From NCBI GenBank assembly GCA_002118135.1, contig BDIU01000245.1, positions 1-64,000 on the forward strand: a stretch of 64,000 nt of DNA. The letters run 5' to 3'. A program made the position numbers and the translations under genes. Origin of the DNA: Trebouxia sp. TZW2008. Its lineage: Eukaryota; Chlorophyta; Trebouxiophyceae; Trebouxiales; Trebouxiaceae. The notes under the pieces were generated by a model that was not told the DNA's origin, made no database searches, and worked only from the letters and a program-made list of their open reading frames with translations. Positions 1 to 64,000 of the stretch are shown one piece after another; position 1 is the stretch's first letter; each line of letters begins with the position of its first letter.

Positions 1-3000
1 AGGGGTTGGCTGTTGAAAGGGGGACGGAACCACTTGATGGGAATGGACTGCTAGCTGGAGGGGAACCACTGCCAGCTGAAGGGGACGCGGCACTGGTTGA
101 AGGGGACGCAGTGCTGGGAGAGGAGCTGCTGCCAGTGCTTGTGGACACAGCTGGTGGGGAGCTAGTGCTGGATGAAGGGGAGCCACTGCCAGTTGAAGGC
201 GAGGTATTGCGGTTGAAGGGGTTAGCTGTTGAAAGGGGGACTGTACCACTTGATGGGAAGGGACTGCTAGGTGAAGGGGAGATGCTGCCAAGTGCAGGGG
301 AACTGGGTCCAGGTGAAGAGGAAGCACCACCAGCTGAAGGGGAGCTGCCAGTAGATGAAGAAGAAGTGCCTGCTGCAGGGGAACTGCTGGCAGGTGAAGA
401 AGAGCCACCAGTGAGGCCAGCAGCGGCGTTGTTGAGGCCGGTGGGTACTGTAGGGGTGCCCCCATTGGCCCCCAAGGCTCCAGTGTTGGTGGCCGGCGCG
501 GCCACATAGCGGGCTGCTGCCGCTGATGCTGCATCCTGTGGTGGAGGTGATGATGTGCCTGCTGGCAACAGAAGGTCAACTGTTAGTATCCATCCATCCA
601 TCCATCCATCCATCCATCCATCCATCCACCCACCCATCCACCCACCACCCACCCATCCATCCATTCATCTATTTATCCATCCATCCATCCATCTACTCAC
701 ACAGGCTAAGCACACAGATACACGGCAGGCAGCTGTGAGTGACTGCTAGATGACTGCGTGCGATGACTCAGCATGCGCCAGGCATGAGACAGATGCAAGT
801 GTGCCAACATTCTTTCCAAGGCTTGCAGGCATGATACAAGCTCAGCAAAGCAATCTTGCACTGCTGAACTCTAGGCAGGATTCAGCAGTTGTGACACACA
901 CTGCACACGTAACAAAAAGCATACTATGTATGAGGTGTCAAGATCAGTGCAAACCCCCAAATAATCTCAAAAGACAAGTCGCAGGATGAAAAAGCACTCG
1001 CTTGATCCTGATGAAGGGGTGGATGATGACACAGGAGGAGGCACTTCAGGGGCAGCTGGCGGTGGCTGTGACCCTGAAGGGGAAGAAGCGATTGCAGGTG
1101 AGCTGGCTGCTGCCCCAGCTGCTGCACTGTTTGCCGCAGAGGGACCTGTGCTACCTGCGAAACGCGCAGGCTTCTTCAGGACAGAGGGCAACCTGTCAAA
1201 AGTACACTGCAAGGGGTTTTACAGCGTACAGCAAGGCAAAACACCGCTCGCAATGCACGCCTCTCTTGCTGCGCACAGCATGCCTTGTGTTACAGATTGT
1301 GCATAATGCATACTGCATCAGGACAAGTGATGCTGCCAGCAGTTTTGCACGATGAAAAAGTGACTGGGCAGTCACTTTATTTACGAACCAAACTGGGCAT
1401 GCCGCAACAAGCATGCATGTTGCGCAACGCTCGACCAGAGATCCTGGACTTCTGCATTCAATCTGTGGACACTCAGCATTCAGTACTGCTTCGTCTGCAA
1501 CATTCAGCGCAGTTCTAATCCTTCAGTACAGCACTAGGCTGACCTGTGCTGGGTGGTGGAGGTGGGGGTGGCGAGGGTGGCGTGGAGGGCGTTGGGGGTG
1601 AGGGTGTGGGGGCAGATCTGGCCCCAGAGACAGCAACAGCAGGGCTACCTGAAGAAGAAGATTCACTGGCAGAAGACGGACCAGCTGTTGTCTGGGATGA
1701 AGACCCTGCACTGTTGCTGGACCCTGAAGTGCTGCTAGAAGATGAAGAAGACCCAGATGATGGAGAAGATGGGCTGGAAGAAGAGGATGGGTTGCTGTAA
1801 GGTGAAGACAAGGGGTAGTTGGTGTAGTCGCCAGTGTACACACAGGGGGCATTGTAGATTTTGGGAGGGCTGAACCCTGCGGTGCCCTGTGAGCAGAGGG
1901 GCTGGTTGGCACCAAGAGCCCTGCACAACACAAGTATGTCCTGTACATGTAGCCGACCAAATGTGTTTTACTGAAGAGACTTATGTGTTCTCGTGACTGA
2001 CTGCTGTGTATTGATGTGTATCAAGCAGCAAACATAATACGACAGACTGCCATGCCAACAGCCATTCAAGTTTCCAGAAGACAAGTGAAACATGTATGCA
2101 TCTTGAGAGAGGTCATGCCAGGGCCCCTTCAGAAGGGTGACCCTCCCAAAGGTGTACGAACGGCAGCAGGTATTTCAAAAAAGATGACATGGCCAGTAGA
2201 ACAGCAACAGCTGTCACAGCTTACAGCGTGGTAAGGGAAGTCATGCCACTTGAAGAAAACTCTCCAGGTGCTGCAGAGCCTCTCCAAGAGCTTGGTAGGG
2301 GCCCTGAGAGGTCGTTGGACCTGACATCTAAGTTCACCAGGTTGCTGAGCTGACTCCAGCTTGAAGGCAAGGTGCCAGTGAGCTGATTGTAAGCCAGGAT
2401 GATGGACTGCAGCTTGATGTCATCAGACCAGCTGTCAGGTAGAGCACCTACACAGAGAGTGCAAAGCCTGTTTCACAGGAATGTGATTGTTTGAGCCTTG
2501 TTGAAAAGCGCAACAGAGGTTTGATGTGCACAAGCTTGACGCCTGAGCTGACTCCAGCTGGAAGGCAGAGTGCCAGTGAGCTGGTTGTAGGCCAGGATGA
2601 TGGACTGCAGCTGAGTGTCACTAGACCAGCTGTCAGGTATAGCACCTACACAGAGAGTGCAAAGCCTTTTTGACAGGAACATCATTGTTTGAGTCTTGTT
2701 GGCAAACGCAACAGAGGTTTGCTGTGCATGCGCCCAATGCCTGTGCTGGCTCCAGCTGGAAGGCAGGATACCAGTGAGCTGGTTGTAGACCAGGATGATG
2801 GACTGCAGCTTAGTGTCACTAGACCAACTGTCAGGAATGACACCTGCAAAACAGCAAGGGGGTACTGCCCTCTCATGAGTGAACAACAGAGTGGCAACAT
2901 ACAGGCTGTAGTCCAGTGCATGTGAACATTTGAAACTCATAATTGGGCGATCTACAGCCTGCCAAATGAGCTGTCATTGCAGCAGGGACTGATGTATTTT

Positions 3001-4128
3001 CAGGCTGAGCATATCAGCACATTCATTTCCTAGGCTAGTTGTGTGGTGAGAAGCTGCCTTTGACTGTGCAGCTCGTGACAAACACGACATGTTGCCACAG
3101 TGCATTCATCACAATGCATGCATGGGTTTGTACCTGTGAACTGGTTCTCCTGAAAATTGGCAGTTGTCAGGCTGCTGAACCCTGCTAATTGAGGCAGAGA
3201 CCCTGTGAATTTGTTGCCCTGGAGCTGTAGGGTCTGCAGGGAACTCAGCGGCTGCAGCGGTGGCACTGCGCCTGTGAGGTCATTGTAGCTCAGGTCCAAC
3301 AGGTTGAGGCTACTCAGTGAGCTCCAAACGGTTGGGTCCCAAGAGAGCCATCCGCCCAAATGCATGCCTGACAAGGATCTGCACCAACACATACATATTC
3401 AGTGACGAGATGCAATTAGGTGCAAAGTCAAGTGCAACGCCATTGACTCCTACCAAGACAGGCAATCAGCACAACAGGCATGCAGATGGAGCGCAACAAA
3501 TTGCAACAACTACGATGACAGAAAAGATCATCACAGCCAATTCTGATGTCAGTCAGAGATGCAATTGCAAAAGAATGCTTATGGTACTTGAACTTGGTTG
3601 TGGCGGTTGCTGGAAACGCTCTTATAGGCACAGGCACGGCTAGTGACTTGCATGCAAGGATGCATGACTATCAAACCCTAAACCCTAAACCCTAAATAAC
3701 CCAATCCTTGAGATTGCAACCAAAGTTTGTCCTGCTGTCCTGATAGTACAGGCAAGAGCTGCAGCTTGGAACCTTCAAGGGGGTACAGTGATGACTTGAC
3801 TTTGCTGTTGCCACTGCAGGAGACTCCCTTGAAGGCGCAGGCACTGGCAGCACCCACCAAAGTATACAGTGGAATCAAATCGACTGACAACACAGCTGAC
3901 AGCTGCAAGCTCAAAATGAGGTACTTACAGTGATGTGACTTCGCTGTTGCCATTGCAAGAAACGCCTTTGAAGGCGCACGCACTGGCAGCTTCTGGGATC
4001 CAGTCAGACAGCTGATTGCTTGGGTCTATGGCGCCCTTGAGTGTATACAGAGCTGCAGCTTGCTGTGATGGTGATGAGCCTGCAGCAGGGTAGAGCACAG
4101 CCACAATGAGTACTATAAAACATCTTCA
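1..4128 (-). CDS. Secreted leucine-rich-repeat protein with Ser/Pro-rich tail (3' end missing)
   Basis: Minus-strand split gene. The exon at 3929-4128 encodes a hydrophobic signal segment ([11 protein letters not shown]) followed by an LRR N-terminal cap of plant receptor type ([20 protein letters not shown], then [11 protein letters not shown]). The exon at 3134-3378 gives GG-x-L and two LRRs ([26 protein letters not shown]). The exon ending near 2445 adds [16 protein letters not shown] and [13 protein letters not shown]. Downstream exons at about 1535-1910, 970-1187 and 1-548 are Ser/Pro/Gly-rich and resemble hydroxyproline-rich wall glycoprotein linkers; the first carries a Cys-containing LRR end cap. 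Together they suggest an extracellular or wall-anchored LRR glycoprotein. No kinase domain or membrane anchor is visible because the gene leaves the window at base 1. No in-frame ATG precedes the signal segment, so a short 5' exon lies upstream and was not found. Family call is firm; the exact exon set is not. Confidence 0.75.
587..690. repeat. (TCCA)n microsatellite
   Basis: Imperfect tetranucleotide repeat of CATC/TCCA units, about 25 units, inside an intron of the LRR gene between two Ser/Pro-rich exons. Open frames of Ile-His-Pro-Ser repeats across it are repeat artefacts. Confidence 0.9.
2340..2855 (-). repeat. Three tandem copies of one LRR exon
   Basis: The LRR exon occurs three times about 205 bp apart, with 5' ends near 2445, 2648 and 2850. 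Each copy starts with a TAG or CAG acceptor and reads G-x-(L/I)-PDSWS-D, then LQSIIL-x-YNQLTG. Only the leftmost copy continues into a second LRR. The other two lose the exon's 3' end after SSWSQ with no clear GT donor. They may be decayed copies, or spare exons if a donor is used. Confidence 0.8.
3585..3875 (-). repeat. Decayed copies of the LRR cap exon end
   Basis: Two degenerate copies of the 3' part of the N-cap exon ([15 protein letters not shown]) lie in the intron just downstream. One at about 3785-3870 still reads [18 protein letters not shown]; an older one is at about 3590-3640. Both probably arose by tandem duplication across the exon-donor junction. Confidence 0.7.
3672..3696 (+). 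repeat. Interstitial telomere-type repeat (CCCTAAA)3
   Basis: Three consecutive CCCTAAA units inside an LRR intron. This is the telomere unit of plants and many green algae. A shorter opposite-strand example (TTTAGGG) is at about 23590. Such tracts can mark repaired breaks. Confidence 0.85.
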
Positions 4129-5700
4129 AAACAATGGATGTGAAAAGGGCCAATTGTATTGCTGTAAGCGTCGTTGCAATTGTTCTGTAACCGTGGCTGC
4201 CAGCTGTGAGCTGCTGACCTGGTGCTGCTGACCTGCTGCTGTTGCTGCTGCTGCTTCTGCTACTCATGTTTACTATTGCTGACAATGCCTGCTATTGCCG
4301 CTGCTGCTGTATTGCTGCTGCTGCTGCTGGTCCTGTTTGCTGCTGCTGCTGCTGCCTGAGCCAAACCTGATCTTGTAGCACCTGAATGTCTGACCATTTG
4401 TGTGATAGCAAGAAGCTGCAACTGACCAGAGTGAGATTGGTTGCAGCTTCTGATGATGCACCTGATTGCTGACGGAATCAAAGAGTCCTTCTCTGCTTGC
4501 ATAAATGTATGTCCTGTCCGATTTGAGCCTCGCGGTGGATGTTGTCATGCTGCGCTTGAGCTAGATTTGCCTCTGGAAGAATGCTGTGCTGCTGCTTGTT
4601 GCTGTGGTGTTATACGCACAAGAGATATGCACAAACAAATGCATGGCAAGTTGTGCTATAATGCCTTACCGCTTTGAGCAGCTGCTTTCTGTGCGGGAAA
4701 CCATGCCAGCGTCAGCAGCAGCCAACAAACAGCTGAGTGCTGTGCGAAGCGCCGTTTTGCCCCTGGCCCAGGGCCTGTCTGAAAGTCCGGCAGCCACATC
4801 ACATAACCTTAGCTCATACACAATTGCTAGCATGCCTTAACCAAAATCATGAGCAAAGCATTTGGGTCTCCGCGCCCGTGTCGGGGTTCTACACACTTTC
4901 TGACATGCATTTCTTCAGATGTTGTGCGAAGAATCTGAGCCTGTCTGACAGGCTCGCAGATACAACGCAGTGTGAGAGGTCTACACACTTGCAAACATGC
5001 CATACGCTAGTGTACAGAGCTGTTGAGCATCCAGCACTTGTCAAGTCTATGTCTTGGGGATTTGCATGTCTCCAGCATGCTTGGATGACTTGTCACATGC
5101 CCAAGATGCAGTCAATTGCTGAAAGCCATGCAGACAATGATTCCTGTCAGAATCTGACGGGTGTGTTGCTGCAAGCTGCGATCAGTCTGCTGAAAGTCGT
5201 GCTGGCTGGCTGGCTGGCTACTTGACTTTTGAGACAGAATGTACACAGTGAGAGCGAGAAGGAAGACATACCTTTCTGCCCATGTTGCTGGGGCAGAAAG
5301 GGCGGAAAGCCCCCACAGGCACACGTTTGACACCCAATGCCCTGCCTGCAGTGCAAAGGCAATATCTGACATGTATCAAGCCAATGAGTGATGCTGCTGG
5401 ATGCATCTGGCGCCAGCGTGCAGACTACAAAGTTGCAACCATCTCTTCTGCTGTTTGCTGTTACGAGGTTCATAGAGCTGCTGCAAATTCTGCAAAGGTT
5501 GTGTCGACTGATCCCACGACGTTTTGAGAACAGAAATTATGCAACACAGTGTGTGAGATCTAAGGACGGTGTTGAACACTGTAGCCGCCCTGCACTTGAC
5601 GTCCGTGACTGGTATGCATACTAGACACAGCCTTTCTATTGTCGACACAACGCTTACAATACGAGCATGTTGCATATGCGTGCTAGGCAGCTCGGTGTGA
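4129..5700. other. No supported gene; CTG/CAG-rich stretch
   Basis: Upstream flank of the LRR gene. It contains a CTG-rich low-complexity stretch at about 4206-4356. No exon with convincing protein features was found. The missing first exon and the promoter of the LRR gene probably lie here. Confidence 0.5.
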
Positions 5701-6480
5701 TGTGCTCAACGCGTTTTGATAAGGGTCTGAGCCCGGCTTTATCCCTCAAAGCAGTGGCAAGCCACTGTACACGGGGGTGCAACCGGGAATCGTGTCCGGA
5801 ATTGTTTGAGTCATAGGTGAACCATGCCAAGCCTCACCTGGCAGCTGATCCGCAAGTTGCAGGTGATGGAAACGGCGCTCGGTCGAGATATTCGCTGACT
5901 ATAACGTTGTTACCGCGCTGCCAACTACAGATCTTGCAGCTCGCTTGGCGCGCTTCTCGGCATCGGAGCCGCGCCGGCCGAACGACGACAGCCCTCAAGC
6001 TGCCGAAAAGATGTCAGTGGCCCTGCCATCGCAAAAAACCTGGGCTTAACGCCCACGACATGCTCAAGGCTGACGTCGGGAAGCTTAAACGCGCGTCAAG
6101 AAGAAGAGTCACCTTGAACTCGGATCAACCGATTACCCTCCTCGCTGCAAATTTGAAACTGCTGCGGCACCTGATGACCCTACGTCATCCCGAGAGACAT
6201 CTCCGTGACAGCAGTACAGAAATTGTAGCAGTGGTTGCTTTGCTGTCGGCGGTGGCCTGGGCAATGTGGGTTGATGCATGCACCGTTCAATATGGCAGCA
6301 ATTGTGCTGCGATGCATTCGCAAGATCGCTCCCACAGAAGAGACTCATGCTCTACAGAGTGTGACCCTTGTGTCATTCAGGTGCTATAGCTCTGAGTCTT
6401 GCTTACATCAAAAGTTGCCTGTGCATGCAGAACTGTCACAGCTTGTGCTCAGACGGTTGGCAGTGTCCTGAGTCAATTGA
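5700..6480. other. CpG-rich block, possible 5' end of an unrecognised gene
   Basis: This stretch is richer in CG dinucleotides than its flanks, as are the first exons of other genes here (near 13.0, 36.0, 42.6 and 51.9 kb). On the plus strand an ATG at 5824 starts MPSLTWQLIRKLQVMETAL. A 50-base intron ending in CTACAG near 5930 would join it to DLAARLARFSASEPRRPNDD and end after QKTWA. The longer open frame over 5817-6389 begins with GTG and looks like a chance frame. No family is recognised. Confidence 0.25.
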
Positions 6481-7489
6481 CTTCAAAAGGTCAGATCTGT
6501 GATGATAAACGTTGCAGAGCTCTGTGATAAGAGCATGATCACGACAGCGTCTTGCTGTTTGAAACAAGCATCAGCCCTGTACATCCTGCCATTGCATCTG
6601 TAGAAGCGGTCTTTTCGGTGTATACGAGACAAAGTAGATACACAGACTCCCCTGAAGTAGCAGGCTGTGCAAGTCTGCGGGATTCTCCGGACCGCTCTGC
6701 TGCATGATCACAGCTTGGCTACAAACCAAGTGACAGCCATTGTAGTCAAGTCTGCAGCACTGGCGCTGTGCATTACTGCTGCCAGGAGCCTGCAGGTCAG
6801 CCTTGCAGACTGGCTGAGCCAAGAAGCTTGAAGTTGAATACACAGCTGTACAATGTACGCTGCACTGGACATTAAACACTGCGGTGGATGCACCGTGCAC
6901 ACTTATCACATGGCTCAGTGGGTGTTGGCATCACAGCGGCATCGAGCTGTGGTCTGATAGCACTTCCTCGAGCTTGGGCCTCAGTTGACGGCATGACAAA
7001 GTTCAAAGGATGCAGCCCTACCTGAAATTGCAGATCTACTATTTACATCATCAAGAGATGATTAAATGCCAGCAATTTTATTCAGGAGTTGACTCTGTCA
7101 TAGTCACTGACAGCCATGCTGCACAAGCCCCGCGAGCTATATACAAACAAAATGTCCTAAGCATAGCCAAACAGCTGTACACAAACCTCTGAACCAGGAA
7201 CCCAAGAGTTATACATGCCTGCAACCTGAGCATGGCGAATAGCTGTAACCAATCCCGTCAATGAGAAACGCAAGAGTCGTACATGCCTGCACCCTTAAGT
7301 GTAGCTGATGAAGTATACAAAACCCTCTGACCAAAGTTCCAAGAGTTGTATGCGCCTGCAACCTGCGTATGCTGTGCAGATATGTATCAGATCATACTTA
7401 AGTGCTGTGTGCTGCTGGTGACTCATCATGCCTTCATGCATCTCACTCAGATGCCGCGAAGCCGACTAAGGCTGTCATCATCAGCTGAC
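6481..7489. other. Intergenic, nothing recognised
   Basis: Downstream flank of the DUF1254 gene. A motif resembling 'aagagttgtacatgcctgcaacctg' in part recurs near 7205, 7270 and 7340, suggesting short degenerate tandem repeats of about 65 bp. No coding features were seen. Confidence 0.4.
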
Positions 7490-10400
7490 TCATTTGCCAG
7501 CAGCGGCTACCCCTGATGATGGTGTCAAAATGATTGGTGGTGGTGCATAGGTGCCGTTCAGCACATACGGTGGTGACACATATGTGCGCAAGAGGAAGAA
7601 GATGGGAGCGTTGCTGGGAGCTGGCAACCAGTTAGCATATGCCACTGTGCCATTAGGTGGCGCTGCTGCTGAGATGTAAACTGTCAGGGAGCTGTTGTTA
7701 GTTCCGCTGTAGACTAGGTTTGGTGTCTGCATAGCACACACAAGACTCAATTGATGCACAACAGTTGCACATGTGACATGTGGTAACATGCTTCAAGCAA
7801 TCTCAGCAACACGCTGTGTGCTGGATTGTACAAGGCTTGCATTCAGAATATCGGCGCATTGTTATAGGCCTCTGAGTTGGTCAAAACCCACACAAAACAA
7901 TGAATGAATGCAACAAAGTTCACTTGTCTGTGAAAACCTTACAACGCATGGAATTGCATGCAAGTGCTTGTACTTATGAGTGCAGTGAATGGCGCTCCGT
8001 ACAGCATCAATGGTTTGGCCTCAAGTACTTTAAATCCGTTGATCAGTACTCAACACTGCCTGGCAAGCAGTGTTGTACCAGATCTGCAATATTGTAGCGG
8101 TTGATGGTGTTATTGATTAGGTTCAAATTCGTGGCATAATTCAAGGGAGAGAACAGGATACATTTGCTTGTGACTGCATTTGTGCATTAGTCTGCACAGA
8201 CTGCAGTTGGTTTGCGTCCACTGTCAATTCGAAACTGCTTACCCTGTCCGCAATGTTGTAGCGGTTGATGGTGTTGTTGATCAGATTCAAGTTGGTGGCG
8301 TTGTACAGCGTGAGCGACCAAAATGCGTTTGCTGGCACAGGCAGAGGAAAGGTGATGGTGTAGTTGTTGCCTGTCGAGGCATCCAGGGTTCTGCCTTGAG
8401 AATCCACGCTGGTTTGCCAGTAGATGACCTCTCTAGGTGGTAGCGCTGCTATCACATTCTGTGTGTCCTCTGCAACCAAGACAGGATCAGTCAGCCTTTG
8501 TTAAGGCAGGTAGAGGAAAGGTGATGGTGTGGTTGTTGCCCATTGAGTCATTCAGGGTTCTGCCTTGAGAGTCCATGCTGGTTTGCCAGTAGATGACCTC
8601 TCTAGGGGGCAGCGCTGCTATCACATTCTGTGTGTCCTCTGCAAACGACAGCATCGGTTGTCATCATCACATACTGGCTTGCATGTGAGGTCATGTGACA
8701 CTGCTAGGTGCGTGCAGAAGCACTGGACCGTCTTGCGAATCAGCGCTGGTTTGCCAGTCGATGACCTTTCAAGGGGGTAGTGCTGCTATCACATTCTCTG
8801 TGTCCTCTGCAAGCAAGAGCACCAAGGCAACATTATGCCACAGTTTGGTGGGCACAGTCTGTGTTGTTTTCAGACAAGGCAAAGGTCAGGCAATCTTTGT
8901 GAAAACGCTTTCAAGTTTCAAGAATACTTTGCAAGAAAAAGAGGGTGAGGGCAAAGTGCATCAAACTGTAGCTGAGCTCGCTTCATCAGGTCCTTTGTCA
9001 TGAGGCCATGTACTACACACAAAGCCAGTATGCTTAGTAAGTTTGATAAGCTGAGTGAGTGCTTGTAGTACACACAAAGCCACTCACTAAGAAGGTGGAA
9101 GCAAACAGACTTTCATGACAACAAGCCGCAAGACATGGAACAGAATTGCATGCACCTACAACACTGTTGCAGATTCAGGCCTGAAGGCGTACATCTTATT
9201 CATATTGCTGTTCAATATGTGACACATGGAATTGTGCCTAGCTCTCACATGTCATGTCACCTGTTGCAACTGCTGATGTTGTCACTAAAGTGGTTGCAGA
9301 TTGTGGAACCACTTACGAGCTCGCTTGAGGTAGTCAGTGTTGTAGGTGCCGGAGTTGTTCCGGAAGGTCCACCCAGTAGAGGTGACTAACGCCACATTGG
9401 AGTTGGGATTCAGGATGCAAGTAAGCGCCACCTGTCTTCCAAGCTGGAATGCTGTGCCTGCCAAGCTGTTGCTACCTGATGCATTGGCTGCGCTTGCACT
9501 CAAGGTTGCCAAATTAGGACCTTCAGACCCTGGACCTGTGCTTGTCAGGTTTGCTGCATAACAAAGCAAAAGTCAGAGGCCTATGCACTGTAAGTATTTT
9601 GCTGCAATGACTACATTAATGCAACAAAGTCAGATCTATGCCCTAGAAAGCTGTGCTTGCTAAGCTGTTGGATCCTGATACATTGACTGCGCTTGCATTT
9701 GCGGTTGCCAAATGAGGACCTTCAGACCCTGATGCATTCTTGTCAAGTTTGCTGCAGGAGAGAGCAGAAGTCAGAGGCTTGAGGCTTGCTATGAGATTGT
9801 GATATTTCCAATGCTGAATCATTTCGTATTGACCACAGCACATACAGATCACATCTGCCTTGTCAGATTGCTATTGAATGTACCATGTTCTGCTTTTAAA
9901 TGCTACTGTCTGTTGGCTAAATGCACTTCTCTGAAAGGCAGCATGATCCAGACACAAGAGCTCAGTGCAGCATTTCATCCCTTCAAACAACATATACATG
10001 TTGTTCACAACTTAAAATCGCCTCTCTGCTGGAGGGAAGCAAGATTTGGGGTCAAAACAGCACGGTCAACTCACCTGGAGGGTCAGTCTCAGCGTAGATA
10101 GAAGAGACGTTAAACCACTGCGCAGGCTGCTGAGTGAATAGGTTTAGGAACCCTGGCTGCCCTCCGTATGACCCATAACCTGCTCCTGGTGCAGCCCCAT
10201 AGCCAGACCCATTGACTGCCCTTGAGATGATGGCAGCCTTTGACGTTGTGTTCAAAGATCCGTTGACTGCAGCATGCACAGCCTCATGCTGCTGTAAGAG
10301 CTTCAGCAAATATGTGTCTTTTGTACGGCACTCGCCTGTCCAACCCCTGGCATGGTCGTTCCAAGCATTGCAACAAGCACCATGCGCTTGTGAGAGCCAG

Positions 10401-13058
10401 GCCAAACATGTAATTTATAAGTCGCATGCCCATTGCAGCCGTAGAACATGTATGCAAAGCTGTCTAACTGGTGCGTTTGGCTACAATCCAAAACGCTGTG
10501 AAGAAGCAGCTGTACAAGCGCGACGTTTTGGCAAGCAGACAATTAGTGCAGACTCACCTGCTGTGTTGTGCGGGAACAGCATGATGTTAGGGCTGCATGT
10601 CAACGCTGTGTTGACAGTTGCAGGTACAACATGCAGGCAGCAATTGCAGACACACCTGCTGTGTTGGGGACAGCATGAGGGGGCCAGGATGATTTTGATG
10701 CAGATATCAGCGTTGTGTGGATGTGATCGTCAGGAGCCTCGAATGTGATAGGCAAGGAGTGACTGCAGACACACCGGCTGTGTTGTATGGGGACAGTGTG
10801 ATGTTGGTGCTGAAGGTCAGCGCTGTGTTGATATCACTGTCGTTGAAGACCAGCACTCTGGCAATGATCCAGTTAAGGTCTGTGGGTGAGCGGAAGATAC
10901 GGTCACTGGTGAAGTTACCGTACGTGGCATTGGCTGGAGCATCTGCAGCACAACAGACAGCTTGGAGAGCCACAGGCAACATTTGGGGATGGCAAATCTG
11001 TGACAGACTCAGGGACTCTGGAACCTGGCTATACACCATGGGGGGGTGGGGGGGGGGTAATGAACATCATTCACCTACAATGCAGAACTGCTGACAGGCT
11101 TTCAGTTGCATGCTGAACATGATACGCCTAATTAGTCTGTGGGTGCAATTGCCTGCTGAATTCATGCGACAAATATGGCGTTCATATAATGCTCACAAGC
11201 AATGGAACAGCCCAAACAACCTTGCAATGTGGTGAAGGCTGAAACTCTCACAGAATCTACTTCACCATTCTACTTCTCATGAGCGCTGCAACAATTTGGT
11301 GGTTCGTGGCAATGTTTTGCATTTCAGGGACAGCACACTCACTTCTACGTACTATAGCTGGGCTTGCTGAGCCTGTCTAACACGCGTGTTGAATGAACGA
11401 CTGAGCAAATGAGTGACCAAATGAAAGGGCAGGCAAATAAATGACTGCACGCATGACTGCATGACTGCATGAGCGAGCGAGCGAGTGAGTGAGTGAGTGG
11501 GTGAGTGAGTGAGTGTGTGGATGGATGCTCACTTCTGCCAACAACCAGGTATGATCCAGCGGTGCTGTTGAAGTCAGAACCAATGGCACCATAGTAGTTC
11601 AGGTATGCGTCAATGAATGGCACAATCCAGTAGCGTCTGGGGGTGTCAAAGGCTGGTACTGTCACAATTTGAGGCCCCTGCAACAAACATGTACAAGACT
11701 TTGGATAAACTGTGCAGTTCATGACAGTAGTAGATCAGATAGCCATCATTGCATGGCACCATACATTAGCGTCTGGGGGTTCCAAAGCTAGTACTGCGGA
11801 CACGATTCCACAGTCGTCCTGGTAGTGCAGCTGAGTGTTGAAATCAATACCAACAAGCATTGTGGCTGGGACAAGAAAGCATCTGAGAGGGTAGTCTGTG
11901 CAGTATTGCCTTGATGTGTGCAGGCGCAAACAATTTCCTGGCATGGAGTCAGCGTTGAGCAAACAAGCACCAGATGAGATGAACTCCCTGCTTTGACCAA
12001 AAAAGCATGGCGCTTGCAGAGACTCCTCGTCGGCGAAGGGCAGTCAGTGCAGACATTGACTTGACATGTGAAACTGCACGCACTCTTCACAGACGGACAT
12101 CGACATCGACAAAACAAGGACATGCTCACTGCAAAAAAGTACAATGGCCACCACAAAACATCATCTGCAAACAATAACGTCACTTCAACCATATGCAACA
12201 TATCCCATACACACATCTGTGACAAAAGTGTCGCCTGAGACAGGTCCAGCCAGGCTTGGGAGTAGATGGTGTCATGATTGGGTGTCAGGGAGTTGTCACT
12301 TGGCACAGCCAGATGGTTGCTTTTGCCGTAGAAGGTGTTGATGGCAGTGCCATTGGCGCTCACGCTTGCCAGCGTCTTGGACAGCACTGGCAATGGGTAG
12401 GAATAGATGTACTCCCAAGCAATCTGCAGTGCACACAAGCCTCTAGAAACGGCCAAATAGACCTCCCAGCACGCTCCCATTTCAAAATAACACCTGAGTT
12501 CAGTGCCCACTGACAAGCACAGAGCTAACCAAGTCAAGCAATTCATGTGACAGTGGCCTTGAAATGTGCAAACGCGTCAATGTAGTGTGCAGGAGAAAGA
12601 TAGGCATGTGCTGCTTGTGCAAGTCAGCCACATAAACTGCCGCCATATGCATCTGCAGATCTGGCCAACCAAATATACACGCCCTGGAGGAGGGCTAGTC
12701 GCGAGTCGACTTGCAACTGCGCGTACAGGGAAAGCAGAAATTCTTGAGGGATTAGATCATCGCCGTTGACCTGAGCTATCTGCTGCACGGCAGCCGAGTT
12801 GGTCAAGTTGGCCGGGATCGTAATGTTTAAAGCGGATAAGCTGCTCGTGCTCGAATTTGCGGTCGCCCCGTTCAGCAAGCTCAAGATGCCAGCTTGACTC
12901 GAGCACAGGTTGCCCAAGCTGCCAGTCACGTTTGCAGATCTGACCAGCGGCACGGACGACGCCGGCGCCGGTGCCGACTGGGCAGAAAGCTCTGCAGGGA
13001 CGGTCAACAGTGCAGCGACTACAAATAGGAATCCTGCGTTGCGCAACATCGTATGCAT
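7490..13058 (-). CDS. Secreted DUF1254/DUF1214 domain protein
   Basis: Minus-strand gene of about eight exons. ATG at 13058 (or 13049) starts a clear signal peptide (LRNAGFLFVVAALLTVPAEL) followed by Ala/Pro/Ser residues. Then come the DUF1254 blocks: NTFYGKSNHLAVPSDNSLTP with NHDTIYSQAWLDLSQ (about 12240-12425), PAFDTPRRYWIVPFIDAY (about 11545-11680) and RIFRSPTDLNWIIARV (about 10770-10950). A Gly/Tyr-rich exon (10070-10260) and an Asn-rich exon (9315-9555) follow. The DUF1214 blocks are FPLPVPANAFWSLTLYN (8240-8475) and ANWLPAPSNAPIFFLLRTY near the C-terminus. Stop TGA is at 7490-7492. The order of the two domains is that of the family. Its biochemical role is unknown; many members are secreted and carry several N-glycosylation sites, as here. 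Exon borders are approximate. Confidence 0.85.
8097..8815 (-). repeat. Exon copies around the DUF1214 exon
   Basis: The functional exon is about 8240-8475. A decayed copy of its 3' end lies at 8097-8145. Two copies of its 5' half, with the acceptor, lie upstream at 8515-8640 and 8725-8815. All share 'tttgccagt(a/c)gatgacct'. The copy at 8515-8640 is the better preserved. Confidence 0.8.
9640..9755 (-). repeat. Decayed copy of DUF1254 gene exon
   Basis: Copy of the 5' half of the exon at 9315-9555. It reads GSEGPHLATANASAVNVSGS against GSEGPNLATLSASAANASGS in the functional exon. Confidence 0.8.
10550..10740 (-). repeat. Decayed copies of DUF1254 exon end
   Basis: Two partial copies of the 3' end and donor region of the exon at about 10770-10950 (INTALTFSTNI). 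They sit at about 10550-10615 and 10655-10735 in the following intron and share 'cacctgctgtgttg(t)g'. Confidence 0.65.
11345..11400 (+). repeat. Dispersed repeat copy (partial)
   Basis: Contains 'agctgggcttgctgagcct' followed by gtcta, the core of a family also seen at 18826-18883 (reverse), 19267-19361 and 25845-25936. Confidence 0.6.
11470..11520. repeat. (GAGT)n microsatellite
   Basis: Imperfect GAGC/GAGT/GTGA tetranucleotide run in an intron, directly 3' (minus strand) of the exon that starts near 11680. Confidence 0.85.
11757..11805 (-). repeat. Decayed copy of DUF1254 exon start
   Basis: Copy of the 5' part of the exon at about 11545-11680. Both contain 'tagcgtctgggggt' followed by a related stretch. 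Confidence 0.6.
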
Positions 13059-13340
13059 GACGATGTTTGCCGCACGAATGGATGCGATACTTCTTAGTTG
13101 CGCCGCAGTTGTTTTACAAACCGTCTGTCGAAGCGAGATCAGGCCTGGAAGAGGTCATCTGCGCACGTGCCACGTGCAGGCTCGTGCAAGACGTGCCAAA
13201 TTAGTACAGCTAGAGCTCCTTTTAACGGACTCAAGAAGAAGGGGCGACAAGCAGCCGCTTCAGCTCCCTAGCGTGCCACCTTACTTCTGGCTTCTTCACT
13301 TATCTTAGCTAATGTTGCGTTGGCGCATGTGCACCCAATC
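13059..13340 (-). promoter_or_regulatory. Upstream region of the DUF1254 gene
   Basis: CpG-rich 280 bp directly upstream of the ATG at 13058, with CACGTG-like sites near 13163-13172. It probably holds the promoter and 5' UTR. No TATA box was assigned. Confidence 0.35.
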
Positions 13341-13350
13341 AACCCAAGCC

Positions 13351-14830
13351 TCAAAACTGGTTATACTTGCACCTTAGCAACCCAATCAAGCACTTCAAGG
13401 CTAAGTCCAGCTGAACAGTCAACGCGTTTAATATTGATGTGAAGTCCGTGTCAAAAGCTAGCAAGGCAGCTGACATCGCACCACCTGCTTGCATGAAGAT
13501 GATTACTAGTAGCTGTGTGCCTTTTTGCCTGAGCAAATCACTATAGCTGGACAGCATGCACAGTATGATGCGAGAGTCATCATAACACAACAACCTCGTA
13601 TGCAGAGCGCAAGCAAGGTCTTTAGCAGCTTTCATACGCAGAGCTGCTGAGCCTGCAAGGCCGGCTGCAGTCTCACAACATGGTCCGGCCTTGTACAGAC
13701 TTTGTAGGTACGTAAGCTGACCCCTGCAAGACGTGCTCCCGTACAGGAAGATGCAAGGCCACAAGCCACTCAGCCACAGTCAACACAACAAAAAGAAAAT
13801 GAAGAGAAGCCGCATTCAGCCACCATAACCTCAGCTTCAAAGTAGAGACTCAAAGCAGCGTGAGGAGCAGCTGCAAGGGCAGAAGCAGGACAAATTTTAA
13901 GGGCAGGGGGATGGCCAGGAGCTGGGCAAAGGGCAGGGGAGGAGCTGCTGGCCTAGCCTTAATAGATGAGGACTTGCTCAAATGTTTGTCTGCAAATGAC
14001 TTACCAGGATCCTCTGCAAAGAGTTACAGCACTCAGTGCCCTGGTTGCAGGTGATTTTCAGGCTAATAAACTTGTTATTTTCGGGATAAATGCTTGGCTC
14101 GACATTGCCCTCAGGAACACTCAGTGATGGTCCATCCACAACTGCATCACCGATTCTATCACTCAACTTGATACAGAAGTTGTGTGGCGATTTGGGATCA
14201 GGAGACGTTGAGGCATAGTCATGGGCGGTACAGTCACTGGAAAGCGTAGGCCAGTGATGTCACACGGGATTTGCAAAGGCCGCACAGCCTGCAACATGCC
14301 AGCTCAAATAGCTGGCTGAGGAATGACCTTTGTGGGTTTCATGCCTGATCTTACCAGAGATCTTTTTCAGCTTGTCAAACATATCAAAGTCCGAGCAACC
14401 TGGCCTTTCATGCCAGTGGCCAATCAGAAGGTCGCGGTTCATGAAAACAAATGCCATGACTTCTCTGACATCACTCTCAGATATTTGTCCTGTGTCACCA
14501 ATCACCTCGCACGAGGTGTCTTTGCTGCGTGGGATCGTCACCGAAAATGTGTTGTCGTACGTGAGCGCGTGATTGTAGGTACGGAACACCTCAACTCGAG
14601 GTGTTATCCACCATCTAGATATGCTAGCATGTATGCTCACGGGGAGACCTGTGTCTTGGGGTAAGAGATGTAGTAAACAGCTCGGGAGCTCAGGTCTTGT
14701 CAGCACCCCTCTACGGATGACATAACGCAACATGTTTTCTTTCCGCATGCTGTTTGTGGGAGCGTTGTCGTGCACACGATATCAGTGTCGATTTTGCCGT
14801 TCGTCATGCATCAACACATGGTTACTGATG
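13351..14830 (-). CDS. Unrecognised multi-exon gene
   Basis: Two segments look like real minus-strand exons. One ends at a good donor (CTG|GTAAGAT) at 14355 and reads VEVFRTYNHALTYDNTFSV, then TGQISESDVREVMAFVF and LLIGHWHERPGCSDFDMF. The other, about 14005-14230, reads YASTSPDPKSPHNFCIKL, then SLSVPEGNVEPSIYPENN and ends CCNSLQRIL at donor GTAAGTC. A possible upstream exon reads SSRAVYYISYPKTQ near 14650-14690. An open stretch at 13351-13764 (MKAAKDLACALHTRLLCYDD and onward) may be the last exon. The phases between the two main segments did not fit, so at least one border is wrong. No domain family is recognised and no function is proposed. Confidence 0.4.
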
Positions 14831-15748
14831 ACAGACCAGGGCGTTCAACCGGACATGTTTCCGAGTCAACCTCAAGTGGCCGTAATTTTGTTAAACGCAG
14901 TGCAATTGCTGAGTGCAGCTGCATCGATCGGTGAAGTGACGGTGAGGTCAATGGAAAACATCAAAATAGAATTGACCACGGGAAGACAGCAGGCTCTATT
15001 CAAGGTGAGTGAACTCTTCAAACGTTGATTCAAAGATTATAAGATCAGTCAATTCCTGATGGACAGTGTGCTGAAAAGAGCTCAAAGGTCGCAGCATTGT
15101 AGACAACAAGACAGTCGGTGGATACTTTACGATGCGCTGCCTGCCACGGATCCCGTCACAATGCAATCTGCTGTGCTCTTAAAAACAAGCGATGTCACTG
15201 CGCTCACAACAACTTGCGGCCGAAACAGAGACAGAGAAACTCAAAGTGAAAAAGCCAACAAAAAGCAGCACCTTTTTCTCTTGACATTCAGTCAGATTCT
15301 GACATTATGCAATTTTAGTCAGGTTGCGGACAGCTGTTGATTCAACATCGGTGTGACTGTGTTGTGCTGCTATGTTTGGTAGAGAAGTTGTGTCAGTCCA
15401 AAGTCATCCTCTGCAGCCAACGGTGGGTGTGTGACACTGCCGCGAAGCCGTCAGACCTGTCCTGTTCAAAAGCCTGGCGTGCTTTGACAGAGTGTCAATG
15501 TTACACATGTCGTTGCTTTGCAAGTAGGCCAGTGCTGTTCTGATGTTCTGAGCTTGCTCAGGTGAACAATGGTCATATCAAACCTATCTTTTGTTGACTG
15601 ATTGTTTGACATGCTTTTGCAGTCTTCCCCACCTGTGTAGCCTGAGCATGAAGAGTTGAGCGGAAACGCAACAAGAAAAACTGACATTGATATCAAAGTC
15701 AACTGACAGAGCCTAAGACTGCAACGTCTATACAAACAGATCCTAGGC
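14831..15748. other. Intergenic, nothing recognised
   Basis: Lies between the unrecognised minus-strand gene and the 3' end of RRP5. It probably includes the RRP5 3' UTR. No credible exon was found on either strand. Confidence 0.4.
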
Positions 15749-18700
15749 TTAGGTTGCTACATGTTGCTGTACAAAGTCCAGCGCCTGTCTCTTGACTCGC
15801 GCGACTGCTGCAGCATCGCCCTGTTCCTCTTCATACTGCAGATACCTCTTGAACAAGAACTTCATCTTCTTCGGGGGCAGCTGCATGTGAACAGCCCTCT
15901 CAAAGAGGGCCTCGATGCGTTGCTTGTCACCTAGCTTGACTTCCTGCATGCGACACATCACCTGAGACTGCAATGGTGATCAACATCAGCTCTACGTGGG
16001 AGCAGCTTTGACATGAAGAGTAGCAGGCAGTGAAAAGAAGGAGACATCGAGAACATCAACACAGCCTCTGTGGACAGAACAGCCCAAGAAATTGTGGCAA
16101 TTGAAAATGCAATCAAGAGCCAATCTTTGACATGCTGTGGGGAGATAGCCCTTGCCGAGCTCACAAAGAGAAAGTTGAAACAGCAGGCTTGAAAAAAAAG
16201 GCTGAGCATGTATGCAGCATTTGAGCTTTCTGCATACCTGATCCAAGTACTGGCTCCACACGTCAAACCTACCAGCAAACAGCAGTCTCGATAGAAAAGC
16301 CAACAAGCCTCTGAAAAGCCAATAAACACGCAGGGTGCAGCGCGCAAGCATTGTTTGAGCTATATGCACACCTGATCCAAGTATTGACTCCATACATCGA
16401 GCCTGGCAGGGTAATTACGCAGGCAGCTCTCAAACATGCTGCGGCCCCTTTCAGCACTGCCAATCTTGAACTCCTGGATTGCTGTGTGACTGATGACCTG
16501 CAACACACAACCAGTCAGATTTGCACCTTTTGTGTATTTAATTGAGAGCACCAAGCCTGGCAGAGTATTTGCACATGCAACTGATTGTATGTTGTGAAAT
16601 GAAACGTTTCGTTTGCAAAGGTCAGCAGCTATCAGGCAATATGCTGGGACAAGCTAAACACCCATTAGCGCTGGTGTTACGCTGTCTTGGCACTGATTCC
16701 TGAACAGCAGGAAACAGTGGCAATACCATTCAGCATGCACGTGTGAAGGTGCTTGCGCTGCAATGGAACCACTATGTCACCAGCAAGCAATCATATCCAG
16801 CATTGCCGTACCCCTTCGTCAGCAATGCACAGCAAACAGTCCTGCAATCTTTTAAGAGCTGATGAAAACAAAGTCTGTACCCTTCAGTGCACCATGTGTA
16901 CTCATCTTGATGTGCTTGTGCCAAATCTGATACATGAATGGTCAGCGATCATTGCAAATGCGCCTCAAGCAAGCTTGATTGATCTGCCCATTTTGGCGCA
17001 TCTTGGTTGCCCTTGTATCTCAAAGAACAGAATGTATGCATCCTGTCATGCACACGTAAGTCAATATACATGAATCACCTTGATGTGTTTGCGCTGTGGC
17101 AGGGCAGTGCAGCTGCAGTCCAGGGCCTTTTGGGCTGGTCCAGCTCTGCCTTTGAACAGCAGGCAAAAGCAACAAACATTAATGTCACGCTCCACAGATG
17201 CGCATGGGATGGTGGAACCAATACATTGCTCCTGTTGCTAGCCGGGGCTTGGAGCGTAGCATGCAGTTGGAACGATTGAATGTATGAATGTATGTGATCT
17301 GCAAATGTTTACACACCTTGATGTGTTTGCGCTGGGGCAGGGCACTGAAGCTGCGGTCCAGGGCCTTCCGGGCTGCTTCAGCCCTGTCTTTAGACAGCAG
17401 CCAGCTGATGTTGCGAAGCCAGATCTTGGCACTGCCGCTGAACTTGCGGCACATGGCCTTCAGTGTTTGCTCTGCTAGCTCATCCTGTGAATACACAACC
17501 CGTCTCTTGAGCAACAAAAGAACCAAAACACGGGAAAGGTCAAAGCCTTAGGTGACAGAAGCCTCTGTAAGCCAGCTAATACTATGCAGCCAAATCTTGG
17601 CACTGATGCTGAACTTGCGGCACATGGCCATCAGTGTCTGCTTCGCTAGTTCATCCTGTGAACAGACATCCGACCTCAGATTTTGCTGTGCCAGTTTCGC
17701 TTTTCCTTAGACGCGCTCAGCTTGTTGAGCAATCACGCACTCAGTTTATTGAGCAAGGCTCTCGAGCTTTGCTCTGCCAACTGATCCAGTGGACACATAC
17801 CCAGCATGCTCAGCAAGCAAAGGAACAGGGAAAGACAGACTGAATGCTTTCTGCTTTGCCAGCTTACTCTGGAAGAGACAGCCAGCTCATTGAGCAAGAG
17901 CAGGGTCAAAAGAAAGAGGGCTCTTTTGTGAACACAGATCCAGCCGGACAACAACAGCACCACAAGCATGAGATCATCAGCTGTCAGATGCCATGCTGGT
18001 CTTCAGGGTTGCCACCTTTTTGGTTCTTTCCAAAATGTCCAGCAGCGCCAGATAAAGTTTCTTAGCATTGCAGTAGGGCAGGGCCTTCTGAAACAGCCTT
18101 GTGACTGCCTCTTCAGGCGTTGGACTGCCATACATGTTTTCCAGATTCAGCCATGCCTGCCAGATATTGAACTTCTCTGCTTCTTCCCTGCACAAAATCA
18201 GAAGGAAACCATCACAAGACATACAATCCCCTGAACCAGAAGCCAAAGCATCATGAAAAAAGCACTCTCGGATGTAAAAGCTGTGCAGTCCAGGACAGAG
18301 CTGCCACCCACATGGTTGTGTTGCTAGCTTTTCACGTTGCTATTGTCTGCATGAAAGCCCTACAAACATACCACAAATCACTGAACATGAAACTCGCAGT
18401 CTTGCAACGATCATGAACACGGTGTCATGACACAAAATGAGCTTGGAGATCTGAAATGAACAAGCGCTCATACCTGTAGTTGATTGTGGCAAGACCTCTT
18501 TCAGCAATGCCTCGCGCCTTTTCAACTTCTCCAAGGGAGATAAGGAAAGCCATGTATTGAATCCAAATCAGGCTACTGTGAGGGTTGCCCAAAACTGACT
18601 TTTCAAAATCCTCAGCTGACTCAGGCTGTGAGCCTGACTCGCTGACTCGTGCCAGCTCCCGTTGCCTCACTTGGCGCTCATGCTCCTCTTTTTCCCGCCG

Positions 18701-21700
18701 TTTCTGTGCTTTTGAAGCCTTCTGAGTCACAGCTGGTACTGCTTCTGCAACATGACAGACGCAGCTATTTGGTCCAGTGGTATTGTTATGCATTTTCGAT
18801 TGTTCAATCAAACATCGCCAGACAAGCTCAGCAGGCCCAGCTAGATATGTACTGGAGCAATCAACTGTCTCCAACCAGTTTGCTTATTATGGTCAACTTC
18901 TTGGTGCATGTCTTGATCAGTCTTGCACGTAATTGATCCATCTCTGACTCTCTTGTCATCAGAGAGTCGCAAAGCTCAGACTGATTGGAGTATTGACAGA
19001 TCGCAAAAACAGCGCCTTTGTAAACATAATTGATGTAGGTTCTACAATATAACAGATGCGGCCTTTTGCTGAGCAATCATCAACATCACAGATATGACCC
19101 ACAACAGAACAGACAAAGAAGCAGCTTTTTGATCCATGCAATGTTTGAGCTCATGCCTTAAGCTATACTGGTGCCACTTGCATGCAGGCAGATGCACGAT
19201 GAAAACCCAGGAAGACTTGGCAGTTGACCGTGTAAAGGGACCTTGCCTCCTCTCATGCTCAATGCAAATGGTTCAGGATAGCACAGGACCGAACTGGTTG
19301 GACACAATGGATTGCTCCAGTACGTACCTAGCTGGGCCTGCTGAGCCTGTCTAGTACAAGTTTGGAATGAATGGAAATTAACTGACACAGTTTGAGCTGG
19401 TGATACTTCAGAATACGCAGCATCCTTCACGCTGGGCACTAGAGTGCCAATATGAAAACACAAAAGGATAGCACCTGCAACAGCTGGCCCTGCTTCCTGG
19501 TCTTCTTCTTCATCAGATGCATCCCACCCAACGCTACCAAGGCCTCTTTGCTGCGCCACCTGCCCTGCCCTGTTGGTCTGGCCCTTGCCAGTCTTCTGCT
19601 TCTTTGCCGGCTGAGCCTGCACTGTTTGCTGCTCCCCATCCTCTTCATCTTCAGAGCTCTTGATGCTGCTGTCAGCATCTGAGCCGCTGGTCTGAGGATC
19701 ATTGAGATCATCTATGTCAAGATCTGGATCATCTGCTGAGCTGGCCTGATCTGATGACTCATCGGCTGCGTCTTCATCTTCTGATGATGATTCAATACCG
19801 TCATTGGGGTCAAGCCCTAGCTTCTGCAACAAAGATGATGTAGGTCAGAAATCTCCTCTGTACTCAAAATGACCAAAGGTATGACAACTTTTTTTTGAAG
19901 AGAAGCAAAGGAAGCAGCACAGAAGGGGCTGCACAGAAAGTACTGTTGTTCTGGAAAAGGAGAAAAAGAAAAATGAAACGCCTACGCCGTCAGCTGTCAT
20001 AACAGGATCCCCTGTCCCAAGAGACAGCCCAGAAACTTTCTATATTACGTGCTGTATTTTGGCACTGACTTCATGAACTAGACCTGCTGGTACAGTTGAT
20101 GACTGTGCCATGAAGAACGAGCAAGGCAGCCTTTGTACTTGTAATTGAATACATATTCAAAATCTTGTCATTTATTAGCAAAGCTCAGCTTTACACGATC
20201 AATTTATTTTATGGCGATGGCAAGATAAATGATGCACAGCAGGTTCAGGATTCTGTTGGTGATGCTGAGGTGCTACAGGAGGCTGCACGACTCACCTGAG
20301 CCAAAGGCTGTTCATCTTCTTCACTCCCACTGTGCATCTCAGCCATCTCCTCTTCAATGTCAGACTCAGCCTGCACAATAATCAACCAATCAATCAATCA
20401 ATAGAATTTGAAGTCCAGATTAGAGAGCCAGATATGACTCAGATACTTCCTGGCTTGAAAGCACAGGTGAATGTGTATGGCAAACAAAGGCAGCTGGTCA
20501 GAGTTTGCTTGAATGGCAAATGTCCTGCTGCAATAACAAAAAAAGCCCTGTGTTCTGACTCACTTTACGCAGAGAAACAATTGAAACTTGGTCGCAGCAC
20601 CTTGTTCAAAATGTTGTCAGAAGCGTTGATCGACACCATCTTGGCGTTTGTGTTTGCACTGCTGACAGATGGGAATATACTCCGCACCAGAATTGCGCTT
20701 GTAAGCTGATGGACAACACATGAATTGCTTTGCCAAATTGCTCTTGGGATCAAGATACGATGCTTCTTGAGATTGCCTGACATGACACCTACCTCAGCAT
20801 CTTCCTCTTCATCTTCCTCTTCAGCTCCAGAAAAGAAGGATGCCTTCAGCCCCAAAGATAGGCGCTGCTGTTTAGTATCCACATCAAGCACGATGGCCCT
20901 CACACCTGCGCAGATACATGTACTTGACTCTTAATCCTTATCGAACAGGCACTTTTGCTTCATTTTTTTGGCCTATTTCACCGTCTTCGGAAAGGGCTCT
21001 TACATGAGTGCAATCTTACACGCTGGAATTCGGGAAGGCTTGTTGACAACAGCAACGTTGGTCAAAATTTGCTACTTTTCAGCTCTGCAAATTTTCTCTG
21101 AAAAGGTGTCTTGGGGTTTGACTGACTGCTGAGCAAGCTCAAACAGTTACTTGATCCAGGACAGGTTTTGATTGCTGAGCAAGCTCAACACACGCTCCAT
21201 TCAGGATTGGAACAGCTGGTTTGGGTTCCTAGCGCTAGCACTGTCATGCTGTATGCATAAAGCCATGACCTAACATCTTGAATTTGTGAGGGTGACAAGG
21301 GTAGAGCAGCTCAGCAAGTTAGCACTTGTCTGGGTTCAGCTTTGGAGACTGGTCAGTTTGTTACCTTGTCCAATCTGAAAGACGTCTTGCAGATTCTTGA
21401 CGAAGTCATCGGACACACTGTCAGATGTGTGCGAGGCCTGTGAGGCTACTGTTGAGCAATGGATTTGCCTAGGATCAAATCTGGATTAAGATCATGACGA
21501 GTTCTTACCCTGTCCAATCTGGAAGACATCTTGCAGGTTCTTGACGTAGTCATCAGACACCTGTGAGATGTGTGCGAGGCCAGTGAGGGTGCTGTTGTGC
21601 AGCTCTATGAAAGCTCCAAAAGCCTCAAGGCGTTTGACTCTGCCCTTCACAATGTCACCCTTCTTCAGATTGCCTAGACTGGCCCAGCCCCCCCCCTGGC

Positions 21701-23069
21701 TTTCCTTCAGCGTCATCTCCACCCTGCAGCAAGCTCAGCGTGTAGTGAATGACAAAACAAACAAGAAATTGATGAAAGCTGAGCACTGTCAAAGACATGG
21801 GAAAAGCATGTTGAATTGGAGCATGTTCAAACTGAGCAACTAGGGCACAGACACCAAAAAAATTGATTCAGGTCTACACTGACAAGGTAGATTGAACATG
21901 CACAAACAGTAAGCCTACACTTTTGAGCGCTGTAGAGTGACCTCTCTTGATGACGACTGCATGAACTGCCAAGAAAATCGTCTTTACATTGATTTGTCCT
22001 TTTTCAGAAGTAGCACCATAGTCAGAATGCAGTGCTTGGTTCTCAGCTGCATTGTCCGTATATCAAGAACATCCTCATACCAGGTGTTCTTACAAAGAGT
22101 AGTTACTGTATTGGGAGCCTCTGTGAGGGACAGCAGCCAGGGCAAGCTGAGAATGCCTAGCAGCCTGTGGATGGCATTATCACAAGCTTGCTTTTAGAGT
22201 CACAAACCTGTCGCCTGACACGCTCAAGATCTTGCCCTTCACAAGCTTTCCAGGTGGAAAAGCAGCTGCAGGATTGTCCACAAAGCTAGTGGACAGCTGG
22301 CCTAGCTTCACCCTAGCTTCAACGCCACGCCCTATGGTGACAAACACTCCAGCTTTGGAAGTGCTCTTGACATACCCATTCACCTGGAGGGACACGAAAA
22401 TCATTCTTTTTTTTGGTTTTTTGAATTGACGCAAAATGCTACACGATTTTGTTGCTGCACGGGTGTTGTGCATGTGTCTACCGACCTGCAATGCCAGCAA
22501 GCACTTTGCATTTGCGGAAAACAATGAAAACTCCCTCTACTGTAACCCGTGTCCAAGCTGCTAACATAACTTTGCTCCACTTTAGCATGCTACTTTTGCT
22601 GTGAATTGGCCGTCACGAGCACAACTGTGTATGCTGATTGCTCACATGTCTACAGCAGCTGAGGTTGAAGAGTCTCAATGACAGCAGAAGGACTGCAAAC
22701 AGTAGCTGGCAGAAGGCAGCACATGCAGAAATAACTATCACCTTGCTTGACAAATATTGTAGGAACAAGGGGAGCACAGGATAGACACGTAACCGGCTGC
22801 TTATGTTGAAAAAGGATCCCAGAAATTACTCAAACACACGCCAAGACACACACAGATCAAAGGGGAAACATATAGATAAATGTCAATACATTATCTTCTC
22901 TTTATAAGGACAGTCAATACAAGGACATTCTTGATGTGTTGACAATGCAGTTGGGAACCAATCAATGCACTCTGCAGAGTCACCTCTGAGTAATGGCACC
23001 TCTACGTATGGACATCTCTCTTGGTAAGCAATGCAGTCATTGAAATGACAACTCACTGTAGCAGAGATC

Positions 23070-23107
<38 letters not shown>

Positions 23108-26100
23108 CAAGAAGAGAAGTGGGAAGGTGCATATGCTGACCTGAAGGCCTTCTGACAGCTGCTTGACATCAGTAATGTCAGCTGCTGAGGCAGCTGCAGA
23201 ACTCTGCACTGCACTGCCATGCCCTGCCCAGACAGCCCCAGCGCTCTTTTTCATTGACAGCTGCAGGGCATCGTGCTCAACTGCCCTGCCCTGCTGCCCT
23301 GCCCTTGCCACCACACAGCACTTGACAAACATCCCCTGCTTGATGGCTTCTGTTGGGTTCTCCACCCAACCGTCATGAATGTCGGTAACAGCCACGTTAC
23401 CGTAAACGCGACGGCCCACATGGACTCTGACCACACTTGGTGAGACTGTTACAATTTGCCCCAGCAGCAAAGTGCCCTCTGGGGCAGTTGCAGCTGTTGC
23501 GCTGCTGAGTTTGCTGCCGCTGTGTAGATCTGTCAAAGACAAGTCTGCTTGATTGTGGCTGCGGTCCACCTGTAAAAGACAGGCAGGTTAGGGTTTAGGG
23601 TTCATGTGAAACCCACAATGATCATTGTGATGGTCATGCGGCACTGAACTGTCTCAACTAACAACAGACATTTCAACTTGCAAGGTCTGCATGAAAGAAA
23701 CCAACTGCTGCTCCTGAGCATGTTGGCTGTGGAGTGCACAATGGCTGCAGACAAAATGGCTTGAGACAGGCCACTGGCTCCAAATCATATACAGCTGGGT
23801 CTTTGACATTGCCAAGCGTTGATGAGCCACAGACTGGGATGGGTGGGTGGGTTGAGGGGTGCGGCAGGTGGGTGGGTGGAGCCCTTGCAAAGGGGATGAA
23901 AGGATGAACAAGCAAGTGAGTGAATTGGGATTATGAGTCAACATTTGCTGCGTATGACAGGCAGCATGCATCCTGAACACCTAAACCAAGCCTCAAGCTG
24001 ATTGTGCCAGTGAATGAATGATGACTCCAGCAAATGATCAACAAGCTAGAATGATCAATTGGGCAAGTGCATCAATTCTGCTGGCTGTAACAACATGCAG
24101 CATTCATCTTGAATATCAAGGCCTAGTCTTAAGCTGACTGCCCCAGTCAGATGAATGCTGACTCCAGCAAATGATCAACTGGGCGAGTACCTAAATGCTG
24201 CTGGCTGTGAAAACATGCAGCATGCAACTTGTGTATGGCCCGAGCCATGCCTTCGACACTCACCTGTGAGACCCTACACTGAATTGGCTGACCCTGGCTG
24301 AATCTCTCAGCAAATTGGGTGAGCTGCTCAGGGTCTTCTGCTGAGTCAAATATGGAGACTCTGCTTCTGATTGCTGAGCTCAGCTGTACAAGCAAGTGCT
24401 GATCATGCACTTCCTGAACATACCTGCAGCAGCCGCCAAACGTTAAAAACGGCGCATAATTGAGTGTGCACCATACCATGAGAGATAATTGGAGTTACTT
24501 GGCGCGTGGAATTGCAACTACTAGCTTTTGCACGACACAGCTCAATTGACACACAGAACAAGTGGCCGCAAGCAGCGTCAAACAACACACCAAGGTGCTG
24601 ATTATACACTTTCTAACCATACCTGCAGTAGCAGCAGCAGCAGCAGCAGCCAAATATTGGAAAAAAGGCAAAGATTTGGACAAAGCCACATACACAACAG
24701 CGATGCAACTGAAAGTTTGCTATTCATTTGACTTGCTGAGAGTATCAGACTACTTGCAGTCTACCTTACAGAACATCAATACACACGTTGATATGCAACT
24801 ACAATCACTACCTGCCAAACAGCACGAGCCAAGTTGTTATTTTGGCAAGTCCCAGCCTTTGCTTCAGACAGGTCAAACACAACTGCTGGACAATTGGCAG
24901 CAAGTACTCTCCACCATAGCAACAGAGCAAATTGCTTGAGATTGCCAAAAAACACATCAGGTACATTGCTGTTCAATGATGTGCCAAAATGGACAAATAT
25001 AAAAGCAAGGGTCAAAGCTTACCCCCAAACAGTTTGTCCAGGCTTGAGTTTGCTGACCCTCAGCCTTGTTTTGGACACAGCTGAAGAAGAAACGTCAGGT
25101 GCAGCAGCAGCTTCCAGCGCAGCAGGCTTAAGACTCAAATCCACAATTCCCATTTTGCGTCCCTCAAACCCTTCTGCCAACCCAAGGCACACTGCCTCCA
25201 GGTTTTGTCCTGCTGAGAAACCCTCGAAGGGTTTGCTGCCTGATCCCATAGCCTGCTCAGCGTCTTGCACATCGCACAGACAGACCTTGGCTTTGGCGCC
25301 AGACTGTAAGGTGACATCCATGTGGATGCTGTGGATTGCTGTGATTCTGCCCTTCACCAATTGCCCTGGTTTCGGAGCTTGTGCCTTGGTGGAGCTCTTT
25401 TTGGCAGCTTGAGCATCAGTCAACAATGGCACATGCATGACTAATCTCCCACCTGCAGCACATGGGCAGATGCAATGTCAATGCTAAATCAAAATTGATA
25501 AAGGCTGCATTGCAGTCCAGTCCTGCTGAATGATGTGGTAAATAAACGATGCAAGGAATGGAATCTTTGACTGAGCACGTCTTCATGACTGCAGACACAC
25601 ATGCCTTGCAGAGCAAATAAGTTGCTCGAGATTTCACAATAACGATAATAGTAACAATCACACAGGCCATGCTCAAGAATCTAGGAAGGCAACACAGCTG
25701 TAATGTCGCACGTGCTTAATCATGGGGTCACAGCTTTGATTGTTCAGGCAAACAAAGCCTTGTGCTACCTCATCTGCAAGAATTGCAGAGCTTTGTTCTG
25801 ACTGCTACAAATTGTAACAACCTCGATCTTGCTCCCTTCATGATTCAGGCTAGCACAGGATTGACCTGGTTGCAGACAATTGAGAGCTCCAGTACGTACA
25901 CAGCTGGGCCTGCTGAGTCTGTCTAGCATACGTCTAGAATGCAATGAATGAATGATGACCAGTTTTGCTCGACGGCAAGCACGGCTGGAAGCGAAGCATC
26001 ACCTGTGTCTTTGCTGGGTAGGGCAGAAACCCTAGCCTGCAGCTGCTGCCCCAGGGCAAATCCCATACGCCCTTCTTGGTTCTGCAGGTTGTAATCAGTC

Positions 26101-29100
26101 ACCGCTGCAAACCCTAGGATTTGGTTGTGCTTGGGCATAGATAGCACTACATAGTCATCCTTGACTAGCTCCACCACCGCCGTGACTAACTCCTTACTCA
26201 CCTACAAACAGTCATTGATGGCTGAAGTAACGAGGAGGAATGAACATGGCCTGCTTGCCACTTGAGGATGAAGAAGTCAGTGGGCATGCTCAGCAAGCGG
26301 TGACTGCATCACTGAGAACAAGTCAAGACATGACCACATGTGCAGAGTCACATGATCACATGTGTCACCACAGGAGCACGTGTCATCATGTGACCATAAA
26401 AAGATCAGACATGTGAGCATAGCTGCGTCAGCAATGAGCCACCAGATCACATGCGTGCAGCATGAGATCACATGTGCATAGCACGTGATCTTGAGCTGCT
26501 TCTGTTTACAGAGGTTTCTGTCGTGATGCTCAGCAGCCTAGGCTTCCATTGTCATTCCTGACAGGCTGTAGCATCTTGTGCATGATTGACATAAAACTGC
26601 GCAAGAAATCATCAGCATGCTGTACATGTGCAAATGCGCCAAAAGCGTCTAGAAAAAGCTCAAAAACCAAGCAATCAGTTAATGTCAACCCATGTATGGT
26701 TACTGTCATGGGGACTCAATCAAGACAAATGCAGGCTGACCTGCAGCACATGGTTGTTCGCATGAGCAGCATCCAGCGCTTCTGCTGCCTTCCTCTTCTT
26801 GCTCTTCTTCCCACCCTTGTCTGTCTGTGCGCTGTCTGTCTGACCCTTGGTGGTCACAGCAGCAGCAGTCGCTGGCTTGACCAAGTCTGGCTTGAGGGTC
26901 ACATCTACAATGCCAGTGTCTTTGCTGACATCCAACATTCTGGCCTTGAGTGTAGTCCCTGGGCTTGCTGGGGTTCCCACAACCTGTTGTACACAGAAAG
27001 TATGATGTTACCTACCAGGAAAAGAGTCAGTGGGTGTGTGTTTGCTGACATCTAGAGCCTGGCTTTGAGTGCAGCCCGTGGCGCTGCTAGACACCCCACA
27101 ACCTGGCACCCATTAAGCTGCTCTAAACAAATTGGGTTTTCCGGACATCATTATGTCCAAAAAATGACTGCTTGAGAATTGAATCGGGCTATACAACGCA
27201 TGCATGCTTGATATGACTACAAGCACAGTGTCACACCTGCAAATCTTTGAGATGACTCTCAATATGACCCACCTGATGATTGCGGCTAGCACAAGCACGT
27301 CTGAATGTGCAGCAAAGTCTAGCACCGCTCTGTAGTCCTTCAACTCATGCACTGAGGCATCCACGACTCTTCCAATACAGTTGACATGGCACTGATGCCA
27401 CATGAACAAGTCAGGAAAAGCCAGGAAAAGCCTACCTGGTGAGTTGCAGCCAGTCCCAGCACGTCTGCGTGTGCAGCAAAGTCCAGCACCACTCCATAGT
27501 CTTTCAGCTCATGCACTGAGGCATCAACGACGCTTCCAATGGCAAAGTCTCTTTCCCAGTGCACCTGACTTGCTATGTCTGGGTCGTTTGCAAGCCTGCA
27601 ATCAGGCATGACATTGCATTTGTGATGTGGAAAGCATCATTGCCTGTGAGTCACTTGCTCTAACTTCAAGCAGGGGATATGTAATTGTTTACTTCTCCCA
27701 TTTCTTTCACCAGTTTTGGGCTTTTTACAAGTCATTTCTACAAGACCTTTGTAAAAAATTTCTCATTCATGAATTCTTTGGAATGAAGGTGCGACAATCA
27801 ACAAGCCTACTTGAGAACTTGCAGCAACAAACTCTTGATCAAGCTATGCAAAACAGTTGCAAGTTCTCACCTGAGGCTTTCAGCAACTTCCAGGTCTTTC
27901 AGAAGAGATTGCAGGTAGGCTGCATCAGAGGTGCCCACCAAGCTCTGCTTCAAGCTCACTGTGAACCTCTCCTTCTCATTGTCCACCTGAATTTCAGTGA
28001 TGCCGCTGTCAATATCTTGCTCAAATTTGGCACATGCTCTCCTGATACAACCATAATCAGCAAGCAGCCTTTTTCCAAGCGCCAAAAAGAGGTGAAGTTA
28101 ACATTTGCGATGAACCTCTCCTTCAAGCTGTCCACTTGAAGTCCATACTTAACAGAAGTAAACATACAAAATCAACCAAATCAGGAAGCCAGGCACATCA
28201 CATCTAAAACAATACACTTAAATACAAGGCATGCTCATAACAAGCGCACATTGCATGCATCAAACAGCTCTGGACAGCTTTCCGACAATGGAGACTGCAA
28301 TGCGCGTCAAAGCACTGTCTATTGGGATGAAATTTCATTCACCTGCACAGCCTGGTCCCTGATAGATGGACCAAGTTGGCAATGATTGTTGGGGTCCAAA
28401 ACATGTGAGTTTGCCAACTGCACTGTTCTCAAACTGCCAGGATGATCAGCGCCAATTTTTTCCAGGTGCAAATGGGCCAAACTTTGACTGACCTGCACGA
28501 TCTGAGCTCTGACAGATGGACCAACACGACGTGTCCGCTTATTCGCAAATTGAGTTGTGGTTTTCGAGATTGACCAACATGACAATTCCGTAAATGAACA
28601 CCCAAGGGGAAGGGGGGGGGCCGGGATGGTTGCTTACCTGTACAACCTGTGCCCTGACAGACTGACCAACTTGGTAATGTCTGCTAGGATCTGACACAAA
28701 GACATCTGCCAATTGCGCCAATCCTGCTCTGCCAGTCAACTGCCCCAGGAATCGAACGTAGCAGGCGTCATTTGTGACGTTGGTGATGTAGCCGGGCACA
28801 AGCATCGTTTCTCTGATGTCTGAGATGTTTCTGGGAAGGGCTGATGCTGCTGAAACCAGAGAAGCTTTCCTTGTCAGCCTGACAAACCCACTTGCCTGCA
28901 GCAGTAGTGCAATGACATTCAGTAGACACTCGATATCTACAACTTGTTTTGCGGGGGCTCTGTCAACATTTAGCCTGAATTGATGAAATGACGTGAAATA
29001 TGGTTGTGGGAAGGGCGGATGCTGCTGCAGCCAGAGAGGCTTTCCTTGTCAGCTTGACAAATTCCATTTGCCTGCAGCAGCTGCAGATGTTTCTTACACA

Positions 29101-32100
29101 CACTCATTTGTGACGTGGACAGAAGCCAGGCAACAGTAGCGCCTGTAAATGTCTCACAATGTGATGATAGGCCAAATGCCCCGCTTGACAATTAAATACA
29201 GCCATTCCAGAGCAGCCAAATTTATTTTCAACCTGGCTTATGACATCATGCAAGCCAAGTAACAAGAAGCGTAGAGCCTCACCTCAACCCTTTCCAGCAC
29301 CAGCAGGGATCCCAGGGGGGAGCCCACCTGCAGGGCCCCCTGCAGGGCAGTGACAGCGCTTGGGTGATCTGCCAAGTGCCCTGCTTCCAACTGCCCATGT
29401 GCCCCGCCCTCTAGGTCAATGACAAATGTTGCTGGCTTTGTGTCCCCATCCTCCTGAAGTCAAACACATTGTGTTACTGCTGCGTCAATATGACAGGGCG
29501 GAAACGCTGATTGCTGCCACCTTCTTCTTTGTACTTGGTAAAGCGCAGGAGGAAGCAAATATAGATGGGCCGTACTTTCACTTTTTCTGTGACGCAAATG
29601 CAACCACAAATACTCATATTTCTTGACTCAATTGTTGAGCACGTTGGCAGAAGCAAACGAGAGTAAGAGTAGGTAAACAACAAAGTCAATAATGATAAAA
29701 CAAAAGAGCCGTGCTGCACCTTTGAGGTCTCAACTTCTTTGACAGTGCCTTGGACAACATCCCCTGGCTGCAGACCCCCCAAAGAGTCAGCCCCAGGACC
29801 CCCCTCAACCCCCCTTGAGACCCCCCCAGCCGCCTCATCATTGCTCTTCTTCCCCATGAGGCTCAGCTTGATTCTTTGGTGGGAGAAATCGGTGCTCAAG
29901 ACTCGGCATTTTACAACTTGACCAATCTGGTACGCATCCTTGGGTGACTGATCAGGGGCTAAGGGCAGTTCTGCTGAGTGGGCCAGCCCTTTCATGCCGC
30001 CAAAAAAGGACACAAAGATGCCGTAGGGCTTGATGCCTGTTATGTAACCGTGACTACGCAGGCCAGGCTCAGCATCCTACAGCAGCACAGACAGACAGGT
30101 GAGTGCCTGAACCATGCAAGTTTACAGCTTTGTCTGCTGTCACAGGCAGCTTAGGTGAAAATGCAATTTGCACGCAAGAGAAACAAAGATGCTGTAGCTT
30201 GATGCCTGTCATGTAATCGTGACTGCGCAGGCCAGGCTCAGCATCCTATAGCGGCACAGACACACACGAGAAAGGCTTTCGAAGCTTTGTTTGGTTCAGA
30301 AGGCACTTCAAGGTGTATTCATTCCAAAAAGGAGATACACGGAGGGTACGAAGTCTGATGCCTGTGCTGAAGCCGTGACTACATTGGCTAGGCTCAGCAT
30401 CTTACAACAGCACAGACAGACATGACAATGGCTTGATATGCACTCTTGCAGTCTTGGCTGGGGCCCTAAGGCATTTCACCTGACTCTTTCAGTCGCGCAA
30501 ACATAAACACAAAAAGAGGGCATACAGGACGATGCTGGCAATGTGATGCGCATCAGTGTAGCCTACCAAAATCACAAAATGTTTGCTTAATGCCGACATT
30601 GAGGCAGGGCTGATTATGTGAATATCAAGTGTCCATTCAGCAGATGACACAGTGCAGGGCAAGACCGAACAACCATGCAAAGACAAGCATTCATGTGAAG
30701 ACAAATGGTCACCTGAAAGGCTGTGATCAGAGGCAGCTTGTCACTGCATAGCAGCTTCTTGAGTGTCATGCTGACACGCTTTTTGGCCACATCGACTTCT
30801 AGGACACGCCCAGTCACCTCTTGTCCCTCCTTGTACTTGCTGCTACTACGCCGGCCCACTGTGTTGGCCATGTGCACAGATGGCACCAAGGCCCTGCATC
30901 ACATCAGCAAATGTTGTAGCTAAACTGTTGTATATGAGAGAGGCAAGAGTCATCACAATAGTCCTAACAGTGCAAGACTGTGTTGCTGCTGCTGCGTCTA
31001 CCCAATGTGTTGGCCATGTGAACAGTAGGCACCAAAGCTCTGCAAGTCATCAGCGCCAGTTTGGCAAACATGACGCGTGCCATAATAGTGGCAATGCTGC
31101 TAGCATGACAAGGCATTGCCACTGCTTGTCTCTCATTGTACTTGCTGTTTTTGCGCCTGCCCACTTGTGTCGGCCATGTGCACAGATGGCACCAAAGCCC
31201 TGCGACACATGTAAAGATATGTGCAAACTTATGCAATGAAGTTTCTGCTGCTGCCCATGCACATATGTTGCACAGCTGCCAGCAGCAATCAGAGACTGTT
31301 AGACTAGTAAGTCTGATCCAGTTGACAGCAGGTGATTGACAGCACTGACCTGATTCTGAGAGCAAGAGCAAGCAGCATGCCGTAATCAGCAATACTGCTG
31401 ATGGCGCTGATCACAAGTGCAGCTGGTTAACAACTATGGTTTGTGAGGCCTTAGCATCTCTCAGACATTCATCATGAGCTTCACGTCACATTGCAATGAA
31501 CAGCACTTGCCTAATTGCAGGAAGTAAGGCAATTAACATTTCAAGTTCTGCAATGCTGATAATGGTGCCAGTCAGGGGTGCCTTTGTGCCCATGGGTTGT
31601 GCAGCACCTGCCAAAACCCTAGTTTGTCAGGCACGCAAACCAATTAAGCATACATGCTCAAACTCACCTGATTCCAGGCGCAAGAGCGACCAGCATGCCG
31701 TAGTCAGCAATGCTGCTGATAGTGCCAGTCATCAGACTGCCAGGCTTCACTTCTGCAATGGATGCTATCCGCTGCTCTACGACTGTGGGCTTCAGACTGA
31801 GCACGGACAGACCGTCCAGGGGGCGGGCCCCAATGATCCTGCCTTTCAATTTTTGACCCACCCTGTAAGCCTGCACACATGACAGGGATGAGTCAGCCAA
31901 GCCTCGGACTAAGCACAGACAGACAGTCTAGGGGGCGGGCCCCATGACCCTGCCCTTCACCTTTTGAACCGCTCTGTAAGCCTGCCCACATGACAGGGGC
32001 TGGAAACAATCAAACAGTAACACAATCCTACCTCAGTGTCGCCAACGTGAGCCATAACAGCTGCAGCAAGAATTTGGATCAGACTGATGCATCAAGTTTC

Positions 32101-35100
32101 AGCAAAAGCACTGCTGAAGCGAATGCAAGCCTTGAATGCTGTCATCAAGCGCCATGAGTAATGGTGTAGATGGAGCCAGCGTGGGCCTTGACTGACACTA
32201 TCAGGCATCTTTGAGCATACGCAATGGCAGCATTTCAAAATTATGTTGGCTGAACCTTAGTCAGAAATTGGTAACTGTTGCTGGTTGTCATTTTGGCTTC
32301 ACTAGCATTTGATAGTACTGAAATAAAAATGAAACACGTGCAGGTTGTTGAGCTGACAGGCACAGCACCTGTTGGAGCTTGTCAATCTTGGCTTCGCCAG
32401 CGTTTGAAATGTGGACAAAGCCAGGGGTTGGGGCTGGCTCTGAGGGCACTTCCAGCAGCAGCCCTAGCCCCTCATCTACCCTCTTCACCACCAAGTCCTG
32501 CGCACCAAAAACTGCATTTGAACGACGTATTTTTGTGTGGAGGTAAAAGTGATTGAGAAGACTTGCGATGCAAAAGACAGATGGAGAAACATGAAAGAGC
32601 TGCAAAGTAGCAGAGCAAGCGCATGTCGATCTCTCACATTACAAAAGAAATCTTTTTGAAACTTGAAGCAAGAGCAACATCAGCCAACCACAGCACACTC
32701 AAGGGCTGCAGGGCATAAGTCTTTGGTAATATGTTGCAAACAATTTGTACTACCACTCAAACGGTAACACGCAGACTGATTTGAGCATTGCACTGGTCAC
32801 ATGATTCAAGGGTTGCATTCAAAAAGTCAGAATCACCTCGAACACTTGCCCTACAGGAGGCAGTTGGCGTAAGGTGAGATCCACCAACTCAGGCTGCAGT
32901 GAAAGCTTGATATGCTTTGAGGTAGGGTCCACATATATAATGCGAGCCTTTATTTTCTGATCCTTGGTGTAGTGCTTCTTGTGGTCATTGCCAGGACAAA
33001 CCTGCACAACGGCACAGAGCGTTCACTTTCACTTTCTGATCATTGCTGCAGTGCTTCTTGTGACACTTGCCGGGACGATTCTGGTATTATCACACATGGC
33101 ATTGGACTTCACTTGCTGAATCTTCCTGTGATGCCTGTTGTAATCATTGCCAGGACAAAGGATGAGTGGAACACACGATGCAAGCCATCACCCCCTGATC
33201 TTTGCTGTAGTCCTTCTTGAGATCATTGCCAGGACAGACCTGACACCATGCAGCTGTGTACTTTGATGTCAGGACCGCCCTTGCCATGATCATGAGAAAC
33301 ACTGTATTTACGGATCTGAGAGCACGTTGAGCATCATGGGCATCATTGCGCTCATCACTGACAAGCAGCATCCTCCAGGGACTGCCAAGACACGGGCAAA
33401 AGGTGAGCAACCAAGGTCAAGCAAAAGGTTTGTAGGTGCTGAAAGTGGCAGCAGATGCAGCCAGAAAGCACTTTAAAAGCTGTGGAGAAGCAAGTGGCAT
33501 AACCATATCATGCATTTTGAGCTCCTGCTGGAAATGGCAGGAACACATTATAGTTCATTTGCCAACAAGCCATTACAAACCAGCTGCTGTCCTTGTTCTG
33601 CAGAACAACAGCCTCTGCTGCACCGACTTGTTGCTTCTCACAAGTGATGATGTAGATCAGGAATTTGCTGCAGCGAAGACGCAGCCAGGACATCTTCCAA
33701 TAACAATCACCACTCAAACAGCTGCTTTTGATTCCATGCTGCTTAGCAATGACTTTACCTGGGTGAGATGGTACTGGTCAACGGTGCCAGTGAAGAAGGT
33801 GAGGAAGGACAGCACCAGCCCGCCTGCCACTATGCTCTGCACCTGGGCATTGACTAAAGCTCCAGGCATCAATGCCCCTGCAATGAGCAGTGAAGAGTCA
33901 AGACACTTTGCAAAGAAGCAATACGGGCCGAGACAAAGTATGTAGTCTGGCTTGTGAAGTATCAAGCATCAAGGCCCCTGCAAGCGGCACCGCAATCCTG
34001 CAACATGTCTTGATGATAATGACAATACGCAGAGACAAGTACTGTAAAAGACTGCCTGACAGTGTGCTCTGCTCCTGGGCATGTATTTAAGCTCCGGGCA
34101 TGAGGGTCCCTGCAATGGGCGGTGAAGAGTTGACATACACCTTGGTGCAGTTGTCCACACGCACAGTCAGAGCGTTGTTTGATTTGTGAACACCCAAGCA
34201 TAAGCAGCTGCAAGTAAAGCGGTGCATTCTTGCAACATGTCCTGGTGACATGCAGAGACAAGGACAGCAAGCATGTCTGCCAGTACATTCTGCACCTGGG
34301 CGTTGCCTAAAGCTCAAGGCATCAAGGCCCCTGCAAGTGGCAGTGATTCGATCACACATGTCCCAAGGGCGCTGATGACAGCCAGGAACAGAGGGACCAA
34401 TCTATGACTTGGCGTTTCTTCTAGCATTTATGACATGATAGTTTCGTTGCTGGTCATCAGCATGCAGATTGTGATAACATGCAGACAACAGCGCTGCGCT
34501 TGACGCGTCAGTACAAAGTGGCATTCAGGCCTCAATTGCAGTACATGATTCACAGCTGCACACGCACCATTACACATGCCAACCTTGCCAGAGATATGGC
34601 AATCACGGCAAGGCTTGGTAAAATCAGTCCCATGCTACTGTCAATAGTTTGCTTACCTATGTTGAGACCCTCGTAGTCATCAGTCACAGCTTCAGCAATA
34701 GCGTTGGGATCTGCAGTCACTTTGAATGTCTTCCCAGCCTTGCTTTTGTTGCCTTGAGCTATGCACTCCACTAGCATGCCAGGCTTTAACCCCCCTGCAA
34801 ACCCCTGCTGACCCCCCTTTGACAGGCTGCGCTTAGACAGGAAGCCCTTGACATCATCCCCAAACACAACAGTGTAGCCGTGGTCTTCCACGCTTGTTAC
34901 GCAGGCCGTTACAGGCGCCCCACTGTGTATGCTGGCTGTTGTCAGTGCTGCATTCACTCTGCTAACTGCTAGGGAAAGGTGGATGGTCTTTTTGCCTGCT
35001 TTGCTGCTGGCTGCACCTGCCCTGGGTTGAACCTCTGCGCCTATGACTACAGCTTTGACCAGCTGCCCAACAGAGAACAAGTCTGACAGCGGCGGCAGCT

Positions 35101-36069
35101 GCTTGGCTTTGCTTTTTTGGCTGGCCAGATAGTCTGATGCCTGCAGGTTGACGCCACATTGTTTGGGACTAGTGCTTGAATGCAGTTGCCACTTGGCGTG
35201 TCTAGCTTGAACAGTATTGAAAGTGCTCTTGCAATGGTCGCATATCTGAGGGCAAATGACAAGCTGGCATACATGTCGTGTGTGCAGCGCTTGACAACAT
35301 GTCAAATGTTACATTGCATAGAGGGGTTTGTCCAGCGGCAGTAAAACATGTAGGTGTTGTTGCACTGTCCACAAACGACATGCATGTCAAATGATGCTTA
35401 TTGTGCTGTCAAAGATTACACATCTGCTTGATAGCCCATTGTCTTGCATATGCTTTGCTGCCATTTGGTAAGAGTAGGGCACAGTCCAGCAAAATAGGTA
35501 CATACCTCCTCTGCAGCCACTTGTCCTTTCAGCCCATCAGGAAGACTGACAGTCAGGTTGTGATTTGTTACGTCTGTAATGGCGCCCCAAACTTTGGCAC
35601 CAACATTGCATGTCTGCACACAGAAGCACCAGATTTGACCAAATTGCACACGAATGCTGCTGAAAGTAATACAATACCAAAGTACAAACACCAAAATAAA
35701 CTTTGATGCTGACCTTGAATTTGAGCAGCTCCACAAAAGCTGGTGCTTTGCCTTGAGTAAGCTCGGGAGCAAGAATAGAGACTTCTTCCTCCTGCGTATC
35801 ATGGATAGTGCTTTCCGCAGTGGAAGAAGTGTCGATGACAGAGGTGTGACAGCCATGCCGGCACACACCTGAGCTCCAGTGCGTCGGCTTTTCTTGCGAC
35901 GCTTGTTGTTGTCTGCGTTTGCGCTTGCAAAAAAGTCCCTCTCGGCATCAGCCTGGGCCTCAGCACGGATCTGCCGGCGTTTCAAGGGCGTGATGCTGCT
36001 CGCGCCACCACGCGGGAACGACTGCTCCTCGTCCGCCGGTACAGTGGCTTGTTGTGCAGGCTTCGACAT
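15749..36069 (-). CDS. RRP5: RRP5/PDCD11 ribosome-biogenesis factor (multi-S1 plus HAT repeats)
   Basis: About 30 exons. ATG at 36069 opens MSKPAQQATV, then FPRGGASSITPLKRRQIR, the conserved RRP5 N-terminus, and a basic KRRKKSRR stretch. S1 domains follow: VGAKVWGAITDVTNHNLTVS (35496-35612), the long exon at 34660-35160, and exons near 33860, 32830-33000, 32400, 31670-31870, 30730-30890, 29715-30080, 28640-28870, 27900, 27440-27600, 26740-26990, 25960-26210, 25020-25430, 24270-24430, 23140-23575, 22200-22390 and 21500-21722. The last reads GDIVKGRVKRLEAFGAFIEL, a canonical S1. An acidic Ser/Asp/Glu linker (19475-19820) precedes HAT repeats: IWIQYMAFLISLGEVEKARG, KIWLRNISWLLSKDRAEAAR, LDVWSQYLDQ and MKFLFKRYLQYEEEQG. 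Stop TAA is at 15749-15751. RRP5 acts in the nucleolus in early pre-rRNA cleavage for both subunits. Exon-by-exon borders are approximate. Confidence 0.93.
16225..16265 (-). repeat. Decayed copy of an RRP5 HAT exon end
   Basis: Reads RFDVWSQYLDQ and then a donor, copying the exon end LDVWSQYLDQ at about 16375-16410. Upstream sequence in this copy is not open in a matching frame, so it is probably a pseudo-exon in the last intron. Confidence 0.7.
17085..17660 (-). repeat. Decayed copies flanking an RRP5 HAT exon
   Basis: The functional exon is about 17315-17490 (AMCRKFSGSAKIW). A copy of its 3' end lies at 17085-17170 and a copy of its 5' part at 17560-17660 (MAMCRKFSISAKIW in minus translation). 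Confidence 0.75.
18826..18883 (-). repeat. Dispersed repeat copy (reverse)
   Basis: Reverse-oriented partial copy of the family at 19267-19361, sharing 'ctagctgggcctgctgag' and 'gattgctccagtac' when read on the minus strand. Confidence 0.7.
19267..19361 (+). repeat. Dispersed ~95-bp repeat
   Basis: Intronic copy running from 'ttcaggatagcacagga' to 'cctgctgagcctgtctag'. It matches 25845-25936 along nearly its whole length, and partly 11345-11400 and 18826-18883. It could be a non-autonomous mobile element; no terminal repeats were seen. Confidence 0.7.
23070..23107. repeat. (CAG)n trinucleotide repeat
   Basis: About twelve uninterrupted AGC/CAG units in an RRP5 intron, 33 bp from an exon end. 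Confidence 0.95.
23585..23605 (-). repeat. Short telomere-type motif (TTTAGGG)
   Basis: TTAGGGTTTAGGGTT in an RRP5 intron a few bases from an exon border. It could also act as a telo-box. Confidence 0.6.
23935..24240. repeat. Two tandem ~140-bp units
   Basis: Two diverged units sharing 'gactccagcaaatgatcaa' (24025 and 24162), 'ctgctggctgt' and 'acatgcagcat', within an intron next to the exon at 24270-24430. Confidence 0.75.
25845..25936 (+). repeat. Dispersed ~95-bp repeat
   Basis: Second near-full copy of the family at 19267-19361, also in an RRP5 intron and in the same direction. It shares 'agctccagtacgtac' and 'agctgggcctgctgag'. Confidence 0.7.
26325..26490. repeat. CACATG/CACGTG-rich cluster
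   Basis: About ten occurrences of TCACATG, CATGTG or CACGTG in 165 bp of an RRP5 intron. The sites are E-box/G-box-like palindromic hexamers. It is either a degenerate satellite or a binding-site cluster; nothing else supports a regulatory role. Confidence 0.5.
27020..27375 (-). repeat. Decayed copies of two RRP5 exon ends
   Basis: 27020-27105 copies the 5' part of the exon at 26740-26990. 27265-27375 copies nearly all of the exon at 27440-27540, reading VVDASVHELKDYRAVLDFAA against VVDASVHELKDYGVVLDFAA. Confidence 0.85.
28080..28530 (-). repeat. Decayed RRP5 exon copies
   Basis: 28085-28145 copies the core of the exon at about 27900-28075 (LKERFIANVNFTSF against KERFTVSLKQSL). 28335-28400 and 28480-28530 copy the 3' end of the exon at 28640-28870 (SVRAQVVQ). 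Confidence 0.7.
30180..30420 (-). repeat. Decayed copies of RRP5 exon start
   Basis: Two copies (30185-30265, 30350-30425) of the acceptor side of the exon at about 29715-30076, sharing 'caggccaggctcagcatcct' and the minus-strand reading HDYMTGIK. Confidence 0.8.
30985..31600 (-). repeat. Decayed copies of two RRP5 exons
   Basis: 30990-31060 and 31110-31210 copy the 5' part of the exon at 30730-30890 (ALVPSVHMANTVGRRSSSKY). 31345-31410 and 31540-31590 copy the 3' end of the exon at 31670-31870 (ISSIADYGMLVALAPGIR). Confidence 0.8.
31895..31985 (-). repeat. Decayed copy of RRP5 exon start
   Basis: Repeats the 5' half of the exon at 31670-31870; both contain 'gggggcgggcccca' and 'gtaagcctgc'. 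Confidence 0.85.
33025..33245 (-). repeat. Decayed copies of RRP5 exon start
   Basis: Three copies, about 60-85 bp apart, of the acceptor side of the exon at 32830-33002 (VCPGNDHKKHYTKDQ). The copy at 33195-33242 still reads VCPGNDLKKDYSKDQ. Confidence 0.8.
33955..34345 (-). repeat. Decayed copies of RRP5 exon start
   Basis: Three copies (33955-33985, 34080-34135, 34300-34345) of the acceptor side of the exon ending near 33882 (GALMPGALVNAQV). Several still read GTLMPGA or a close form. Confidence 0.8.
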
Positions 36070-36610
36070 CTTGCCACAACAACAGCTCGACAATCAAGTA
36101 TGATGGCGCTGATGAGCTGCTTAGAAGTATGCCGATGCGAGAATCGTCTGCATCGACCTTGCGCGGGACATCTGCGTCGGCACTTAGCGCAAGCAAACAA
36201 AGCAATGTCGACCTTGACCGAAACGCTCGACCGACGGCAGCGTTGAAGAAGAGGATTGGTGAATTCGCGTTCAAAATTTGCTGCCTTGGCATTTAACGAT
36301 CTGCTTGACAAATGAAGCTGCAAGCGCGGATCGACTTTCATGCACTTCACAGTCGCAATGATTTTATATAACAACCGTGACCATCGCAGACGCGCCATGC
36401 TGAGGAAGAATTGTATTGTCCAGGTACGTCCCTGCAGGATGCGAGTCGCGCTCTTGGGAAGTTGTGCTTTGCATCACGTTATGTTTGCGTTGGCCTTTTC
36501 TGCGGTGATCGTGACCTCACCAGTCATGACTTAGCCTCTGACCATGTTATTGGTGCAGGTGTGACTTGCCAAGGGCTTGGGACTGCTTTGTACATCTCGA
36601 ACTGCCAACA
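36070..36610. promoter_or_regulatory. Divergent promoter region, RRP5 and Ubl-RING gene
   Basis: 540 bp separate the two divergent ATGs. On the plus strand an ATG at 36396 opens MLRKNCIVQ before a good donor (CAG|GTACGT); a CAG acceptor lies at 36558. This suggests a 5'-UTR intron, and splicing there would leave a ten-codon upstream open frame ending in TGA. The region is CpG-rich on the RRP5 side. Confidence 0.45.
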
Positions 36611-38047
36611 ATGCGTGTCTTCATCCGGGACTTTGACACAGACGACTACCTCATAACTGTTGACGTCGAGCCTTGCAACACAGTCGACTACCTGAAACGC
36701 AAAGTCGAGGAACGGATGGACCTCGTCGCTTGCGATCTGTGTTTATATCAGGGAGATTACGAGCTGGACGACGCAGAAACACTTGAAGAGTACCACATCT
36801 TCACAGACACTGAAACTGTGCTCTGGAGTCACAAGTGGTATGACTGTTGTCCAGGATGTTACTCCTGCGGCAGACACTTCTGTCATGAATGCCGCTTATA
36901 CCCTGCTGACTCACGACAGAGCCTCTGTCCTGTTTGTGGTTTTGGACCAGCGACTGATAGTGCTGAAAGTGCTGCAACAATAAACTCAGCTGAAGCTGCA
37001 AATGACAGGGACGCATATCACTTGAGATATCATGCACACTTTCCAGAGTTTGTGAATGCGCAGCACAGACCTGACACCACTACAAATAATGCTTCCCAGA
37101 ACTCCTCATCACCTTTTCTGCCTGAGGCTCATCAAGATGTTGCTGAGAACTTCCCAGTCCAGTCAGAACAACAGTCAGCATTTGAAATGTTTTGGGGTAC
37201 GACTAGAGCTCCATCACGAGCTTCTACATCACAGGATCCAGTCGCTGCTGACGATGCTGCAATAAGGAGGATGGGTATGGCAGCGCCACCACAATCTGTT
37301 ATGGCATCTCAAGGACCTGATCATCTGGCTGCTTCCAGAGACTCAGCGATGCATGAGCCGGCTGATTTCTTAGATGAGCTGTTCTCTGAGGTCGCAATGT
37401 CACCTGTACCTGGTCATTCGGCTGACACTCATGCTTCAACATCTGCTGTGAGGCCTGCTGCGTCAGTCCAAGCTCTTCCCTCATGGGAGCCTCGTCCTTC
37501 AGCTGTCAACACATTGTTTGGACGAGCAAGTTCAGCTGTACCAATGCAACCTCGTATGCCACCATATGGACCAGGACCATTGGTCGCTGCAAATGCTTCA
37601 CGTGCACCACAACCTGCGCCTGAAAGATTCAGACCTTGGGCACACACCAGCCAGGTCTCTGCCAGGAGCACTGCGACAGCATCAGCTGTGCCTGCTGCGC
37701 AAGAGGAACACCAGTCCATGCACAATCGACATCAGCAATCTGCACCTACACAGCGCACACATGCCAGTTTGACTGAAGCCATCAACAGTGTGCAAAGCAT
37801 GACCCTGAACCCTCACCAAGACTTGACAGCTGTTGTAAGCCAGCTGAATCAAGTTGCTCAGGAGTTACGCCAGTTTCACGCAGACAGCCAGTGCTGCATC
37901 TGCCTGGACGCCAATCACAATGCTCAGCTGCTGCCTTGCATGCACAACAAGTTCTGCAAGGCCTGCTTGGAGAGGCACCTGCAAAGCAACCAGTACTGCC
38001 CTGTGTGCCGTGCTGCTGTGCGTGGCATGCTCACCAACTTTGGCTGA
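36611..38047 (+). CDS. Ubiquitin-like domain plus RING-finger protein (putative E3 ligase)
   Basis: Intronless 478-residue protein. The first ATG in frame is at 36611; the open frame runs 15 codons further upstream only from a TTG. Residues 1-70 look like a ubiquitin fold (MRVFIRDFDTDDYLITVDVE, a VKRKVEER-like helix, YQGDYELDDAETLEEY). A Cys/His-rich segment follows at about 78-112 (CCPGCYSC, FCHECRLY, CPVCGF) that could bind zinc. A long Ser/Gln/Pro/Ala-rich, probably disordered, region leads to a C-terminal C3HC4 RING (CCICLD, PCMHNKFCKAC, CPVCRA) that ends twelve residues from the stop. RING proteins recruit E2 enzymes for ubiquitin transfer. Substrate is unknown. Lack of introns is unusual here and may point to retroposition. 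Confidence 0.85.
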   Translation: MRVFIRDFDTDDYLITVDVEPCNTVDYLKRKVEERMDLVACDLCLYQGDYELDDAETLEEYHIFTDTETVLWSHKWYDCCPGCYSCGRHFCHECRLYPADSRQSLCPVCGFGPATDSAESAATINSAEAANDRDAYHLRYHAHFPEFVNAQHRPDTTTNNASQNSSSPFLPEAHQDVAENFPVQSEQQSAFEMFWGTTRAPSRASTSQDPVAADDAAIRRMGMAAPPQSVMASQGPDHLAASRDSAMHEPADFLDELFSEVAMSPVPGHSADTHASTSAVRPAASVQALPSWEPRPSAVNTLFGRASSAVPMQPRMPPYGPGPLVAANASRAPQPAPERFRPWAHTSQVSARSTATASAVPAAQEEHQSMHNRHQQSAPTQRTHASLTEAINSVQSMTLNPHQDLTAVVSQLNQVAQELRQFHADSQCCICLDANHNAQLLPCMHNKFCKACLERHLQSNQYCPVCRAAVRGMLTNFG

Positions 38048-38270
38048 AGCTGGCCTAGCACCTATTGACTGCTATATGCCCATGCGTTATGGACTGTGTT
38101 CAAGACACTGACATCTGAATTAGCTCAGAACAGACACAGACATGCTGATCTTGACTCATGGCACAGACATAGACTTGACTTTGATTCAGCATGCTGCTCA
38201 GCAATTGTGCACATCCGAGTCTTAGAACGGTGACATGCGTGTAGTACTAGGTACACTCTGGTTTTGCTGC

Positions 38271-38412
38271 TTACCCGACAAGATGATGTTGTGATTGTGT
38301 ACCTGACAAGACGATGTGTTAATTGCATACCTGACAAGATGATGTTGATACTTTGTACTAGACAAGACAACGTCGTGATTGCATGCCTGATAAGACAATC
38401 TTGTGATGACAT
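38271..38412 (+). repeat. 28-bp minisatellite, five units
   Basis: Units of the form 'tacctgacaagatgatgttg' plus eight bases repeat five times with substitutions, 220 bp beyond the RING gene stop and probably near its 3' UTR. Confidence 0.9.
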
Positions 38413-38585
38413 AATTGCACAGTCACAGCCTAGGTGCTTGCCAAGCTGACAGCAAAAGCATTGCCGTAGTGCAGGCTGAGCATATCAAGCACAGACCTCT
38501 GAGGCCATATGTTGACATGCAGCAATGCACTGTCAATGCACGCTTCTTAGTATATTACGTTCTCAGGCTGGCAGCAATGCATGAG

Positions 38586-38657
38586 TGTTACAGTGCGCGT
38601 ATGGGATAAAAGCATTGCTAGCTAGATGGCGAGGTGCTGATTCCTCACACTGCCACA
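38586..38657 (-). repeat. TRIM 3' LTR (element is on the minus strand)
   Basis: 72 bp, preceded on the minus strand by the purine tract at 38658-38666 and bordered by the target duplication ATGAG at 38581-38585. Confidence 0.85.
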
Positions 38658-38828
38658 TTTCCCCCCACTAAGTACAGAGCCAGCGTAACAACTCTGCTGC
38701 GAATAGCGTCAGGTGCGCCCCCCTGCACAGGCGTCCTCAAGATTGAAATGCAGCGAAATCCCGTGCGGAAGCGATTCGAACCCACGACCCCTCACGTGAG
38801 AAGGAGTCGTGCTAGGCTCCGAAACCAT

Positions 38829-38901
38829 TGTTACAGTGCGCGTATGGGATAAAAAGCATTGCTAGCTAGATGGCGGAGTGCTAATTCCCCACACTGCTAC
38901 A
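38829..38901 (-). repeat. TRIM 5' LTR
   Basis: 73 bp, followed on the minus strand by one base and then the primer-binding-site match at 38815-38827. Bordered by ATGAG at 38902-38906. Confidence 0.85.
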
Positions 38902-38949
38902 ATGAGCTACGCATTGCTGCATGGCAGTGCAAAGCTGGTGGCTGCTCAA

Positions 38950-39435
38950 GCACGAGTTGAGACAAAGCTGCTACTGTTACAGAAGCTGCAGCCAAGGCTG
39001 CAAGTTGCCTTGTGACAGGGAGAACGCTGCAAGCAAGTCAAATGCTGCCACCACAAACCCATGCTGGCATTACCGAGGCATGGGCGCAACATAATCTGGA
39101 AAGCAAATGTTTCATCACATAAACCTCTGCAGCACTCAAACAAAGTGGCTACTTTGCTTGCTGTTTGCATGAGCAGAACACATTGTGCACAATAACAATC
39201 GTGACTGAAAGCGTTCAATACTGCAATATGCAGACTGAATGATTGCAGCTTGCAGCACAGAAGCTGCAAGTGCCTCAAAAATTGAACAGAGGCCTAAGCA
39301 TGACACCCAACACACAAAGAAAGCAGCATTTCAGGCTTGCATGTCAGCTGTCTGCTGTTTGAACGCATGTCGTCATGAGCAGCTCAAGTGTGTTTTGGAT
39401 GCCTGCCTCAGTCCTGCTGTCTGACTGTATTGACC
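38950..39435 (-). other. Probable GPX 3' UTR (SECIS expected)
   Basis: Lies 3' of the GPX stop. A TGTAA, the usual green-algal poly(A) signal, occurs on the minus strand near 38975. A selenocysteine-insertion (SECIS) hairpin should lie here. An ATGA at 39373-39376 (minus) with a GA 26 bases further on was the best start found by eye, but the stem does not pair well. Confidence 0.4.
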
Positions 39436-42400
39436 TCAACGATCGTCTGCCAGCAACTTCTCTATCAGTGGAGAGTACTCGGTTGCTGAAGACTTTGGTC
39501 CATACCTGCGATACATCAAGACATACTGTTACATTGCTGCAAAAATGAACTGTGAAGTGCTACTGAGCCTTCTGACCAGTTATATACATCAGTAAGGGTC
39601 TTTGAAACAACATGCACTGGGCATGACAAATGTATGCCAAATGCCGTGCAAAGTATGTTCAGTTGCCTTGTGATGTCAAGCTGGGTGGCTAATGTTGCGA
39701 AGACTGCTTGCTAGCACCTTCCACAGGCAAGGCTGCAAGCTTCAGTGACTGAGCTCCCAGTTACACACGAATCGCATGCAAAGCTGATTCTGGGTTGGCA
39801 AGACTACTTTGGCAAGTGCTGGACACGCTAGAAACTATGCACTGATGGTTCAGAGGCAAGATCTGTGATCTGCTACTGATCACACCACATGAGATATAAG
39901 CTCAAAGCAAAGCATTACCTGCCAAACACAGTTCCGTCCTTCCTCACAAGGAACTTGGCAAAGTTCCAAGAGATGGGACTGGTGTCCCCGCTTGCATCCT
40001 GAACGCCAGCACAAAGATGTCGACCCATCAGTCCAATCTATGCCGTCGGGCATCAAGACAGGAGCTGTTGTGAGAAGAAGCAGCCTGGGGCTCTTGAGAG
40101 CACATGGACAGCAGATTCCCCAGCTACATCCATTGCTGCTTATACCAGATACTGACTTGGTCATCATTACCATGCACAGTAACAATTGTATTGGTGGTTA
40201 GATGACAGTAGCAGCTGTGGGCTCGGGGCAAACTCCTTATGCATATTTCAACAGGGTCAAAGGTTGCCTGTTGCTTTAGCATCTGCTACATCTGCTACAT
40301 CTAAACTAGACATGATTGTAAAACCATATACATGGTTATATAGTACGTGCCTTGTTGAAAGGCTCACAGATTGTTTCTGTGGAAGGACATCTGGAAGGAA
40401 TCAAGCAGTGGAGTCACCTTGAGGAAGACGTAGACTGGCGATGACTGGGAGCCATTCACATCTATCTTGTCCATCAGCAATCCTTTGTAGCCCTTGTTCT
40501 GTGCAAATTGCTTGATAACATCATTGCTGCCAGGCTCTTGGTTCAGAAACTGATTACTGCAAGACAACAAATAGGATTAGCTCAAAGGCAGCAAATTTGG
40601 TGCAGGTATAATATCATGTTAGACCCTTGTTCTGTACAAACTGCTTGACATCAGCATGGCTGCCAGGCTCTTGGTTCAGAAACTGATTACTGCAACACAA
40701 CAGACATTCTCATTCAGCGGCAGCAGCAGACAACACAGCTGCTGTGTTGTTCTGGTTATATGGGTTGTGTCAAAACAATGCGTGCCACATTGCACTTCAA
40801 CCAAGGCATCTCAGGTTTCGCAACAGGCTGGTTAAATGCACAGTATACCCAAAAATGCTTACTGCACCATGACATCGGGCGAACAATACAACCATACAGC
40901 AGATGTAGAGCTTGATGTAACGTAAAGGATCAGGATTTCATGTAGATGAGGATTTCATTACGCCAAACACAGCCCATTTCGGATGGCAATGTAGCAAAAT
41001 GAGACATTGAAGGACTCGCTATGCTACACCTGATGCATCACTTTGTAAAGCTGAAATTGCATTGCATGAAAACACATCACATCCAAAGCAGCAGAGCAGC
41101 GCAGGCTCTCACCAGGGGAATGCAACGATAGCAAAATCCTTCCCAGCGAAGGTTTGCTGCAAGGTCGCAAAGTCCTGCATCACAAATCTTGTCTGATGTC
41201 AACTGAACCATGAGAGAAAACTGTGATCTCAGACATTACATCTGGTAAGCCCAGAGCACTAGTACATCTGGAAAGCCCAGAGCGCTATGCAGTATAAGCA
41301 ATGTGCAATGCAAAATCAGCTGTTCTGCAAAGTCGTCTGGGCGCATGCATTGTTGGCAGGATGGCAATGGTCTACTTGCAATGCAGCCAGAGAAGCGGTT
41401 TAGACGGATTGTGTAGTCAACTGTTTGGTCTGCTGAAGATGGGTGAAGCAGCACATGCACACCAAGTTGGCACATGGTCACTCAAGCATATTCTTTGCCA
41501 TAGTCAGCCAAGCATGCAAAGCACGCACAGCATGCGACACTGCAGCAGGTGAACCTTGTAATTAGCTTCTGTCCGGCCTCACTTGGACGCCACATTCACA
41601 ACCAGTACCACCTGAAAATCACAAGTGAGACAACCTCAGATAGACAGCCTCAGACTCACACAAACGCCCTTAGGCGCTTGCAGTTGATGTCACAGATCGT
41701 AGATAGTTATCCTCAGATGCCATTGTGAACGTTGTGGGCTGTCGTCATACAAACATAACATGTCAGAAGCTGGAGTCGATGTGTCCAGGCATCCTTCTTG
41801 TCTATCACCAACAGTCACATACTGCTTGAAGCTCTGTCAATATCACTATGCTGCTCTGCAGCTTGCTGCTGCATGGAATGAACAGCAATGCAGTTGCTGC
41901 AGCAGCAGCACAGCACAGTCATTGTACATGCATTGAATGCATTGCACATGAACTCGACAGCAAGGTACTTCATATGCTGGACTATGCAGCTGAATGCATA
42001 AGGCTTTGTCAGGAGGTCACCTTGCCCTCAAAATCAGCAAAGTTCACTTCATTACCATCAATGTCTTTGGCTTTTAGCTGATGGAAGTTAGTATACTGGC
42101 TTTTGGTCTCAGAAGAGTCACCCAGAAATGCCAACGGCATCTGTACATTTGGACTTGCGCTGCAAGTCGCATTTTGACTTTGCAGATTGGTCTGCGAAAA
42201 ACCGAATGAATTTAGTGTCTGCACTCTGCAAGTGGGTTTTGCTGATGCCCGGCTTCACACACATGCACTGATAGGCACTCATCCAGTGATTGAAATGAAG
42301 ATAGCATACAACATATGGCAGGTGCTCAACAAGGCTTACTTGCAAAGCGTCTTCGACTGCAAGGCTGGGACCTGTAAACATGAAGGGCTTCTCACTCAAA

Positions 42401-42687
42401 AGCTGGGAATTTGAAGGCCAGGAGTGATGCAGTACTCAGCAATGTCAGCGCTTCTAACCTGCTCCGAAAAGGCTAGCAGCCAGTAGCGTGGCCGCACTGA
42501 CCGTGGCTGCGGCGCGCTGCTGAAGTGAGGTAGGTTCGCTGGCGGACTGCAAAGCCGACGTGCACATTCCGCGACGTGTTGAGCGCTTCTGTGGCAGAGC
42601 GCGGCAGCTAGGCCGCCCGACACTGGAGGGACGCGCAGAACTGGGCAGCTGTACGGGGTGGCACGTCTTTGTGAGCCCCTGCGACAT
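39436..42687 (-). CDS. GPX: Glutathione peroxidase, selenocysteine-containing, organelle-targeted
   Basis: Eight exons in consistent phase: 42687-42459, 42371-42340, 42095-42021, 41611-41555, 41174-41113, 40556-40418, 39998-39919, 39505-39436; 247 residues. The catalytic block reads VNVASK-TGA-GRTEANYK; TGA stands at the catalytic Cys/Sec position (residue 123), so it is read as selenocysteine. Other tetrad parts are present: FPCNQF with QEPG (Gln158) and SWNFAKF (Trp209, Asn210). Like animal GPX4, it lacks the oligomerisation loop and the plant resolving Cys. The first 87 residues form an Arg/Ser-rich transit peptide followed by a hydrophobic AATLLAASLFGAGPSLA segment with an SLA-type cleavage site, suggesting the thylakoid lumen. 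The stop is also TGA. The enzyme reduces lipid and hydrogen peroxides with glutathione or thioredoxin. The start ATG is the first in frame after an upstream TGA. Confidence 0.93.
40620..40694 (-). repeat. Decayed copy of GPX exon 6 start
   Basis: Copies the 5' half of exon 6 with its acceptor, sharing 'gccaggctcttggttcagaa' with 40530-40549. Reads NQFLNQEPGSHADVKQFVQN, so it is only lightly diverged but has no donor at the matching place. Confidence 0.85.
41579..41581 (-). other. In-frame TGA, selenocysteine codon
   Basis: TGA within exon 4 of the GPX gene, flanked by NVASK and GRTEANYK and by good splice sites (CAG|GTGGTA before, AAG|GTTCAC after). It aligns with the Sec/Cys of all glutathione peroxidases. 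Confidence 0.92.
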
Positions 42688-43364
42688 GTCGAGCAACGGG
42701 TCAGCTGCTTTCGCGCAGGCACGACAGGTGCAGCATCAACTCGCTCAGTCGTGGAGGCAATCTTTCGCGACATGAGCATCAGCTCACTGCGTAGCAAAGT
42801 ACCTGCATGAGAATCGATGCCATGTTTTGGTCAAAGTTGGTCGCTTGCTGCTGCAGCAGCGCAAAGCAAAAGGAATGTCGGAAACAGCTTTGACTTTAAG
42901 ATTTGGATTCGGAGCTGGGCAATGTGGTGTGCAGAACTTGACAGAGCTCAGGAATACTCTGAAAGTCTCGGCTTTTCACGTCCGACTTGTCATTGAACCT
43001 ACAGGTCTCACTGTGCTCAGTTCATCAAGCAAAGCCTTGAAGACTTGTTTTTAATGTGCAAGGCGTGCATAACACAAATTATTGGCAGCTGCTGCAGCAT
43101 CTACACAACTTCAGCGAGAGCACGAGCCTAGCTGTCACTGTGACAGTGTGTGCGCTTCTTAGGGTCATGTCCGCAATGTCACACGTGTCAGACAATTGCA
43201 GCGCACTTCTGCCAATATTACAAACAGATAGCGCTAAGCTATAAAATAAGCTTTTGGTGCATTCCAACCAGCTGCAGAGTGACTGGACCATGCTTACATG
43301 CAATCATTACAGAAGCTTTATCGTACTCCTACTACAAGCTCTCGTCATGTTGTTCAATCAATGC
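42688..43364. other. Intergenic between GPX and PLAC8 genes
   Basis: Contains the GPX promoter and the region beyond the PLAC8 gene 3' end. An out-of-frame ATG at 42781 (MLMSRKIAST) lies upstream of the GPX start and could act as an upstream open frame. No other gene was seen. Confidence 0.4.
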
Positions 43365-43645
43365 CTAGTGCATTGCAGCTCTTGTTAGGGCTGTCCTACA
43401 TGAAATTCTCAATGCTATGTGAGCTGCTACGTTGGAACATGCAACTCACCAATCTCAGTTGCGCTTGGGGTGTTGTCGTCATTCTTTGATACTGTATCAG
43501 GTGCTGCAGTTGAGCATTCAGGTCGCCAATCTCAGTCATACTCGAGGTACTGGCATCATGTGCTGACACTATATGAGCTGCTGCATTTGAGCATTCATGC
43601 CAACTATCTCAGCTGCGTTCAGGGTGTTGGCATCATTCATTCATA
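43365..43645 (-). repeat. Decayed tandem copies of the PLAC8 gene's last codons
   Basis: Three diverged copies about 95 bp long follow the stop codon. They share 'gccaa(t/c)(c/t)atctcag', 'ttgagcattca' and 'gtgttggcatca' with the exon end at 43646-43730, which encodes NDANTPSAPEIGDLNAQVQQ. Confidence 0.85.
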
Positions 43646-45974
43646 CTATATGAGCTGCTGCACTTGAGCATTCAAATCGCCAATCTCAGGTGCACTTGGT
43701 GTGTTGGCATCATTTGCAGACACCCCAGACAAGATGGTTGTCAGTCTTTGAGGCATAGGCTCAAATCCATTTGACCTTATGTTCCCGTGACTGCTAAGCG
43801 GGTCTGCACTTCCTGCACTCTGGTCTGAAGATGTTGAGGCATAGCTTTGCCTCAAACTCGGCTCCTCAGGAGGCGGAGTGTCATGCTCAAAGTTTACTCC
43901 TTGCATTGCTTCTGATCTGTCTTGGGGGGCAGCATTGTCAGGCTGCCGCAGGGTATTTTGCTTGCCTGCAAAGTCAACATCTCATATGCTGCAATTGTCT
44001 CTCACCACATCACATGCAAAACCGGAGTCACGCCAAACAGGCAATGCATTGTGCCATGGTAACAAGCAGATTGGCAGATTGACGTGCATGGCTCTGTCAT
44101 TTGTTGTGTTGCAGTTATTTGCGACCTTGACTCAGCAAAGTGTGCTTCCAAACATAAAACCTGTGTCCCCTGCCATGCAGCACGTGCATCAAGACATGAG
44201 ATGACTGGTGACTCACCTGCCGCAGGGTGTGCTGAGTCTGCTTCTGAAGCACTTACAAGCCGGTCACATGCCACTAGCTGTGTCTCAGGCGGTGTTGTTT
44301 CTTTATTCCTCATCTGCTTGGACTTATGCTGAAGCTCTGGAGGCGGAATGTACTGCCCAACTGGTCTGCCCTGTATGCCAGGCGATCTATTAAGGGCAGA
44401 AAATCAGGAAAAGGAAAGAAGATACACAGAGAAAATGCAAACAACAGAAAAGCCTACAACCCGCATTGTCAGTCAAAGAGAATCCTTTGATGCATCAAGC
44501 TTCCTCACAGACTTGGAAGGTGAAACGCTGCAATTGTAACAATGCTGTCACTGCTTGCAAGATTGCAGTATCACAATTTTGCAGAACTGAACTTGTGAGC
44601 TGATGGGACTCACCAGGGGTGGCGACTTGCATAGCTGTGAAACACATGCAGGTGCAAAACTTGAAAGTGCCCACCACAACAGATGCCAAGCACCATTTCT
44701 ATACACAGATGCAGCAAGCATCTCTGCGCTGAGTGCTTGACAGGTTGTGGACATGAAGCAGCCAGCTGCAGGGCTCTACCCCCCACTACTTGTGGCAGGG
44801 GAGCCACTTACACACGGTTGCATCAATATCAGTACATGACTAGTGTAGCCCACACAAATCGCCCTGCCCCAACACCTTCCTCCCCCAAATCGCGCACATA
44901 AGGTGCACAACCCCTCAAATTTGGACCCCCTGTGGAGCCCTAGCCAGCTGCACTGACCGCCTCTACCATGCACCTACCAAGTTGCTCAGTAGTTTCTGGG
45001 CTGCCCGGCACAGCAAGCAAGTGCGCAGAGCATGAGCTGACCGCAAGGCACTGACAACACCTATGGGACTGGTGTACACTAACTTTACTGTAACTACTCC
45101 TTGTGACGAATCATTTGATACCCAAAAAGTCGTCCTTATATCAAATTGTTCAGAGGCGCCACTGCAGTCAGAATGCAGTGACTTGTTACCAATTGCATTG
45201 TCCTTACACCAAGAACGATCACCAGCTGCATTGTCCTTACACCAAGAACGCCCTTACAATGAGTGTTTCTTACATGGACAACACCAAGAACGCCCGATGA
45301 GTGTTTCTTACAAAGACAAGTTGCTGTACCTGCATTTCCTTGGCTTCCTGGCACCAACCACAAGGACAGCAGAAGGTGTGCACCATCCAGTCAGGAATCA
45401 AACCCTGTTCAATGTCATATTTGTGACGTATCTCAGCCCGTAGACCCCCAGCAGTGACTGCAAGCAGAAAAGCGCCTGGTTTGGTGATTTGCTACAATCT
45501 GATCAAGGCAATTGCTGGCCTGAAGCAGTAAAGTGCATACTTCAGAAGCAGTTGAATGGAAAATAACGCGCATGTTTTTCGAAGGTTGGCCAAAATGGCA
45601 TCCCCGGTTGCACACTCCTGATTGCATACAAAATGTACTACAATCTCAAGGATGGTATATGCAAAGTGTAGTTGGTTGATTGAACACATTGGGCAAAACA
45701 GATCAGACTCGTTGACTCACATGGCAGAAGACACGGGCAGCAGAAGCAGTCACAGCAGCAAGGTCCACAGCATCCTTGTTGTCTGAAAACGTGATTGTTG
45801 TCACCATAGAGCCAACAGGGGCAACACCATCCCTGCAAACCTGCGATCAGGCATCTAGTCACACTTCGCCTTTTGCTCAGGTGTTTTTAAGCCCAGCTGC
45901 TCACAGATCAAAGGGCTCTCGAACCCGGTGAAACAGTTGAACAGGCTGTATCGCCATGCGCCACTGACGGACAT
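43646..45974 (-). CDS. PLAC8-family cysteine-rich protein with long Ser/Pro tail
   Basis: Phase-consistent exons: 45974-45905 (WRYSLFNCFTGFESPLI), 45840-45721 (GWCCPCWLYGDNNHVF, then GCCGPCCCDCFCCPCLLP), 45457-45330 (GLRAEIRHKYDIEQGLIPDW, HTFCCPCGWCQEAKEMQ), 44386-44217 and 43965-43646. The first three form a complete PLAC8 domain: the aromatic-LF-x-CF start, CCPC motif, central Cys-rich hydrophobic stretch, basic RxKY helix and HxFCCPC...CQE end. The last two encode a Pro/Ser-rich tail (PPPELQHKSKQ, EHDTPPPEEPSLRQSYAST). One or two tiny exons between 44390 and 45320 are needed to bring phase 0 to phase 2 and were not resolved. PLAC8 proteins are membrane-associated and linked to metal (Cd, Zn, Ca) transport or cell-size control. 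ATG at 45974 is the first in frame; an upstream exon is possible. Confidence 0.85.
45170..45315. repeat. Short tandem repeats in PLAC8 intron
   Basis: About three units containing 'attgtccttacaccaagaac' (in part) and 'atgagtgtttctta' lie just 3' of the exon ending at 45330. Confidence 0.7.
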
Positions 45975-47011
45975 GAGCTTGGCACCTTGCTGCTCAGGCC
46001 CGTGCTGAAAGTCCTGCTGAATCGACTTAGAGGGGAGCTGTGCCGTAGATCCCGTCAACTGAAGTGTTTGTACAATTTGCTCCTTGCGTTAGGAGCTTCG
46101 ACCGGCATACAGCACTGTTTTACGAGAAAATACTGGGCCTGACACCGGGCGCTGTTGATGCACTGTTGCACAGGCGCAATGGGTCAAAGCTGGCACCATA
46201 GCTTTTGCAACCAACGCTCAAATCTCCTCCTTGCATGACTCAGCGACTTTTGAGTCAAACGCTTTGTCCTGTCTTGGCTGAAAGCATTTACTGGCTGAGC
46301 GCCCGTTTCCAAAATTGCAATTTTGTGCTAATGCATATGTTGCTGCTTGGGAGGGGAGAAGTTGCCGTTCATCAGCCGTGTCTGCCCTGTACATGGAGGC
46401 TGCCCTATCACGACGATCGTCTATCCTTCGACGCTGCAATGTTCCAAATTTATAAAGCTAATGTTTGAATACGATTGCATTTGGAGAAGCATATTCTTCA
46501 CAGAGCTGATGGTGATTAATTTGCTGTAGCTTGATATAGCTGGGATGTCAGGTTGACAGCTGTAATGCGCTGGGACCCCCCACACTCGAGGAGGCTGGCA
46601 GTGTGATTTGGACAGCAACTGTCTGTTACACTGGACATCACTTGTCTGAATGTGCTGCACAATAATCATTGCTCAAGAGCATCTTGTCATAATCGTCGTA
46701 AAGGCGAAGCAGCTCTGTACCACATCCCCTTCTTCATAGCATTAGTAGCGCAGCTTGTCCAACATTCTCTACGGCAGGCATGACTTGTTTCAGTGATGCA
46801 CGCTCCGAAACCAGAAACTGTCAATGCCACACAAGAGGCCACGTAAGAATCTGCCGAATGCAGGCCTTTGTAGTCAGAGCATCGCTTAGCGGGACTGCAT
46901 CCCCATCCGCGATCCCAATCTGCATACAGCAGACGCATCGACATCAAACGACACTGACATTGACATTGAGATTGCGGCTAGATCGTACAACTTACTGTTG
47001 ATCGGTTAGTG
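45975..47011. promoter_or_regulatory. Divergent intergenic region, PLAC8 and SCO-like genes
   Basis: About 1 kb between divergent starts. It probably contains both promoters and perhaps a 5' exon of the PLAC8 gene. Minus-strand frames near 46218-46439 start with TTG and look non-coding. No motif could be assigned. Confidence 0.35.
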
Positions 47012-50000
47012 ATGGCCGGCAAACAGCTGAGATCTGTGGCGCAAAAGGCTCTGCAAAGGCATGTAGGCATTGAGGCTCAAGCTGAGCAGCGCTTGACATC
47101 TTCGATTGCTTATCAGGTATCTGAGCTTCCGGTCACAACGATGTGCATGCATCTTCAAAGGCATGAATAGGCGCAGCGTACATCATCATTCAGCAATCTG
47201 ATACACGTGGCTAGATTGGCGGTCATCATCAACACTGCGCATGTTCTGTGCAGGCAAGAAAGTCAGGCAAGCCTTTCACTAGAAGTTTTGCCACCCATGC
47301 AGACAACTCAGCAAGCGCAGCTGGAAGCGCAGCCAAGCTGCACAAAGAGGTACATTATACAAAGCACCTGTGCTGCTGTTTGAGATAACGCAAAGTCTGT
47401 CAGACATGCTCTTTAACACACAGCCAAGGCAAACAAAGAAGTGCACACTTGCTTTGTTTCAGATCAAATACATGCTCTTGGACATGCTCTCATGAGTAGG
47501 AGACGATGCTATAGAGCATTTGCTGCTGCTTTAAACCAAACAAATGCTGTTGGCACTGTAGAGCACTTGCTGCTGTTCTAGATGAAGCAATGACTCTTGG
47601 ACATGTTCCCTTTCATGGTATTGATGCTGCAGAACATGCTTGGGCCATATGCCACTTGGGGATTGGCAGGCGCTGGAGCTGGTTTGTTGTTTTACTTCTT
47701 TGCTGGTGGCAAGAGTGGCGGCCCTATTGCAATCCCAGGCTCAGGCAGTAAGTTTGCTGCCGAAGTTTGTTATTCATAGCACCTTCTGATTGTCGAGGCC
47801 TTCTCCGCTTTGCATGAAAATCCTCATAACAATCAATCATCACCCATCCAGCACATGTGCTAGGCAAGCGTGGCACAAGTCTTGTCTCAACAGGCCAGCT
47901 TGTTCATGGCATCACGCATGGTTGTTGGTAGTCATGAGCTGCTTTGTTGCCAAGACGCCATGTACACAAGCCATGTACACAAGCCATTGCAGGGGTCTGT
48001 AATACATTAAAATGCAGACACAGCTGTGCATTGGGGGTTTTGTGCGTAGCATGCCATGGTATGGTTCTGTCTTGTTGGGAACACGCCCAGCAGCATGCCA
48101 TGACGTGTTGCCCGCAAACACCCACACATACATGTTTGCTTGCACATCGTTGCATTGCTGTCACCTGTCAGTTGCGTGTTCCAATGCATGTGGATTGCAT
48201 GGCTGATGTTCATGGCAGTATTACTGACAGATAACACTTTTTGGATCACTTGGACGTGAAACCCACATGTAAACTCCACACAAAACCCACACAGAACACC
48301 CACAACTCTGCCAATGTTTCAGCTGATGAGGGTGAATGTGGTCATAGGTGAGGGACAGCAAACTAGGGAAGAGGCGCATGCAGCCAGAACAGAGGCCGGC
48401 ACCCACCCACCTCAGATAGTCGACTTTGCCATGGAAACACATGCCGGCAAGAAGTTCACTACAGATGACTTGAAGGGCACTTTCAGCATCATCATGTTTG
48501 GCGACAGCGTCACAGATCATGCTCTGCAGGGGCTGCACAAGATGCAAGAGATTGTGACTGAGCAAGGTCAGGAATATGACTCGTCTCACATGATCATCAT
48601 GTGCAAACCCACAACATGCATTGCATCATCTATTGCATCATCATGTTTGTGGACAGCGTCACAGACCACGCGCTATAAGGGCTGCATAAGATGCAAGAAA
48701 TTGTCACCGAGCAAGGTCAGGATCTGACTCATCTCATGTGATCATCCTGTGCAAACCTGCAAGATGCATTTTATGATGAAGTTTGGCATTAACATCACAG
48801 GCATGCTGTGCAAGGGCTGCATAAGATGCAAGAAATTGTCATTGGGCAAGGTCAGAATTTGACTTATTCCACACAACCAGCCTGTGCAAACATACAAGAC
48901 AGAGTGTCAGCTGTCTAACTGTCACTGCTGTGACAACAACAGGTTTACGCCACTGGCTGCGCACCAGTTTTGACCAAGAATCACATTGGAGTCCTCATTC
49001 ACTTTCTATACAAAGGCACTGACATTGCCTGTATAGGACTGAATATCTGGCATTCATGCGCGGGATTCATCCTCGTACAGACAGCGTCAATGCCTTTGTA
49101 TTGAAATTTCATGAGCACTTCGATGTACTTCTTGCTCAGAACTGCTGCGCAGACAATGACGTAAGCAGATTGTTTTTGCATCTTGTTTCGCCTCCTTGAT
49201 ACAGGGTCTGCAAGCTCAGTCAGCCTCTGCTTCTTTGCATAACTGCAAGCTGCATATTGCTGCCAAGTCTTTGTGGGAGCACCTCAGCTGTGCATATGCA
49301 TGCGCTTTGCAGACAGAACTTCAGCCCTGCACATTTACCACTTGCAGCATAATGTGCAACAAATATCAGCACGGCTCTCAACATTGCTATCATCATCATT
49401 GCCACAGATACACTCATCATCATCGCCATAGTTATGCTCATTGTCATTGTTGTCATGATTGTTGTTGTTCTGCAGACAAACCGACCGACATGCAAATGAA
49501 CCAGCCTATCTGGTTTGTTGAGGACGACTATCTGGTTTGTTGAGGACGACAAATTGATGCCAGTGAAGAGGGCAAGATTGTTGTCATTGTTGTTGTTGTC
49601 ATGATTGTTGTTGCTCTGCAGACAGACAGACCAACATGCAGATGAACCAGCCTGTCTGGTTTGTTGAGGACAGCAAATTGATGGCCAGTGACGAGGGGAA
49701 GAAGAAGCTGCAGGAAGTGGCTGATGCAAACTCCAAATCTTCATCACGTTTGACCATTCTTCATGGCGGTGACTTTGACAAGGCAAGCCCCTGCATGAAG
49801 CACCACTTGTTGCGTCGATTGCAATGAGTATGTGCATATACGCATACCGTTGTATGGCAAGAACCCACTGTTGAGACCATTGGTCAACTTCAAGGTTCAG
49901 AGTTGCTGTGGCTGCTGCATTGAGAGCAGCATTTCCAAGCTGCCTCTATGAATTAAGGCTCCCGTTATGATGCCCAACACTGTAGAGTCTTACACAGTCA

Positions 50001-51139
50001 AAAGCCAACACAACAAGGTGTTACTGTTTGGTGCAGTTTTAGATGTTGTGACAGAAACTTTGTTGATTCTTGTTGTACGACTCCTGCAAGCCATGTCCTT
50101 GCAAGTTGTCTCATGAATAGACCAAGTCTGCATCAGCATACAATGTACATTGTGCGATGTTTACGAGGCACGGGCAGCAAGTGCTTATTTTGTCAGTTGT
50201 GTATCTGCTGATTATTGATCCATCAATCTGCGCTTGACAACTACCTGCAAATGCAGTTGCAACACACTTGTCATTGATCACACATGCAGGTCAAGAAGTC
50301 AGTGACAGATTTTGCCAAGACGCTAGACAAGCCTTCAAATGAAAAGGTGGCTGCCGATGAGGGTGTATACTACCTTGTCAGTCCTGATGGCTACTATGCT
50401 CAGGCTTTTGGCCATGACGAAGATGCAACTGCAATTGCACATGCGGTAAGCTTTAATGTCACCCACCATCTCAGTCATGACTTTTGTGTGAACTTGTGGT
50501 AGCTCGACAGCTTTGCCTTGTATGATAGCAGCTGCTGAGGCCATGTTGAAGGTGCAACTGCAATCGCACATGCGGTAAGCTGTATCTCCCCACTTGCCAC
50601 CTGTTTTTAACAGCTTTGTGCACCATCTTTGCAGCTTGACACATGCTCAGGCATCGGGCCATGATGAAGATGCAACTGCCATCGCACATGCAGTAAGCTT
50701 TACTGCCAGCACCACTTGATTCATGAATTGTGTGCAAATTTGTTGTAGCTAGACAGCTTTGCCTTGTATGGCAGCGGCTGCTGTGACATATGTATAGCAT
50801 TTGGCCATGATGAAGATGCAACTGCAATTGCACATGCGGTCAGCTGCACTGCCCCAATTGCCACCTATGTTCCACAGCTTTGTGCACGGTGTTTGCAGCT
50901 TGACAAGCCAAGGTCTGTATGGAGAATACAGCTGCTGAGATTTGCACTCAGTGTGCAATTCTGTTGCAAAGAGGATTATTGTGTCGTGTGCAACTGACTG
51001 CGCTGGTGACCCAGGGCGAAGCGTACACAATCTGAGCACCATGTCCTGTTGTGTGCAGATCGCAGCACAAGTCAAGCTGTACAAGAATCGCAACCCTGGC
51101 TGGCATGGACCCAAGAGGATCGTGAAGCGCGCGGGCTGA
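47012..51139 (+). CDS. SCO-like protein lacking copper ligands (HCC2-like), membrane-anchored
   Basis: Seven exons in consistent phase: 47012-47116, 47254-47349, 47633-47747, 48348-48566, 49622-49782, 50290-50445, 51059-51139; 310 residues. The intron after 49782 has a GC donor. Residues 1-67 are basic and Ser/Ala-rich, like a mitochondrial presequence. A membrane segment follows (GLAGAGAGLLFYFFAGG). The thioredoxin-like SCO core is recognisable: FTTDDLKGTFSIIMFG, HKMQEIV, PVWFVED, VYYLVSPDGYYAQAFGHDED and IAAQVKLY at the end. SCO proteins deliver copper to cytochrome c oxidase through CxxxC and a distal His. Here FG-DSVTDHALQ-GLHKM replaces the FG-FTxCPxxCP block and Asp replaces the His in the region before SPDG. 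All three ligands are therefore absent, as in Arabidopsis HCC2. A redox or assembly role without copper transfer is likely. Confidence 0.85.
48635..48860 (+). repeat. Decayed copies of SCO-like exon 4 end
   Basis: Two copies (48640-48722 and 48795-48858) of the end of exon 4 with its donor. They share 'gggctgcataagatgcaaga' and 'gagcaaggtcagga' or close forms with 48530-48575. Confidence 0.9.
49440..49600 (+). repeat. Decayed copy of SCO-like exon 5 start
   Basis: 49472-49575 copies the acceptor and first half of exon 5 (MQMNQPIWFVEDD), with an internal second copy of 'tctggtttgttgaggacgac'. The upstream ATC/CAT-rich stretch at 49385-49470 is also repetitive. Confidence 0.9.
50540..50850 (+). 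repeat. Decayed copies of SCO-like exon 6 end
   Basis: Three copies near 50548-50580, 50655-50700 and 50800-50845 of the exon 6 end plus donor, all containing 'gatgcaactgc' or 'ggtgcaactgc', then '(a/c)at(t/c)gcacatgc(g/a)gt'. Confidence 0.9.
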
Positions 51140-51919
51140 GTCTTTTACAAATTCGCAAAAATCATGTGTGGCTTGTTGCCAGTCTGATCATGCCAATGCT
51201 GACCATGTGTGCTGTTCAAGCCTGATTAGCGTAGCCTCTCTCCTTGTCTTGTCAATATTCCCCAGCATGCCTCGATGCAGCCTCAATGCAGTAATTTGTT
51301 CCAGATATGCTGTTTTGAGTGCTGAAACGTCACAGAGCATCAGTGCAACAGTATTGCAGCAAAACCTTGGTCTGGTGACATGAACTTGCAGTGAGTAGCT
51401 ATAGCTAGAATGAGGTTCGAAATCACCGCAGCATGCTAATAAAGTGGAACTGCAAGTAGCCCGCAGGGCAGTGGAGCAAATGATGAGTGTGATGCAGTGT
51501 GTAATGCGTTTATTAAGATGATACTAAGGCTTGAGTCGTATGCTGGATACTTTCATGCCCTAGTCATATAGCGTTGCATCGATCACATTGGCTATTGCAT
51601 AGACCGGCAGCTGCTGCCAAGCAAAGGTGGTGCATTGCCTAAGGCAATCTGCCTTGCCAAGTTTCAGTCTGTTCGTGCGTGTGTACAAGCTGCTCGTCGT
51701 TTCGCTCTGCACTTTCCTAGATCGCCGCGATCGATGCAGATGTTCTGCTGCCGAGCTCGCAATTGAACCTTGTCACGACGCGCTGTCTCCAGAACGAGAG
51801 ACTAGCCGGTCGGTTAAGCAGCTGTGATTGCATAGGTGATCTCAGCAACGCCATGCGACGTGCGAAGCAATAGTAAAAACCCCGTCTTTGGCAGGTCATG
51901 CGCCTGTCGGACGGTCAAA
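51140..51919. other. Intergenic between SCO-like and TauD genes
   Basis: Contains the 3' flank of the SCO-like gene and, in its CpG-rich right half, probably the TauD gene promoter. No further exon was recognised. Confidence 0.4.
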
Positions 51920-54878
51920 ATGCTGGACGCAATTCTATGCTCGGCAGCGCATATATCTGCAGTCCCTATTGACAGGGACACCAGGTTGCCCAAGAAGCGG
52001 CATGCACCAGGCTGTGCGGGCCGCAGACAAAGGGGACCTTTGACTTCAAGGTGTATCTCAGCAACCTTCTCCAGCATCAAGCTTAATTGCGCGCCGACAT
52101 TCGCTGTCACCGGCAGATCTTACCTGCAAACATACGGCAACCAACAAGTATGTATCACCCACTCTTCAGCTATTCTGAATGTGCTGTTGACTAAGTATGC
52201 ACAGACATTGCAGTGCCCACTTGTGTGAGTCTTGATGCGCTCAAAAGGAATGCTGAGCTATCGTGACTAGTCTGATACTGCTGCCTGCCCCCAAGATCTC
52301 ATTTCACTTCAGGCAAACACTTTGAAAGCATTAATACCATCACACGTCCCAGGAGCAACCTCAGATCTCATTGCAGCCTTCACCTGTGCTGGGTCTTCTC
52401 TCAAGCCCTATGAAAGTGGACATGACGCCAGGCAGCTTATTGATCAGCACCTGCCCAGTTGCAAAGCCATGTTCCTACAGAACCTGCCTCTATTTCACCC
52501 TGAAGTATGCGCTGCCTTTGTGGACGGATTGGGGTATAGCCATATGTCCTTTGAGCCACCAGGTGCTGGGCGTGCCAAGGCAAGCTCACAAACTTGATGT
52601 TTTTTCCAAGAGATGCCCAGCATGGTCACAATGAAGATGCAGGAGTACAGTTTCATATCTGTAGTCTTTGACATCTCTAAGCTTTGCTAGAGGCTTCCTG
52701 GATGCTTATATGAAAGATGTGCTGGGGCAACAGGTCTGAAGTGGAGTGCATTGTGCAATGGCCCTCTTCCTTAGCATGGAGCCTCGCAAAGATGTTGTGG
52801 AAAGTCCCTGAGCTGCTGACAGCAGCTTTCTGTTATCCATGCAGCAAGTGACCAGATGAATGCACTGTGGTTCAATGATAGTGCTGCAGAAACAATACAT
52901 TCCGCTCCTCCGAAGCTGTACTTGTTGCAACCCTTTGCGCTTCACCAAGTGTTGCAATGCAGATAGGGGCCCTTGATGCAGCGACTACAATACCCGGCAA
53001 TTTACTGTTAGACCTACACAATGAGCTTTCGTACAACCCAAAACCAGTCAACAAGATCCTGCTGCTGTGCTTGGAAGCAGCAGAGCAAGGAGGAGAGAAT
53101 CTACTGGGCAGAAATGCTGACGTCACAAACTATTTGGCTCCGGCAACACTACACACTTTTGAGCAGAAGGGCGGGGTCAGGTGTGCATCCTGTCACATGG
53201 CTGACAGCAAACATTGTCTGCACATGAATGATAATAATGTGACTGAGCGTGTGATTACAGTTAACCCTGCACTGCATGTATGCGCTGAATCACAACACAT
53301 GCATCAAAAACTGCAGTATGTATTCTATGTGCCTACAAGCTCGCTGCGCATGCCAACTGCTCTCACATACAGAATTTTATCAGGCCTGCCTGTGACTTTG
53401 TGACAGCTTTGCAATGTCTCTGTATCTATACATCGTCAGCGACAATCAAGTGACAATGTGTTGCAGCTCAGGTATGTAAGAAGGTACCATGCACCCAACT
53501 CTGAGCCCAAGTATGCAATGTCATGGCAGGAACGGACAGGGTACAGCACTCCCGACGCCGCCGCCCAGGTGAGCTGTTCTGTTGTAATGTGCTGTGTCGT
53601 CATGCAGTAAAAGTATCAGAGCATGGTTCCAAGAGGGGCTGTGTGTAGACATACACAAGTGTCTGAGCTTGTCTGACAAACCACGCACTGACTCATTTTG
53701 AGCACGTGTCTGACTGCGACAAGCACGCTCACTAGAATAGAGTCTAGTTATGTCTGTATGCCCATGAGCAGCAACCGTTGCCCTGCTTCTTTGTTCAGAC
53801 ATGAGGCATTCTGCAGGCATGCTGTGATTATCATAACATGAGCAGTTGATACATCGAAACTGCTTTTGAGCTGAAGATGCCCCACTGCAGATGCACGCTT
53901 TCCCCTGACCAACACATTCATCAACACTGCAAATGCTCATCAATGTCAACAACCGTCGGTCTTGCAGCTTTTTGCAAACAGCAGCTGCAACAGCTGCAAC
54001 AGCTGAAGTTGGGTTCGTAATTCTATATTGCAGCACTGGCTAGACCTGGGCTTCCAAGAGGTCAGCTTTGCAACTGATGGCAGCCTGATAGTGGCCAACA
54101 CGCAGCCTGCCTGCATTCAGCAGCGCAATGGCACAGAGGTGTTTTTCAACATGGCCAGAATTGCTGCTGCTGGAGCTCCACGTGACCTGCTGCCCTTTCA
54201 AGTAACGTATGGCAATGGACAGCCCATCGAGCAAGCTATCCTGGATGATATCTTGCAGGCGCAATGGCGTGCCACGTGAGTCGTTTTACACAGGCTTTCA
54301 ACTGGGTTTCAACAGCTTTTGTGCTGTTAGTCAATGATCTCAAGACAGATTCCCAAAACTGCACTGACAAGCAAGCTCTGGGAGATTGCCAAGATCACGT
54401 ATCGCAGCAGCACGCAAGCAAGCGGTCGGTCTGCGAATTACCTGTTGGTCTGATGATGAACATAAATGCACTTTGGAGAATTATGTCACAAGTGGCTGTA
54501 TGTGATTGCTTCTGCACAGCTTGCATTGATGCAATTTATGATGCGGTGCCACTTCAGGCAAATGTACACATGCCCAATAGCTTTTGTTGCTGCATCAAGT
54601 GGGTCAATCTGCTTGGCAGTCGCAATACCACGATGTCACAATGTATGCCCTGTGAGCACAGCTGTTTATGCGCAGCCTGTGTACGCAAACTCAGTTGCAA
54701 AAATGGTTGGGAATGAGTTCTGTTGGCTACTTGAGAATCTTTCTGTTCTGTACGCAGATTTGCGCTACCGCTGCAGCCTGGTGACATGCTGGTGTTGGAC
54801 AACCATGCTTTCATGCATGGACGCTTGCCTTACAAAGGCACCAAACGGAAGCTTGTCACAGTCCTAACAGAGAATTGA
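51920..54878 (+). CDS. TauD/TfdA-family Fe(II)/2-oxoglutarate dioxygenase
   Basis: Six exons in consistent phase: 51920-52147, 52313-52579, 52963-53180, 53472-53568, 54034-54275, 54758-54878; 390 residues. Intron 2 has a GC donor (AAG|GCAAGC). The first 76 residues are Arg/Ser/Ala-rich and look like a plastid or mitochondrial transit peptide. The core matches SyrP/clavaminate-synthase-like proteins such as Arabidopsis At3g21360: LHNELSYNPKPVNKILLLCL holds the first metal motif HxE (His183, Glu185), then EAAEQGGEN, YVRRYHAP, and FALPLQPGDMLVLDNHAFMH with GRLP holding the distal His371. Arg381 could bind the 2-oxoglutarate carboxylate. Such enzymes hydroxylate small molecules; the substrate is unknown. 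ATG at 51920 is the first in frame in exon 1. Confidence 0.88.
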
Positions 54879-55059
54879 GCTTGATGAAATTGGTGATCAA
54901 GGGGCACCATTCTGGCAATTTCCACAAATTGTGTTTGTTGAGTCTGTATCAGTGATTCAGCTGATCAATCTCGAGCCTTGACGGATGATGATGCAGCTGT
55001 GAATACATTTCAAGAAGACTTCCAATCGCATAGTGTCGTTTGCCATGTGAAGAGGAAGA

Positions 55060-58000
55060 ATGGTTTCCTGCGATTTCAAGAGCATGGCAGTCCCGAATGC
55101 AATCCCTGAATTCATATGGCATCAGCAGGCTGTCCAAAGCACAGAAAAGTTTGACGCGCTGATATGCAGCGCCTCGGCTTCAGCTAAGGTTGCTGAAGCG
55201 GTCGAGATTTGCCTGCCGGGTGTCCTACTGGCTCCTGGAAGTTGAGGTCCGTCGAGCTTTGTCGGTAGATGCGTAAGGTAAGCTTTACTTTCACAGCTGC
55301 AGTTTGGCTTTGCTTGCTCGCAAGCATGCCTTCAACGGTGGCAAGGTGGTGATGCAGCACAGTCCGTTGCAAAGCTCCCATCATCTCAACGACTAGTGCA
55401 GGCTTTGGCTGTGCGTGAGCTTGAGTCTTGCTGAACAGTTTTCTCTGATTGGTGCAGACTGTGACTGCAGTGGAGATGGAACACCCTGACGAATTGGCGA
55501 ATAGGACAGAGGTAAGCAAAACGATTTGGCACATCGCTTTGTTTGACGCGGTTGTATGGTGCTGCACTGCGCTGCAGAGTCCTTGTCAGGCAGGGTTGTT
55601 ACAACTGTATATACCAGGCAGTCATTTTGAGCTTGCCAGGTTGCTGTCGGCTTGAGCTTCCTTATATTGTATAAGCATGAGTGTGTGGACTGCAGGTGTG
55701 GTCAGAGTCAGCTGGCAATGCTGGCTACGAATCTGATGACAACTCTCAAGATGGATTCAGCTACAGCACTGCCAACAGCACTGATGGCTCTGTCTCAGAT
55801 GATCTCAGTTATGATGCCTCTCTGTCCAGCCTTGAATCTGACACATATGCCAATGACTCTGGTCCCAGTCCTCATCCGTGGGCAGAACCCCACGCTCATG
55901 ACTTCTTCTGCGAGTCTGGGGATGAGATCCCTGTGTTGTGCGTTGATGATCAGTCATGGAGACCAGCACAGGTCTTTGAGGTTGATGCCACATCTGTCAG
56001 CCTACATTTCCCATGTGAGCCTCACTGCTCTTTTTGACTTCGTAACCCTAGGTGCATGCCAATTGCGGGATGTCATCAGGCTTGTACACTGTATGAGATT
56101 GCGCGCGCAACACATGGTGATACATGGCAAGTTTGGTCCAGCCAAAGGCATGTAAGGCTGCTGCATGAAAGTACATTCCATGCTTTGACCCTGCAACATC
56201 ATCAGCTGAAGTCTGGCAGCTGGTGATAGCCTGTGGCTGCACATCAAGATCGCAAAAGGTTGCATGTGCTAATTTGTGCAACGGCAGCCTTCACCTGCTT
56301 GCCATCTGAACCAGCAAAGATGTCGATTCTGGGCATCAAACGATCTTATGAAACAAACACAACTATGCTGATGTCGTGTGGTGTCATAGTTGTCATTGTG
56401 TACATGCTTGCTGTTGAGGCTGTGTGATCCTGCTAGGTGCATACATAAGCCATGAACTGCTTCCAATCAACTTATGTCAAAACCCATCTCGTGCTGCCTA
56501 AAAATAACTACCAACTTACTCAGATTTCTGCACGTGACTGTTTTCCTATTGATTCTATGGTGTGATGTTTGGTGCAGTGCGTGCTGGCATGGTACCTATC
56601 AGAGTAGAGAAAACCTCCAGACTGCTGTGGAGGGGTGATGACATTAGCATGCATGGGATTTGTGACCCATCACAGAGCAGACCTGATCACTGGGTAGTGG
56701 GTCTAGAAGAGTGGGTCGTCCAGATGACAGCCAATGAGCCTCAGAAGACACTGCCACGCAAGTTTGCTGAGAGGGGTGAGTAGCATCCACGGCTTGCATG
56801 ACCTGCAACATGTTCTGGAGGGGTCATGATTTCTGCATGCATGACATTTGTGACCCATCACAGAGCAGATTTGTTCCCTAGGTGGTGAGTCTAGACGAGA
56901 GGGTTATACAGATGACGGCTAATGAGACTCAAAAGACACTCCCTCTCAAGTTTACCGAGAGAGGTCAGGAGCATTGCTTAGCTGCATGACTTGAAATCTG
57001 TCTATGATTGAGCCTCCATCATCATCAACCCATGGGTATGCCCTTGAAGCTGAGTCGCAAGTGAAGAGCATATGCAGTGAACATGGCAGGCTCCATTTTG
57101 GCGAACGCAATGCATTGTCTGTGCCAATGTCAATGTGAACCGTCATCATCTCCCAAGCAGCAGCGCCTCTTGCTTTGGCTGGCGTGCTGCAAGGACCAGC
57201 CGCAGCTAGCTGATAAGCATTGCTGGGTCCATGTGGCAACAAATAACATGTTTGTTGATGCATTGGTTGATTTATTGATGGAGCATTTGCAGAATCAAAT
57301 TTGTCCGGCATGTCAGGGGTGGATGATGACATGTGCCAAGGCACAACGGCTGCAGTAACAACAGGCAGCTCAATGACCACCAGTCAGTGCAGGTTCAAGT
57401 CAGTGTGGCAGACAAAGGACTCAGTTCAGGCCTAGCAGTAGTTTCAGGTCATTGGCGGCTGATGACCCATGCCAAAGCACAATGGCTGCAGTAACAACAG
57501 GCAGCTCAATGACCACCAGTCAGTGTGTGCAAGTTCAAGTCAGTGTTGCAGACAAAGGACTCAATTCAGGCCTAGCAGTAGTTTCAGGTCATTGGCAGCT
57601 GATGACCCATGCCAAAGCACAGTAGCTGCAGTAACAACAGGCAGCTCAATGACCACCAGTCAGTGTGTGCAGGCCTAAGTCAGTCTGGCAGGCCTAGCTT
57701 CATGCCAAGAAGTACCTTTGAGCCAAAAGATGGCTTCAGGCCGTTGTTAGATGCAGCTGATTGACCAGTTGTGTGCATGTGCAGGCTCAAGACCTGGCAG
57801 GCAAAGGACTTACTGCAGGCCTAGGGTTAGTTTCAGGTCATTGCTGGACGATGACACGTGCCAGGGCATAATGGGTGCAGCCATGACATGCAGCTTGAAG
57901 ATCAGCGTTGAGTGTGTACAGGCTCAAATCTGTCTGGCAGGCCTAGCTGCATGCTAGAAAGGACCTTTGAGCCAAAGAATAGCTTCAGGCCATTGGTGAA

Positions 58001-59864
58001 GGCAGCTGATTGACCAGTTGTGTGCATATGCAGGCCCAAGTCAACCTGGCAGGCAAAGGACTCACTTCAGGCCTAGGACTAGCTTCAGACCCTTGGTAGA
58101 TGATGACACATGCCAGGGCACAATGGCTGCAGCAGGAGCCTTGGTGGAGTTGCAGAACCCTGATGATGCCCAACAGAAGCCAATGATCAGGGGTACTGCA
58201 TCTGCTGCATCTGCTCGACACATAAACACTAGCATAGCGTCCATGAAGTTGGACCTTTATTTGAGGCCTAATGACCTTGAATTCAGCCCGCAGTTCCTGC
58301 TTTTGGAGCTAGCACAACCCATACAAGCTGCCTCTGGCACAAACAGCACCAGTGTGCTTCCTGGCCGATTTTTTTTGCAGAATTGTTTGCGCCATCATCT
58401 ACGATCAGATGTAGAATGTGGATGATGCTCAAAGAGACTGTTTATCAGCATATGTCCACTTGCTGTTCATCAACGTGTCAGGGCTGTATCATTTCACGCT
58501 TGAGCCTGCTCTGCCACTACGGGATTCAAACCTCTATCCGCCTTTCTTGCACAAAGGTTTTGATGATGGGTGTTGATGTTGTCAAGTACCCATCCGCTGA
58601 CACCTATGATGTTGTGCTGCAGTGAAGAGAGGGCGTCCTGCATCAGCAGAGGCTGCACGTCCAGTTCGTCCAAGGCACATGGCAGATGCAGGCCATGACT
58701 TTTTCCTGCACCGCAAAGACAAAGTACGCACAGACTGGGCAAATGCTCACAGCCCTGCAAGATCTGCAATACATCAAGATTTCATCAAGTCCAGACCCGC
58801 AAGCTTCTCAAGAGAATACATACAGACCTGCGCAGAGGTATGCCATCTGTGCAGGCTGAGCATTTGAGCTGCTCATTGAGACAGCGTCCAGTTGCCCCAA
58901 ACATTGGAAAGAGTGTTCAATAAGCTGTCGATAAAGAAACAGCTGTGGAGCCTTTCACATTTAAGAAATCTTTCCACAATGGCTCAGCCATTTACATAAA
59001 GGGTAAAAGGGTTGCGGATCAATACATCAAAACCCAAATCTCAAAACAGTGCTCAGCCCTGCAGCAATGCTCAGGAGACAGTGTGCAAAGCAGCAATCCG
59101 CTGACAGCTTGCAATAAGGCTGTTACTGTTGTCGTTTGGTGTGATGACGTACAAAATTGTGCAGGCCAAGCTTTTGAGCTGCTCTTGTGGCTTGTGTCCA
59201 GTTGTCTGCGTGTTATCAAATCCACCTGCCTCCACCGCTCTCAGCTTTGGAGCAATGCTCAGCAGACACTGTGCAAAGCAGCATTTGGCTGGCAGTTCGC
59301 AATGCGATCGACATTGGTGCGTTTGCCAATTGCACTGACACATGCAACTTTGCAAAGAAAGCCACACTTGGGGCCGCTCAGTCATGGAGCAAGCTTGAAA
59401 CGCAATGTGCAAAGCAGCATGAGTCCAGCACCCTGCACTGTTGCTGCGTTTGCAACTGGCTTCATCTGATGCACTAACCTACACCATTATGCAGAAAGTG
59501 ATCCCAGATAGGCGTCTTGAGCCTTGGAGCGATCCTCAGCAGCCCATGCACAAAGCAGCATGGGCTCGAGTGGCATATGAGTTGCTACTACTGCCAACTG
59601 CTATAACTGACAAACACAGCTATGCAGAGCAAGGCAACTTGTGGCAGTTCAGCCTTTCAGCCAGGAATGCTTAGCCGGCAATGTGTAGAGCAGCTTGCAA
59701 CAGAATTGTTGCGGCACTCCCAGCTATTGCCGTGTGCCTTAATGACATATGTGGTTGTGCAGAAAATGATCCCGGACAGGCGTCTTGAGCCTGGTCCTTT
59801 GGATGCAATCATGGCGCTGTTGGAAAAGGATGACAATGAGGTCGAGACAGCAACCCTGCTGTAA
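55060..59864 (+). CDS. Uncharacterised acidic protein with possible Tudor/Agenet-like segment
   Basis: Eight exons can be joined in phase: 55060-55188, 55458-55511, 55696-56014, 56578-56775, 58034-58353, 58415-58556, 58623-58837, 59763-59864; 492 residues ending in TAA. Exon 3 is Ser/Asp-rich (NAGYESDDNSQDGFSYST) and leads into DDQSWRPAQVFEVDATSVSL, which resembles a Tudor/Agenet strand pattern. Exon 4 reads LLWRGDDISMHGICDPSQSR and HWVVGLEEWVVQMTANEPQK. Exon 6 reads DCLSAYVHLLFINVSGLYHF. Exon 7 is basic (KRGRPASAEAARPVRPRHMA). The KRGRP motif is AT-hook-like and suggests a nuclear protein, but this is weak. The first exon's donor and the border at 58353/58415 (a 61-base intron) are the least certain. 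No family is recognised. Confidence 0.5.
56808..56968 (+). repeat. Decayed copy of exon 4 of the 55-60 kb gene
   Basis: Copies most of the exon at 56578-56775, including its donor side. It shares 'tttgtgacccatcacagagc' (56848-56867) with 56659-56678. The copy has several frame-breaking changes. Confidence 0.9.
57340..58033 (+). repeat. Tandem array of exon 5 start copies
   Basis: Five or so units of about 139 bp and about 235 bp precede the functional exon at 58034. Each repeats its 5' part with a CAG acceptor. Translations stay related and open: RQRTQFRPSSSFRSLAADDP, RQRTYCRPRVSFRSLLDDDT, against RQRTHFRPRTSFRPLVDDDT in the real exon. The first two full units are nearly identical, so they are recent. 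Confidence 0.9.
58855..59762 (+). repeat. Degenerate repeats before the last exon of the 55-60 kb gene
   Basis: Diverged units share 'cagcagacactgtgcaaagcagca'-like strings (59070-59095, 59258-59285, 59535-59560). The unit at 59488-59530 copies the start of the last exon, with KVIPDRRLEP against KMIPDRRLEP. Confidence 0.75.
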
Positions 59865-60621
59865 AGGGAACTCTGTTGTCTTCACCTTTATGACTCAAGG
59901 TAAGCTGTCTGACCATCATGATCAAGCTGTAGGCTTGTTGTGCATGCAACAGGAAACATACGTTGCCGTGGCTGCGCATACACATTGAAGCCCTTGTGAG
60001 TGGAAGCAGTCCAGGACCGCACCTCATGTTGACAGTATCATTCCTTGCACCAGGATAGTCCTGCGCATGTTGGTTCTGCCATGCCGATCAAAGAGACACA
60101 CGCATTTGCCGTCATGTAGCAAGTGCATGCGACCACCTGGTGACCAACATGATGAAACTCAGGATCTCAACGCCTGCTGCAAAAGCTGTGTGTTGCATGC
60201 TGTTATTGCTTTGTCTGTGCTATGCATGCAGGCAAACAGAGAACTTCTTTCTTGAACATTGAGGTAGCGACTGGTCAATCAGGCAGACGCTTGATGTATG
60301 GCAGAATCAGTATACCACGCCATGATTGAGCTGTGACCTGATCATCAAGCAGCACACATCCTTCTGTATAGTCATTTTGGACCAGCCAAGTGTCGGACTG
60401 TCTTGCAATAGCTGTATCAGCATGTAACTGAAATGTGACAATTCCCTACATGCCATGACTTGATTGCACCAAACAGACTTGCGTACAACTCGACCAGGCA
60501 AATCAGAAACATGCTTACAGACATGCTGACGAGTACAACTCCTGCAATGTAAGCATGGCTACAGCTGAAGAGAATTTCTTTCTTGCATGATGGCCGTGAG
60601 TGTAGCTCCTGACTTTCATCA

Positions 60622-60963
60622 TGCCAACTGCAATGCATCTATGTCGTTTGGATACCGTGAGCCACAGTGGCTGGTCAAGCCTGGCACAGTTCGAAAGCAT
60701 GCAGATGGAAGGCGGTGCTGCATCAGTGCAAGGTAAAACTTCAGTAACCTCAAATAAAGCTCTAGACGCATGTGTGCTGTGCTGCAAACAGCATGTCTTG
60801 TTGCAAACAAGTCCATTGGACAAGCAACAGAACATCAGGTGTTTACACACGCGAGCTGTTTGCTGACACGTACAGAAGCCAATATAATGCAGCAACGTCT
60901 GCAACATTCAAGGGGACAAAGGCACACAAAAATTCTGGAGCAAAGAAGGTAGCGCAGGCCTGA
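60622..60963 (+). CDS. Two 3'-terminal exons of an unrecognised gene
   Basis: An exon ending at 60732 (SFGYREPQWLVKPGTVRKHA, donor AAG|GTAAAA) joins in phase to 60831-60963 (TSGVYTRELFADTYRSQYNA, then KGTKAHKNSGAKKVAQA and TGA). The tail is Lys-rich. It may be the 3' part of a separate short gene or an alternative end of the 55-60 kb gene. Upstream exons were not found and no family is recognised. Confidence 0.35.
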
Positions 60964-62490
60964 AATGTACGCATGTCGAACAACATGGTTGCCAACAACT
61001 ACTGGTGCACGGGGCTAACCCCACCCAAGCACAGCACACACAATACAGAACATTCTAAAGTCTACGGCTGTGTGAGTCTCGGAACACAACACATCAAGCA
61101 GTGATCCATCAGTCTGTCTCAAGACCCACTGCGTCTCAGAACACACAAATCTCTAGCTGTGCTGTTGTTCATCCTGATAGTAGCTGGCTGGCAGCCCTGC
61201 TCAAGTATAGAGGATGCATTTGAAAGCATGCAAAGAAAGTTTCTTGATCTGGCATGTCATGTCTGTTCTGCTGAGGGCCCTGACAGCAAATGCAAACTGC
61301 TGCTTGGAGCGCATGACCCTTGCATGCCTTGTAGCTATCTAGTGTCAAATGTCTTGTCAGCTGACTGTCCCTGGCATCCTTGCTTTCCTGCAACCACAAG
61401 TGCCCAATTTCAAGAGGCTTAAGGAGCTTGAACAGAGGCAACTATGGCTAGATGCTGTCATTTGGTGAGCTTTCACACATTGTGTAACGACTCTGCTGTT
61501 CCAGTTGAGCAGGGCATTTTCTGCTCAAGCAAAACCTATGCATGTAACAAGGCTATATTTCCGTCATTATACACAGCAACAGACTGTCTGCAAGAAGCAG
61601 TATGTACGGAATGCTTGAGCGTACAAGAGGACTGACACCATGACAATGGCCAAGCCGCCACTGATAGCCACATGGCAAAAGACATTGTCACAGGTAACAA
61701 GCACATGAGGTGTTGTTCGTTGGTGTCCTGTGACGTAGATCGCAAGCAAATGTTAGTGAGAGGATCTAAGGGTGTCTGCAGCTGAGATCGTGCTGAAGCT
61801 GTCTGTGCTGTCTGCTGCGCGGCCGCTGTCGGTCACAAGCGATAATGCACAAGCAGTAATTCCCAGGTGATGTTATGACTGTCTACCTGAAAGACACCAG
61901 ATGAGGTGTTGTTTCAGGCCAACCCACCTGGTGCAGCTTCTGAAAGCTTATCAAAGAGAAGCCTCACTCCAGGGCGAAACGCTGATGCCACTGCATGGCT
62001 GCTTTCCATTCACACAAGGCACCTCTGCAACAGGGGAAAAGGTCAGAGTACAGAAAAATAAGAACAGTCACACAATACCTGCATCAAGAGAGGAAGATGA
62101 AGAGCATGAAGCAGAGGAACAGAAGTGTCAAGTGGGCCTCTGTCAAAACATGAAGAAAGCAAGACAGGTCAAGAAGACCTCTGTTTGGATGAGATGATGA
62201 AACAAAGGGTCTAGAAGCCCTGTGCTGAGGGAAGAAGGGGGAAGAGCAGCGCGGTGTGGCATGCTGACTGATGGCAAGACACACAAGCAAAGAAGTAGAA
62301 GAGAAGTGCAGTGTGGCGTACCAAGCCCATCAGCACTGACAACGCTACAGCATATTCATGGAACACAGCCCAATAGTGCATGCACAACACAGCTGACACG
62401 ACACAGCTAACCAAATTTCTCAAACAACATGGTGTCACTCTTGCTACAACAGCATACAAAAGCCAGCAGTAACATTGGACAAGTGCAGCA
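60964..62490. other. No supported gene
   Basis: A Glu/Lys-rich plus-strand open stretch at about 62040-62195 (REEDEEHEAEEQK) could be an exon but has no clear borders. Otherwise nothing was recognised. Confidence 0.35.
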
Positions 62491-62499
62491 GAGATTGCA

Positions 62500-63288
62500 T
62501 TAGACACTTCATTACTAGGGAGGGGGCAGCACCTGAGCACACAGCTGTCATCGCTAGATAATGTACCATTACGAGGCACCTATCCAGGCAGCAGCACTGG
62601 CCTGGAGCAATATGCTTGCAGTAGACAAACAGGGACATGAGTCAAGGGAGCTTAACTTGATCATGAAGCCATAAATGCTAAAGAGCCATTCAGAGGCACT
62701 GAACTGGCCTAGTGCAGTATGCAGTCAGCAGACAGAGACAGCAGAACCAGGACAAGGGGGCTGCACCTGATGTTACAGCCATCGTGCCTTCTGAAATCAG
62801 TGCCACTGAAACTTGTCCGAGTGAAAAAGATCCAGACTGAAGTATGCAGTCAGCAGACAGAGACAGCATGACTAAGACAAGGGGTTGCACCTGATATTGC
62901 AGCCACGATTGTGTGATATTATGCCCAAAAAGGCTGAATTGATCTAGTGCAGTACGTCTCCAGCAGAACAAGACGTTTTTATCAAGACAAGGGGTTGCAT
63001 CTGATGTTGCAGCCATCGTTGCTTGCTGATGAATTGGCGAGAGGCGCTGATATAGGCAACTTAACTGCCCTGCGGAAGGCGTCCAGCAGAACAAGACGGT
63101 GTGACTGAAGTTAGGTAAACTGCACCTGATATTGCATCCATGATTGCTAAGTAGAGGACCATTAAGGGGCTCTTATTCAGGTGACCCAAGTGGCCTGATG
63201 TTTGTGTCTGTGTATTGAAACATGAGTCAAGGTGAGGTTTACCTGATCATGCAGCCATCATTGCTTGATAATGGACCACTGGAAGATC
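62500..63288 (-). repeat. Tandem ~118-bp degenerate array after the RAP-like gene
   Basis: Seven units. The marker '(g)cacctgat(a/g)ttgcagcca' or a close form starts near 62534, 62650, 62764, 62889, 62999, 63121 and 63241. The unit adjoining the last exon continues the exon's own 3' end, so the array grew from the gene end. Confidence 0.85.
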
Positions 63289-64000
63289 TTATACAGGCAA
63301 CTGAACTGGCCTGCGATAGGCCTCCAGGCTGCCTCCTGTAGCTAACACCAACTTCTCCTCCAAATATTCTGCCCGCTTCTCTGGGCGTCCTTGCAAATAT
63401 TTGGGAGCAATGACCAAGATGCCGTGTCTTGAAAGCATTCTTTGGCGGAAATGCTCGCGCCCTGTTGACCTGCAAAAGCCGCGGGGATCAGCATTAATGA
63501 GCATTGATTAGCATCTTCAGGCGAAATTGATCCCACCCTCTTGACCAGCATCAGCATGTGAAGTTAAATTAGAACTTTGCATTTCACATTTGAAAGTGCC
63601 TCCCCAACTGTACACTCATCAATTGATGGCAGCTGATGAGAAGCCCCCAACCGGATCGTACATCAAATCAAGGCTGACAGTTGTACACTGAACAAGCAAT
63701 GACAGCTGGTGATAAGCCTTGTTATGCAGCAGAGCGTGTTGAACGCATGCTCAACTTGACCACAGCATGGCAACAGGCTGCCCTGCACATTTGTGACGCC
63801 TCCCTGAGGATGCATGCATTCACATTTTGTTGATTGGTTATGAGACAAGTGACAAATGCAGCTCAGCTGAGCTTACCCTGTCTGATTGCTGAGATGATTC
63901 TGCAGCCGAGTGAAAAGGATTGGCCTGTGTTCAGTTGTCTGTGGGTGAATGACAGCGTCCACCCAGTAGGGATCATGCACTAGGGCTGGGCCTGTATGCT
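63289..64000 (-). CDS. Possible RAP-domain protein, C-terminal part (5' part beyond the window)
   Basis: Two phase-consistent exons: 64000-63877 (VHDPYWVDAVIHPQTTEHRP, ILFTRLQNHLSNQTG) and 63469-63289 (STGREHFRQRMLSRHGILVI, APKYLQGRPEKRAEYLEEKL, ending RRPVQLPV and TAA). The second resembles the RAP-domain end pattern: T-G-x-x-x-x-R-x-R-x-L, a G-x-x-V strand, then K/R-x-x-YL-x-x-KL. RAP proteins (OPR type in algae) bind organelle RNA. The N-terminal helical repeats would lie outside the window. Family assignment is tentative; the exons themselves look real. Confidence 0.5.

What the first reader, a model, noticed from the sequence alone, without database searches (positions are those of the whole stretch)
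41555..41611. Selenocysteine at the active site of a glutathione peroxidase
The exon reads VVLVVNVASK-TGA-GRTEANYK between good splice sites. Continuing through the TGA keeps frame with eight exons, giving a 247-residue GPX with all other catalytic motifs intact. Selenoprotein GPX is known in Chlamydomonas and animals. Automatic annotation would probably truncate this gene or skip the exon. The true stop is also TGA, so the two UGAs must be told apart by position relative to the SECIS.
Basis: partly seen in the sequence, partly recalled or inferred. Interest (0 to 1): 0.85.

Follow-up and report, generated by a model that had tools for sequence, protein, structure and literature searches.

The report
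Plastid selenocysteine glutathione peroxidase in alga
A green-alga gene for a glutathione peroxidase (an enzyme that removes peroxides) very probably uses the stop codon TGA to insert selenocysteine at its active site; this is a known kind of gene that databases often annotate wrongly, and its front end hints that this one may be sent into the photosynthetic membrane compartment.

Summary
Minus-strand exon 41611-41555 reads VVLVVNVASK-TGA-GRTEANYK; the TGA (41581-41579) sits where GPX enzymes carry the catalytic Cys/Sec. Eight exons with GT-AG introns give 279 codons (not 247). (1) A second gene in the genome (contig C124) has the same TGA and, from that exon on, the same exon lengths; sequence after the TGA is under purifying selection (dN 0.17-0.19, dS 1.1-1.8). 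(2) A SECIS-like element begins 59 nt after the stop, where C124 has a strong one; ATGA, AAACAGC and TGA are kept, 10 of 12 helix pairs form, three changed on both sides. It is the weaker of the two and was found only by comparison. (3) The genome encodes tRNA-Sec(UCA), eEFSec, SBP2, SecS, and PSTK- and SPS-like exons. (4) Six named green-algal relatives that I opened all lack the active-site residue, as expected of annotation artefacts. Sec-GPX is known in green algae, so this is a new member of a known kind. The most novel reading is an N-terminus resembling a thylakoid-lumen targeting signal, shared with a Trebouxia relative. It is untested.

The parts
42459..42687 (-). Exon 1: start codon, S/R-rich transit-peptide-like N-terminus and hydrophobic stretch (residues 60-74, about 42510-42466)
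   Evidence: gene model; hydropathy; start codon inferred
42340..42371 (-). Exon 2, codes (G)PSLAVEDALQ with a possible thylakoid-processing site after ...SLA
   Evidence: site inferred from a recalled rule
42021..42191 (-). Exon 3, start of the GPX fold (...YTNFHQLKAKDIDGNEVNFADFEGK)
41555..41611 (-). Exon 4, VVLVVNVASK-U-GRTEANYK
41579..41581 (-). In-frame TGA read as selenocysteine, residue 155 of 279
   Evidence: same codon in the C124 paralogue
41113..41174 (-). Exon 5, DFATLQQTFAGKDFAIVAFP(C)
40418..40556 (-). Exon 6, (C)NQFLNQEPG...VYVFLK
39919..39998 (-). Exon 7, DASGDTSPISWNFAKFLVRKDGTVFG(R)
39436..39505 (-). Exon 8, C-terminus and TGA stop (39438-39436)
39330..39376 (-). SECIS-like element (ATGA quartet, helix II, apical AAA, mini-stem, TGA), 59 nt after the stop
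   Evidence: same place as the element at L023 3860 in C124
40624..40702 (-). Partial duplicate of the intron 5 end plus the 5' half of exon 6; probably not used

Best explanation
The locus is a nuclear gene of a green alga close to Trebouxia. It encodes a GPX4-like glutathione peroxidase whose catalytic residue is selenocysteine. The TGA at 41581-41579 is decoded by tRNA-Sec(UCA), delivered by eEFSec and recruited by SBP2 bound to a SECIS in the 3' UTR (39376-39330); the TGA at 39438-39436 ends translation. The selenol is expected to reduce hydroperoxides with the Gln/Trp/Asn partners of the FPCNQF and WNF motifs. The resolving Cys of plant GPXs is absent, so an external thiol, probably glutathione, would regenerate it. 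The N-terminus looks plastid-targeting, possibly to the thylakoid lumen. Shown here: gene structure, conserved TGA, SECIS-like element, machinery genes, selection. Inferred: actual Sec insertion, enzyme activity, localisation.
For: Gene model with seven GT-AG introns. TGA aligned with the catalytic Cys of PDB chain 2p5q (glutathione peroxidase 5) and of designed GPX4-type proteins (the three alignments shown). Paralogue on C124 with the same TGA and the same exon lengths from the Sec exon on. 104 of 136 translated codon positions identical between the two, counting the Sec TGA and the stop; 61 of 104 nucleotide differences at third positions; dN/dS well below 1, also downstream of the TGA alone. 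A strong SECIS-like element in C124 and its counterpart in the window. tRNA-Sec; eEFSec, best PDB match at 1.3e-32; SBP2, the only PDB match at 1.5e-13; SecS 1e-98; PSTK-like; SPS-like. Named algal relatives lack the residue.
Against: The window SECIS is imperfect: two of 12 helix II pairs are mismatches, unconstrained folding of 100 nt prefers another structure at -26.6 kcal/mol, my first two scans did not list it, and Rfam SECIS_1 does not detect it. Rfam also misses the strong C124 element, so that test is weak here. No RNA or protein data. The hits of the selB, PSTK and SPS models are below the curated full-length cut-offs, exon by exon, and the SBP2 match covers 61 residues only. In C124 the exon before the Sec exon would need a GC donor in my join, and its first exons were not modelled.
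Confidence: 0.95

Rival explanations
1. Sequencing or assembly error: the codon is really TGC/TGT, so this is an ordinary Cys GPX.
For: Two other GPX genes of this genome have TGC and TGT there.
Against: A separate Sec-type locus has the same TGA; a SECIS-like element follows both; the named relatives that I opened lack exactly this residue.
Confidence: 0.02
2. Pseudogene: a nonsense mutation in a decaying GPX copy.
For: A partial duplicate of exon 6 lies in the gene; the SECIS-like element is weaker than the paralogue's.
Against: Splice sites and the frame are intact; dN 0.17-0.19 against dS 1.1-1.8 downstream of the TGA; the same TGA in the paralogue.
Confidence: 0.02
3. The exon is skipped or trimmed in the real mRNA, giving a GPX-like protein without active site, as several deposited models imply.
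For: Six named green-algal models do this, in several different ways.
Against: The shapes of the gap differ between models, as expected of gene predictors avoiding a stop. Two unnamed records (P0011, P0012) carry Trp there and run on past the usual end, as expected if TGA was translated as Trp (inference). The exon is conserved between the two genes here.
Confidence: 0.02
4. Plain UGA readthrough with another amino acid, without Sec.
For: The window SECIS has two mismatches.
Against: Sec machinery genes in the genome and TGA at the position where Sec is known in this family (family knowledge).
Confidence: 0.01

Closest known systems
Chlamydomonas reinhardtii seleno-GPX (GPX1/CrGPxA, GPX2/CrGPxB)
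   Same: Green-algal, two Sec-type genes beside a Cys-type GPX, organelle-targeted by prediction (passages of PMC3095285; passages of PMC9404770, which gives mitochondria as the suggested site of one)
   Different: No lumen-type signal is reported for them in the passages read; that paper finds CrGPx gene structures hardly conserved, whereas the two Sec genes here share exon lengths from the Sec exon on
Trebouxia sp. C0005 protein P0001 (WJX79_002809)
   Same: Apparent orthologue: best hit, 57% identity over 97% of the query; similar N-terminal hydrophobic block
   Different: Deposited model lacks VNVASKUGRTEANYK, probably an annotation artefact
Mammalian GPX4
   Same: Catalytic residue context NVASxUG, FPCNQF, WNF, no plant-type resolving Cys (matches; shown alignments are with designed GPX4-type chains)
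   Different: Plastid-type N-terminus; only the domain of about 140 residues is shared
Plant plastid GPX (AtGPX1/AtGPX7)
   Same: Plastid GPX-fold peroxidases
   Different: Cys-type; GPx described as stromal (passages of PMC3095285)

Membership tests
GPX family (Pfam PF00255) | Profile match above cut-off | tested here: met
   120.2 bits, cut-off 27, with Cys written at the TGA
GPX family (Pfam PF00255) | Catalytic partners Gln (FPCNQF) and Trp-Asn (WNF) | tested here: met
   Q186, W241, N242 at least 90% conserved in a 10-row alignment; their role is recalled
Eukaryotic selenoprotein | In-frame TGA aligned with Sec/Cys of homologues | tested here: met
Eukaryotic selenoprotein | SECIS in the 3' UTR | tested here: met
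   Published pattern NTGA-(10-13)-AA-(15-39)-GA (PMC2375036 passages) satisfied with 12 and 25 nt; upper stem -6.8 kcal/mol with the structure imposed (threshold -3.7); whole element, core imposed, -12.4 with 10 or 14 nt flanks (just misses -12.6), -17.3 and -21.3 with 18 and 22 nt. Free folding prefers another structure; Rfam SECIS_1 negative. Own folding, not SECISearch3
Eukaryotic selenoprotein | Sec machinery in the genome | tested here: met
   tRNA-Sec, eEFSec, SBP2, SecS clear; PSTK and SPS by exon matches below full-length cut-offs
Eukaryotic selenoprotein | Sec present in the protein | not testable with these tools
   no protein data
Plant-type thioredoxin-dependent GPX | Resolving Cys in the region aligned to VCTRFK of GPX5 (2p5q) | tested here: not met
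   window has FAQNKGYK there; that this Cys is the resolving one is recalled
Thylakoid-lumen protein | Bipartite transit peptide | tested here: inconclusive
   hydrophobic 15-mer mean hydropathy 1.75 in window and P0001, followed by AGPS(L/F)A; no predictor available

The most novel reading that the evidence does not exclude
This is a selenoprotein imported into the thylakoid lumen. The N-terminus has an S/R-rich stretch poor in acids, then a hydrophobic core and an AGPS(L/F)A block; core and block (residues 60-81) are 13 of 22 identical to the Trebouxia C0005 orthologue, against 12 of 52 in the first 55 residues. A selenol peroxidase next to photosystem II would be a new site for selenium chemistry and would raise the question of its reductant there.
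Probability: 0.35. Interest if true: 0.55.

Novelty: new member of a known kind. Interest (0 to 1): 0.3.

Why it matters
It documents two Sec-type GPX genes with nearby SECIS-like elements in a Trebouxia-like genome (lichen-alga type) and shows why databases can hide them: deposited models from Trebouxia, Chlorella and Picochlorum lack the active-site residue. If the lumen targeting is real, it would put selenium-based peroxide removal in the photosynthetic lumen, where PMC3095285 places PrxQ rather than GPX.

Tried and rejected
Rfam SECIS_1 on the window, the 3' region, the own genome and the C124 3' region gave nothing; since it also misses the strong C124 element it was not taken as evidence of absence. 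My first two SECIS scans ranked the C124 element first but did not list the window element among the candidates shown; it was recognised only from the alignment of the two 3' UTRs. The shuffle test (7 of 20000 shuffles for the window, 2 of 20000 for C124) used criteria set after seeing both elements, so it is descriptive.

The strongest selB-model hit in the genome is C132 (75.9 bits); its sequence reads as eEF1A to me (recalled), so the eEFSec claim rests on C119 (59.2 and 43.2 bits). Other selenoprotein families were searched for context: Rdx 0 matches, AhpC-TSA_2 2 matches, Sep15_SelM 1 match; whether any of these is Sec-type was not settled. The SPS N-terminus appears to read RCGGCGGK, i.e. 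Cys-type, not followed further. A region search for more relatives with the N-terminus returned one short unnamed protein (P0121) without the hydrophobic core. Literature searches for a lumenal selenoprotein or lumenal GPX (8 of 8 listed, 12 of 119 listed, 3 of 4 listed) showed none in the listings; I read passages of four of the listed papers only (PMC3095285, PMC11092101, PMC8462822, PMC4802093).

Full report
What is there. The window is part (contig C236) of a 68.5 Mb, 527-contig genome. On the minus strand, eight exons from 42687 to 39436 join with seven GT-AG introns into 279 codons plus stop; the fourth exon (41611-41555) reads VVLVVNVASK-TGA-GRTEANYK, with the TGA at 41581-41579 as residue 155. 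With Cys written at the TGA the product matches Pfam GSHPx at 120.2 bits, and in the three PDB alignments shown the residue pairs with the catalytic Cys of 2p5q (glutathione peroxidase 5) and of two designed GPX4-type proteins.

Organism. The best protein hit is Trebouxia sp. C0005 (P0001, 57% identity over 97% of the query; 63% in the alignment; 101 of 116 after the Sec exon), so the genome is a green alga near Trebouxia; the name itself is not known.

Four GPX genes. The genome searches found GPX matches on four contigs: C219 and C416 carry Cys codons TGC and TGT, while the window and C124 carry TGA. From the Sec exon on, the C124 gene has the same exon lengths (57, 62, 139, 80, 70). The exon before it would need a GC donor in my join, and the start of C124 was not modelled. 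Over the shared part the two agree at 104 of 136 translated codon positions (counting the Sec TGA and the stop), and nucleotide differences fall 23, 20 and 61 on codon positions 1, 2 and 3; dN is 0.15-0.18 and dS 1.0-2.7 by three methods. For the 124 codons after the TGA alone, dN is 0.17-0.19 and dS 1.1-1.8 by two methods. Sequence past the TGA is thus maintained as protein, which argues against a dead gene; the second locus argues against a sequencing error.

SECIS. In C124 a scan of the 3' UTR finds ATGA, a 12-pair helix with one bulge, an apical AA, and TGA, starting 64 nt after the stop. Aligning the two 3' UTRs shows the same element in the window at 39376-39330, 59 nt after the stop; the scans alone had not listed it. 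Identity in the element is 29 of 46 aligned positions, against 25 of 59 between stop and element and 73 of 174 after it; a 48-position block further downstream reaches 30 of 48, so identity alone is not decisive. ATGA, AAACAGC and TGA are kept. In one register 10 of 12 window pairs and 12 of 12 C124 pairs are canonical; three pairs changed on both sides, three on one side, four are unchanged and two are broken in the window; sliding the partner by 1-3 bases leaves at most 5 (window) and 6 (C124) pairs. The window element also forms a CAGC/GCTG mini-stem. The published search pattern and energy limits (PMC2375036, passages) are met for spacing and upper stem (-6.8 kcal/mol); with the core imposed, the whole element reaches -12.4 with 10 or 14 nt flanks, just short of the -12.6 limit, and -17.3 or -21.3 with 18 or 22 nt. 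Against it: unconstrained folding of 100 nt prefers another structure at -26.6, and Rfam SECIS_1 detects neither element. The window SECIS is therefore probable and the weaker of the two.

Machinery. tRNA-Sec with anticodon UCA scores 76.6 bits against a gathering score of 47. The C119 exon matches eEFSec best among PDB chains (1.3e-32); the selB model gives it 59.2 bits, below the full-length cut-off, and scores an eEF1A-like exon on C132 higher. The C404 exon (61 residues, running into a TGA at its end, probably past the splice site) matches only SBP2 (1.5e-13). SecS matches O-phosphoseryl-tRNA(Sec) selenium transferase chains at 1e-98. A PSTK-like exon (59.8 bits) and five SPS-like exons (best 62 bits) are below the curated full-length cut-offs, as expected for single exons. 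A survey states that all sequenced Trebouxiophyceae, Ulvophyceae and Chlorophyceae but one encode the full machinery (PMC6627142, results section read in part).

Relatives in databases. Of 120 listed hits I opened nine. All six of these that are named green algae (Trebouxia C0004, C0005, C0006 twice, Chlorella variabilis, Picochlorum SENEW3) lack the catalytic residue: five lose most or all of NVASxxGxTEANY and one has a different join. Two unnamed records have Trp at the position and continue past the usual C-terminus, as expected if every TGA was translated as Trp (inference), and one has Cys. The DNA of these relatives was not available, so TGA there is inferred.

Mechanism. Sec155, Gln186 and Trp241-Asn242 give the GPX active site (numbers; roles recalled). 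The resolving Cys of plant GPXs is replaced (FAQNKGYK against VCTRFK in 2p5q; its role is recalled), so the enzyme should work like GPX4 with an external thiol. This is inference from family knowledge.

Localisation. The first 55 residues hold 1 acidic, 8 Lys/Arg and 16 Ser/Thr residues (P0001: 3, 9 and 9); a hydrophobic 15-mer (residues 60-74, mean hydropathy 1.75) follows, then AGPSLA. P0001 has a hydrophobic 15-mer at 59-73 (1.75) and AGPSFA. Identity to P0001 is 12 of 52 over residues 1-55, 13 of 22 over 60-81 and 7 of 23 over 88-117. This resembles a bipartite thylakoid-lumen signal with a processing site after Ala (rule recalled), but rests on two sequences. Plastid Sec-GPX is already suggested for Chlamydomonas (PMC3095285, passages), but the same paper calls plastid GPx stromal and PrxQ lumenal. 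My searches listed no lumenal selenoprotein; I read passages of four of the listed papers.

What is known. Sec-type GPX is among the four most widely distributed selenoproteins in 36 algal genomes, and Trebouxia gelatinosa was included in that survey of 137 algae (PMC7539508, one section and passages). One paper in the library holds both Trebouxia and selenoprotein. The gene is therefore a new member of a known kind.

Other. A 79-bp partial duplicate of the intron 5 end and exon 6 start lies at 40702-40624. Short local duplications are common here: 32 direct-repeat families of at least 45 nt in the window, 20 of them shown.

Noticed in passing
40702-40624 (minus strand): 79-bp near-identical duplicate of the end of intron 5 and the first half of exon 6, acceptor included; it runs into a stop if spliced in.
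   Followed up: partly
window 1-64000: 32 families of direct repeats of at least 45 nt within 2 kb (20 shown), many about 100-250 nt tandem duplications; local duplication looks common in this genome.
   Followed up: no
L041 (G000:C195:141500-149000), minus strand, upstream of the SPS exon at 147869: A degenerate extra copy of the SPS exon (VGASILSRVLQRL..., with a stop) lies upstream in the presumed intron, like the exon duplicate in the GPX gene.
   Followed up: no
about 38890-38580 (minus strand): A near-repeated segment (ccatctagctagcaatgctttt...atcccatacgcgcactgtaaca) occurs twice about 240 nt apart downstream of the gene, possibly the ends of a small mobile element (read by eye).
   Followed up: no
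P0011 and P0012 (database records): Unnamed records with Trp at the Sec position that run past the normal end: probably selenoprotein transcripts translated with TGA as Trp.
   Followed up: partly
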